From Nepenthes gracilis (taxonomy: Eukaryota > Streptophyta > Magnoliopsida > Caryophyllales > Nepenthaceae), in NCBI GenBank assembly GCA_033239525.1, contig BSYO01000013.1, forward strand, positions 9,510,501 to 9,574,500: a stretch of DNA of 64,000 nucleotides. Direction: 5' to 3'. Shown here one piece after another: positions 1 to 64,000 of the stretch (positions are counted from its first letter, which is position 1; each line of letters begins with the position of its first letter). Both the position numbers and the translations under genes were made by a program. The notes beneath the pieces were generated by a model that was not told the DNA's origin, made no database searches, and was given only the letters and a program-made list of their open reading frames with translations.

Positions 1-591
1 AACGAAAAACAACCGTCGAGGTATACTTGCCTTGGCCCGATCTACGTTTTTTTTACTGGGTGTGGGTTGGAACTAAAGATTTTCCCCTTCTTCTCTTTCT
101 TCCTCTTTTTCCTTTCTTTTGTGTGTGCTCTGTTCTCTCTCTCTCATTTTCCTTTTCTCCTCCGTTTTATAACAAAAACAAAGCAAAAATACGGGCAAAA
201 GTCGGGGCCGCGCTTGAGCGTAGCTCGAGCCCTCAGCGAACGGGCTGTGTTCTGTTTTTCGGGCTTGAGCAGCCAGCGGGCGAGCAGCGAGTGGGTTACA
301 TTCTACTAAATACGCTCAAGCGGCCAGCGGGCAAGCAGCGAGCGGGCTACATTTTACTAAATACGCTTGAGAGGCCAGCAGGCGCACGGCGAGCGAGGCT
401 GCTACTGGATTTTCCACTTGCTGCAGCCGCTCGGGCAAGTAGCAGGCGCCGTTCGGCTGCTTGCTGAATTCGGACATTTTTTCCACTTTTTACTTTTAAC
501 AAACTCTTGTTCATTACATGCTTAGTCTCTTAATGATATTAATCATCTTAATTACATCTAGTTATCACGTTTTCAATTCCGGGTCCTCACA
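1..591. mobile_element. Probable LTR 3' end, cut by the window edge
   Basis: The stretch ends at 591 in gggtcctcaca, the kind of CA terminus seen on plant Gypsy LTRs; the solo LTR at 14834-16723 ends in the similar ggtccttaca. The region holds a T/C-rich tract (60-180) and a GC-rich tandem repeat (263-408) and no credible gene. No primer-binding site follows 591, so a solo or truncated LTR is more likely than a 5' LTR. The other end lies outside the window, so the call rests on the terminus alone. Confidence 0.3.
263..408. repeat. 51-bp tandem repeat, about 2.8 copies
   Basis: Two full 51-bp units (263-313 and 314-364) and a diverged partial third follow each other. Each begins gctt/cgagc-like, contains gccagcgggc and ends in actaaatac. 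A weaker related copy may precede them at about 214-262. The unit is GC-rich against an AT-rich background. Confidence 0.8.
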
Positions 592-1333
592 TTTCAGTTC
601 TCACCCAATTTGAATAACTCTCACATAAAATAACCAAAAAATTAAGTTATTATTATAAAGTAGATCATGGTATACAAATGCCTGATAGGCGTGCATTAGG
701 TGAGTCTGTATTATATATTAGCATATGAGCATCATATCAGGCATGCATTTGGCGTGCCTTTATAGTCCAAAACTATGCATAGGCTCCCTTCAGACATGCA
801 TAAGGCAATGCTTCTATTGCTATTAAAGCATGTACATCCTCACAAAGCTCATTAAGAGTGGACAATCCTTCTTATTGAAGAACCTCATTTACTCAAATAT
901 AGATTGCTCAAGCTTTTTATGAAACTCTATGTGGCTGGTCAACAAATCAAGAAATAGATATGTGTATAAAAAACATGACATTTATAAGATAGTGGCTCAT
1001 CCTAATACTTTATGTAATGAAATTTGTTATTTAATAAAAAAATTTATTGAAAATTTTAGACGTGAAAATTTGACATAAATTTTGTACATCAAATGCATTT
1101 CCCTTCCCCTGATTTAAGATGTCGCTTCTATTTAAAGGATTTATTATTGTCAACATAATTTTGGCCAATTATCCAATTAATTTATAGAAAATCCATAAAA
1201 TTTGTAATTTTTTTTGAATTTAAAATAAAAATAATTTCTCATTAAGAGGAACTCGTTTTGAATTTTTTTAAAATAATTTTTGAGTAATGAAATCTCTTCT
1301 CTAATATGAAATTTAATGGAAACCTAACATGTG
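592..1333. other. AT-rich intergenic DNA, no gene seen
   Basis: No coding signal is seen. At 680-830 short words such as gcatgcatttggcgtgcc and gcgtgcattagg recur in diverged form. Similar words appear near 40500-40740 and 44440, so this may be an old repeat fragment. Confidence 0.5.
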
Positions 1334-1415
1334 TAGGTTTTCAAATTTTGAATTTGAGCTGGCGAAAAATTTGCAAAGGTTGTCGTTAGGGTTGAGGACT
1401 GCGCGTGTCTCAACC

Positions 1416-1437
1416 GATGCCGGCCATGGCCGGCATC
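1416..1437. repeat. 22-bp perfect palindrome centred on the ORF1 ATG (outer LINE)
   Basis: The sequence gatgccggcc-at-ggccggcatc equals its own reverse complement. The ATG at 1426-1428 lies at its centre. The inner LINE has an equivalent hairpin at its own ORF1 ATG. Confidence 0.9.
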
Positions 1438-3024
1438 CTGGGAGCTCCACCTGGTCCTTCCTCTCTTCCTCATTTGCCTATTCCGTCTCCTTCTTCGTGG
1501 GTGGCTTCGTCAGGGCATCGCAACTACCATGGCAGTCCTTTGAGGCACCCGTCTGGTCCTCCCTCGCCCTTCGTCTTCTCCTCCATTTTCCCCCTTTACT
1601 TCTCCTTCGAAGGAAGTCGATACTAAATCTCTAGCCCAATCCTCTCATTCGTTTCCCTTGTTGAAGAGGGATGAGTTTTCACAATCCCCTACCCCAGATG
1701 CATCCTTTTTGGTGCGTTTGAAGCCCATGGAACTCCGCAACAGCCCCCTGTTGGCGCAGCATGCCAAGTCCCCTGGCCCAGCCGAAGAAGTGGTTACTGA
1801 GCGATGGAGTAGGTCATCTCACCTTGGTCCTCAGTCCGATGCCGTTTCATCTTCCCCTACTACTGGCTCTATTTCTACGCGATTGTTCTCTGGCAATGTG
1901 CAGTCTAATCAGGCCCCATCGGTTGTGAATGGTCCTAAGAATGTCATCGGCAATCCTTGGGTAATGACCTGTGCCTCTCTGTCTCGATCCCCTATATGTC
2001 GCAATAAGCCCCCTTCCCCGGGGTTTTGTAAAGATTTGAAATTCTTCCCCCCTCAGGCAATAGATGGAGACACTGCCACCATTTCTCCTCCTTCTGAAGT
2101 TATTAATCAAGGAAATCTATTATGAGGGTTTACTTTAGTTGGACATTTCCTCGATAGCCCCCCATTTCCTAGTTGTCAAAGCCATAGCCAGGAAAATTTG
2201 GGCACGCTTTGGAATCGTGCATATTGCTGACAGTGAAGCTGGCTTCTTCTTTTTTTGTTTCTCTACCTTGGAACTGATGGAGAAATGTTTACTGGCTAGT
2301 CCGTGGCTAATTCTGGAAAAGCCATTTTCCTTAAAAGATGGTCTCCCAATTTTCTATTGACCAAGGAGGAGCACAAACGGTTCCCTATTTGGATTAAACT
2401 ATCTAACGTGCCGATTGAATATTAGACCCATTCTGGTCTCAGCTGGGTTGCTAGTGCCGTAGGGAAACCTCTGCAGCTTGAATCAAGGGCAGCCCGTATG
2501 GAAAATGTTCGTATTGCTAAGATTTGTGTTGAAGTGGGAGTGGGTGACTGTTTTCCCACACGCATTGCTCTACAGTCATGTCCAGATTTCGCATCCCTAA
2601 CTGTGGTGAACGTGGAATATAGTTGGAAGCCGACTCGATGTGGATGCTGCCTAATGTTAAGTCATGATGAATCTAAATACAAAACTAAGAAAATCTTCAG
2701 ACCTACTGGTCAAATACTTCCCAATCCCTTCTCCTCAATTTTTCTTCAGATTAAGGACCAATGGGACCATTCAAAACAACTTTTTGCTTTATATATGGCC
2801 AAGTTGGTGCAATCGATTCTAGTTGCTCTGCCAATCCTTTTGCTCCCCTTCAAGAGGATGATGGGTCCTTGGGCCTTGCTGTTGCCGACCAAATTGAGTT
2901 TGAAATATATAGAATCAACATGAATGATGACTCAGTGACAGGTACCCCCATAAGCGAGGCAACCTCTGAGCTCCAGACCTCCTTGGATGATGGTGGTTTT
3001 GCAAATGAGCCGAAATCCACGCCT
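1426..3024 (+). pseudogene. Outer LINE ORF1 (DUF4283 protein), broken
   Basis: A LINE ORF1 of the plant DUF4283 / zinc-knuckle type, thought to bind the element RNA. The likely start ATG (1426) sits at the centre of a 22-bp palindrome and opens a Pro/Ser-rich leader. The core lies at about 2020-2700 and includes LKFFPP, TLVGHF, KIWARFG, then GFFFFCFSTLELMEKCL and SNVPIEY, parallel to the inner LINE at about 3940-4340. A knuckle-like stretch WKPTRCGCCLMLSHDESKY keeps only some of the expected cysteines. Reading shifts frame several times, with stops near 1626, 2123 and 2424, so no intact protein can be made. The frame resumes after the inserted LINE at 10657. Confidence 0.75.
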
Positions 3025-3040
3025 GAAAGTTCCCAGCATC
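3025..3040 (+). repeat. Left target-site duplication of the inner LINE
   Basis: The 16 bases gaaagttcccagcatc are repeated exactly at 10641-10656, right after the poly-A of the inner LINE. This fixes the insertion limits. Confidence 0.95.
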
Positions 3041-3136
3041 TTGTTGTTGTTCCAGTTACAATCAGCCTATCAGCCTTGTTCAAGGCCATCAGGAATCCAA
3101 TACTTCCTCCCGTCTGTGCCCGCCCTCATCCTCCTG

Positions 3137-3155
3137 CCGGCGCCCATGGCGCCGG
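3137..3155. repeat. Hairpin at the ORF1 ATG (inner LINE)
   Basis: Eight-base arms ccggcgcc (3137-3144) and ggcgccgg (3148-3155) are separated by cat. The start codon ATG (3146-3148) straddles loop and arm. Position and composition match the palindrome of the outer LINE. Confidence 0.85.
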
Positions 3156-5198
3156 TCGACCCCCCTCCTCCCTGCCATTCGAATCCCTTGAACCTACTCT
3201 CCCCCGTTCCTCACCCGTCTGCTTCCCATGGCTCTCCGTCTCCCGCATTCTCCCGTCCAGGCACGACATGGCCTTTCGGCTCCCCTCACCTTTCATCTCT
3301 CCTCCCTCCCAATCCTCTCCGATCGCCCCCGTCCTCCCATCAATGCCTATCGAATCTTGTCGACCTAGCCTGATCTACCGTTCTCTTTCATCCCCTTCAT
3401 TGGCGGACTCGGATTTCACTGCGCTCCCTCCCCCCTCCTCTCTACCTTGCCCCCCTGTTTTCCACCACTTGAACGCCGTCCTTAACCCTCCTCCCTCTTC
3501 GCCCCCACCTCTCGCCTCCTTCATCTCTGAGGAGGTCCCTTTTAGTCCGAGGGTGTCGGCCTCTGGTCCGGTCCTTCTGTCATCAGCCGAATCAACCCTC
3601 AAGTCCTAGCCCCTCTCTATTGCGTCTCCTGACGCCGTCAACAATGGTGAACCGTTCGGTTCTAATATCCAGCAGTTTTCAATCGGTCCTCCATCGTGCT
3701 TGTCCGGCTCTCCTAATGGAGTGAGATTTTGTTCTGCAGCCCTAGAGATTGTGGATTGCCCATCTGATCCTCCAGTCTCTTTTCCTGGCTCTTCTGACCA
3801 AGGCAGTCAGCTCATGGCAAAACGTCCAATTAACGAAGCTATTGCTGAAGCCTCTTGCCCAACCAAAGCTGGTGATTCCTGCTCGCCGGGAGCTTCTTGG
3901 GCGTCAATTGTTGAGAAAAGGGCTATTGGAGGTAAATGCCCTCTTAAATTCTTCCCTCCGACTTTTTCCGATCTAGAGAATATCATCTTATCCCCCCTCC
4001 CGATGTTATCCAACAGGGAGCGGATTTATGGGGTACTACCCTTGTTGGTTACTTCGACGGCAATCCCGTCCACTTTACTGTTGTTAGCTATATCACTAAG
4101 AAAATTTGGAAGCGATTTGAACTACAACATGTGGCTAGAAATGATTCGGGTTTCTTTTTCTTCCGCTTCTCCTCAAGCACAATGCTTGAAAAATGTTTGG
4201 CAAATGGCCCGTGGATAATTGCCGGCCATCCTTTTTTTCTTAAAAAATGGTGGCCCGGAATGATTTTATCCCGTGAGGATCACAAATCCTTCCCTACCTG
4301 GATCACCATGTCTGGGATCCCGGTTGAATACTGGACCCCGCTAGGCTTAAGCTGGATTGTGATTGCGGTTGGAAAACCCCTCTTTTTAGGCCCTGTCACT
4401 GAAAAACTCGAATGCTTTGGTTTCCCTAGGGTTTGTGTTGAAATGGGGGTCAATGCTCCTCGGCCGGAATCTATAAAGGTTCATGCTAAAGGATGTGCTG
4501 AGCATCCGACTGATCACCTATGCGATATCAAAATTGAATATCAGCATAGGCCGACGCCCAGGCCCGTTACTGGAAAAAATAGGAATAAGAGTCACCCTAT
4601 CAAAACTTCTTGGGCTCCTAAACAGGCTGTCACTTCTCGAGGCGTCCTTCCTTCCCCAAAGTCTCCTAGGACGCCTTCACGCTCAAAATCTCCGGTTATG
4701 GCGGCCCCCATGACCATTGATTTAGATCATAAGGCCATAACGACTTCTAACTTGTTTATGGCCTTACAGGAGGATGTTCATGAACCTCCACACAGTCACA
4801 ATAGCTCCAACCCTGTTTCGGTGCCCGCCGAGGTCCAGGTTGACCCCATCCTGCCTCAGGGCACTGCCGCTATCGGCTCTCCTAGTCGGGCTGCTAAGTC
4901 GTCTACCCCGCCTGGGCCTGGGGGTCCCACTCATTGTCAGGAGCCTCCCAGTACCTTTAACATGGATATTGAAAGGTCTTCCTCCGCACCAGGTTTGTCT
5001 GGTACTATTAGCCATCAGCTACCTCTCACACCAGATACGCCGATGGTCACCACTCTCTGCGATCCACCTTTTGGTCCTCCTGGTAGCCTGATTGGTGTCG
5101 ATCCTTCTCCTAAAACTAAGGAGCGTGCTCCATCTCGGAGAAATAAAAAATCTCGGGGGATTAAAAATCATCCCCCTCCCACCCGTATTCACGACTAG
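3146..5198 (+). pseudogene. Inner LINE ORF1 (DUF4283 protein), frameshifted
   Basis: LINE ORF1. The Pro/Ser-rich N-terminus starts at the ATG in the hairpin (MAPVDPPPP), stops at 3371-3373, continues in another frame to 3609, then at 3700-4000 with SWASIVEKRAIGG and LKFFPP. A frameshift near 4000 moves the DUF4283 core to a third frame, where the open frame 4131-5198 reads NDSGFFFFRFSS, MLEKCLANGPWII and MSGIPVEYW. The C-terminal 250 residues are Pro/Ser-rich and end with a basic stretch. The zinc knuckle expected after IEYQHRPTP is not recognisable. The stop at 5196-5198 overlaps the first endonuclease codons of ORF2, which continue in another frame. Confidence 0.8.
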
Positions 5199-8100
5199 CA
5201 TCGCCAGTTGGAACGTGAGGGGACTAAATGGGCTTGTAAAAGCCCATGAAGTCTGCAACCTCATTAACTCCCATAGGTGTAGCATTGCTGCCTTGGTGGA
5301 GACCAAGGTCACGGAAAGAAACTCTCAGATTGTTTCCACTAGAATCAGACCAAATTGGTCTTGGGTTATGAATTATTCTGCGTCTCCGAGTGGTCGCATT
5401 TGGGTGGGTTGGGATCCCACTTTGTTTTCATGCACCGTCCTCGCCTCGGAGGATCAGGTAGTTCATCTTGAGGCCCTTTTCCTTGAGGAGAATACTCACT
5501 GCCTGCTGTCTTTTATCTATGGTGCTAACTCAGAAATTTCTCGTCGGCTTCTATGGGACAGCCTTCGGATGATGTCTAACCATCCGGGCAACCTTCCGTG
5601 GGCTGCCCTTGGGGATTTCAATGCCATTAGGTCCCATACCGAGGCATTGGGTGGCATCTGGCACAACAAAAGCTCGCCTGATCTGGATCACTGCCTTAGA
5701 GATTGTGACCTTGATGACGTTTGTCATGAAGGTATGCACTATACCTGGAATGACGGTCGCGACTCTTCCCTTCGCATTTTTAGAAAGCTTGATCGTGTGG
5801 TCGCAAATGGACATTGGTTCGACAAATTCAGATGGGCTGAAGCCCTTTTTCCCCCTCCTAGACTTTTTGACCATTCGCCTTGTGTTCTTCTCACTTCTGG
5901 ATTTCTTCCCAGAAAGAACGGGATGTTTCGGTTCAATAATTTCCTCACCAAATCTCCAAATTTCCATCCCTTGGTTGCAGATGCTTGGTCGGACGCCACC
6001 ATTGGATTTTCGATGTTTAGGCTTGTGGCTCACCTTAAATTGGTGAAAAAGGCCCTGAAAAAGCTTAATGTCAACGAGGGTGATGTCCACGAGGAGGTTG
6101 TTCGCCTGAGGAAAAAGCTTGAGGAGATCTAGGGCAAACTCCTCAAACCTTGTGTGTCATCTCGAAGAACGCAGCAGTTGTAAGGATGCTTATCACGATG
6201 CGCTTGCCAAGGAAGCTGACCTTACTAAGCAAAAAGCTAAGATAAGGTGGCTCAAAGAAGGTGATCAGTGTAATAAATTCTTTTTTAAGACTGTTAATGG
6301 AAACAACAATAAGAATCGGATCATCTCACTCCTTGATCTTGATGGTAACCCTACCAATGGTATCAAAAATGTCAAAATCTGATTGTGGATCACTTTAGTA
6401 AGGCTCTTGGGGACCGGGCGCACATCGGTTCGCTAATGCGGATCGCCTTCGCCGTACATCCTCCATACTGTACCTGAATCGCTTATGGACTTTCTGGCGG
6501 GCCCGGTAAGTGATGATGAGATCTGCAAGATGATTTTCTCTATAGGTGACTATAGGGCCCCGGGGCCTGATGGATTCAGTGCCCTTTTTTTTTAAAGAAG
6601 CATGGGACATCGTGGGCCAATCTGTTTGTGAAGACATCCGGTGACTTTTTAATCATGGTTTGCTCCTCAAACAAATAAATTCCACGATCATTAGCCTGAT
6701 CCCCAAGGTTCAGTCTCCTCGGCTGGTCTCTGACTATCGTCCCATTTCTTGCTGTAATGTCATCTATAAAGTTATCTCGAAGATCATTGCAAATCGGCTA
6801 AAGATAACATTACCCTATCTGGTTGATAAGTGTCAGACGGCCTTTGTGGCGGGTCGCCAAATCAGTGACAACATTCTCCTGGCCCAAGAACTTCTCCATA
6901 AGTACCCACGGGTCATGGACCTCCTCGATGTACCTTGAAAATTGACCTCGTGAAAGCCTATGACTCTATTCTCGGGATTTCATCATATCACTCCCGACCA
7001 TCATGAATTTCCGCCCAAAATGATAAATTGGATCAAGCAGTGTATTACCACTCCCTCGTACTCGATCAATATTAATGGGGAAGCGGTTGGTTTTTTCAAA
7101 GGAGGTAAAGGCCTTCGCCAAGGTGATCCAATTTCTCCTTACCTCTTTGTCTTTGGTGATGCAGGTCCTGAATGGTATCATTGAACTCAAGGCTCGCAGG
7201 AACAATAACTTCACATTTCATTGGAATTGTGAAGCGACCAAAACTGTCATGCTGGCCTTTGCCGATGACCTCCTTCTCTTCTCTCATGCTGATGCGAGCT
7301 CCATCCAGATTCTCAAGGATTGCCTTGAGGAATTTCATTGGTTGTCTGGCTTATTGGCGAACAAAAATAAGAGCGAGACCTTCCTATGCGCTAAAGACCC
7401 TGCCCTAATTCAGAATATCGTTGATGTATTGGGCTTCAAAGTGGGATCTCTCCCTATCAGATACCTTGGAGTCCCTCTGATCACTACCAGGCTGTCGATA
7501 CGTGACTGTACGACCCTTACTGAGAAAATTACCCGGTGCATTAAATCTTGGAAGAATAAGTGGCTCTCCTTCGGAGGTCGCCTACAATTAGTTGCCTCGA
7601 TTCTCTCATCTGTTCACCTCTACTGGGCTTCGATCTTCATCTTACCCAAATCCATTCTTAACCAGATCAATTGCATATTTAGGCGATTCCTATGGAATGG
7701 ATCTTCGGAGGATAAGGCAAATGCAAAAGTGGCTTGGGCCGATATCTGTTACCCAAAGAACGAAGGAGGGTTAGGTCTCAAGAACTTACAGGCTCAAAAT
7801 AAAGCCCTCATCTGTAAGCTTTTCTGGCGCATCCTGTCTAAGGATCCTGATTCGGCTTGGTCCTCTTGGATCCACAAGACTAGGATCAAGGATCGCTGTA
7901 TCTGGACCCTCAAAGTCCCTGACTCTGCTCCCTAGAGCTGGAAGAAGATCATGAATCTTCGTCCTTTCATGTGCACGCACACCACAAAGATCATCGGAGA
8001 TGGCATGGATACCTTTGTCTGGCATGACCACTGGCACCCTCAGGGCCCTCTCAGTAGTGTTTGTACCGACCGCATACGTTACATCTTTGGGTTATCGGAG

Positions 8101-8745
8101 ATGCCAAGGTTTCTCGGATAATTAAAGATAACCATTGGTTTGGCCTAACCCTTATGATCGGGAGGTTTCTAGCCTTGTTGAAAACATGCCCCAAGTATCT
8201 TCCCAACTCCGAACGAAAAGACTCCCGAGATGGGTGGATGCCAAAATGGTATCTTTTCGACCAAGACTATCTACCTCCTTTTTCACCCCCCCAAGCTCAA
8301 ACTGTGTTGGACCAAATTAGTATGGGGCCCCTTCTATATTCCCGCCCACGCATTTACTTTTTGGTTGGCAATCAAAGGCAGGCTAAATACATCCGACCGT
8401 GTTCACGGCGTCCTAAATCTATCTCTCACCTGCTCTCTATGTGACTCGGATGATGAAAATCATGACCATCTTTTCTTCTCCTGTCCCTTTTCTAAAGCCG
8501 TGTGGACCACCATCCAACGGAATGCTGGTATTCATTGGCCTTACCCAAACTGGTCACAAAATGTTATTTGGGCTGCTCACAGGTGGAAAGGAAAAAATCC
8601 TACTGCTATGTCTAAATGTCTCTCTCTGGCGGCTACTGTCTATTACATTTGGAGAAAACGTAACAACCGTATTTTTGAGAAATCCCCCCTCAGGACATAT
8701 CCCATATATGCTCCCAGATATCAAACGCTGTTCGGGAAAAGTTGA
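5092..8745 (+). pseudogene. Inner LINE ORF2: endonuclease and reverse transcriptase, broken
   Basis: ORF2 would nick target DNA and copy the element RNA there. The AP-type endonuclease runs from 5197 (SIASWNVRGLNG) with LVETKV, GDFNAI and a DHSP stretch to about 5900. The RT runs from about 6480 to 7440: APGPDGF, SLIPKV, DYRPISCCNVIYK, a motif-A-like KIDLVKAYDS near 6930-6965, GLRQGDPISPYLFV, and the catalytic FADD at 7258-7269. Downstream come RYLGVPL, GGLGLKNLQ and an RT zinc-binding C-terminus (CSLCDSDDENHDHLFFSCPFS) at about 8420-8490. The frame is open to 6132, then shifts at about 6130, 6400-6650, 6930, 7075 and 7935-8230. The DHSP and FADD motifs remain although the chain is broken. 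Confidence 0.9.
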
Positions 8746-10624
8746 GGGCCTCATTGCCCCGTACTAGTCACCATAACCTTTCGGTGGCTAGACGTTGGAA
8801 TATATATAAAAAAAAAAATGGCTCTCACCACAAATCTTTTTTTTTTTTCCTTTTCTTCTCCTCTTCTCCTTCCTCTCCCCTTTTCTTTACTTTTCCTTTT
8901 CTGTTTTCCTCTCCAAAAAAAAAAAAAAAAAACCCTCTTTTTCCTCCCGTTGCTTTTTTAAAAAAAAAAACAACAACAACAATTGCTGAGGATGTTGGTA
9001 TCCTGTCCCTTGTTCACTGTTGCTGCTTCCGGTGGTTTGTGTGGATCATTCTGCTGCACCAGGATGGTCTTTTGAAGTGCTGGTGCACTTTGGCACTGTC
9101 GACTCTTTCTGGTTGCATTGTTGAATCTGTGAAGATGTCTGAATTCCCTTGTCTTTCTCCGGTTTCTGGTGCTACTGATATGTGTTGAGACGCAGTTTGA
9201 TGAGGTTTCTCCCGGCTTGATTCTGTGATGTGTTTTGAACTGGACTGTTGCAGTGGTTTATGGCTGGAGGTTATGTGGGTTGGGACCCTGGTGATCTGTG
9301 GCTATTCTACTCCTGGTCATGGATCTGTTGGTTCTCAGATGAGTGTAATGATATGGACCTGATTGGCTGGTTCTGTTCTGGTTTTGCCGAGCTGTTGAAA
9401 CTCAGACGTGATTTGCTCAGTCAGGCTCTCTGCTTCGTTACTATTGTTGCACATGAGGCACTGCTTAGGCGCTGGAGTTGCCATTGAAATCTGTTTTATC
9501 TCATGGTTGCTGGCTTTCTTGGTCCTCTTTTAACCAGTGGCTGGCCAGGCATTGATTTCATATTTCCTTCTGCTGCTCCAGTTGCTCGTCTGTACATAGC
9601 TGCATACTTATCCATCTGCTGTGAACCTATGGTTTTGTGGATATTCCCTGTTGCTGGTTCTGCCATCATTATTGCTTGGTGGATGATGTTGAGATGATGG
9701 AGCACTGCCAACAATGTTGATGGTGGAATTGCTGATCGTGAAGGTGCTGTCTTCCAGGATGCTGTTACCCATGCTGTTGAATAGGCTGCTGGCCTTCTGG
9801 GTGCTGATGCTATCAAACGATGCTGATGCCTTTCTGGTGTGTGGTATGCTGCTTGCTGAAGCGTTATGGGCTTCTGAGATGTGGGTTGCTTTGGCTGCCA
9901 TGATGGAACGATTGTGCTGATCACGAGCCATGATGCACTCGGTTGCTGCTGGAGGCATTGCTAGGGGTTGGGGTAATGGGTGATGAGGTTGGAGTAGCCC
10001 TGCTGGTGCTGCGGCTTGGGATGTAGATCGTGCAGGTGCTGGTTGTTTTCCTGCGCAGTGTCTCAAGCTGGGCTCCTGAATTTTGGTCTATGTGAGCCGG
10101 AATTCATTCTGTTGTGTGCATGTTTCTTCTGATTTCTTGACATTTTCTACTGGGATGCGTTTTTTCTATCACGATTTTGCTGTTGTCAATGACTACTATT
10201 TGCTGGAATGCTGGAATGAGTTTCCTTTTGCTGTGGCCCGGTATAATTGGAACTCAGTTGGCTGTGAACTTGACTTCGGTGCTGGTTATCCCTCTGGGTG
10301 CGTCCGGCTGCTATTGATTGCTCCGATGCATAAGAAGGTGCTGTTATGCTTGCTCTATCATGGCGACTTGCTGACCGGTCTGTGGGCTACCCTCCTGAAG
10401 TGAGGGTTTTAGGCGTAGACTTCAACGATCTTGCTTGTGTGAAAATGATGGAATTTCCATTTTCTGTTTTTTGTGATTGTTCCTAATGTTTTTTTTTCTT
10501 TTGTTGTACCTGTTGCTCGGGGCATGCCCTAGCTCTTTATGTTTTACCTCTAAGTACAATACTTGGAGTTAAAACATTTAGTTTGTAATTTTTTTCTCCC
10601 ATTAATCTAAAATTCTTACTTACC
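8746..10624 (+). other. Long 3' UTR of the inner LINE
   Basis: About 1.9 kb without a credible gene. It has A and T runs near 8810-8970, then 1.4 kb rich in TGCTG/GCTGTT words on the + strand. The end, with gcatgccctag, ttatgttttac, acttggagttaaaac and ttcttacttacc, matches the 294-bp LINE copy at 32088-32381. Short open frames here are by-products of the skewed composition. Confidence 0.7.
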
Positions 10625-10640
10625 AAAAAAAAAAAAAAAA

Positions 10641-10656
10641 GAAAGTTCCCAGCATC
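10641..10656 (+). repeat. Right target-site duplication of the inner LINE
   Basis: Exact copy of 3025-3040 (gaaagttcccagcatc). Confidence 0.95.
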
Positions 10657-11375
10657 AAGGATCAACAGTACCCTTCTTGAAGGAAGTTGTTGTTGGGAGA
10701 ATCCTGAGAATGAGATCCATTTGCCTCCGTGTGTAGCTACCCCCAACCTGGCACCTAGACCCGAAGATATGGACAGCATCTATGTGGAGTTTGATGATCC
10801 CCTGTCCTTTCAAGCCACCTACACATTGTCGACTCCAGTGGCCACTGTGCATCAGTGCAGCCTCCTTCCACAAGGAGGCTTGGGAGTGGATGGGCCTCAT
10901 CCTTCTTGCAATTATATAGCATCTTTTGCAAAAATTTTGAAACGTGGTACTAATACGAATTTACCAGATTGTGAAGCCTCGCTACTCATCCAACCTATTT
11001 CTGATATGGATCGTTCGGAAGCTCTGGGGAGATCTTGCTGTGTTAAGGAGGATTTGCCTTCTTCTACCAGCTGAATTACTTCCAAAGTAGAGTGTTTACA
11101 CAGGCAGTTGATGGAGCTTAAAGACAATCGTTGCCTGGCGCTGACACTAGGGCTTATGCCTTGTAGCACCCAAGCAGCCTGTATTGTAGATGAGGCTTCT
11201 GGTAAGTATGAGCCTGCTGCTCAAGTCTCTCGTGGTGATGTTGAATCCCCCTGTCCTTAGGAGCCTTCCTTTGCTCTACAGGTGGTACCATGGAAGAGAT
11301 CAAAGGCCCGAGGATGACGGAAATCATCTCCCAGGAATCCAAAAGGCTTAAGTTCTAACCCCTTTTGAATCACAA
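10657..11375 (+). pseudogene. Outer LINE ORF1, C-terminal part
   Basis: Continuation of the outer LINE ORF1 after the insertion. The main frame (10721-11074) reads PPCVATPNLAPRPEDMDSI and ends at a stop. The same frame continues with a helical, charged stretch (VECLHRQLMELKDNRC) and a basic end (VPWKRSKARG) near 11290, comparable to the basic end of the inner ORF1. No endonuclease start (SWNVRG type) follows; the sequence goes straight into a T/G-rich 3' UTR. This supports a non-autonomous ORF1-only element. Confidence 0.6.
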
Positions 11376-11787
11376 AGTGGAGATGATGGAGAAGTGGCAG
11401 TATTGGTAGTACCTGTAGCTAAATATGCCAAGTTTTGGAGTCTTCACCCTGCTCCAAGTTGCTGCTGATTGCTGTTGTCGTGTGTCCTATTTTGCTAGTG
11501 ATCTGCTGTCTTTCAGCCGATTGAGTGGATTCCTTTGTTGACTTCAGTTGCTTATGAGTGGGAGATGATTCCTGCTGTCTTGGTTTTTGCTAATTTTTTA
11601 GCAGCTGAACCCTGCTGAAAACAAATCCCCTGCTGGAAAGAATTTTTAGCAGATGTCTTTGTTGACATCTTGGCAATGTGGATATGGAAAGAAATCCAAA
11701 TACTGGAGACCCCATAAATCCCCTCCTAAGACTGCAAGAGATCTTTTATGATCTGCTTTCCAGGATTGATCGTCTGAGTGGCTTTCG

Positions 11788-12127
11788 GGTTGAGAAGTTG
11801 GGCAAGAGTCGAGGTGTAATCGTATGAGATATCAGCTTTGGCCGAGATGGGTTGAGAAGTCGGGCAAGTACCGAGATGCAACCGAACGAGATTCCAGCTT
11901 TTGGCTGAGATATATGCAAAGTGCTGAGCTGTAAATGGCTAAGGCGGTACAGTGAAGACTGCAGTCTTTATCTGCCTTTATCCGAGGTGTATGTTCTGGG
12001 ATTTTATGCATGGATCTTATGGGCAAACCGGTTCCTTCTCTCTCACTTTCCCGGTATGGCGAACCTGGCATGGATCCTATGGGCAAACCGGTCCCTTCTC
12101 TCATATGTTCTCGGAATGGGAGGCCTA
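11788..12127 (+). repeat. Two pairs of tandem repeats in the outer LINE 3' UTR
   Basis: A unit of about 62 bp starting gggttgagaag is repeated at 11788-11849 and 11850-11912. A unit of about 60 bp starting gcatggatc (with atgggcaaaccggt) is repeated at about 12007-12066 and 12068-12127. Both pairs lie upstream of the poly-A at 12379. Confidence 0.75.
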
Positions 12128-12498
12128 AATGTCATTTTGAATTTTTTGTTACTATTTGCGGTGCATGTTGTCGTCCTGCAGTTTTAAAGGATGAGTAGGA
12201 GAAATTTTACTCGTTGATCTTTGCTGTATTGTTTGTTCTCTTGCTTTCATGTCTTATGTCATGGTTTTCAGGGTCTGCCCCTGTACTATGTTCTGCTTCC
12301 AAGTTAACAAAACACTTGGAATAGAATATAGATGTTGTATTTTCTTTCTTGTCATTTAATGTAATTTACTTACTTACCAAAAAAAAAAAACCTAATACAT
12401 GTGAATTTGAAATAAGTTGGCAATTCCCTTCCCCATGATTTTATCTTATCTTGATAAATATTTGAGCTATATTTTTTTTTTACTTTTCAATTTAAAAT

Positions 12499-13502
12499 TG
12501 ATGGGTCCACCACGACACGGACTGATCTAGTCATGGCAACAGATGATTCGGCGGCCAGCTCATTAGCCAGCAAGGGCCAATGCAAAACCAAAACCCAGAA
12601 CCCATCCAAACAGCTCATTTGTTGCGTACAGATCCCATGAGGGACCAATGGCCTAACCTCACGGGATAACCACTATAAATCAACCAATCATAACAAAGTC
12701 CACCATCTACCTCAGTGATAGTAGTTCGGTAGCAAAAAAAACGTTGGCACGGCAAATTTCAACCAATGTAGTTGGTGGTCAACCATGGGGAATCACTGTA
12801 CCTACCAACCAAAGGTAACCTAGCCAACCTATGTGAGGGGAGACCTGGCCCTTGTCGGCCACTACCAATCACGGTTGCATTAATGCTACAAGACAATATC
12901 TCACACGGTGGCTCCCGTTTATACCTAGCAGTTAGCAAATCCGGGAGGAACACATATCGTTAGCCTTGACGCCAAAGCTTTCTCCGCGAAATATTATAAA
13001 TTCCCTCACCGTCTATAAGATGAGGGGAGAGCAACTCTCAGTGAAAAATTGTCCACAAGCAAGACTCATGGAACAAAAGAAAGAACTAAGCTTTCTTTCC
13101 CAGCATAATTTTTTCTCTCCCATGGTAAACCACTCCCTACCGAGTACAATCCAAGTGAACCATCGACCGCGTGCAACTAAAAAGGAGTCCAGTCCTCCTT
13201 CCTCTCTAAGCAGCCCCATGTCGGGTGCACCTACAGGAGTCAGTCCTACTCTCACATCTTCTACTCACGTGCAATTTTGCATTATCTAGCACACTCTTTA
13301 CATCTTTATATTTTTTAAGGAATATTTCTGATTTAAGTGTTAGAGGATAAATCAAGAAGTGAGTTCAATCAATTCTCTAATCTAATATTTGTAGTTTATA
13401 GTGCGTAAGTTCCAGGTTAACAGTAACGGAAATCTGACCTATTTCAATTTGACCCATAGTAAAAAAATTGGGTAGCTTCCTAATTCATACCACAATCTGA
13501 CA
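12499..13502 (+). mobile_element. Diverged LTR relic related to the Gypsy element at 14677
   Basis: It starts tgatgggtcc, like the 5' LTR at 14677, and near its end shares a run of motifs in order with the Gypsy LTR (17340-17537): a ttaagtgttagaggataaat-type stretch, gtgagt, caattctct, gtgcgtaag and cctaattc. It ends at about 13502 in ctgaca. No internal region follows and no matching TSD was seen, so it is a solo or truncated LTR. Its open frames have no recognisable domain. Confidence 0.5.
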
Positions 13503-13507
13503 ACTAG

Positions 13508-13552
<45 letters not shown>
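13508..13552. repeat. (AC)n-(AT)n microsatellite
   Basis: A dinucleotide run of AC changing to AT. Confidence 0.95.
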
Positions 13553-13553
<1 letters not shown>

Positions 13554-13904
13554 TTGTTATTATTAGAAATTGGCATTTGATTCCATATCAAAATTTTAAA
13601 ATCCTAAATTTGAAATTAATTTTATTAAATTAAAATAAAAAAAGAACATAAATTTACAGTATAATGAGCAACATATCAATAATATTTGTATAATTTTATT
13701 AAACGAGGAACTTGAATATACAATAATAAAATCAACTACTCATATAGCAGTTGTTAATCAATTACAACAATAAGTTTAATTTCTATTTAGAGTAATCCTA
13801 ACCATATATGAAGAAATATAAAATTATATTAAAACTAAAAAATATATTTGTGCGTAAGGCTGAAATATAAAAAGCACAATTGTGAGAATTATTATTTATA
13901 ATAA

Positions 13905-13970
13905 TAATAATAAAACAAAATAATAATAATATGTAATAATAATAATAATAAAACAAAATAATAATAGTAT

Positions 13971-14007
<37 letters not shown>

Positions 14008-14040
14008 CTAATAAATAATAATAATAATAATAATAATAAA
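13905..14040. repeat. (TAA)n microsatellite
   Basis: Long imperfect runs of TAA/ATA broken by aaaacaaaataa and cctaa-type spacers. Confidence 0.95.
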
Positions 14041-14124
14041 TATGTGAGAATTATTATTCCCGCATTTGTGAGAATAATAATTCACAGGGAATAACAATTC
14101 TCATCCTACTACTAACCAAACGGA

Positions 14125-14156
14125 AGAATTTCTATTCCTGCGGGAATAGAAATTCT
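14125..14156. repeat. Hairpin, possibly from a MITE
   Basis: Perfect 14-base arms agaatttctattcc and ggaatagaaattct with a 4-base loop. It follows other inverted words (gtgagaattattattccc / gagaataataattcac) at 14044-14085. No terminal repeats or TSD could be fixed. Confidence 0.6.
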
Positions 14157-14671
14157 TTTCCTCCCCAATTCCTACAACCAAATGTGACGTAATATATGGT
14201 TTTGTATAATAACCGGTCAATATGTAACTGATCCTTGCCTATATTTTAACAGTTATTAAGAGAAACTTGCATTTTATTTTATTTATTTATTTTTTGATTA
14301 TAGGAGTGATGGAATATGTTATCTAACAAAAAAATTATTAAAAAAAATTCACACTGGTGAATTTGGAATATATATAGTAAGAGAAAATTTAATTGTCACC
14401 ATAATGTTGGTCAATCATCCAAATAATTCACTTGAAAACATCAAAGCTATTTTATAGTTTAGAATTCGTATTTTAATTTTTTTGTAATTATTATTTTCAA
14501 TTGATGTTTCGAATTGATATTTTACGTTTATTCTTAATTTTTATTTTGATATTGATTTTATTTTACGTTAAATCATAAAACAAAAAAAATTGACAATATT
14601 TAAGACACATGGTAAAACATATATGAAAATCAAAAACTAACTCTATTAAATGTCAATATGAAAATTAAATG

Positions 14672-14676
14672 CATAG
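14672..14676 (+). repeat. TSD CATAG, left
   Basis: CATAG here and at 29850-29854 flank the Gypsy element exactly. Confidence 0.85.
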
Positions 14677-15489
14677 TGATGGGTCCAATATGAACATTGG
14701 TTAGTAGAAATAAGGCCCAACCCGTAGGAAAGCCTAACTAGGCGATGGGGCCTAAGAGGTTTCGTGTAAATCCAAGCATTGCGGAATAGATCCTGGGCCG
14801 AATACGTTGCACCAATGCCCACTGGACATCGCCTGTGACGGGACCGGCCATTAATCTTCTAATGGCCTCCGCCATAGAACATCCACCTTGGATAACCATC
14901 TCGGCCCATATAAATGGGAAGAATTTAAAGAAATTTTAAAGCTTACATAAGATCAAAACTAGCCAATTATCGAATTGGCCTACTGTATGTCGGTCACAAT
15001 GTGACTGTCCGAAATACTAGGTTGGTCGATTAGAAGGTAAAACCAAAGACATATGAGATGCTACTAGGAGCTGAAATAAAATTCTTTTTTTGGGGTAAGT
15101 ATACCCCCATAAAATTCAGCGAAAATATTAAATTTTCCATTAATTCATACTGCAGTATTGTGTTACAAAATTTTCATAATGGCCAAAAATTATTTTATGG
15201 CTGATCAAGTATTGCTACAGTGAACCCAGGTCGGCCTCCTGCCTAGCTACCTTGTCCAACTCTACTCGGTTTCATCCGGCATAAATTCTTGGTCGTTTGA
15301 AGATAAGAAAATAGTAATCAGTAAGCAGATTACTCAACAAGGTACCAATAATTAAATACATGAATAAATACAACTTTGAAACAAAATCCCAGATACAGAA
15401 TGAAGCATAAAACACGGACAAAGTCATTTTCATGCGATCTGGTCTCCAAAACGAATTCCTATCCAAAACCAAATTTTCTTGTTCGGTTA

Positions 15490-15660
15490 CATTTAGGGCT
15501 TGTAGCTACTTGGCCATCATATATCAGAAACAACTATATTTAAGGCCTATAACTATTCGGTCATCATATATTAGACATGGCTACATTTAGGGCCTGCAAT
15601 TACTTGGCCATCACATATTAGAAACGCTGCATTTAGGGCCTGTAGCTACTCGGTCATTAA
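15490..15660. repeat. Minisatellite in the solo LTR, about 50-bp unit
   Basis: About four diverged copies of a unit with catttagggcctgtagcta, ctcggtcatcatatatta and a short variable end. Confidence 0.8.
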
Positions 15661-16499
15661 GAACTGTTTTTGAGTGCCAAAGGCCAAAGTTCTTAAAATG
15701 TGTAAACTGGTGGGATCTTTAATTAAGCAAGTTGATATTTGTTGACAGAAATTAAATATGCAAGATAACGTTTTCATGTACCGTAGTTCAGAACATAAGT
15801 AATTCTAACAAATTTTCAAGTGTTGTTCGTAGAACAAAAGCTCAACACAGGCGCCGTACATGTTTCTCTTTTATAAATCATGAGAAGTAATTATCATGCA
15901 TTGCGTTGAGACATAGAAAAGAAGGGCGTCAAACACATAATACTAATGGATTTTTAGACAAGAATTATCAATTGCGAAGGACAAAACATAAGGCACACTT
16001 GCCTAATTTAGTGGTTATGAATTCTCTTACTTAACCTGGAATCGTTTCTCTCCTTCTTCTTCTTAGTGCCTTTCATAGATTTCATACTCCTCCTCTAACC
16101 TTTCAATTGGTATTTATAGGCAATGGGGCAAGTGAAAGCTGGTGGAAGTAAGTCACCTATTTGATACTTCTTTGTACTTTTTGTCCCACTCAATCTTTTT
16201 TCTGAAAGATCAACAGAGTAGGTTACCTTGTTTATACTTTTTTTCCCACTCAACCTTCCTTTTAGAAAAGTCAACAGAGTAGGTAGAAGTAGGAGATGGC
16301 CATGAACTAATTCTGCTAATCATCTTACTACCTCTTGCTCTTGCTTTCTCATTCCTTGGACTCCTTTATGAGTCCTCGACCTTATTCTAACTTCCTCAAT
16401 CATTTTATGAGTTCTTGAGCTCTTTATCTGATTCTTTACTAAACGACATCGGTTGTTACTGTTCACGATTCATGGTTTTTTCTGGTTAACTTCCTAATT

Positions 16500-16645
16500 T
16501 CCGATCAACACTATATTTTTGGTCAACACAAAATTTTCGGTCAACACAAGAATTCCGGTAAACACTATATTTTCAGTCAATACAAGAATTCCGGTTAACA
16601 CTATATTTTCGGTTAACACAAGAATTCTGGTCAACACTTCTTAAC
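16500..16645. repeat. Minisatellite in the solo LTR, about 18-bp unit
   Basis: About eight copies of a short unit built on ttcggtcaacac followed by tatatt or aagaattcc. Confidence 0.85.
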
Positions 16646-17537
16646 TAGCCTTCATGTTACCTCGGTCGATTTCTTTTCTATTGAATTCATGAGTGACTAA
16701 ATTCTAAAACCCAGGTCCTTACATCACCTGACATGCACCCAATCACAATCTGTCTGCGTTTCACCCAAAGATGGCTGCAAATTGGCAATGTAGAAGACAT
16801 CGGCCTAGGAGATGCCAGCTAATGGTGGATGAAGTCAACCCTGGTAGGCTGCGGTGACCTACAACGGCTCAGCCAATCCCAATGAAAGGCAACCTGACCC
16901 ATGCTTTTCACGCCCGACAACGGTTTCCTCACCACCACAAAACAACAACTGATATCACTGGCCCCCGCCAATGCTCAGTAGCTGGTAAATCCGAGCAAGA
17001 CACTTGTCACAGGTTCTTGTGCCCAAAGCCTCCTCCACGGAGCTTTATAAATACCTTCTTCTATACTTGAGAAAAAGGGGAACAAATTTGATCATCCAAG
17101 ATTACTCGAGGCATTTTAAGACTATCTCAAGCTAAGCTTCGAATGCAAACGTGAGGAGAAAAAATCAGCTCTCTTTCCTCCAAAAACTGTCACTCTCATC
17201 CGGTGATCTTATTAGCCATTTTCTGAAGTGTATAAAAAGAATCCAAGCCTCCTCTAATCCTCACTTGCATGCCTTACTTAAAAACATCTGTGCATTTCAC
17301 ATCACGTTTACCCTCATACTTGTATCTTTCTATTATCTTGGAAAGATTACTGACTTGAGCGTCGGAGGATAAATTAGGGAGTGAGTCCCTCAAATTCTCT
17401 GACCTCTTGTTAGTTGTTTGTGGTGTGTAAGATCCAAGTTGAGAGACATAGAGACCAAACCTGTTCAAACTCAACCTGACGACAGGAATCCAAAGGCTCC
17501 CTAAGTCGCATAGTAACCCAAATTTAAGGATACATTA

Positions 17538-17556
17538 TTGGCGCCATCTATAGGAA
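17538..17556 (+). promoter_or_regulatory. Primer-binding site of the Gypsy element
   Basis: TGGCGCC (17539-17545) lies next to the end of the 5' LTR and is complementary to a tRNA 3' end ...GGCGCCA, as in tRNA-Asp. The match decays after about eight bases. Confidence 0.7.
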
Positions 17557-17639
17557 CGACAACAAAGTCTGACCACCATCACCACATCCACTCTCAAAGC
17601 AAAAAATTAGTCAACACCAAAGCACAAACTAGCGCGTTA

Positions 17640-19210
17640 GTAAGGACACAGCTGCCCATGGCGACGACCCCTTGGTGGGTAGCTATGTCGACGAGTAGCT
17701 TGAGCCTGACGTGTGCAAGCTAGCCGCCGATGTGGACGACATAAAGCAGATGCTTCAAATACTATACACTTGAATTGGAGTGCAATGGTCAGAAGCTCCT
17801 CCCCCATGCCCCCAGGCGTCAACCTTTGGTCAAAGGGGTTATGGGCCGAGGCTCCCCATAACAAGAACAATAAGGCTTGAAGACCCTAGGGCCCAGGCAA
17901 TCTCAGATAGTAGGGCCCAGACATCAGTGCGGAGCCTCCTGAGTAGGAGAGTACTGGAGGAAAGCCTGGAGCGGCGGAATCCCCACAACTCCCACAGCGA
18001 CCGGATACCCGTGACCAGAGGGGAAGGCTTATGCAGTATGCGGCCGCCTTGTGCAGGCAGCCCCTATGACCTGCATGCCCCCTTGGAGAACTCCGAGCTC
18101 AGAAACTTCATCAACACCAAGAGGAACGGATCCTCCCATTGAATGGAGGAGAAAGTGGAGAAAATATGGCAGCACGTGTTCAAGGGTGAGGTTGGAAAAC
18201 AAACGCTCAACCTGAGGGGGTCGTTGTTCACCATGGACATTCGAACGTAGCCACTCTCCATCAAGTTCAAGATGCCAGTGCTGAATGTGTACGACGGAAG
18301 CACAGATCTGATTGATCACCTGTATTACTTTCGGACGCTGCTGACCTTCCACAAGGTGAACGAGGCTACCATGTGCCAATGCTTTTCATTGACACTCAAG
18401 GGGGACACCGAGCTCTGGTTCCACGGCTTCCAACCAAACTCCATCCGATCATTCGACGAGCTCGTCGATTGCTTCCTATGCTAGTTCGCCTCTAGCCGAA
18501 GAGAGGTGAAGAAACCCTGGCACCTCATCCACCTCTGCCAAAATCCCCTAACTCTCTAAAGATATGAAATTGAGTGCCTTCATCGCCACATTAGCAGCTT
18601 AGGAGCTCTTCATCACCACCAAAAACCTAAGGAGCACATCAAAGCCCCCAGATCTTCCGAGAAGTAGAGGTCATCGCTTGAGCCTACATAGCAACCAATG
18701 AGGCCAACGAAGCGAAGCATCCTAAGCATATGGACCAACAACCTGAAGGTTTGACCATGGGGAAGAAGAGAAACGGAGATAGTGGTTGCTCCTGAAAACC
18801 TCAAAAACAACCATGGTCTGAGCTGGGTATTCAAAGGAAGTACAGGCCCTTGGCCCTAATGGCCCTAAATGATGCCCGCTCGAGCATCCTGATGTAAATC
18901 TAGGATGAGAAATTTTTGAGGTGACCGAAGATACCGAACAACCCAGGGGCCAGAGACCAGACCAAATATTATTACTTTCACCAGTCTCTGGGACACACTA
19001 TGGAAGATTGTCGGACCATGCAAAATGAGATCGAAGACCTGATCCACTAGGGGTACCTCACACAGTTCCTGAGAAGCCCAGAACCGGCCCCCAAGGCAGA
19101 AAGTGATGAATGCATAGAGCAGCCAAAGAACCGTGTCACTGCCGGCATTATCAATATGATTTCAAGAGGCCAACCAAGAGCGGCGCCCAAGATTGACCCG
19201 AGGCCACATC
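17640..19210 (+). pseudogene. Gypsy gag, broken
   Basis: Structural capsid-like protein of the element. The retrotransposon gag domain is readable at about 18140-18600: EKVEKIWQHVFKG, then PVLNVYDGSTDLIDHLYYF, MCQCFSLTLKGDTELWF and SIRSFDELVDCFL. A C-terminal stretch at 18960-19100 reads HQSLGHTMEDCRTMQNEIEDL and YLTQFLR, typical of the region before protease in plant Gypsy elements. In-frame stops near 18250, 18480 and 19050 and frame changes break it. The start is not clear. Confidence 0.85.
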
Positions 19211-19269
19211 TGGCAGCAAGAGAGCGCGGGTAGGGTTAGGATTACTGTCATTAGTTTTAGCAACGATGA

Positions 19270-19755
19270 TATGACTCATATAACGTCCCCCCATTTCGAC
19301 CCTCTTGTCATATCTGCCATCGTTTCAAACGGTACGTTAGACTATTAACTGAAATAAATTTTTATTGATAATGGAAACACCCATAATTCACTGTATCTCG
19401 ACGCATTTTTTATACTTGGATTGAAAAGAGCAAGATGAAAGTAGCCAAGGGCCCTTTGTATAGCCTGGATAATGAACTAATGCCCGTGCAGGGAAAAGTC
19501 CAGCTTGAAGTCACGATGGAAACTCATCGATGTATGGTCACCTGAATGATTATGTTCTTTGTCATTGATTTGCCATCGGTCTACAACACCATCCTGAGCC
19601 GACCATTCCTAGCCACCTTAAAGGTGGTAATGTCAATCCCCCACTTGAAGGTGAAGTTCCTGACGCCATGTGGAGTAGGGGAAGGGCTAGGCGACCAGAT
19701 GATGGGGCGGATGTGCTACCTGTCCGAGGTGGCTCCAAACACTCTCAACTGACCA
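19270..19755 (+). pseudogene. Gypsy protease, broken
   Basis: Aspartic protease region that would cut the polyprotein. It reads PHFDPLVISAIVSNGT, then IDNGNTHNSLYLDAF, where the usual catalytic D-[ST]-G is D-N-G, then FFVIDLPSVYNTILSRPFLATLKVV and HLKVKFLTPCGVGEGLGDQ. Internal stops at about 19345 and 19543. It lies directly between gag and RT. Confidence 0.85.
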
Positions 19756-19999
19756 ACAGAGGGCCTAGACTTTCGAGATGAGATCACGCTACAACAGGCC
19801 CAGTCTGGAGAGTCGACAAATTTGGTACCCTTGGACCCCAATGAGCCCGAGAAATGCATATATGTCGGCAGCTCCCTTTCAATGCCGGTCTGCGACCAGC
19901 TTGTGAACTTCCTCAGGTAGAATTCTATCGTCTTCACATGGACTCCTGCAAACATACCTGGGGTACTAATCGGAGTAATGGTCCATAAGTTGGGCATTG

Positions 20000-20900
20000 A
20001 TTCCGGTTATAAACCCATGCGGTAAAATCGTAAGAACTACTTTATCGAAAAGCTTATCGCCATTAGAGAGGAAGTCAAAACACTGCTCGATGCGGGGTTC
20101 ATAATGGAGGTCTAGTACCCGAATTTGCTATCAAACATCATCTTTGTGAAGAAGAGCAATAGCAATTTCACCGACGTGCATCAATTTCACCGACGTGAAT
20201 AAAGTTTGCCTGAAGGATAGTTTTCCATTACCGAGGATCGATTAGTTGGTAGACTCTATATCCAGCCATGAACTCCTAAACTTTATGGATGCCACTTGGG
20301 TTACAACCAGATAAGGATGAGCCTGGACGACAAGGAGCATACTTCATTCATGACTGACCAGGGAACCTATTGTTACAGGATCATGCCATTTGGTTTGAAT
20401 AACATTGGCACTACCTATTAGCGGTTGGTGAACAAGATGTTTGAAACCCAAATCAGATGGAACGTAGAGGTGTACATGGACGACATGCTTATCAAAAGAA
20501 AAATCACCGACGACCACTTCATGGATCTGGTCGAGACCTTCGAGGTACTTTAGGTTCACAGGATAAAACTCAATCCGGCCAAGTGAATGTTTGGAGTGAC
20601 ATTCGAAAACTTCGTTGGCTTTTTATAGTATCCCAGCGGGGCATTGAGGCAAACCCAAAGAAAATAAGAGCTGTTCTTGAGTTCTCCACGGATAATGAAG
20701 GAGGCCCAGAAGTTTACAGGGAGGATCGTCGCCCTCTTTTGGTTTCTAGCCAAATCGGCGGAGAAGTACTTGGCATTCTTTGCGGCCCTCAAAGGAATGA
20801 AGTCAATTCGATTCCAATGGACTGCCGAGTGTGGGGCTACATTCCATGAGCTCAAACAATAACTCTCCAACCCTCCACTACTGACCTCACCCTCCGACGG
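20000..20900 (+). pseudogene. Gypsy reverse transcriptase, broken
   Basis: Reverse transcriptase of the Ty3/Gypsy type. Visible motifs: NYFIEKLIAIREEVKTLLDAGFI, NIIFVKKSN, a duplicated TDVHQFHR near 20175, GYNQIRMSLDDKEHTSFMT, YCYRIMPFGL and the catalytic YMDD at 20473-20484, followed by KLNPAK and EAQKFTGRI. The frame changes several times and stops occur. The connection to RNase H (TDKESCYPHTQWIAQAL) continues to about 21110. Confidence 0.9.
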
Positions 20901-21249
20901 CAAAGATCTATACCTCTATCTAGTGGTGTCAGACACGGCCCTGAGTTCGGTTCTCATTCGGTAGTAGGAAGATGTGTAGCAACCCGTGTACTACTCAAGC
21001 AAGGTGCTAACAGACAAGGAGTCCTGCTACCCTCACACCCAATGGATCGCTCAAGCCCTCATCCACTCTGCCAGAAAGTTGAGGCTATACTTCTAGGCAC
21101 ACCACATCATTGTATTGATTGACCAGCCACTAAAAGGTTCCTACAAAATCGAAGACGTCCAGATGACTGGTCAAATGGGTTATAGAGTTGGGTAAGTTTG
21201 ACGTGGAGTTTTGACCCTAACCAACCTTGAAGGATTAGGCCCTCATAGA

Positions 21250-21720
21250 CTTCATGGTCGAAATGATGACCCCTGCTCTTGATGCCACCGATCAGGTCGA
21301 AGGCATAAACGTTTCGAGTGCCCTGATATGGACCTTAAACGTTGACAAATCATCTACGCAGGCAAGTAGCAAGGCCGGCATCATTCTCGGAACACCCGGT
21401 GGCAAAAAAATAAAGTACTCTCTAGCACTCAGATTCCCATCAACCAACAACGTCACCGAATACGAAGCCCTTCTTATGGGACTCAAGTTAGCCAAGGAGT
21501 GTTCCGCAAAGGCACTGGTCGTGGTACAGTAACTCAGAGTTGGTGGTTAACCAGATCCAAGGGACTTTTGAGGTATCAAACCGTCAGCTCGCCAAGTACC
21601 TTGCTAAGGTAAGAGCTCAGGCCTAGACATTCGAGACGGTCAAAATCGTGCATATCCCGAGGACAGAGAACTGGAAAGAAGACCAACTGGCCAAGGTCAC
21701 TATGATGGGGTCTCAAGAGC
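21250..21720 (+). pseudogene. Gypsy RNase H, broken
   Basis: RNase H domain that would remove the RNA template. WTLNVDKSSTQASSKAGIIL (normally DGS) opens the domain; KYSLALRFPSTNNVTEYEALLMGLKLA carries the conserved Glu; NSELVVNQIQGTFEV follows after a frameshift near 21530; HIPRTENWKEDQLAK ends it. The first Asp remains (VDKSS). Confidence 0.88.
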
Positions 21721-21829
21721 ATGTGAGAAGTCTTGACTGCCGCCAACATTGATGACCTGGAATGCGAGATGCTGCAAGTGGCAGACGGCGACAACTAGAT
21801 GACCCCATATCGAAGGTATGTGAGGGACG

Positions 21830-22950
21830 GTACACTACCAGAAAACTCAGAGGAAGTTAAGCGCGTAAGAAAGACGGTTTGTTGGTATGTGATCATCGAC
21901 GGGAGATTGTACTGATAGGGATACTCGAACACCTACCTAAAATGCCTCACCTCAGAATAGGCTGAGTATGTGCTAGGCAAAGTGCACCTTGGTGTTTGTG
22001 GCTTGCACATCGGAGGAAAGAACCTCGCATTCAGAACTATGTGACAGAGTTTGTACTAAACTATGATGAAACATGATGTCATGGACTTTGTCAAAAGAGG
22101 CGAGAACTGCCAAGTCCATGAATCCCTGAGCCATTACCTGCACATAGAGTTATAGAGTCAGCAAGCACCATGGTCATTCTCGCTGTGGGGGCTCGATATC
22201 CTTGGTCCCATACCCTTAGCGTCTGGACAGAGAAACTTTCTCATTGTCGGCATCGATTACTTTATCAAGTGGGTCAAAGCCACTCCTTAGCACATATAAC
22301 CAATAACCAAGTAAAACACGACGGACTTCGTCTGTCAAAACATTGTTTGTCAGTTTGGCATTCCCGATGTCATAGTGACCACCAACGAAACCCAATTCAC
22401 AGGCAAACGGTTCACTAAGTATTGCGCAAGCTTGCATATCAGATTGGTCCACACATCTATGGTGTACCTGCAGGCAAATGGCCAAGTCGAGGTGATGAAC
22501 CGAACACTGCTGTATGGGCCGAAAACCAAGCTGGAAGACACAGGGGTTTCCTGAGTAGACGAGTTTTGGTCCATGCTATGGTCATAACGGATGACACCGT
22601 GGGAACCAATGCGGTAGACGTCATTTAGCCTCTACAACGGGGCTAAAACGGTCGTCCCTATCGAGGTCGGGTTACCTAGCCTTGGGATCAAATGCTTCAA
22701 TCCGAACAACAATTTCCAAAGGCTCAGAGAGCACCTAAACCTGCTCCCCGAAAGTCCGTGATACGGCATGCTTAAGGATGGCAGCCTACTAGTAGCGTAT
22801 CACCGGTATTACAACAAGCGAGTGAAAGCTTATCCACTCAAGGTCGGAAATTTGGTCCTATGGAGTATAGAGGAGATGAGCAAGACTACTCATAGGAACA
22901 AACTCTCCCAAAATTGGGAAGGACCATTCCTTGTTTTAGCAATCCTCTAG
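21830..22950 (+). pseudogene. Gypsy integrase, broken
   Basis: Integrase would insert the DNA copy. The zinc-binding N-terminus is seen at 21980-22120 (CGLHIGGKNLAF, DFVKRGENCQVH). The core is at 22180-22520 in shifting frames: WGLDILGP, IVGIDYFIKWVKA, FGIPDVIVTTNETQFTGKRF and YLQANGQVEVMNRTLL, which keeps the Glu-type position. The C-terminus VAYHRYYNKRVKAYPLKVGNL and NWEGPFLV ends near 22950. Numerous stops and shifts. Confidence 0.88.
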
Positions 22951-23234
22951 AACGGGGGTGTACAAGCTGCACACCTAAGATAGTAAACTGGTCCCTCAAA
23001 CTTGGATTGCCACCGCCTAAAGAAGTATTATCGGTAGTCCTCGGACACGCCGGGTAAAGTTTGCATACATCGTCCATGATGCTTGTGCATGTAACATGTT
23101 TCTATTAATAAGATCATTGTTTTCATTTTTTCTGTCTAATTGTTCATGAGAGTGGATGTATGCTTGTCATCTCATAAAATAAAACGGCTTATATTGCCCT
23201 AAAGTTAGGAGAATGCTCCTCCACCTGTAAATAG

Positions 23235-23470
23235 ACCCCGAGATAGTCAAAGAACCTTAGCCCCGTGCTAAGCAACCCACATGTGGCCGAACTCCAAACT
23301 TTGGATCTACACCGAAAGGCCCTTCAGTGGCCAAAGAACCTTGGCCCCGTGCCGAGCGGTCCACACATGGTTGAATTTTGGATTTCGGCTATCTGCCAAA
23401 AGGCCCTTCAACGGCAAAAAAACCTTGGCACCTGGCCAAGCGGCCCACACGCAGCCAAACAACAAGGCCT
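23235..23470 (+). repeat. About 85-bp tandem repeat after integrase
   Basis: Three diverged copies of a unit containing caaagaaccttggccccgtg, a gcggcccacac-like word and aaaggcccttca. Confidence 0.85.
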
Positions 23471-23643
23471 AGGGGCTCCGAAAGTTCCCAATAAGACGGC
23501 CATTAAAACCTTAGGGGGCCTAAATGGCAGGCGTGCAACAATCTTCCCCCGAGGAGGAGAGCACCCTTAGTCGACGACAGTTAATGGTTAGGACCATAGC
23601 GCATAAGTTACGACTCCCCGAGCAAGGCCAAGCTTCGATATGG

Positions 23644-23703
23644 CATTGTGCGGGCGATGGCCTAAGACCCCACCATTGTGCGGGCGATGGCCTAAGACCC
23701 CAC
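23644..23703 (+). repeat. Exact 30-bp tandem duplication
   Basis: The 30-bp unit starting cattgtgcgggcgatggcct occurs twice without a mismatch. The perfect identity suggests a recent duplication inside an old element. Confidence 0.95.
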
Positions 23704-24040
23704 CAGAGTTTGGCTACTCTTGCCTCAAAATCTAGCTAGTCCTTGCGAGACTCTATCATGGGCGTGTAGTGACGTCCAACCTACTAGACAGAACACACCA
23801 CCAGAGTAAGGTGCAACGATGCCTTCAAGAAGACAAGCACAACTCGAACGGCTCCGGAGGTGAGCCGTGGTGATGATGGCAAAAGCACCTAGCTAGAACA
23901 GCAAAAAAGTTAGCTACACGAGAAGGCAAAAAGGAAGGCATCTCATTCATTAAACAAGATGGAGATTACAAAGCCGTTCGTTCAACTACAAAAAAATAAA
24001 AAAAAAAAGAAAAGGAGAATATACAAAGATTCTGTCTACC

Positions 24041-26079
24041 CTAAGAGTGGAAGACCCCAACTTCTCCTAAGAAGTCCGTTAGTAAAGACTGATCCCGAAC
24101 ACCATCGTTCCTTGGGTCAAAAATCCCTCCGGAGACGTCAGGGACCATCACGGATGCTATTCGATTGCACAAACGTATACCGTCCCATAACCCAATGTAT
24201 AGCACTCGTCCAATCTCCTCTAGAGAAAGCCGAGTCTGTAGGTCAACTTCGACGCGGGCACTTTGGGCATGGAGCACAGAGACATGGCTGCGAGCTGCCT
24301 GCAGCTCACTCTTCAGCAATTCGTTTTCTTCCAGGGTCTAGGCTCTCTCCTCTCTCAAGGCAAACAGCTCCTACCTCAGGACGGATATCTCATCTTCCCC
24401 GCACAGTCTTTGCTGCACTGCGTGGCCTCCTCTCGAGCACAGCGGATGAGTTCATCTCGGCGAAGGAGGCCCATCTTGATGAGGTGGATCAAAGCCATGC
24501 TCTACAAAGGAGAAACAAAGAAAGAAAGCTAATGAGTCTCGGATAAACAGTAATCTATTCCACGAAGGGAATCAACAAACACAATCAGGGCTTGTGGGGT
24601 GAAGAAGTCATACCTTGAGGAAGGACTCCACCGCAACATCAGGTGGATCTGGTGCGATCCCATGTGCAGGCATAACTAGGGTCTTGGGATGTGCAATGCA
24701 CTCCCCCCTTCCTCCCTCACATGCCTCGCTCACTAGGGATGCCGCATCAACCTCCTCGGGTTGACCTGGGACCATAGCAGATTCTGGAACCACAATCGCT
24801 GGAGACCCCATAGCTGATGCATCAACAATCTCCAACATGTCCGTAGGCTCAGTATTTTGCTCAACGTCCACTATGTCAATGATAGCCACCTATGCCGCCT
24901 CAACGATCTCACCGACGGCAACAGCTATCTCCACTTCGGCATCCATGACAACCTCCACTGCGGCGAGTTCTACCGGCCAGTCCTCGTGGGAGGATCCAGT
25001 AGCAATACCAACAGGAGAACACGGCGTAGACTCCACAACCAATGGATAATTGATAAGTGGGACACTGTACTACATGAGGGCAATGATAGGAATCTGCAAA
25101 GTCCTAGTAGCTCTCTCCTGTGACTAGGATTCCAGCCCCAACGATGCCGGAGTAGTGCCAACCAATGTTGACTGGACATATCTGGACTACTAGCCCAATA
25201 CAACCAGCAATATTAGAGCTCTCTTGCTCGACGTACCTCCAGCCCTCCTCAGCCTCTTCAAGGCTGCCATGCCTCACTCGAGGAGGACTCCCAAGAAGAA
25301 GATGAGTATTGCCGCTCAAGCAACTTGCGGGATGGCTCCTGAATGACCAGTGTTTTGACCTTCCACTTTTGAGCAGCAGGTGCCACTGCACCCTGGTGGG
25401 TTCCCACCTGACCTCAGCGAAGAGCTCTGGGGTCAAATAATACCCCTTCATGCCGAATGTCTTGATCATCTCTAGGATGAGGCTCGTCAACGCCTCTTCC
25501 TTTTCTGTATCCTTCCAGCTTGCTTTCCCCATAAAGTACTCCCCCACGAAGCCCCAAATGTTGGGAATATCCCACTCAGGAGAAGCCACCAAGAAAAAGA
25601 AACGGTCCTTCCAGTACTTCGTAGAGTCAAGGATTGTCCCACGAAAGCGGAAGCCGAGACGAGGTAACATAGAAACCCAATCCTTTGCTTGGTTGAAGCA
25701 AAAAATCACATTCACTAGCTGAGAACTGAACTCGCGATTATAAGATGAGTGAAGACAAACAAGGAGACTAAGTAACGTACAGCGTTGGGATGAAATCACG
25801 CTACAGGTATGCCCAATGTCGACAGAATCCTATACAGATCCAACTTTTTTTTTGGTAAGTAAGAATCCTATACAGATCCAACGCCACAGGGAAACGGAGC
25901 CCACCCTTCAAGTGGGACTCATAGATAGTGATGAAACCTTCCGAAGGTGCACATGCTCCTCCATCCTCGCCAGGAAGGAGATGAGCCATGTCCTTCGGGA
26001 AGCGATACCTCACAAGTAAGGCCGCAGCGGTGCTGGAAGTCAGGATAGACTTAATATCACCGACTCTCTAGTGAGCCAT
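24041..26079 (-). pseudogene. Antisense ORF of the Gypsy element (Transposase_28-like)
   Basis: The protein reads opposite to gag-pol. The start MAH at 26079 is supported by the related ORF at 62028, which also begins MAH. A stop follows at codon 4. Then come RYRFPKDMAHLLPGEDGG and GFITIYESHLKGGLRFP, resembling the plant 'putative gypsy type transposon' family (Pfam Transposase_28, from memory). The open frame 25799-25104 continues with KYWKDRFFFLVASPEWDIPN and MKGYYLTPELFAEVRW. An acidic middle (24608-24990) and a coiled-coil-like C-terminus (ELLKSELQAARSHVSVLHAQ), ending near 24041, follow. A gap near 24540-24610 may be an intron. Function unknown; a 17-bp LINE insertion at 25845 shifts the frame. 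Confidence 0.7.
25824..25882 (-). mobile_element. 17-bp LINE-tail insertion with 21-bp TSD
   Basis: A 21-bp sequence starting agaatcctat occurs exactly at 25824-25844 and 25862-25882. Between the copies lie 17 bases (25845-25861): nine T then ggtaagta, on the minus strand TACTTACC plus nine A. That is the 3' terminus of the LINE family here (12374-12390 and 10619-10640). Confidence 0.85.
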
Positions 26080-26547
26080 GGGTGGGGCAGACTATTTTTT
26101 CTTCATTGACAAAGTGTCGAGTAAGATGATTTGAAAGTGTAAATGGCAGTGGAAGGCAGTGTTTAAATAGGCCAGGGCAAGAGACCTCAAATCGCGTCGC
26201 ACGGGGAACTCAAGGGTTGCTCTTGATGATGCCCTAACACTCGTCCCTTCAGTAGGGAATAGCGTGTCTTTCCAATCAACCCATAATGACGCCTGACACA
26301 TTGCCCCGCGATGCATGCTCCAACCGTCCATCAAGTCTCAAGTATCGCAACAAGAAAAAAAATGTAAGGACACAGGCCGTTAAGGGCTGCCACAGCGGCA
26401 GCCTATCTGACTGCCTACCCGAAAGTACCATACCAGATAATTAGGAGCAACATGCTGACACGAGCGGGCTAATTTATAAAAAGAAAATTTTATTAATGAA
26501 GTTTCTTTACAACTGGAGGCATCCAGTGGCCTCGAAATACAACAAAA

Positions 26548-27324
26548 CTATCTACGCTTGTCAGGCTCCGCAGAATCCAAAGCAGAGAACTTAGTCAGCT
26601 CTAAATGTGTGGAAGCTCCCTCATTCCACGAGTCCAGGAAGCCTGTAGGGAAGCCGGTCATCACCAGAGAAGCTATCCTTCGGCTCAGGCGAATCCCGTC
26701 CTGGAATCGCCCCTCCAACATCGGGGCCAACACTTCAGGACGAATCTTTAACCTCAACTTGGCCTCTAGCTGTGTCTGTGTGCCACCTTGGTCTTGAAGC
26801 CACACTTGGCACAATTAAAACTCCCCCTAAAGCGTCGCTATCCAACTCCAAGCCTGAACATTGGCCTCAGCAAGTTATGATGACCTGGCCTTAGCTTCCG
26901 ACAAGGCTTGTTCGAGGTAAACTACTTACCAAAAAAAAATTGTTCGAGGTAAACGACCCTCGCCCGGCTCTACCAACATTTGCGATAGTTGCCTGCACCC
27001 GGCGCTCAACTTCCTTAGTTGCCCGTTGGGCACGAAGAATCAACCGACCTACATTGTTAGGACCACATGCCAAGAGGAGTTGGAAGCTCCTTCAGATTCA
27101 AAACCCGGTAGCGCCCTCCGGAACCCCATCGGCCCAAGGATTGATGGCTCCAAATGGTAACCTCCTGCTACTGCTGCAACGGTAGAATCCCCCTCATCAT
27201 GCTCTCTTTGCTCCTGCTCCTCCCATCTTGATTCATCAGTGGAAGGATTGGACTCAAAAGAAGAGGATGATCCCACTGGCTGGGTCGGCAACTCCGAGAT
27301 GACGACACGTCTTTCATCATCCAT
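26548..27324 (-). pseudogene. Second antisense ORF of the Gypsy element
   Basis: Opens at 27324 with MDDERRVVISELPTQPVGSS, an acidic Ser/Glu-rich N-terminus, then RLILRAQRATKEVERRVQA (about 27040-26985) and a helical stretch, and ends with RFQDGIRLSRRIASLV and GFPTGFLDSWNEG at 26548-26720. The last part matches the C-terminus of the neighbouring antisense ORF (LWDGIRLCNRIASVMV, GGIFDPRNDG at 24080-24160), so one probably arose by duplication. No known domain. A 17-bp LINE insertion at 26923 with its 15-bp TSD shifts the frame. Confidence 0.6.
26908..26954 (+). mobile_element. 17-bp LINE-tail insertion with 15-bp TSD
   Basis: ttgttcgaggtaaac occurs exactly at 26908-26922 and 26940-26954. Between them are 17 bases (26923-26939), TACTTACC plus nine A, identical to the minus-strand insert at 25845-25861. 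This is a LINE insertion with only 8 non-poly-A bases. Confidence 0.88.
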
Positions 27325-28876
27325 TCAATGGATCAGAATAGAATAAAGAAAGGGAAGTGGTGAGCTTATGGTAAGCACCTTAACACAGAGAAGGAGTGCC
27401 AAAACAATGAGGGGGCCTTGGTGCTTAAATAGGAAAAGTCCCCCAAAAGAAATGGCGTCGTTTGACAAAGGCAAGGCAACTCATTGCCCAAAGAGATTTC
27501 TCCACGTGGCAACACCCTAAGGCATCATGCCTTTTCTAAGAAGAATCATTACGATGCGATGGGTCTGTGACTACCATTGCAATAAATGCACAATGACAAT
27601 TTGATGGATGCAACCTCGACCGATGGCGTTCTGTTGCCCAAGAAAGAGGACGAGCAGTGTGAACCCCTGAATGGCTCCAATTTGGCCATCCTGCCAAATG
27701 TTCAAAGGCTAGCTCAGGGGCTGACCATCGAAAAGTCAAATTGCCAGCCGCTCGGCCCAAAGGATTGGTGAATGGCCAAATATGTATGGCGGCACGAGGG
27801 CTTTTTAGCCCTTAAGTCATACAAAGTAACAATAAAGAAATAATTTCAATGGCACAAAAGAAAAGGCAAATATCAACGCTTTTATTTGTTGAACTTTTCT
27901 TTATAAAGTTCAAGGCTTGCACCAACACAAGTACAAAGAAAATAAATATGAAGTAAAATATAAGTAGAGAAGTAGCAGGGAATGCTCGGGAGATCAGACC
28001 GAGAGAAACACGCCTAAGGAGAGAACTCTCCCCTCAACCACATTACCCCATGACGACACCCCGCGGAGTGCGGATGGAATGCCATTCCTTTGTTGAAGGA
28101 TGAATAAAGCACCACCACAGTAAGGGAAAGGCCTCTGCCGAGGGTCGACCACTAAAGCCAAGGCACCCGAAAAAATAACCGGATGCTTAGCCCGGTGAGA
28201 CCTTGGGTGCATCTCCTCCAATAAGCTCTTGAGACGACCAACAACTGAAGGAGTGGGAGCCAGAGTATTTTAAGAGACAAATGAGTTGGAATTAGGGTTC
28301 TGGCCTCCCGATGCTCCTCCAGAGGCTGAACATCTAGACCAAGTGGAGTGAAGGCACGTGACGATCACAAAGCGGCTGAGTCACCCTCGTTACAATGAGG
28401 AAACACCCTCAAAAAGGGCATGGGGATAGGCTTCAAGAGCAACTTCAAGTCTTCTACCGATCCATCCGATCCCCGTACGGAGCATCACGGAATGTGAGAC
28501 AAGCAAAGGTCCCCATAGTGTCTTGTCAGCATAGGAATAAGCTTGGGTCCCAAAGTATGGGAACCCTCCAATTTATAGTGGAGTAGGAGATTAGGCGAGC
28601 ACCAAGAAAATGAACTCTCCACCCAATAGCCGTCAATTAGAAAATAGGAAAGGTATCAATGTGGAGCCAAGTCCAAGGCCAAAAATCTTACTAAATAGAA
28701 CACCAAATCTCCATGGCACATTCTAAAAAGCTGTAAATTCACATGCGGAAGGAGCAACGCTCTCAGGAGCTGGCAACTGGCACGCCTCAAGAAGGATCGC
28801 ATGTGATAGCAGTCCAAGACCCATCATCCAACATACCAGGGCTCGGCAAAGGGCCATCCCCAAGCATGAGGGCTAG
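27325..28876. other. Noncoding stretch before the Gypsy 3' LTR
   Basis: About 1.5 kb between the antisense ORF and the 3' LTR. No domain is recognised; short open frames lack support. gcatgagggctag just before 28877 is the probable polypurine tract. Confidence 0.5.
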
Positions 28877-29849
28877 TGAAGGGTCCAATATTAATATGGG
28901 CCAACAAAAATAAGGCCCAACCGGTAAGAAGGCCCAACTAGGCGATAGGGCCCAAGAGGCTTCATGCGAAGCCCAGCACCGCTAGATGGATCCTAGGCCG
29001 AACAAGCCGCACCAAGGCCCACTGGACATCACCTAACACGTGCCCAATCACAATCCTTCTGTACTTCTCCCTAAGATGGCTACAAATTGGCTGTGTAGAA
29101 GACACCGGCCCAAGAAATGCTAGCAAATGGTGGATGAAGTCGACCCTGACAGATTGCGACACCCGCCTCCCTATAGCGACTCAGCCAATCCCAACAAAAG
29201 GAGACTTGGCTAGTGCCGACCACGCCCGAAAATGGTTCCCTTGTCACCAGAAGACGACAACCGATACCACTGGCTCCCGCTAGCGCTCAATGGCCGGCAA
29301 ACCCAGGCAATACACCTGTCATAGGTTGCTATGCCCAAAGCCTCTTCCACGAGCTTTACAAATATCTTCTCCTATAATGAAGAAAAAGAGGGACGAATTT
29401 GATCATGCAAGATCACTTAAGGCATCTCAAGACTATCTCAAGCCAAGCTTCGAACCTAAACACAAAGAGAAAAAATCAGCTCTCTTCCCTCCAAAAATTG
29501 TCGCTCTCATCCGGCGATCTTAGTGAGCTGCTTTTCGAAGTGCCCAAAAGGAGCCCAAGCCTCCTCTAATCCTCACTCGCATCCCTTGCATACAAGCATC
29601 CGTACATTCCACATCACGTTGACCCTCATGCTTGTATCTTTCCATTCTTTTAGAAAGATTACCGGCTTGAGAGTCAGAGAATAAATTAGGGAATGAGTTC
29701 TTCCAATCCTCTGACCTCTTATTAGTTGCTTGTTGTGCGTAGGGCTCAGATTGAGAGATATGGAGATTGAACCTATTCAAGCTCGACCCGATGCAAAGAA
29801 TCCAAATGCTCCCTAATTCGTATAGTAACCCAAACCTGAGGATGCATCA
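28877..29849 (+). repeat. 3' LTR of the Gypsy element
   Basis: 973 bp, starting tgaagggtccaat and ending ggatgcatca. It is colinear with the 5' LTR apart from the solo LTR. TSD CATAG follows at 29850-29854. Differences from the 5' LTR appear to be mostly C/T and G/A. Confidence 0.9.
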
Positions 29850-29962
29850 CATAGCTTTAAATTTCAATATATTATATTTATATTATCCAATATGGATATA
29901 CAATTAATTCACAAACTCTAAACCAAGGCCATTAGGCTGGAATAGTCCCATTAAGTTCAAAG

Positions 29963-31040
29963 TATTGGGTTTGATCACTTCCTTATGGGTAGTTCAACAA
30001 ACGAACGCATCATCAAAATGTCGCATAGGGCTTGTACAAAGTTCGAAATACTATAAACTAGCTACAACAAAGGCCGGGAGACCGATTTGTCGGAGTGGGT
30101 AAATATCGGAGAGACTGATTTGTCGGCATAGGCAAATGTTGGAGAGACCTTTTGTTAGAGTAGGCTAATCTCAAAGTGATCAAAATTCGGAGTATTTGCA
30201 TGCGTGAAACGCGTATGACAAATGACCAAAAGAGCAGTAAGAATGTTGCTCTTGGGCCGACCGACCAACCGGATAGCGGGAGGTCGACTAGCCGGACAGC
30301 GGGAGGTCGGTCGGCTAAGAGAAGAAGCCGACTAAGGAGGTCAGCTAGCTAAGCTAAGATGAGGCTGGCTGGAGAGGCCGACCAAGGGTGCTAATGAAAA
30401 AGAGTGACCAGGCAACACCAATTTAGAGGAGTCGACCTGGCGAAACCGGTAAATGACCTTGCAAAGTGGGCACCATACTCTGAGGAGTTTGTGACATGCT
30501 TTTTTCAGACTAGGCAGTTGACTTTCAGAGTTGGTGAGATGACTTTGCAGAGCACACGCTGTCTGGGGAAGTGTGAGAAATGGTAAAGGCGCAGAAAATG
30601 ACAAAGTCAATGTGACAAATCATTTATAAGATCAGACCAGATGAGTAGATCTGATTTGAAGTTGGTGTCATTATAAAGCACACCATATACTTCAGAAGCA
30701 GAGTGGCAGTTGCGGTAGCGCAGTGGTGGAACGTGGAACGGAGAATGGAATGAAGTAAAGTATGTAAGGGAGCTCTCGTCATTCGCCATTTTCCGTCATA
30801 CTTATAAAATCAGATTAAGTAGAGAGTACTACAAGTGAAAAAAGGGGGAGAAGAAAAACAGAGAGAAAATAGGGAAGGAAAGTTTCCTTATTCTCCTTGT
30901 TAGTATTCTGTCTCAGGGTTATTTGTAACCGATTTTACATAGTGAAATCTTTTCAAAGTTTGTCCCATGATTTTTTTCTTGATTTAGAATAGTTTTCACA
31001 TTAAAAATCATTATACATTATTGGATTAATTGTGCTCACA
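29963..31040 (+). repeat. 5' LTR of the deleted Copia element
   Basis: Colinear with 32715-33806: cttatgggtag/caa, aaactagct, the ggtcg-rich repeats at 30256-30384, tataaagcacacca (TATA-type, near 30673), gtggaacgtggaacggag, and ttgtaacngattttacataatgaaatc near its end. Confidence 0.8.
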
Positions 31041-31157
31041 CTTTTAGCGGTGATGGCGATGGGGGGTCTGGTTTTCCACTGCGGCCCGGATTGTGTGTGA
31101 ATCAAGTGTCGAACTCCAACAAGTGATATTAGAGAGAGGTTGTAAACCTGCAATTTG

Positions 31158-32087
31158 ATGGCGTTTTCGTCTAGGAGCTTTTCATTTAGTATAGAGCCGT
31201 TTAATGGGCAAAATAAGTTCATTCTTTGGTTAAAAAAGGGTGAGAAATTCTAAGAAGTTGCATGTGAAAAAGCAATTCTATGGCCTACTCTGTCGAAAGC
31301 AGAAAGTTTTGAGAAGCACTTGGATGAGTTCAACTGCATTATGACGCAGATATCAGCCCTTAATGAGAAGATCAATGATGAAGAGAAAGCGTTAGTATTG
31401 TTGGCATCATTACCGGCCTCGTACGATATTATCACGACGCTACTATTCGCTTTCTTATTTATGAATGAGTCAATGCGGAGGGGAAGCGGTGAGGCCTCAC
31501 TGGAGCCAAGTTTACTGTGGCGACCTGCAGTCTTGGACATGGAAAATCGAGGGACTAAGGCGGCAAATCGGAGATGTGCAACGGCTTCTATGTTTCTAGA
31601 GAAGACGTGTTTCTACAGTGGCAAGAAGGGCCACATGAGGTAGCATTGCCCACAGAAAAAGCAGGAGGGTAGAGGCGAGCATCGGGAGGCGGGATCATAA
31701 TGATGATGATTGGGCCCCTATTGCTCTATGCGGAGTCCTCCTAGTTGTTCATGTGGAGGAATTACAGAGCCTACCGAGCCAGGAGATGAGTTGGGTGATT
31801 AACAATTATGCCTCACACCATGTGACATCGAGAAAATCCCACTTCATGAACTATACGCCCGTAGACCACGGGATACTGAAAATGGGTAACGGTGGCCTAT
31901 CGAATGTTGTTGATATTGAGGATATTTGCTTGTGAACAAGTAATGGAAAGAAGCTTGTGCTAAAGGGCGTGCGGCATACCCCAGATTTAAGGTTGAATGT
32001 GATTTCAACCGAAAAGTTTGATGAAGAAGGCTTTCGGACGGCGTTCGAAAACAGCCAGTGGAAACTCACCAAAGGCACCTCGATTGT
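31158..32087 (+). pseudogene. Copia gag and protease fragment
   Basis: The gag starts at ATG 31158 (MAFSSRSFSFSIEPFNGQN) after a decayed primer-site region (aagtgatattagagag). An early stop at about 31250 is followed by HLDEFNCIMTQI and LLASLPASYD in the frame 31320-31643. The zinc knuckle (about 31608-31650) reads CFYSGKKGHMR-stop-HC, so Cys-2 is Ser. The protease (31790-32087) reads WVINNYASHHVTSRKSHF, MGNGG and GVRHTPDLRLNVIS. The catalytic D-[ST]-G is N-Y-A, so it could not cut. It is cut by the LINE insertion at 32088. Confidence 0.85.
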
Positions 32088-32397
32088 TTTTTTTTTTTTT
32101 TTGGTAAACAAGTATTTTGGATTAATAAGGAGAAAAAATTACAGAAATTATGTTTTATCTCCAAGTGATTTGACTTGACGATAAAACATAAACGTAGGGC
32201 ATGCCAAGAGCAAGAGATCAATGAGAACATGTCCAAAAAATCGAGAGAGGGAACTAAATACAAACACCACCGAACACAAAAACGGGCACAAGATAACGTT
32301 TACAAGCCCAACCTAACAAAATTCAGCACAATCCAAGAGGAGCTGAACGATGACGCTAACTAGGCGTCAGGCCAACGGCACAAGGCACCTCGATTGT
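32072..32397 (-). mobile_element. 5'-truncated LINE copy (294 bp) with 16-bp TSD
   Basis: aaggcacctcgattgt occurs exactly at 32072-32087 and 32382-32397. Between them, 32088-32381, is the minus-strand 3' end of a LINE: read on that strand it contains ggcatgccctac, tttatgttttatc, acttggagataaaac, aattttttctcc and tacttgtttacc plus A. This matches the inner LINE terminus at about 10520-10640. Confidence 0.9.
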
Positions 32398-32714
32398 GAT
32401 AAGAAAAAATAAGAGATCAGGTCGATACCTTATAAAGGCTTGGGTTGCCAATGTTGATACCAAGATGACTAACGGGGATATTAGTCAAGGAAGCAGTAGG
32501 AGGTGACCAAAGTGGAGTATAAGGAAAATGATTCGATCGAAGAAGGAGCCGAAGGGCGAGAGGATTACCCAAGATCGGTGGAGCGGAAGAATGTATCATT
32601 TAGGCTTACAAAGGTTGACACGGGATCCGAGTTGAGGAAAGTTAACGAAAGAGAGGCAATAGCGGTCACCGAGGTAAAAGCGAAGGTTCCCCCACAAGGT
32701 CATGAGGAAAAATT
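32398..32714 (+). other. Copia remnant before the 3' LTR
   Basis: Continues the element after the LINE copy. The first bases complete the protease region. A stretch near 32520-32600 resembles the linker after integrase (charged, with FDRRRSRRARG) in one frame. RT and RNase H are absent. gaggaaaaa just before 32715 may be what is left of the polypurine tract. Confidence 0.45.
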
Positions 32715-33806
32715 TATTGGGTTTAGTCACTCCCTTATAGGTAACTCAATGAACGAATGTGTCATTGGAAGATCGCATGGGATTTGTGTGGAGTTCAGAG
32801 TGCTACAAACTAGCTGCAGCAAAAACCGGAGAGACTAATTTGCTGAAGTGGGCAAATGTTGAAAAACCCATTTTTAGGAGTAGGCAAATCTCAGAGTGAA
32901 CAAAATTCAGAGTGTTCGCACCGCAAAACGTGCACAACAAATTACCAGAAGAATAGCATGGATGTTATTCTTGGGTCGACCGACCGAATAGCAGGAGGTC
33001 AGCTAACAGAACAGCAGGAGGTTAGCTGGCTGAGAGAAGAAGTCGGGTAGGGAGGCCGGCCGACTAAGCTGAAATAAGGCTTGCCGAAGAGGCCAATTAA
33101 GGGCGCTAATGCAAAAGAGTTACCAACGCTAGTTCAGAAGAGTCGACCTGGCGGAGCAGGTAAATGACTTTGTAGAGTTGGCATCAGACTTTGAGGAGTA
33201 AGTGGTAGGCTTTTTTCAGAGTAAGTAATTGACTTTCGTAATTGAGATTTGACTTTGTAGAACATGTCTTTGTTTATGCAGAAGATACGCTATCTCTGGG
33301 AAGCGCAAGAATTGGTGAAGGTGTAAAAAATGATAAAGTTGATGTGACAAATATTTACAAGATTAGGCCAGGTGAACAGATGAGATTTCGAACTGACGTC
33401 ATTATAAAACACACCAGGCGCTTCAGAAGCAGAGCAGTAGCTGCGGCAACGTAGCTGTGGAACGTGGAACGGAGAGTAGAACGGAGCAGAGTGTGGAAGG
33501 GAGGTCTTGTCGTTCATCGTTTGCCACCACAATTGTAAAATCAGAGTGGGCAGAAAGTACTACCAGTGAGAAAAAATAAGAGAAGAAAAATAGAGGGAAA
33601 AAGAGAGAATAAGAATTCTTTTACTCTGGATATTATTTTTCTTATTCTGTCTCAGGTAGGTTGCTAGCATTTTGTCTTCGGGTTATTTGTAACTGATTTT
33701 ACATAATGAAATCTTTTTAGAATTTATCCCGTGATTTTTTTCTTTGATTGAGAAGGAATTTCCACGTTAAAAATCGTTCTATATTCTTATATTCATTGTA
33801 CTTACA
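32715..33806 (+). repeat. 3' LTR of the deleted Copia element
   Basis: Colinear with the 5' LTR and ending in tgtacttaca. It has the TATA-type box tataaaacacacca near 33403. Confidence 0.8.
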
Positions 33807-34652
33807 TTCTTGGCAGCCGATGGCTGACAGGGAGTTCAAATATTTCCATTGCAACCAGGTTATGAGTGAATCTAAGGGCCCTTTATGAGCACCAATGAGC
33901 AGTGAATTATAAGGCACTAAGCAAACATTACGAGTAAACTTGAAGTGACTAAAACGGATACAACTCTAGTTTGGGATAGAGCCCTTTTGGTATGTTATAA
34001 TTAAATCATACTACTTGAGGGTTATAAATTGATTCATATTCAGCGACACCCTCATCCTCATGTAGCCTATTCGTCAGATATCATATGAAAGATTGGAAGT
34101 ATAATATGAAAGAAATCGCTCATGAAAGAAATAGCGTATCCTTCACCTTGCAAGAATAGATTCAATAAGTCAAGATGAGGTTAGTCTGTGGAAGAAATAA
34201 TCAACCGAAAGCTATGATGAATCATTTTATTTTTGGTATACATATATAAATATTAAACAAAGCTCCTTTGGGAACATCATTCTTGGGTTTTCAAGTTCAG
34301 GCACAACATATCTTAACTTGTTTGATTTTGCCCGCATGAATTTGATGTTCCTTTGAGAGTGGGCACAAACATGGCTATAATGAGGAGCTTACAACAGAAT
34401 TTAGGGAAAGCAGAAGCCCTGTTAACCAGTTGTAGAAAAATGGTAAAAAAAAACTAAGATACGGTAGCCACACTTCTCATTGTTATTGACTCAAATCACC
34501 AATTATGTAGCAAGGAGAATACCCGGATTCTTGTTAATGGGAAGGGGAATCCAAGAACTCATATAGCGGGGGAAATATTGAAAGGGATTGATAAGGCTGA
34601 ATATATCCGGCGAGAGAGGGGAACGCTGCTAGCTATAGCTAGCCAGCTTGCT
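33807..34652. other. Spacer between the Copia element and DFR
   Basis: No gene or repeat is recognised. The minus strand is the DFR 3' flank; an AATAAA-type word (minus strand) at about 34226-34233 is a possible but distant polyadenylation signal. Confidence 0.5.
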
Positions 34653-37600
34653 CTAGCAAGTGCCGTTTGAATGGTTTTCAAAGGAAGCAGGAAGCAGCCC
34701 CTTCTCGCGGCACGTCTCGATCGCCCCGACAAACATGTCCTCCAGGCTGTACTTGAACTCGAACCCCTCTTCAATCAGCTTCTTGGAAGAGAAGGAGACC
34801 CTGTCCAGGTTCTCATCAATGTCCTTAAACCTGGCCACCAATCAAAATCGTAATGTAAGTCCCAGTACCAATGTCAGGCAGGTTGATCACCCACAAAAAC
34901 GCTCCCCCAAACCGTCCAACTTACATACATATGCATAATTCACGTCCCAGCATTAACATAATGTGTAATAAAACACAAATATAATATATAGTCCGTATAT
35001 TTATGGATAGATTTATCGTGTAATTAGAATTCATTTGAAACGAAGTGCCACTTACTTCGTTGGCACATTGTACTCTGGGTATTTTTCGTTGATCAACTTG
35101 GCGATGTCGTAGATGGTGGCATCATGGGAGGAGCAAATGTATCGGCCTTTTGCTTTAGGGTGTTCAAACAAGTAGATGTGAGACATGCAGAGGTCGTCCA
35201 GGTGAACAAATTGCACTTGCTTTATTATCGAATAGTGCGACTCGGTTCCTGCAATTTCGCAACCCGATTACACTACTTCGGCCACAGTTGTTTAAGAACC
35301 TTCACAAACAGATAAACACATTTTGTTTCCCCAGAGTAGCACCAAACTCAAGTTCAGTTAGCTAGATCGGGTTTACTTGTAAGTGGGGAGAGCGCGGTGA
35401 TGAGGCTGGGAGGCATCGTCGGCATGATGAATGGGCCGACGACCAGTGTCGGTATGATGCTGATGAAATCGATGTTGTTCTCCGCGGCAAACTTCCACGC
35501 AGCTTTCTCCGTAAGTGTTTTCGACACAAAATACATCTGCATTTCCCAAGACAAAGTTAATCGCAATACTTGGAGCAGCTGCTGTGCTCACTTGTATAGC
35601 TAAAGACGGAGACGGAGAGAGAAAACTCGTGACACGAACCCAGCCGGTCATCTTCTTGGAGCGGACGAAGTCAAGGTCGCTCCAGCAGCTTTCGTCATAC
35701 ACAGGCTTCTGAACTTCCTCAACATTGACTGTTCCAGCAGATGATGTGAACACAAGCCTTCGAACAGTCTTTGCCTTTGCACATGCTTTCATTATGTCCA
35801 ACATGCCATTTATGGTGGGCTTTATTACTTCGTTCTGCAGACCAACAACGGCATTCACGGACCAATCAGGCACACAAGACAAACACGCCCGCCCCTTGAA
35901 TCCATTAATTCTTTGATATCTTCACCCAAGACAAACAAATTTTACGATAGAATCTTAAATCCCACCACTAAAGACAACAAATTATATGTTAAAATATGGT
36001 TGAATTTACAATGCTACAGGGTTTCTAAACTATCCGTCGGTCCGATATTATCAAAACTCAGATAGGCTAAGACGTACGGTGGACCATGGGCATGGGCTCC
36101 ACCGCCTCAGAGATCATTTTAGAGGCCCCACGAATCGTGGAAAATCGTCTGAGTGCCCAAATAAGTAGAGTCCGGGCCCCCAATCTTAAACGGGAGCCCT
36201 AACAATGTGCCAAATAATTACTAGCAAATTACTAATTTATATATCCTTAACACGATTTGATATATTGCTTAATATGGTCAAATCTAAATCAAGAAGTGGA
36301 AAGTGCGTCGTATTAAACATATTATTAGAAATGAATATACTGAGTAATATTGCAAATAAATATGGTTTTGCTTGATTCGTATACGAAATAACTATTAAAA
36401 TTCCAACGCAAAAGGGAATTTCATTTAACCAAATCGGCACTAAGTATGGAAAGTGGCCCATCATGCATTTCATTTTCTTTTTATACAATAATATTTCCTT
36501 TTATGGTATAATTCATTCACTGCGAGTTGGCTATTTATTACATTTTTATATACACATTTATTCCTCTAATTATATGAGGAAGAGAATAACAATTGAAACA
36601 TTGCCTACGCAGTTACCACAAGTTTATTTTTGCTTTTTGATTTTTAAATTTTATTTTAAAATTATTATAACTTATTACTTTATAAATTTATAAAATATAA
36701 TACTATTTAAATAATAATAAGTGATTATAAAATTATTATTTTATAAATTTATAAAATATAAATATATATATATAATAAATAATAAAAATTTAATCTAATT
36801 TATAACTAAATTTATTTATAAATTTTTTATAAATTAATATTTTATAAAAAATTTAAAATATATACAAATTAAATGAAATAAAAAGAAAATGAAAAGGGAG
36901 GGAGGCGACTGTCCATTGGATTAAATCCAACAAATGCTAACACTTACCGCCTCAGTGCTACGCGTCCTTCTCAATGTATTGTCTAAATCCACTGAAAAGA
37001 CATGCCGAGTACGACCGTTTCAATTTGTTGTTTCTTCTCCGTTTCCATTACCGAAATAAAGCTTCTTTCTTTCTTCCTCTCCTTACTTTACCCCCATTTC
37101 TTTGGCCATGTATTCAGGGGCATGCTGGACTTATCCAATCAATTTCCCCCCTTTTTTTTAAATATATATATATGCCAAAAACGTGTGAAAAAATAATTGG
37201 TTCAAGGAATCATAATAAAATTTGTTATATAAAATGGTAAATAAATGGAAGAAACCACCAGTGAAATTACCTCAGGGTCCTTGGAGTCGAAGTCCATGGG
37301 GGTGGCGACATGAAAGACACCAGAGCAGCCATGGATGGCTTCGTCAAAGCTTCCCTCTTGAGTCAGATCGGCTTTCCAAAGCGTCAAGTTATTCTCTGCG
37401 TTTGGCAAATCCAGTAGATGCTTTACCTTCTTCATGTTCCCTAAACACCCCCAACAAAAATCACATTCACATGAATTAACTCTTCATATCTTACCATTCA
37501 AACCTCCTCCTCAACCGCAACATCCACAAGGGTATGGTCGGAAAAAGTCTCAGAAAATAAGGTCTACTGCTAATCAAACTCGAGATCATCCAATTGGTAT

Positions 37601-37796
37601 GACTGTTTAATCACCGTTCTGATCTGTATTTAAGGGGGAAAAAAAAGAAGGACGAAAAGAGACGCGTCAGTTTCTTACCGGGATCGCGAACGGTGGCGCG
37701 GACCATATAACCGTGCTCTAGTAGCCTCATGATGAGCCACGACCCGATGAACCCGGCGGCGCCGGTGACGCACACGGTCTCTCCTGCAGCAACCAT
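34653..37796 (-). CDS. DFR: Dihydroflavonol 4-reductase, six exons
   Basis: DFR reduces dihydroflavonols to leucoanthocyanidins with NADPH, the committed step to anthocyanins and condensed tannins, in the cytosol. Exons: 37796-37679, 37440-37271, 35834-35640, 35536-35377, 35248-35056, 34830-34653. All introns are GT-AG, and the joined length is 1014 bp (337 residues plus TAG), the family size. N-terminal NADP site [11 protein letters not shown] (10-20). Catalytic Ser128, Tyr163 and Lys167 (SSAG; YFVSK) are present. Residue 133 is Asn (TVNVEE), the Asn-type class. Conserved [23 protein letters not shown] and [11 protein letters not shown]. No stop or frameshift seen, so it looks functional. 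Cinnamoyl-CoA and anthocyanidin reductases are relatives, but the motifs favour DFR. Confidence 0.95.
35835..37270 (-). other. DFR intron 2, large, with an inserted-looking segment
   Basis: 1436 bp, far longer than the other DFR introns (238, 103, 128 and 225 bp). Donor gtaatt at 37270, acceptor ag at 35835-35836. Most is AT-rich, especially 36640-36900. A GC-richer block at about 36020-36210 with gggcccc-type words looks like a small inserted repeat; no ends could be fixed. Confidence 0.75.
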
Positions 37797-37880
37797 GATA
37801 GCTCGTTCCTTCTTAATTAAGAGGATTAGAGAGGAGCGCAGTTACTGCTCAGTATGGCTTTGGCATGTAAAAATAAGCGA

Positions 37881-37903
37881 GGGTGGGGGAGGGGTGGGGG
37901 GGG
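37881..37903 (+). promoter_or_regulatory. G-run block in the DFR 5' leader (possible G-quadruplex)
   Basis: Four or more G runs of 3-8 separated by single T or A on the + strand, which is the DFR template strand. It lies between the TATA-like box and the ATG, so the mRNA leader would be C-rich there. Confidence 0.5.
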
Positions 37904-37939
37904 TGATATTTTCGTCAAGTTGTGCACTATGATGACACT

Positions 37940-38084
37940 TAAATATACGTGCTGGCCCCCTTGACGGAACCATCTAACCCCCCAGTCCCATCCCCCCCAA
38001 ACATTAGGGTTTTAGCTTTGAAGCTTCAAGCACGTGCTAAGCTACCGCTCAGCACGTGGCCGGTAAGCTACTGAAGGTGGTTGG
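37940..38084 (-). promoter_or_regulatory. DFR promoter elements: TATA, two G-boxes, MYB-type site
   Basis: On the minus strand a TATA-like TATATTTA (37940-37947) lies about 145 bp upstream of the ATG. Further upstream are two CACGTG boxes (38031-38036 and 38053-38058, 22 bp apart) and CCAACC (38079-38084). In anthocyanin genes, bHLH proteins bind such boxes and R2R3-MYB proteins bind CCWACC-type sites, so control by the MYB-bHLH-WD40 complex is likely. The transcription start is inferred. Confidence 0.6.
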
Positions 38085-38099
38085 CTTTGTGGCAGGTGA

Positions 38100-38789
38100 A
38101 AAGGGCAGATGCAATAGTAGACAAGAAAAACCTTATCAACGTTATTTTTTAAGTTCTGTTTTTACTTTTATTTAGACGTGTTTAATACAATCTCCCCCAT
38201 AGGCATTTAGCTAGCGCCTAGGGGTAAGGTGGCTCCAATGAATTCAATATTATAAAAATTTGTAACGATATTTTCATATAATTGAAATTAAAAATAATTT
38301 TATTATAAATACCGATCCCATGAGATAATAGTTTATGACGATAACGCTTCTTTGGTTGTCTCAGGTTGTACTATCACCAATTGAAGGATATTATTTTTTA
38401 AAAAAAATTACAAAAAAACTCATTTATTTTAAAAAATACAAGTTAAACTTAATTCATTATAAATTATAAATTGCTCAACTACGTTTTTTATAAAAAGTCA
38501 TTTCAAACATTCAATTGCAAATATATCTGGCCAAACAAACTATCATTACAAGGGTCTCTCTAATATCTAGCCAAAAAATAAAAGTATGTGAAGGATAGCG
38601 ACTAAGATCCTAAATGAGGATAGCATAGGCTACCATCGGGCTCAGTGATTAAAAAATCCTTTAAACTGACTGGACAAAGGAAAAGTCATTCGTCTCGAGG
38701 TCCTAATAGACAAAGTTTATGGAAGTATGGTAGGGGTCATAGATCAGCTACGACCTAATTAAAGAGCTCATAAAGAGGAGAGCTTTCGG
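38100..38789. other. AT-rich spacer, nothing recognised
   Basis: Lies between the DFR promoter and the minus-strand LINE fragment. No coding signal. Confidence 0.5.
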
Positions 38790-40460
38790 TCATCTCTATT
38801 GATTTCTTGCGATAATAGAGTTCTCTTTTATGTTTTAATGAATGTCTATACCAAGACTGATGCGATAATAAAAAGTAATGGTAAGGGCACCCCTTGGATG
38901 AAAAAACTCAAAGCATGGGAAGGTGTCATTCCCATTGCCCATAATGTGATGTACAAAAGGACTAAGGGAGTTGCAAAGCTTTATAATTTTATGGAAACTC
39001 TAAGTAGCCATTTGGGATATTTTGACATTTAGATACATCTATCCTCAGTAAGGTGAACCCTAACCCAATCCACTCAAATTGAGAAGTCAACCCACACCAT
39101 CAACCTCTAGAAATGTCTAGCTAGAAGTGCATTGTCCTATGTAATAGATTTCTGAAGACCCAAACCACCTTGTTTTTTAGGGATATAAACCTCACTCCAT
39201 ACCACCTTAATAGAGAGCATGTTGAAGTTAGGGTCATGTCGAAGGAACCTCTAAAGGTACTCTCAATCCTTTTCATACTAGACATAAGGATGATGAAAAT
39301 AGATACTCAATAACTATGGATATTCATAAAGGCTGAGAAAATGATATGAAAATGATAGCCAAGGGATAGCTAATGATTATTTTAGAGCAAGATTTTGCTA
39401 AAGATCCTCTTAATAAGGACCTGACAGTCAAATGCATCAAGCTATGATGAAATGAGAGAAACTCTGGGTAGTAGACAAGACTATTACTATTTCAAAGGCA
39501 TGTGATCCTATTGATGATCACAACAAACTATCTATTTTGGCTACAAATGAAGCATTTACTTTTCTGTAGATTATGAACCAACCTGGAGAGATAGGAGGAA
39601 TTCATGAGGCACTAGTAGATGGTCTCCACAAAATGCTGATATAGCAACTCGAGTTCACATAATAAGATATTATTCGTTTTGGGTCATAGGTATAAGTTTG
39701 TACCTTTACAGTTTTATTCTTCCTAGGCATCCCAAGGAAAAACCAATTATAATAGAGATGTTTAAATATTATAATAAGGAGCATCTACTCCCCTTTTTTA
39801 GGAGATGTGGTATATCAAATATCAACTTCCACACTTTACTCCGCTAAAGCAACGATATCCTCGTCACATATGGGGTGGCTAAAGACTGGTTTAGCTTGTG
39901 TTTACACACTTTTGGTTTGGGTTGTCTTTGATACTATTATATAGTATTATAAGTCTACATAATAATATATTATTACTTTTGGTTGGGGTTATTTTTTATA
40001 CTATTATATAATAATCTGAATTTATATGATAACATAATATCCATTTTAGGCCATAAATATAGGTTTGTACCCTCACAACTGTCATTACCAGGTTTTCCTA
40101 GAAAAAGATTATTATCATGGGGATATCTAAAATTTACCATAAGGTGCATCCTCTCTTCTACCCCAAGCAATATGAGATCTAAAATACCAACATTCACACC
40201 TAGTCTGCTATATAGAAGAGGAAGATATTATCCACGAAGATAGGCATCATAGTCTTAGGGTCCTTGCACTTCTAGTGAAAAGAGAAGTCTAAATTATTAG
40301 AGGTTATAATTTTTAAGATGCCATAAAAGATTTCCATGTAAAGAACAAAAAGATGATAGGGAGACAAAGGCCCCCCCTTAGCAAAGGCCCCTTTAACTCT
40401 TGAAGAAATCCGAAGACTCCCTTTGACGGAGAGGAGAGGTGATGCGCTGTAATGCCTAGT
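38790..40460 (-). pseudogene. Decayed LINE ORF2 fragment (RT palm to C-terminus)
   Basis: Reading from 40460 downward: GFLQELKGPLL, a decayed form of GFFKGARGLRQGDPLSP, then KCKDPKTMMPIFVDN, where the catalytic FADD is FVDN, near 40210-40270. Near 39140-39210 comes KVVWSEVYIPKKQGGLGLQ, the conserved stretch after RT. Near 38850-39050 comes WVRVHL and LWAMGMTP with GVPLPLL, which matches the GNGxDxxxWHDxWHPxGPL stretch (see 7990-8050). A diverged copy of about 190 bp appears twice (39655-39840 and 40010-40200). No intact frame. Confidence 0.75.
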
Positions 40461-40879
40461 TCCAACTTAATTTAATTTGATATTTTATAGAAAATTAACG
40501 CATCTGCACCTATCAAATGCGTGTCAAGTGTCAAGATAAAAATTGTATAGTGCACGAACATTTGTTAGATGAGTATTAGACGAGTGCATTCTACCTTAAA
40601 TATGTACATGCATTCCTTGGGCACACATCATACATAATAAATATATTTAAAATACGCACAAGTGCCTGAGATGTGCTTTTTAAGTATGTACTTACTTTCC
40701 AAAATGTGCATATATATGCATTAGGCGCCGGTCAGGCCTCACTCAGTCTGACATGACCTGATCAAAAAATTAATTTTGACCAAAATCCCATTTAACCTTA
40801 ATATTATTCTTACCTTAAAAAATTGTTATTATTATTTATAATTTGATATCCATATTTTATAATTTGCCTTAAAGGGTGA

Positions 40880-41770
40880 GGGTAATCCTCGACCATATTA
40901 TCGGATGTGCCATAGTTGAGACATGCTCTCATTGCTTGTAACACGACCTTCCTCCATTTAGTTTTCTATAATATGGGTACACGAGCTTTGATTGCTGCTT
41001 GGCTGATATGCCTTGGAGTTTAGCTACCACCTTAGTCCCCTTTTTATGAGACTTTGATTTTTTTGGAATCCACCTAACCCTAAATTTTGACATCCTCAGC
41101 TTACACTCTTCTTTTTAAAAAAGTTCTACCTCTCCAGCTTCTACACATATATTAAGGCTGGATCAACAACTTCTCTGTACATCATCAGCCTTAATATCAC
41201 AAATTGCTTCTGAATAGTGTCATTTAGCCCTTATAAAAGCTTTTTTACTCTTTGAACTCGTCCGCTACCACTTGTGGAGTATAATGAGCCAATTTAGTAA
41301 ATTTAGTATTATATTCTACCATGATTCTATTTCCCTACTGTAAAAACAAAAACTCAACCTCATTCTATTTCCAAAAACTTATAGTAAAGTATTTATCCAT
41401 AATGCCTCCAAAAACATGTTCTATAAAATCTGTCTAGTCTAAAATGTCAAGATTTTTTCCTTCATCGATCACCAATGGTTTGTCTCTCCATTTAGCTTGC
41501 ACAAGGCAAACTTTACTTTATCCTCTCCTAGGAAGTTGATTACTTCAAAAATCTCAACGGGTCATATTTAGATATCTACCTTAGTCAAATTTGGATCACC
41601 AACAAACTCCAACACCCATTCCCCTGTAAATCCATGATAGGTCATCAAAGCAACTCTAAGATTCATCACAGTTGGCTCTAGATTTGGTAGTCTTTAGACC
41701 ATCCAGTCCATCACCTAAGCAATCCTTGCCATTGTTGTAAGATATTCCTCCTCCCCATTAGAGCTAAGTC
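40880..41770 (-). pseudogene. Decayed Gypsy gag fragment
   Basis: Reading down from 41770: NGEEEYLTTMARIA, FLGEDKVKFALCKLNGETNHWW-like, then NRIMVEYNTKFTKLAHYTPQVVADEFKE near 41250-41330. That pattern is the core of retrotransposon gag. Stops interrupt it. No protease or RT follows downstream (lower coordinates). Confidence 0.6.
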
Positions 41771-44700
41771 CATTTTGTCTATCCAATATTTTTATATCTA
41801 TTATGATACAATTAACTATTTTAACTTCTCAAATCAATTAAAATATTTCCTTATAATTTTATTTGTTATCACACCCATCACATCCCTAACGTCCCAAAAC
41901 TCAAATGCCATTATTGTATAACCCTTAATTACTTAAAATTAGACTATAATTTAAAACCCAAAATCCTCTGTTTAATTAAATGACTTAGTCACAAACCAAA
42001 TGCGGGACATAAACTTAAAACAAATATTATTAAATAGTCTAAATAATAATATAATATCCAAACACATGATCAAAAAATTATACCTAAAAGTATCTCTAAA
42101 AACTTACCAACCATTCAATTCAAATCAGAACTAAAGAAAAGTATCTTAACCAAAATCAAAGTTATCCAATATAAAACTTCAACATGTATTGAAATTAAAT
42201 ATAAATATACTCATCAATCGTTGGCTATATAGACATTAACTAAAACCCAAACAATTATTAATTCAAATAATTAAACTACAATTAGAACAGCTAAAACATT
42301 CTAAAGACTATTCTTCTAAAGTGTTTCCATGATCTGAAAATCCTATAGTTTTATCTAAACTTGCTAATCTAAAATGTCAACCAATTAGTGATAAGAATGA
42401 ATCTAATATCCAATAAAATATTTAGAATTTTATATGTGAATATATATATATATATATATATCGAATGAAATATGCAAAGGATAGTGTTATGACCAAAAAC
42501 TAAAATTTTGATAATATCAAATTTTTGATAAAGCATCGAGATTCAAAAATAGTTAATATTAGTATATCGAATGTGCCAAACAAAAAACTACATAAATGAA
42601 GAAAACAGGCTAAAACTCATATAAGCATTGAAAATCATACAATACACAAAAATTGATTAATACATACAAAAATATAAAATATACGAAAATCTTCAAATAT
42701 ATAATAATTAAGAATCTGTGATTACCTCATCAATAATGATCAAATATTAAAGTTTAGATTATAATTATTTTCATAAAGTCAAAGACGATATACCACTATT
42801 TATATTTGTGGGTAGGTCAATTATATATTATTTTCTATATTCAGAATTAAATATCATTTTTTGACTCATAAATATTTAGTTCAACCTTTGATTTGTAAAT
42901 AATATATTAAGATATATTCAAATATATTTTGTCAAATATATACAATAGTCCTTATTTAATTAAAATTAAAAATTCTATACCAAATTACAAATATATGTAT
43001 ATTTTCTCAAGCTAGAGAACAATTCACTTTCATCAAAATTAAATTAGAGTCTTCATCACTTTTTATGCAAATAAGTGACATATAATAATATTTTTATAAA
43101 ATTTAACAACATGAATAAACAATGGCACAAAAATTGTTGACATGTAGAAACACAAGTGTAAAATTTAGCAACATGTAAAAATAGTATATAAAAATTTCAA
43201 TACTTAAATATGATTTGTATAAATTTAAGATATAAATTTTATAAAATAAGAATAAATTTATATGTATGTAAAGTATAATCAATTTGAGTAAATAAATATC
43301 ACAAGTATAAATATTTAAACAAAAAATACTCAAAGATTTTAGAAAAATTAGTAGCAAAGAAAAAAAACGAGTTTAAATATACTTATCTTCACTTAAATTT
43401 ACTAAAGTTTTGCTTGTTTTCTCCTCAATTTTACCATCTCTTTCCTTATCGTTCTACTTCTCTCTTTTCCTATTCTTTTTCTCTTTATTCTCTTAAAACT
43501 TGGTACAAAATGTGTTGAAATTGACCAAAGAGCGTATTCATAACAAATTGATGTGCATGTACTGACCAGATGCAACTCAAACACAAAAGCAAAATTCGCA
43601 TTACACACAAGCATCTAATAGCCGTGTATTAGGTATAAAATTTCTGATTTAAACATGTATGACTACCATTTGTGTACACTTTAGATATGGCTATTTTATC
43701 TAAAATAAGCTCATACATGGGTTGGCACACATAAGATATTACTCAACATAACTTACTTCAATCTAAAACTTAATTTTTGAACTAAATTTATAATTAACTT
43801 AAAAAATCTATCAATTCAATTAAATTTAGGATCATTAAAATAATTTTTGAGATTTATACATTATCTTAATATATTGTTACTAATCATAATATACGTACTT
43901 TCTATTAATTATTTACATTGGTCCATTTTGAAAAAAAAAAAAAAAACCATTGTGTGAATCTCCACAAAACATTATTCTTTTAGAATTTGGAAATAAAATA
44001 ACTTGGTTTAACTTATTATATAGAGTTCTCAAAGATCTTGTAAAATATGGCTCCTGTAAGAAGGATTCTTAGTTCTTACAAAATAAAATACATTCAACAA
44101 AAATACATTCAAGAAAAATACTTTCTAAAAAATATATAGACATGAATAATATACATTAAAATTTGAGAAAACTTATGAATGAATGACATGAATACCAGTA
44201 AAACATCAAATATGGAATAAGAGGACATAAATCGCATATTTTAGGTAAATATAAAGAATAAATTTTGAAATTTAGTAAAGAAATGATGAATAAGACTTCA
44301 AATTTGTTTCTCTTACTATAATTTACAAAGATTCTTCAAGATTCTACTCCAATTTATCTTCTTTCTTCTCTCTCTCTTTTTTTCTCTTAATTCACAAAAA
44401 TTGAGTTAAAAGGTAGCTCAACCTACTTATATATATATATTGGCGCACATGCATCATTCATATATCCTCAAGCATGGGGCTATCAATGGGTGGAACATGT
44501 GCATCCTTTCATGTGCAACCTTAGGCATTGAATTTATAGAATCAGTGCGCAAACATAGATCATGCCTACATTAAGTACAAGCTCTATAACTATGCACACA
44601 CGAGCTTTCTTTGCGGGCACATTACATGTTGCTCTATTGTTTTCTATTTACATGCTTGAATCACGTGTCCTTCAAGCTCCAACTCAACCATCTAATAATT

Positions 44701-47700
44701 AGTCCCTCACTTGAACCTGTAAATTGTTCAATTATTATCATTTAAATAAATTTTTAAATTAATACTTAGATCTCATATAAAAGGCACACATGCATGGGTT
44801 GTATAAACCGGCACACTTGATATGTGGATGAAAGGTGCACATAGGACATCCCTAGAGGATGAGACACTTGATGGATATGTGATTGCCGCATGTATGTCTT
44901 TCTACATATATAAGAGGCTTCTACATCTTTTTGGTTCATTTCTAATAGATTTTTTAGAGAAAGAAATAAAAAGAGAAAGAGAAGGATAACAAAAGGAATG
45001 TGAAACAGTTATGATTGCTCATGATTTCTACTAAGGCAATTGTATTTTAAATCATTTCTTCTTAATTTAGCTACTAAATTTTAGAAAACTCAACTCATAC
45101 TTTGTTAAATGTTAATATTATTGCTTCTAAGATACGCGTTTGTATTCATTAGGATTCATTTTATATTTAACTTGCATATATGACTATGATCATCTCAATT
45201 TCATAGATTTTGAAGCCATTTGCCTAAGTTTCCAAAAATTGTTTTGAAATTCTAAAATTATTAAAGAAAACTATTTGCATGTTTATGTTTGTTTAAGAAT
45301 TCATAGGAATCTCTATAACCATGTTTATGATAAGCTATTTGTTTTTAAATTATGAGAGAGTGTTGTTTTGTATAGATTTTTTTTTTAATATTTGAAATAA
45401 CCATAGTAGAAAAATTGATGGTAATATAGTTGTGACATGCCTACTATACTTCTATATGTGAAGGTCCTATCATTAATTAATTTAAAATGACATTTGATAT
45501 CATTTATAAGGTATAATAGGTAAATAACCCCTCTACAAGTTTAAATAAGTGCACATAATCCCGACCATAGAATATTAACATAGAACTTCCTTCAACTTGC
45601 CAGTAAGTATATAACTTAACCTTGGTTCTAATATTTGTAAGTTCATTTGACGATCTGTGTATGACTATAGATGTCCTCTTAAATGGTCTTTTAAGTTGAG
45701 CTATCAATTAATCCGATTACACTAGGCAAAGTGCTGGCCATCAATGATAAAATTCGAAAGTGATATAGTTTGGTTCTTTGTATTCATGTTTGTTTTCCTT
45801 TGAGCTGCGTTGAATGTTCATTTGTTAGCCTTTTTGTTGTGGTGGTGAATTATATGTTATTTTAAACATCATGATTAGATGTTTTATTATGCTAGTAGAC
45901 CACCCTTTTAATTTATCATATTTCAAGTTAATAACTTTAAGATTAGTTGGCATGAAAGTAAGACCTAGAGTTTCTTCAGATGATCTTTTATATGGAGATT
46001 ATAATTGTTTATTGTAATTGAACATGGGATGAATAAGTTATGGAATGATATGATTTCATAAATTCTTTTGTAAGCATGTATAATTTCGAATATACATTTT
46101 GTTTCAAGTAGCCAGTGGGTCATATTTTCGATGACTTGGTGTGGCAATTTATATGACTTTGTAAGGTTTAGTTATGGCATATCTTTAATGTTAAGCAAAT
46201 ACAAGAAGTTGATGATAAAATAAATAAATAGACTATATTTTAAGTCAGATATTATTATTTAGTAATGGTTTTATAGATTGTCATTACATAAAAACATATG
46301 ACTATGTTTTATGTTTAAGGAATAGGGTCATGATAGACATTGTATCATAGAATGTTATCCAAGAGACTTTTTAGATTCTTAAGAGATCTCTAAACTTGTA
46401 ATTTAGTGTGAGAGATACAAAATTTTGATTTGATTCCATAATAAACATTATTTGTGTTCTCCATTTTATTTTTTATTTTAATTATTTAACTTTATGTAAT
46501 ATAAATTATCTTTTTAGCGGTTAGAAAATTTTTTTATATTTATTAATATAAAAATTTTAAAAGTAAGGTACATTTATGGTTATTTAGGCCTTATGATAAT
46601 ATTTATATTCACAAATAATGTTATGCATAATTTAAAAACCATTGTGTGCTGCTAATTTAATGACTAAATTAAATTAATTATATTTTAGTTATTTGAGGAA
46701 TAATTATTTTTTTAAAATATTATGTCATTGATATCTAGATTTTACGTATTGATAATTATATACTAGATAAGATTATAAATAAATTGAGTATCATTTAATT
46801 AAGACTCTAATAATTAATTTAACAGGTATAGATTAAGTTCGAACTCCAACTCATTAGTTAGTTTAATAAATTTATCTTAAATAAGTTGAGTTGAGGCTTA
46901 TAATAGGGCAATAGTCACTGACTTAATATCGATGTATGTAGTATATTTATGGCCTTCTTTTATCAAATACAGTGGAAATCCCACATTTCAAGCTTCTATC
47001 AAACGTACACGACGTTTTGATTTTAGAAATTAAATGTCTCGCCTTTAACATCTTTCAATCATAGCATAGCATCTATTATTCATCCATATATAGCAAATAT
47101 TTAACTTTTTTACATTACCATATTTATAAATTTTCCAATTAAGTGAAAAAGAAAAGGGGCCAGTGAATGAAAACTTTAAAGAACTTCTTATACGATTGCC
47201 GTGTAAGCAACACTTATGAAATTCTTTTAACTTTGGTCAATCAAAGAACAAAAATAAAATGTTATACTGAAGGTATAAATGGTGAAACAATGTGGATATT
47301 TTAGCCACAATTAATAAAAAAATATACGTTATGATAATTACTATTGCGTCTGAGAATTCTAATTATTGTACGGATAAAAAGATTCGTCCGATATCTGAAA
47401 TTAAACTAACGTCCGATATCGTTAGGAGATGAGAGCGAGAGAACCGCCTTGGTTGTTAAATTGATCTTAGTCTGATTTTAAAATTGAACAACTCTAAAAT
47501 TGGTCCTGATCATATTTGTCGAAATAGACTGTGTAGACATCTTGGGCCGTTGAATTTTGCCCTCTGACCTAAAATCATCTTGGGTCGATTTCTTTAGGCC
47601 ACCAAATATAATACTCATCAACTACAATCATCAAAGATTTTAATAAAATTAATAAAATAACATATATTGACTTTTGTTTCTTTTTCCTTTTTTTGCATCA

Positions 47701-49599
47701 AAGCATTAACTTCTCTGTTGTGAGGACTGTTTTGCACGATTTGAATCTAGTTTAACTAATAATTAAGTAGAGGTTTAAGGGTCAACCATTGCAATTAATT
47801 AATAGGTGAAACCCTCGAATCTCCAACTCGGCCGCTCAATTACGAAGATTAGATACGTGAGTTGTTCTTGTCACCGTCTAAATATATGGTGTATAACTAA
47901 GGAACTTTTCTTGCTAATGTCCATCTTCCTACGGGACAATCGCTGTCGGTGGTCCTGGCTACTCACCAGCCTAACCCGTAAGAGTTAAAATCAAACTATA
48001 TGACATAGGTAGGATGGTTTGGACTAATGGTTATGTTCAGACCATGCTATTCTAATATTTTATTATATTATAGAACGGTAATGTTCGCCATTGTTATTTT
48101 TAAAATTTTGATGATGAATTAATTGGCAATTTTTTTCATTATGTAATTAATAAAATTATTAGAGTCAAAGCAAATTATAAGATATTTTGGACATTTTTCT
48201 ACGTACAATATTTGATTTTGAAATTAATATGAATTGATGGGTAATTTTTTAAATCAGAAGATAGATGAAAAATATATATATGTATATATTAGTATTTTTC
48301 TCGTGATCTTCTGTCTTTCAAATAAACTGACAAAACTAAAACTTTATGATTAATGTAACAAAAAAATACTGAAACTATGAGAATATAACAGTAACTGCCA
48401 TAACAAAAGACTTAATGCTACAACTAATAATTAGTGAAGAAAAATAATTAGCTAATATAATTGGATGCTTAGAACATATCAAATATATGGATGCTTAGAT
48501 TAAAAAGAGAAAAATAAAAACAAAAACAATTACTTAAGAAATTGACCAACTTTTTTAAAAAGAAATTAAAAATAATAATAATCATCATTATGTTTTGTAG
48601 AGTGAAAATTAAAATTTTATTTCAAAATTTAATTATTAATAGAATAGTAATATTTTTGTTATTTATTCTCTTTTTATTCTTAATACTAAATATTAGAATA
48701 TTTATTTCTAACATAATACTCACCCATTCGAATCGAATAATTATCTTGAATATATTAATTTTTAACTACATTTTTATATTATTTTATAAAATAAAACTTA
48801 TACTGAGCTAGAAATAGACATAATTTGAGTGGCAAATATTCAAAAAATGTAAGTATCATTGTCGCTGTCCATGAACACGGACCAAGCTGAACTATTATTC
48901 AACTAATGTTCAAAGCACCCTTCCTTCAAGTAAGCAGTTGATCGGCCTCTGTCCGTCAGCTAACTACCCTTGCCGGTAGGAATGTGTTCAATTTTTGCTT
49001 ACGATCATTAACTTAGATATTTTTAATACTATAGATTATATTAATTCAGATCTTTTAAATTTTGATTCAAGATCACTCTTGAGGGAAAAAAAAAAATATA
49101 TTAAAAATTTTGACTAATAGAGTTATTAAAAATGATTAGACAAATTTTAGTGTGGTTCTTTGTTTAGCTTTTTTCATTGTCACTCATATCTTGTCATATG
49201 ATTTATGTGATCAGATTAATTTAAAATATTATTCCGCAGAACTTAGTATTACAATAAAAGAAAAAAAAATAAACAATACGAAATATAAAGAAGTATTCGA
49301 AGATTGCAATTCTTCTTTATATGCAATTCTACTTACCTCCTTATTTATTTTGCTTTTTTTTTCTTTCTGTAAAATGATGGGTATGGGATTATATATAAAA
49401 AAAAAGAATTGGTTAAATTTCTTTTTTTTTTTTTTTACTAATGATAAAAGAAATTAATCAAATTTAGAAAGTTTAGTTTGAATACAAAAGAATATATTTT
49501 ATCAATTAACTATCTTCCTTTCCAAAGCCAATTGTCTTTCCAGCTATTTTTCCTTGAGATATAGATAATTTAAATCTTATTAAAGAATAATAAGTGACC
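41771..49599. other. AT-rich intergenic DNA without a recognised gene
   Basis: About 7.8 kb of very AT-rich sequence. It includes (TA)n at 42438-42462 and diverged copies of tctctttttctctt-rich stretches near 43420-43500 and 44350-44390 that may be old LTR pieces. Short open frames (for example 43103-43357, 47806-47988, 48542-48811) look like chance or low complexity. No tRNA, rRNA or conserved domain was found. Confidence 0.5.
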
Positions 49600-52100
49600 A
49601 CGTCCCTTGAGAAGGCATTTTGCTAGATTTGAGTTGGATATTTTAAAGTTAGTTAATACTTTGATTGAATATTAGCTCAAAATCACTATAGACGACCATA
49701 TTCTTGGTAGAATATTCTTTAACCAACTTTAAACCAATCAATAGAGTCTCATATTCTACCACATTATTCATGGTTCAAAACCCAAATGTTATTGACTATC
49801 TGATCTCAAATCTATCGGGTATTATTAATACCATTTTGACTCCACTTTTTGACTGTGAAAATGCCCCGTTAGCAGGCAATGTTCATGCCCGGAATGCTTC
49901 CTCTAAGGCTGCTCCCTCTAGGGCAACTCCCATGAATTTGTCCATTTCTTCTGATATTAGGGTTGTTATTTTGACAATAAAGTTTGTGAGAATTTGATCT
50001 TTTACAGAGGATCATGTTCTAAAATATATGTCAAATTGACCCAATACAATAAATCGTTTGATCAAGTGTTCAGATACTTTAAACTTTTGTAAGATTTTCT
50101 TCAATGGTTGATTAGTCAAAATTACAATCTTGAGGGCCATCAAAACTTCCTCGCAGGAAAGACCAAGACGAAGGCAATCTTTTACGCTCATGCAAACCAT
50201 GTATCTATGACTTACCGGATCTTACAAATATAGTATATTAGTTGTTGAATTCCTGTCTCTTCCTTGACTAAAACGGCACTTAAGGTTATTTATGAGACGG
50301 TCAGGTAGATATATAACTCCTTGCCCTCGTTTGTGCAAGTCAACAAAAGTAAATCTGCCAAATATTCTTTTAATTCTCAAAAAGCATGTTAGCATTCCAT
50401 TGTCCATCGAAAACCGTTTGCCTTTACTCCTCTCAATATCTTAAAAAATGGGAGATATTTTTCAATTGACTTACCTAAAAATCAAGATAGCGTGATGAAT
50501 CTTTTAGTTAATCTCTAGATTTCTTTAATAGTCCGAGGTGGCTCTATATCCATCATAGTTTTGATCTTCTCTAAATTTACCTCTATTCCTCTCTATGAGA
50601 TAATGAAACCAGAAACTTACTGAAAGTCATTCAATAGATATATTTGGTTAAGTTTAACTTTATTCTATATGTCTTGAACATTTTAAATCCCTTGACTAGA
50701 TTTTTAATATGATTGTCAATGAGTACTCTTTTGACAAATATGTCGTCAATATATATTTTCATATTTTTTCTGATCTTTTGCTCGAACATTTTATTCACCA
50801 ATTTTTAATATGTTACTTTAATATTTTTCAGTTCAAATGACATTACTTTGTAGTAGCAGATTTCCTGATTTATCATGAATAAGATTATTTTCTCATTTTT
50901 TACATCTATCTTGATCTGATTGTATCTAGAACAAGTATCCATAAAGCTTAACAGTTAATTCCCAGATATTGGGTCCAAATAGTTGATCATTAGTATTGAA
51001 AAACTATCTTTCAAATATACTTTTATTTATGTCAGTGAAGTCAATATACACCCTCAACTTTCCGTTACTCTTCTTGACAAATATGACATTAGATAATGAA
51101 TCCAAATAGTTTTCCTCTTTGATGAATCTAATATTAGTTAATTTCTTAACTCCTTCAGAGATGGTAATAAGCTTTTCTATGAAGCAGTTTCACCGTTTTT
51201 ACTTGATTAGTCTATTCTCTAGTACGAGGCTCAATTGTAAACCATCCTTTCAATTAGCATACCCAGTATGTTAATAAAGTCCCAATAAATATGTCCAAAT
51301 TGTTCTATAAAAACTCAATTAGCTTCTCTTTTAGATCTAGATTTAATGAATTATCAATTCGAATACGTTTCTCTATGTTTGCCAAATTCAGAGAAATTTG
51401 GAAAGGTGACTCTCAGAGTTGAGATTGTTGAAGAGAGTTCTCATCTTGAAAATCAAATTATTCGATTAGCTAAGGGGTCGGGCTATTTATTTGCATTAAA
51501 TAACAATTTCATCCAATAATCTAGTCTCCTCTGACTTCTCCAATCTTATATTTGTTTGGAAACTTTTATTTTTAGATGTGAGATTAAAACGACTTCTCTT
51601 GGCTAGTATGGTATTATAAATTGTAGGGACATCTACAAGTAGAAAGGTTAGCATATGGGAGGTTATTTTTAGATATGTTTCAAATATAACTTTCAGTTAC
51701 ACTATTCCCCTTGTTTGGACTTGTTTCGTGTTAAGCTCATATAATGGTCCATCCAATGGTTCCATTTGATTATTTTTAAACCCTAACTTAATGAATATAT
51801 CGAGATAGAGAATATATCCAGAATTTTCATTATCAATAAAAAACTTATTTTAATTGGTAGTTATGGATTTCGTCAGAAATGAGTATTGATATAATAAGAT
51901 GATCAAAATAAGAAAAAATTATATATATCACATCATTATTTTTAAAACTAATAGTATCATTTTCAACCCCTAATTTTTGTCTCTTACTAGCCAAAATCTT
52001 CTCAGAATGATATGGGGCCTTGTTGCCAATAGGTTCAATAGGTACTACACTTATAACTCCAACTACCACTCAATTCCATGATTGCTCTGACTTGACCTCG
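49600..52100 (-). pseudogene. Decayed Gypsy protease, RT and RNase H
   Basis: Reading down from 52080: VPIEPIGNKAPYHSEKILASKR and a protease-like region ending FPNKYKIGEVRGD near 51540. The RT begins near 51110: SNVIFVKKSNGKLRVYIDF, a decayed GYxQI region, then IEKYLPFFKILRGVKA and WTMEC near 50400-50470. RNase H connection LYIYLTVS and AVLVKEETGIQQLIYYICK at 50220-50330. The RNase H end near 49690-49760 reads as a decayed NNVxEYEALLxGLK. The same protease-RT-RNase H order and similar words as in the element at 19270-21720 suggest the Tat-like group. Many stops and frame changes. Confidence 0.75.
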
Positions 52101-53982
52101 CGTCTGTATATCCACCATTTTGCTTTAATGAAAGTGTGAATACCTTTCAGGTGGGCAAAACTTCATTTAGGTAAGAATGAATTGTTTAACCATATTTTCA
52201 TAGAGGGTATCCATGATATATACTTGAGATCTGAATAGTCATTCAAACAAAGCATTATTTAACCTTTAAACCTTGTAATTTGAATTCTATATATCATAAT
52301 AATTAATAAAACATTAGAGAATATGATACTCATTTTTTCGATATATCCTTCGATATTTAATTAAAAAATATTTCTATAAGAATGAAAGATAATAAGGATT
52401 TGGGGATGAGTCACATGTGAGAGAATATTAGAATTATAAGGCTTGGTTCCATGATTATTAAAATATGAAAATATATTGAAGTTAGTACTCTGTACTTGTG
52501 TTTGCACTTTCGGATTTGATATTCGACCTTCGGCCCATTTAATTAACAAAAATTGGTATATTTATAATTTTATTGTTAATCAGTATGTTTTTATGAAATT
52601 GGTATAACTATGCATTAATTAAGGTATTATTATAGTTGGAGACCTAATCATCGTATAAGTTTGTAATCACTTAGAGTTTAATATTTATTATTTAGTGACT
52701 ATAGCCGCATGTTTAATATAGCCATTCATTGTTTCGATTCATATAATTATTCGTCAGAATTTAATACCTGGTCTAATTTTCTATTTGGCCATTACATGTC
52801 TCGATTTTTTGCATTTCTAGCAATTCAACTATAAAGTCATTAGGTGGGTTAAGTATCCAAATATATTATTTATTCACTTTTATTTCAGGTTTGACAATTC
52901 AATTATTTTATATTTTTTTACAAATTTATAATTCATAGGCCCCATATTTTATCAGGTTGAATCAATCTTATTTTAGACTATATCCCACACCTTATTTTTT
53001 TCCACATGTCCCAAAGAGTCACACTTTTTTATCTTTTTTATTTTATTGGTGATCAAAGTTTTAATTTTACTATTCCTTTTTTTATGTTAAATATCTGGTG
53101 TGGCCAACTTCATTTGAATTATTATAATAAATTTGGGTCCAATTTTTTTATTTAAAAAACTTATTAAACATGTCAACTGTGCAGATTAAATTTTATATAA
53201 TATTATTTATATATTTAATTATACAGTCATGTCTAAATTATCATTTTTTTATGTGAAAAGAAAATAGATATACTAAAAATTAAAATAGGATCAGACCCAT
53301 AATTACTTTTAATAATACTAATATAATTAAGCATACAAATAAATTTATAAATAATATTTTTCATTAAGATCTAATCAATTGGACTGTCTACAAATATGGA
53401 TATCACCAAAATAATAATAATAATAATAATAATAAAACCTTGTTAACCAGTCCAAAAACGTATTAAAATACAAATTAAGACATTACAAACTAAGAATTAA
53501 AAAATTGACGAGGATAATTTATGAATTGAATCCGTCGTCTTGACTTCTGCATGCTGCTGGTTTATAAACTTACGTGGTGCATAATATTTACGAAATGAAG
53601 TCAGTGTTCCTAAAGTTTAGTATTTTATTTTTATTATAAAAAGAAAAAGAAAATTCACAAAGAAAATACATACTCTGAACCTTAATCGAAGAGGTTCTAG
53701 AATCTCTAGCCGGAAGACTCGCCGGTGCCACCGATGAACGGAAAGTCCGAGTTCAAACTCAACCTACCAGTCCGGCCTTCCCGCTGGAGGAGTCGTCACC
53801 CTCAGTTCACCCAAAGCCCCGACAGACAAAAATAAAATAAAATAAAATAAAATAAAAATGGGGTTATATTGCTGTAAAAATTTGATTTACATATCAGTTT
53901 TTACTACTGGGATGTTGCTCGAAATGTTTGGATCATTTCTTTCAACAATGCCATCATATAAACCTGAAAACTGAATTAAATG
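52101..53982. other. AT-rich spacer with a GC-richer island
   Basis: Mostly AT-rich and without a gene. (TAA)n at 53410-53435 and (AAAAT)n at about 53827-53857. A GC-richer stretch at 53690-53830 with cgccggtgccaccgatgaacgg has no recognisable frame. Confidence 0.5.
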
Positions 53983-53987
53983 TTCAA
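53983..53987. repeat. TSD TTCAA, left
   Basis: TTCAA here and at 60291-60295 flank the second Copia element exactly. Confidence 0.9.
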
Positions 53988-54469
53988 TGTTAGATCGGAT
54001 GTGGATTAACACAACCACAATTGCGGAATTTAAAATCGGTTAAAATTACCTCCCATTTGTGCTGTTTTCGGATCTCCGATTCGGACGGCATTAAATCTTA
54101 CGGACCTCCTTTACTCTTCTAGATGGTGTTTGATTGAGTTGGGTGCTGGGACATGTTCGAGTGCTCGGTTATAAGCGAAACCATCAACGCCTAAACCGGC
54201 GTTTGGTGCTCGAAGCAGGTCGAAATTGATGAATTAACTTAATGGGAGAGTTATCACCACTTAATGGACCACATTTGCTTGAGAATTAAGCGAGATAAAG
54301 GTGGAAGGTTCGCAATTGATCGAGGAAGGCGAGCGGCCAAGTTTTGCTCTGCGTAATGGTTCCACGGCTCGATTCGGCTCGGTGAGCGGCTGGCGGCGCG
54401 GCTTGGGCTCGCTTGGCTCGGCTTGGGCTCGGCTCGGTTAATTGGGCCCTAATGGGCCAAAAGCTTACA
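53988..54469 (-). repeat. 3' LTR of the second Copia element
   Basis: On the + strand it runs tgttagatcgg to aagcttaca; it has runs of ggctcggcttgggctcg near 54370-54440. Confidence 0.92.
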
Positions 54470-54929
54470 TTCTCCCACTTGGTCCATATTTAACTTTATG
54501 TGATAACTAAGATCATCATTTTTTTAAACTTTAAGAAATAAATATGAATCATGGCGATAAGTCTCTAATAATGAGTAATATCTTCCATGTATTACAATAT
54601 ATTAATTTCTCAAGAATCATCCATTAACTTTATTTTATGAATAAACCCTATGTTTATTCTTCATTCAACTTAATGATATTATCAAATTAATTAATGTGTA
54701 CACAATTTTGAGAAATATCACTACAATAAATTTCAAAATCATTGTCCATACAATGAAAATTACAAAATGGAACTCAATCCCATTTCGGATACAAGATCCT
54801 TGAATCTTAATGGTGGCATGCCTTTAGTCGAGGATCGCGATCATTAATTGATCTTTGATATGCTGTGTGCAATTTCCTTTCTTTTAATGCGCTCCTTTAT
54901 GGCTAAAACCGAATATCGATGTGTTTGTT

Positions 54930-56326
54930 TGCCATTGCTACTTTGTTATTTTTAGCAGGAAAGCATTGGTGAATTATCGCAAAATATCTTTAATGGCATT
55001 GAGATGGAATCAACCACTCTAAGCCTAGACATGAAATTTCTCATCCATACACCATGCTTTGTAGTCTCGAAAAAAGCAACGAACTCGGCCTCCATAGTGG
55101 AAGTTGCAATCAAAGTTTGCTTTGTACTCCGCGGGATCTGACTCACCGCAAACAAAATATGTAACCGGATGTTGATTTACGTGAATCAACACACCATCGA
55201 AATCGAATCGGAGTACCCCAAAACTTCAGTTGTCGGTCCGTCATATGTAAGCATGAAGTCTTTGGTACCTTGAAGATACCTCATGACTTTCTTGGCGGCT
55301 TTCAGTGTTCGATTCTGGATTACTCGAAATCTTCCCAACATTCCAACTGTAAATGCTATGTCAGGTCTTGTACATACCTGAGCATACATCAAACTTCCAA
55401 CAACGGAAGCATACGGAATGTTCTTGATTTGTTCCCGTTCCAAATCGTTTTTCGGGCATTGGCTCAAATTGAGCTTATCACCCTTCACAATTGGTGCTAC
55501 ACTTGGTGAACAATTTTTCATCCGAAATCTCTCTAAAACCTTATTGATATAGGTCTCTTGAGACAAACTCAGAACATAACGCGGTCTGTCACGATGTATT
55601 TTTATGCCAATGACATAAGATGCATCTCTCATATCCTTCATTTCAAAATTTTAGAGAGAAATTGTTTCACCTCACAACAACCCTTTATCATTGGATGCAA
55701 GTAAAATATCATCCACATATAAGACAAGGAAACAAGTCTTACTCCCCACGACCTTACAGTATATACATTGATCCAAAATATTCTCTTCAAAACCGAATGA
55801 AGAGATAATTTCATCAAATTTCAAATACCATTGTGGGATCTTTGTTCAATCCATATATGGACTTCTTTAATTTACACACCAATTGCTCACACCGTCACTG
55901 AGGAGAATCCTACAGGTTGTTTCATGTAAACCTCTTCCTCTAGATCACCATTCAAAATCATTTTTCACATCCATTTGTTGCAATTCCATATCAAAATGAG
56001 CAACCAATGCCAAAATTATACGAAGAGAGTCCTTTTTAGATACGGGAGAAAAAAGTCTCCTTGTAATCAATTCCTTCTTTTTGAGTATAACCTTTAGCAA
56101 CGAGTCTTGCCTTATATCTTTCAATATTACCTAATGAGTCTTTCTTTGTTTTAAAGACCCATTTACACCCTATGGTTTTCGCCCCTTTAGGCAATTTAAC
56201 AAGATCCCAGACTCTATTGCTACTCATGGAACTCATCTCTTCTTTCATAGCATTGTGCCATAATTGTGATTCATTACAACTCATGGCTTGTGAAAGCGTT
56301 TGAGGATCATTTTCAGCTCCCCACAT
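54930..56326 (-). pseudogene. Copia RT and RNase H, frame-broken
   Basis: Reverse transcriptase and RNase H. The start of the RT is in 56326-56036: LWHNAMKEEMSSM, NRVWDLVKLPKGAKTIGCKWVFKTK and RYKARLVAKGYTQKEGIDY. The catalytic YVDD is at 55708-55719 (VLYVDDILLA). The frame 55641-55186 continues with KDMRDASYVIGIKIHRDR, SLSQETYINKVLERF, CTRPDIAF and MRYLQGTKDFML. RNase H (55155-54940) reads TSTMEAEFVAFFETTKHGVWMR and LKIFCDNSPM. Several shifts between 55640 and 56040. The catalytic Asp pair of YVDD is intact. Confidence 0.92.
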
Positions 56327-57977
56327 TGAAGTCGAGACTCTTCCGGATATACAACATAATCACTAGGAATTCTTGACTTTCTCATTCTAGAAGACCTTCT
56401 TAATGTTGTATCATCATCCTCAACAGGATGATGTTGTACAACTATTTCAGATAAATCCTGAATTTCATTGTCAATTGGAATAGGATCAACATTTTGTGGA
56501 ATGACATTGATTGGTTGTACAACACTAGATTGATCTTGAAGAGTGTTGTGTTCATCAATCAACCTATCAAATGAAGTGGAGGGTTGAGAATTCAATTGAT
56601 CAATTCTTGATCGTTTTCTCCCACTCATTAAGTCATTCTCAAGAAATTTTGCATTTCTTGATTCCACAATCCTAGTGGTATGAGATGGACAGTAAAATCT
56701 GTACCCCTTAGACCGTTCAGCATATCCAATGAAATGCCCACTTATGGTCCTTGGGTCCAATTTCTTTTCATGTGGGTTATAAACTCTTACTTGGATGGGC
56801 ATCCCCATACAGCGTACATGTTGCAAACTTCGGTTTCCAACCTTTCCATAACTCAAAAGGAGTTTTGGAGCGACTTTTGTTGGGACCGATTTAATATGTA
56901 TACCCATTTTAAGAGCTTCACTCCACAAAAGATTTTGGAAGTTCGGAGTTACTAAGCATACTCCTCACCATGTCCGATAACGTTCGGTTTCTTCTTTTCT
57001 ACACACCATTGCAGTCAGGAGAACCGGGCGTAGTGTATTGGCAACAATCCATTTTCTTGAAGAAACTCTGCCAAATGGACCAGGCATTTGTCCATCTTGA
57101 TATATCTACCATAATACTCTCCACCTCTATCTCGATCTCATGATTTTGATATTTTTTGAGTTTGTTTCTCTATACCTTTAAACAATTTAAAAGCATCCAA
57201 GGCTTCATATTTATTATGAAGCAAGTAGAGATACATATATCGAGAAATCATCGATAAAGGTGATGAAATATTTTAGGCCATATGAGTCTATATCGGGACT
57301 ACAAATGTCGGTATGTATGATCTCTAATATGTCAGAACTCCTCTTGGCATTTTCTTAGTCTTGTTGGTACGCTTTCCTTTGTGCGGTCCACACAAAGTCT
57401 CAAATCGATAAAATCTAAGTACTCCATCTTTTACTAATCTTTTAATTCTTTCAATGGAGATATGTCCCGATCTCCTATGCCACAACTTGTCGAGGAACAT
57501 TCATTCATAACACATCTTTTAATTCCGTTATTAACATGCACAAGTATTGAAATTGGTATTGTTTTGCAAATTCAAAACAATAAAGACCATCGACGAGTGT
57601 ACCATTCCCAACAATATCGGACTTATAAGATAAAGCTGAATAATGAGTACAAAATGTAAAGGAATATCCAAATGGTACAAGTCTAGAAAGCAATCAAATT
57701 TCTAGAAATTTGGAATATAAAAAGGTCTTTTCAAGAGACAAAACAAAACCACTACTCAAAATTAAATTGCATGTCCCAATGGCCTCCACATGTGAACGCA
57801 TCTTGTTTCGGAGAAGATGCATTGTTCACTACCCACCAGTTTCCTTAGGTTTTTGAGCCTGTAAGGAATTAGAAATATGGATTGTAGAACCCAGTCGATC
57901 CACCATGTGTCATATGCAACATTAACCATATTAGATTCATAACAAACAAAAAGAGAATGGATTACCTTTCTTTTCAA
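56281..57977 (-). pseudogene. Copia protease and integrase, frame-broken
   Basis: Protease begins near 57930 with NVAYDTWWID, the usual DSG-type site following in a broken frame (WWIDWVLQ). The GAG-pre-integrase and integrase core at 57660-56950 are heavily shifted: HTDICSPDI and KYFITFIDDFSIYV are readable near 57330-57250. The open frame 56928-56281 holds the integrase C-terminal part (VRVYNPHEKKLDPRTISGHF and FIGYAERSKGYRFYCPSHT) and the linker DTTLRRSSRMRKSRIPSDY, then runs into RT. Broken by stops and shifts. Confidence 0.88.
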
Positions 57978-58800
57978 GCCAATTTTGATACTTAAAGCAG
58001 TCCTTCTTCACGTGTCCCTTCTTTTTACGAAGAAGCACTTGGACTCCTTCTTGATATCGATTTGGGAGGTACTTTACCTTTCCCCTTTGACTTGGCTGCG
58101 TCTTGAACCTTCCTTCCTGCGCAGAAGACGCTCTCACTTTGCTCCATCATGAGCCTTCCTTCCTCTTGCACACACATGGTCATGAGTTCATTGATTGACC
58201 ATTTATCGCTATGTGTGTTATAAAGATTTTAAAAGGCCCATATTGCGGTGGAAGCGAATTTAAAATGTAATGCACCATGAAAGGTTGAGACATTTCCACC
58301 TCTAGATTTTTAAGTTGAGCTTTGATATCCCTCATTTGCATTATGTGCTCACGCACACCCTTATATTTGGTGAGCCTAATAGATGAAAACTTCATTATTA
58401 GGGTGCTTGCAAGTGCCTTATCGAAGTCACAAATTGTTATCTATGGCCTTGATAAATCTCGCACTTTTTATCTGGTCGGGATGACCACGAATACCACAGA
58501 AATTTTTGTCTTTATGAACATTAAGCTGAGGCGATTAGATCGCTCCCGAGCGTTCATAAAGCGTTACCTCATCAGTCTTTGGTAAGGAGTAGAGCCGGTG
58601 GTTCGTCTTTCCGGATAGCATAATCGATATCAAATACCCCTAAGTGAAGAAGAATTCTCTCCTTCCACACTTTTATAGTTGTCACCTTTTAGTTCGGGAA
58701 TTTCATCCCAATATCGGAAAGATTTCTGATTGAATAGGCTGCATAAAAATAAATACATGCTTAACATCCAAAATTGAGGCTTACAAATTACAAAATTATG
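57950..58800 (-). pseudogene. Copia gag, frame-broken
   Basis: Gag of the second Copia element. Near 58700-58640 it reads IPELKGDNYKS, the usual LNGxNYxxW start. Frame 58395-58180: KFSSIRLTKYKGVREHIMQM, LEVEMSQPFMVHYILNSLPPQYGPF. Then EEGRLMMEQSES near 58160. The zinc knuckle near 58020-57990 reads KKKGHVKKDCFKYQNWLEKK in frame with decayed CFFC. Shifts at about 58640-58400 and 58030. Confidence 0.88.
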
Positions 58801-59139
58801 TTTTATCAATGTAAAATATACATCATGAATCAATAGACAAAAAAATTACCAGTGGGCTAAATTTTAATTCCAATAGATTCATGTCCAATTTAATGATAAA
58901 ACTATCAGATTATATTCTTTCTTAATCTGTGGGTAAATTAAGAAAATAATAATTTGACATTTTATCACGATTAATTAATTTAATATAATAAAATTTCTGT
59001 GGGATAAATTTTATTATATCAAAATAATTACCACAATTTATGTCTTTATACCATACATTGATAAAAATAAAATAAAATAATTTATTAATTAAAAGTCTTT
59101 GTGGCTAATCCTCAATTAATTAAATTATTTTAATCACAA

Positions 59140-59260
59140 GACATTATATACATATATATATATAATTATATACTGGATATTATATTTTATACTTTATATA
59201 TAATAATATAATTATATATATAAATATAAATATAAATATATACGTATATATATAATATAT
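59140..59260. repeat. AT-rich microsatellite in the Copia leader
   Basis: Runs of TATA, ATATAT and TATAAA. Confidence 0.85.
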
Positions 59261-59299
59261 ATACTCTTTATCAAAGTTTAAATACAATTTAAACTCAAA

Positions 59300-59400
59300 A
59301 AGTAATGCAAGGCGCTAAGCAGCGCAAGCGGCAATTGCCGCTCCTTCCTTCGTCCGCGTCCCGGGTTCGAAACCCGTCAGCCGCATCAAAATTTTTTTTT
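59300..59400 (+). other. tRNA-like segment with a pol III B-box
   Basis: ggttcgaaacc at 59364-59374 resembles the pol III B-box, and the surrounding ccgggttcgaaacccg can form a T-arm. gcggcaattgccgc lies upstream and a run of about 12 T follows (59389-59401). An acceptor stem or cloverleaf cannot be completed, so this is not a working tRNA. It may be a tRNA relic or SINE head inside the Copia leader. Confidence 0.4.
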
Positions 59401-59414
59401 TTTAAATTGCAAAG

Positions 59415-59430
59415 AAAACGACGTCGTTTT
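59415..59430. repeat. 16-bp palindrome in the Copia leader
   Basis: aaaacgacgtcgtttt equals its own reverse complement. Confidence 0.9.
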
Positions 59431-59797
59431 CAATCCGATTCGTTCAACGAACGACGTGGATTACTGCAAAAATCGGAAGCGTTAAAGCGGCGGCGTTTTT
59501 CTGCTGCCGAGAAAGCGACGCGCGCCATTCAAGTCGTCGTCTTCATTTGTCAGTTTTGCCCGAACCCGACAACGAAGCGATTTCGACCCGAAACGGACCG
59601 ATTCAAACAGCGACGATACGAACACCATAAATGATGAAAAATATACGGAAATTTGAAATTTAATTGCCCATCGATTTCGGTGCTCGTTTGAGCGAATCTT
59701 CAAAAAAAGCGAAGACTTTAAGTTTTTTCGATTTACGGAAAAACCAGGAAAAACGTAACATCAATCAGCAGAGTTGAAGCCTTGCTACGATACCAAA

Positions 59798-60290
59798 TGT
59801 TAGATCTGGATGTGGTTAACACAACCACAATTGCGGAATTTAAAATCGGTTAAAATTACCTCCGGCCATTTGTGCTTTCATTTCGGATCTCCGATTCGGA
59901 TGGCGTTCGTCTTGACACCTCCTTCTACCTTACAGATGGTGTTTCAATTGGTTGGGTGCCAGGAAAAAAGTTAGGTGCTCAATTTATAGGGTAAACCATC
60001 AAGCGCCTAAACCGAAGCGTTTGGTGCTCAACTCCGATCGAAATTGATGAATTAAGCTTAATGGGAGAGTTATCACCACTTAATGGACCATTTGCTTGAC
60101 AATTAACTAAGATAAAGGCTGGAAGGTTACGCAATTGATCGAGGAAGACGAACGGCCAAGTTTTGCTCTGCGAATGGTTCACGGCTCAGATCCGGCTCGG
60201 TGAACGCTGCTGGCTTCGCGGCTTGGGCTCGGCTTGGCTCGGCTTGGGCTCGGCTCAGTTAATTGGGCCCTAATGGGCCAAAAGCTTACA
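59798..60290 (-). repeat. 5' LTR of the second Copia element
   Basis: Colinear with 53988-54469, from tgttagatctgg to aagcttaca on the + strand. The primer-binding site adjoins at 59775-59797 on the minus strand. Confidence 0.92.
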
Positions 60291-60295
60291 TTCAA

Positions 60296-60903
60296 TTGAA
60301 ACATTTTTATATATCAAATAATTACTTATAGAGATTTCTATATTATGGTTATTATTATTATTATTATTGTTATTATTATTATTTTAAAAACTATGAGATA
60401 AATTGGCCCTGGGTCTCTTCTTTTAGATGAAAAACGGGATGTAGTTATTCTATTCTATATTTAGAGTTGACAACAAGCCTGATTAAAATCAAACTCAAAA
60501 CAGATACATGTCGGGCGAGTTAACAAAATTTTCTCCCTAAAGCAGGACTGGGCAGGTCTAGGCTCAATTTACCATGCTGAAATGATACTTGTGACCATTC
60601 CGTTTAATAAACAATGCGGTCATAGGCTGTTCGTGTGATCGTTATTAATTTTTTTTTAAAATTATATAACAAATTTTATGACTTGTTTTTTTATTCATTA
60701 TATAACGAATATTATAACTTATTTTTTCGGGCAGTTGCAGGCTACTTGAGTCCTAAACTGATATTTTTTCTTCATTAAAATTAATATCACTTAATATGAT
60801 AAAATAAAAATAATCAAATTATAATTATTTAGTTGTCGTATTTTTTATAAATTTTTTTGGTAAGTAATAATGTGTTAGAATAATATAAATAAATATACAC
60901 ATA
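60296..60903. other. AT-rich spacer
   Basis: No gene. (TTA)n at 60349-60383. tttttttggtaagtaa at about 60854-60869 looks like a reversed LINE tail, but no TSD was found. Confidence 0.5.
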
Positions 60904-61505
60904 TGTTACGTCATCATATCCTAATTGTTGAACGGATTTGGGATCTAAATGCTAAATGAAGTGGATCCGGTCTCTATTTGCTCGAATCCGAATCCTATGT
61001 TACACAACAAAACAGTCTAAGGATTTGTGGGATTAGCTCCCCAATATATCATCCGACGCACAAATTATTATTTGCTTTTTATAAGAAAAATAATAGATGA
61101 TACGATTTAGAAATTAAAGTAATTTCATATTTGAGAGCTTGTGCTTTCCTGAAGCGTTTTTGAGTAAAAGAGAATTCTATTTGATTGGCAGATAGTGTCC
61201 TCTTTCCTTGCTGGAGAGAGGGTCTTTTTATAGTTATTATGAAACAATTGACTTTTTCAATCAACTGTCCAAGAAATTATCTAAGAAACTGTTGAATGGA
61301 TAGATATTTATCCACATTTTAGTTTCAACTGTCCGAGGCCGTTATAATAAAATGGAGAGAAACCGCTTGACCGTTATCTTTAGTTTCAACTTATCTACGA
61401 ATGAATTTGTAGACTGGGCCAAAATAACCTCCTGGGCTTCATTGATATATGAGCCAAACTTGGTAATGGGTTTTCTCATTGGATCACTGGCGTTAATATC
61501 CATCA
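60904..61505 (-). repeat. LTR of the second Tat-like Gypsy element
   Basis: Starts (minus strand) TGATGG next to a polypurine tract and ends TAACA. Limits were fixed by analogy to the first element and not with a partner LTR. Confidence 0.5.
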
Positions 61506-62027
61506 CTAGCCCCCCATTCTAAAAGGTCTGAAAATTAGCCTTCTGGGATCAACTTCAAAGGCAAGCTCTTACTTGAACTTGCATTCTTGCACTGAGTAAT
61601 AACATTTTTGCATGAGGAACAACTACAGCTGTTCGACGGTATGCTCTCTTATTTAGAGATAATTCTTCAACTATCCGAGGACATAATTATACCCGAGGAC
61701 ATTACTTGAATTCAGCAGAATAACTAAATATCTCCGAGGACATGACTTTAGTTCGCAGATATTTTTTGAATCCGAGATGCTGGCATGCGTTGTCAGATGA
61801 AGCATTAAATGCGATTAATATCGTCTTGAAAAGGTAACAGCGATTATTATTCTCTGCCTAGTGAAAGACCGACAAGTGCCCTGACTATGATAAGGCACGC
61901 CTTTTGAATTCAATCGATGTCTCAAATCCCTTATTTGCTGTGATTTCATTCGATTGTGTTGCCATTCTCTTCAAACACTTGAACTTCCATTTTCGTATTG
62001 TCTTCTTCTTCCTCATATTTTTCTAAA
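61506..62027. other. Noncoding DNA between LTR and antisense ORF
   Basis: No coding domain. It corresponds by position to 27325-28876 in the first Gypsy element. Confidence 0.45.
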
Positions 62028-63371
62028 ATGGCTCATGGAATTAAGGATATCGCCTTTTATCTTTCTCATAAAGATGTTGAGGCCATTCACACCAAATATA
62101 AAATTCCAAGTTCGTATGCCTTTTTGATACCCGACGTTGATGATAGGGCTTGATCGCCTCCAAATGAGTTCATCACCGTGTACGAGACCATTTGAAAGGA
62201 GGTCTTTGATTTTCCTTGGCATTGGAGCTCTACCAAATAATGAAGGCTTTGGAAGTCCCAATTGCCCGGCTACAATCAAATGCTGTGAGGTATTTGTTTT
62301 TTTCTTTTGTCTATACACATTGCCACTGCAAAGTTTTTGATAGTATGGTAGTCAAAGTGATTTTAAGGTTTACTCATGGGTAGGATTAGATTATAGTCTC
62401 TTCTCACTCTGAGTTTGTTGTCATTAGTTGGGGTAATCCTGATTCTATCAAATGGTGAAAGAACAGATATTTTTTCCTTATTGTTCCTCATGAGTGGGGA
62501 GTTTCAAATGAATGGAAAAAACGTATCATTAGGTTTCTGCACTGATACTACAAAGCAAGAAAGAGAAAGGTAAAGGAATTTACTGGTTTAGTTTTGGCTA
62601 ACCTCGATTCTTTTAATGAGAACAAAAAGAACCGATGGTAAAGGAGCAAGGCTTTTGAAAAGGTTAAATGGGATCCTCAGCCTGAGGGCTTGAAAATTCT
62701 CACTTCTTCAGTGGCCCAGAAGAAGAAAATAAAGACAAAAGAAAGGCGACCGAGGATAGAAGAGCCGTTCAACAGGAAAAAGAAAAACTATCGGATGGAG
62801 ACTTCAAAACGGCCGGAGACAAGAGCTGAGACTTCTTTTGATGACAACGAAGCCGTCATCGGACAATTGGTGGGGAAGAAGAGATCTGCTGAAATGGTCT
62901 TAGATCTAAGCATTGAGGTAGTTGGACCCTCAACAGTCAGTGAGTCTATGGCTTTTTTTTTTCTGATCGAGGATGTAGATGTTGGGCCACTTGTTCCTTC
63001 ATCATTTGAGGAGACCATGCCCGACCTTCCAACCACCTTCCTTGGAGAAGCCTCGGATACAATTATTGAAAATCCGACCAAGGACATTGCTGAAGCACTG
63101 GCCGATCATGCTGAGATAGAGGAAGAAATAAGGGTAACTAAAGTTCCCATTTCTGAGCTCCCTTGTCTCGCAGTCCAAGTTTATGTGGAAAGGGATATTT
63201 TGTCTGAGACCCTTAAGAAGGCCATGACCAAGGACAATTTGGAAATTCCAGATGCTTCATTTGAAGATCAAGTGGAAATTGGGGCCGAGGATCATTTTGA
63301 AATAGTTGAGCCCCCAGTGTTAGTTGTTCATGAAGCAACTCGTGAGTCCAAGGTCATGGTTGAAACTCCTC
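62028..63371 (+). pseudogene. Antisense ORF of the second Gypsy element, truncated
   Basis: Starts MAHGIKDIAFYLSHKDVEAIH at 62028 and reads SYAFLIPDVDDRA, a stop, then SPPNEFITVYETI near 62155-62195, parallel to GFITIYESHLKGGLRFP of the antisense ORF at 26079. After frame breaks comes YFFLIVPHEWGVSNEW near 62470-62520 (compare RFFFLVASPEWDIPN). The open frame 62690-63376 has a basic stretch (KKKIKTKERRPRIEEPF), KRSAEMVLDLSIEVVGPS, then an acidic C-terminal region. The stop falls inside the LTR-like start at 63372, so the end was probably lost by insertion. Confidence 0.65.
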
Positions 63372-64000
63372 TGTGACGGACCAAATTATTCTCCATCGAA
63401 TAACCTCCGTCAATGGCAATACAAACCAAAGTCCATAATTAATACTTATGGATTCTACAGAAAATCCGGCAGAATTTCCTCTATAACTGGACGGAAACAA
63501 AAAATTCAACCAGTTTAAAAACATCCTATACAAGCACACAACTAACAAGAGGCCTAACACAGAACCTACAACACACCACACAGGATCACAATACCGCCAT
63601 ATCATCCATGACTCCAATACAGTACTCCTACTCTACCGTATTAGATCGCCCAAAAAGTTGACAAGACTTTCAATCCTTACCTAAATCTTAAAATTCCGAT
63701 TGCCTAGTAACCTCAAGACCCCGTTGGCATATCAACAAGCCAACTGATCAAACAAAAACACGACATTTTAACACCCAGTCATTTGGACTTACTAGCGATT
63801 CATCTTTTACATCTCCTTATGAAATTTCAAGACATACAAATCCAAAGACTCCTAGCATCAATTGCCAACATTGATGCCTACATTCCCAAGGAAAACACTG
63901 AGGTTCACTTCTCAACCTTTAAACAAATCTGACCACATACAAGACCATATGATCATCTCCCTATCTCCGAAGACAATACTCCTGAGTTTTCAAAAGAGAA
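63372..64000 (+). mobile_element. Possible start of another LTR, cut by the window edge
   Basis: TGTGACGGACC resembles the start of the solo LTR at 14834 (TGTGACGGGACC), and the antisense ORF ends there. No gene is recognised in the 629 bases to the edge. Confidence 0.4.

What the first reader, a model, noticed from the sequence alone, without database searches (positions are those of the whole stretch)
25824..26954. Two identical 17-bp LINE-tail insertions with perfect TSDs
At 25845-25861 (minus) and 26923-26939 (plus) the same 17 bases, TACTTACC plus nine A, stand between exact direct repeats of 21 and 15 bp. TACTTACC plus A is the very 3' end of the LINEs in this window. These look like target-primed insertions that stopped after 8 bases of template beyond poly-A. 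Both lie within 1.1 kb in the same Gypsy element, in opposite orientation, and both shift an antisense ORF (38 and 32 added bases). Such minimal events are normally invisible and may be common.
Basis: partly seen in the sequence, partly recalled or inferred. Interest (0 to 1): 0.8.

Follow-up and report, generated by a model that had tools for sequence, protein, structure and literature searches.

The report
Many aborted LINE insertion stubs
Two 17-base scars in a plant genome are the stumps of jumping-gene (LINE) insertions that stopped almost as soon as they began, and the same scar is so frequent in this genome that an early failed copy seems to be a normal outcome for this element.

Summary
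At 25845-25861 (-) and 26923-26939 (+), TACTTACC+A9 stands between perfect 21-bp and 15-bp direct repeats. At site 1, 28 of 30 fetched paralogues lack the insert. At site 2, 19 of 21 aligned copies lack it. At both, the carriers are the window and one 97% identical duplicate.

TACTTACCAAAAAAAA occurs 7849 times, against 10 for the reversed control. I classified the 100 places the tool listed: 37 are stubs (repeat at the box, no LINE upstream), 47 have LINE upstream, 1 both, 15 neither. TSD score at least 10: 31/70 sites, 0/132 other A-runs, 26/4880 random positions.

The source looks like a plant L1 with a covarying 17-bp 3' hairpin and a conserved terminal ACTTACTTACC-An. Stubs keep about 7-10 template bases.

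Best reading: target-primed reverse transcription that aborts just after the terminal box. Rough estimate: about 2000 stubs. The stop mechanism is inferred, not shown.

The parts
25824..25844 (+). first copy of the 21-bp target-site duplication of stub 1
   Evidence: single in 28 of 30 paralogues
25845..25861 (-). stub 1: TACTTACC + A9 (reads T9-GGTAAGTA on +)
25862..25882 (+). second copy of the 21-bp duplication
26908..26922 (+). first copy of the 15-bp target-site duplication of stub 2
   Evidence: single in 19 of 21 aligned copies
26923..26939 (+). stub 2: TACTTACC + A9
26940..26954 (+). second copy of the 15-bp duplication
3948..8745 (+). LINE coding pieces in the window: DUF4283 (3948-5198), endonuclease-like (5092-6132), RVT_1 (7027-7935), zf-RVT (8182-8745)
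   Evidence: Exo_endo_phos is below its curated cut-off (21.6 against 24.5 bits)
10525..10640 (+). LINE 3' end: 17-bp hairpin, linker, terminal box at 10617-10624, A16
12279..12390 (+). second, diverged LINE 3' end with the same terminal box (12371-12378) and A12

Best explanation
The stubs are abortive target-primed reverse transcription (TPRT) events of a plant L1-type LINE. Shown here: inserts of about 7-10 template bases plus poly-A between direct repeats of 10-22 bp (mode 16), at sites that are empty in paralogues (both window sites), and a box that is the conserved terminus of diverged LINE 3' ends which also carry a covarying hairpin about 40 nt upstream. Inferred: the L1 endonuclease nicks the target (pyrimidine|purine step), the nick primes on the poly-A tail, and the enzyme copies the tail and the terminal box (U)UACUUACC. 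It then often fails to pass from an initiation state, in which it still holds the 3' end of its RNA, into elongation along the 3' UTR. The second strand is cut about 16 nt away, and host repair fills and seals the site. What it works like, by analogy only: abortive initiation by RNA polymerases.
For: Clean empty sites. TSDs at 31 of 70 sites against 0 of 132 and 26 of 4880 controls. Among one-base leftovers between TSD and box, 7 of 7 in the contig 1/2 sample are T, the LINE base. Two classes, stubs without LINE upstream and sites with LINE upstream, overlap in only 1 of 100 sites. The TSD starts at a Y|R step in 36 of 56 stubs against 23% background. Few products at 6 nt: 1 true case among 14 sampled sites. 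At 7 nt 8 of 14 sampled sites have TSDs. A conserved terminal box and hairpin. The human LINE-1 TPRT structure paper proposes early second-strand synthesis as a cause of truncation (PMC7617806, passages).
Against: No complete length histogram could be made. Samples are the first places in contig order or chosen by hand. 15 of 100 sites are unresolved. A looser TSD rule also finds repeats at 10 of 132 other A-runs and 109 of 4880 random positions (37 of 70 real). The hairpin is about 40 nt away, so it does not itself explain a stop at 8. Poly-A-only inserts could not be searched for. The cleavage motif is weak and is not the T-rich site of human L1 (recalled). Lengths of many LINE-bearing copies were not measured, so the gap between stubs and long copies rests on the few with a placed TSD.
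Confidence: 0.62

Rival explanations
1. The template itself is short: stable 3' fragments of L1 RNA (box + poly-A), left when decay from the 5' side stops at the bound reverse transcriptase, are copied to their end. The stub is then a complete copy of a protected footprint.
For: The stop is nearly fixed relative to the RNA 3' sequence although the A-run varies from 8 to 16 in stubs, as a template end would give.
Against: No RNA data. 8-11 nt leftovers that follow the LINE sequence (T, CT, ACT) mean the fragment end would have to vary.
Confidence: 0.2
2. Ordinary LINE 5' truncation with selection: copies of all lengths arise, and in chromosome arms the longer ones are lost, so only stubs remain.
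For: Stub:LINE is 30:18 outside the dense cluster and 7:29 inside it (Fisher p = 1.3e-4).
Against: Selection on length should not spare exactly 7-10 nt and remove both 6 nt and 12-200 nt (only L022, 37 nt, with a placed TSD and LINE sequence).
Confidence: 0.12
3. Repair of staggered breaks with filler DNA makes short duplications that flank a captured piece.
For: Short duplications at break repair are known in plants (recalled; one search shows only listings that cite such work).
Against: The captured piece is always searched for as the same box, but its excess (7849 against 10) and the absence of similar repeats at other A-runs under the tight rule (0 of 132) do not fit random filler.
Confidence: 0.03
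4. The stubs are remnants of longer LINE copies that later lost their body.
For: Sites with LINE upstream and the same tail are plentiful (47 of 100).
Against: A deletion would have to end again and again exactly between the TSD and the box: 14 of 39 rows have no leftover base at all (one of them a tandem-tail artefact).
Confidence: 0.02

Closest known systems
5'-truncated L1/LINE insertions made by TPRT
   Same: poly-A at the 3' end, target-site duplications, identical 3' terminus, empty target in paralogues
   Different: the retained sequence is 7-10 nt with a nearly fixed stop, and such stubs are about as frequent as recognisable copies among the 100 listed places
'Stringent' plant L1 3' ends (monocot 1a lineage in Ohshima's review, PMC3747384, passages seen)
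   Same: conserved 3' end with a covarying hairpin
   Different: different sequence; here a 17-bp A/T-rich hairpin about 40 nt from the end and a terminal ACTTACTTACC box; no SINE partner was looked for
Celine, centromeric L1 of poplar (PMC11288735, passages seen)
   Same: plant L1 with DUF4283, short poly-A tail (12), TSD average 15 bp, dense clusters; tails here also cluster on contig 1 at 17.36-17.51 Mb
   Different: the passages seen describe full-length and truncated copies, not stubs; kinship by RT tree and centromere position were not tested here

Membership tests
TPRT product of a LINE | target-site duplication | tested here: met
   both window sites; TSD score at least 10 at 31 of 70 sites
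TPRT product of a LINE | empty site with one target copy | tested here: met
   28 of 30 and 19 of 21 paralogues, for the two window sites only
TPRT product of a LINE | 3' terminus and tail identical to a resident LINE | tested here: met
   one-base leftovers T in 7 of 7
TPRT product of a LINE | cleavage-site preference shared with long copies | tested here: inconclusive
   Y|R in 36 of 56 stubs; only 7 long or mid-length copies to compare, read by eye
plant L1-clade LINE | ORF1 with DUF4283; ORF2 with endonuclease, RT and zinc-binding domain | tested here: met
   (endonuclease hit below its curated cut-off, RVT_1 just above it)
plant L1-clade LINE | position in an RT tree | not tested
   no tree was made
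L1 with stringent 3' recognition | conserved, covarying 3' hairpin | tested here: met
   88.1% of cells paired, 8 of 17 pairs with change on both sides (7 of 500 shuffles reach 8); the structure was derived from the same sequences
L1 with stringent 3' recognition | the 3' sequence is required for retrotransposition | not testable with these tools
   needs an assay
filler-DNA break repair | filler of varied origin | tested here: not met
   same box at 7849 places against 10 reversed; 0 of 132 other A-runs under the tight rule

The most novel reading that the evidence does not exclude
This L1 has a checkpoint between TPRT initiation and elongation that is keyed to its terminal UACUUACC box. In the chromosome arms most initiations fail at it and leave thousands of 15-25-bp stubs that annotation cannot see, while in LINE-dense chromatin more of them pass. 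As a side effect each stub read backwards is T(n)-GGTAAGTA, a consensus 5' splice site (the box equals nucleotides 2-9 of the U1 snRNA 5' end; both recalled, from no call), so the element may be scattering ready-made splice donors.
Probability: 0.35. Interest if true: 0.85.

Novelty: new variant of a known kind. Interest (0 to 1): 0.7.

Why it matters
When and why LINE reverse transcription stops is an open question. A natural set of perhaps 2000 failed insertions with a nearly fixed stop shows initiation apart from elongation in one genome, so nick-site choice, failure rate and its dependence on chromatin become measurable. Stubs would also be a hidden source of 30-40-bp insertions that break frames, useful markers of descent, and a sign that LINE activity counted from recognisable copies is an underestimate.

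Tried and rejected
Filler-DNA repair and later deletion were considered and put low (see rivals). Origin from U1 snRNA was considered because the box equals U1 nucleotides 2-9 (recalled), and rejected: one-base leftovers before the box are T as in the LINE, 7 of 7 in the contig 1/2 sample; the contig 3 sample excludes T by design and shows three A and one G. A hairpin that blocks the enzyme at 8 nt was rejected, because it lies about 40 nt upstream. The 60853 site is unexplained. Comparing cleavage sites with long copies was too small to decide. Paper searches for such minimal insertions gave nothing on point (listings only, in a library of CC-licensed PMC papers, so absence from print is not shown). 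PMC13295347 (passages) did not bear on stubs.

Full report
What is there. Both inserts are as described: TACTTACC+A9, minus at 25845-25861 between 21-bp repeats, plus at 26923-26939 between 15-bp repeats. The box with six A occurs 5 times in the window (0.12 expected): the two stubs, two LINE 3' ends (10617, 12371) and one unclear site at 60853-60866.

They are insertions. A 321-bp query around site 1 found 47 matches in the own genome (40 of 127 candidates scored, so a lower bound). Of the 30 fetched as loci, 28 lack the added bases and keep one copy of the target. The two carriers are the window itself (L031) and L032, 134 kb away and 97% identical over 3.3 kb, which holds both stubs, with tails of 11 and 10 A instead of 9 and 9. 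For site 2 I aligned the 21 of these 30 loci that gave a BLAST hit there; 19 lack the 32 bases and the same two have them. Both insertions are therefore older than that duplication. A separate genome search for site 2 did not complete.

They are frequent. TACTTACCAAAAAAAA has 3954+3895 exact matches in 752.5 Mb, against 10 for the reversed pattern. The tool lists only the first 100 places, 96 on contig 1 and 4 on contig 2; I fetched and classified all 100 (loci). The rule for a stub: TSD score of at least 9 within 3 bases of the box. The rule for LINE: the 92 bases upstream align to known LINE 3' ends above 32, the 99th percentile of 328 random pieces (whose maximum, 97, shows that some of those pieces are themselves LINE). 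The first 70 sites gave 33 stub, 25 LINE, 1 both (a tandem tail in L090) and 11 neither. The other 30 gave 4, 22, 0 and 4. Of the first 11 'neither', L010, L011, L023, L026 and L081 look to me like stubs with decayed or displaced repeats; they were not counted.

Controls. With a TSD score of at least 10, 31 of 70 sites pass, 0 of 132 other A-runs in the same loci and 26 of 4880 random positions. With a loose rule (up to 30 extra bases at the 5' side and 16 at the 3' side), 37 of 70 pass, but so do 10 of 132 and 109 of 4880.

How many. Box preceded by A, C or G: 860 sites (control 6), with 14 of 20 sampled on contig 3 stubs. Box preceded by T but not CT: 2001 sites (control 4), with 11 of 20 sampled on contig 2 stubs (19 regions held 20 sites, two of them near-identical neighbours in L113, and L115 and L116 are near-identical too). 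That gives roughly 600 + 1100, plus an unmeasured share of the CT class (4988 by subtraction) and of the 7-nt class (721, control 18). My estimate of about 2000 with eight or more A is rough, because samples were the first listed places, not random.

Where they stop. In 39 rows (includes the two window stubs and one tandem artefact) the bases between TSD and box are none in 14, T in 8, an overlap of one or two bases in 11, and 2, 2, 2, 3, 11 and 12 bases in the other six. For shorter products: 14 of the 21 listed 7-nt places on contig 1 outside the cluster were fetched, and 8 have TSDs; of these 8, L177, L182 and L184 have an extra A, and L176 looks like a longer variant. The 6-nt class has 854 places (control 71), mostly a G variant in LINE-dense stretches; I picked 14 of the 100 listed, outside dense stretches for the most part, and 3 have TSDs, of which only L135 is a true 6-nt stub. 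On the long side, among LINE-bearing sites with a credible TSD, only L022 (37 nt) lies between the stubs and copies of about 200 nt or more. Lengths of the other LINE-bearing sites were not measured. I see a mode at 7-10 nt rather than a decay from zero, but a full histogram is missing.

Source element. The window's LINE has DUF4283, RVT_1, zf-RVT and a weak Exo_endo_phos match, the domain set of plant L1 (PMC11288735 describes the same for Celine; passages). In 23 LINE 3' ends a 17-bp hairpin has 88.1% of cells paired and 8 pairs with change on both sides; sliding the strands drops pairing to 35-47% (the structure was read from these same sequences). Then follow a variable linker of about 40 nt, ACTTACTTACC and poly-A. 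A review reports a conserved covarying 3' hairpin for another plant L1 lineage (PMC3747384, passages); the sequence differs.

Target. In 56 stubs with TSD score of at least 10 (contigs 1-3) TSD length is 10-22 with mode 16 (15 of 56), and the TSD starts at a Y|R step in 36 of 56 against 23% in the same loci.

Distribution. Tails are dense at C1:17.36-17.51 Mb. There 41 sites split 7 stub, 29 LINE, 1 both, 4 neither; the 59 outside split 30, 18, 0, 11. Stub against LINE: Fisher p = 1.3e-4 (counts, test). Nesting, selection or a difference in completion could cause this. Whether the cluster is a centromere was not tested.

Tandem tails. Two tails with at most 16 bases between the first six A and the next CTTACC occur 61 times, reversed control 0. 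L180 (not of that exact pattern) has two tail units inside one TSD. Template jumps and nested insertions are both possible.

Mechanism. Abortive TPRT at a step after the terminal box is my best reading; which parts are shown and which inferred is stated above. A human LINE-1 TPRT structure paper proposes that early second-strand synthesis gives truncated copies (PMC7617806, passages). NHEJ factors were found to limit insert length of ZfL2-2 in chicken cells (PMC2666801, passages). Either could turn a stalled 8-nt product into a stub.

Novelty. Truncated TPRT products are known. A class of perhaps 2000 stubs with a nearly fixed stop was not found in the listings of the searches named above, in a partial library. 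I file it as a new variant of a known kind.

Noticed in passing
G000:C1:17355000-17507000; also C2 about 11.3-13.8 Mb and C3 about 11.5-15 Mb: Dense clusters of LINE tails; on contig 1, 41 of the 100 listed places lie in about 150 kb. Possible centromeres colonised by this LINE.
   Followed up: partly
L090, L130, L180, L185; 61 places genome-wide: Tandem tail units (box + A-run repeated within a few tens of bases), including two units inside one TSD in L180.
   Followed up: partly
window 25845-25861 and every antisense tail: The tail read backwards is T(n)-GGTAAGTA, which equals a consensus 5' splice site; the box equals U1 snRNA nucleotides 2-9 (both recalled).
   Followed up: no
L026, L081, L011: Stub-like inserts with extra bases that are not LINE (20 T-rich bases; 12 bases echoing the target; a second A-rich tract).
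   Followed up: no
L032 (G000:C13:9402196-9402518 and flanks) against window 24.2-27.5 kb: A 97% identical duplicate 134 kb away that carries both stubs with longer A-runs.
   Followed up: partly
window 35373-35921 (-): Open frame that looks to me, by eye, like part of a dihydroflavonol reductase-type gene; not searched.
   Followed up: no
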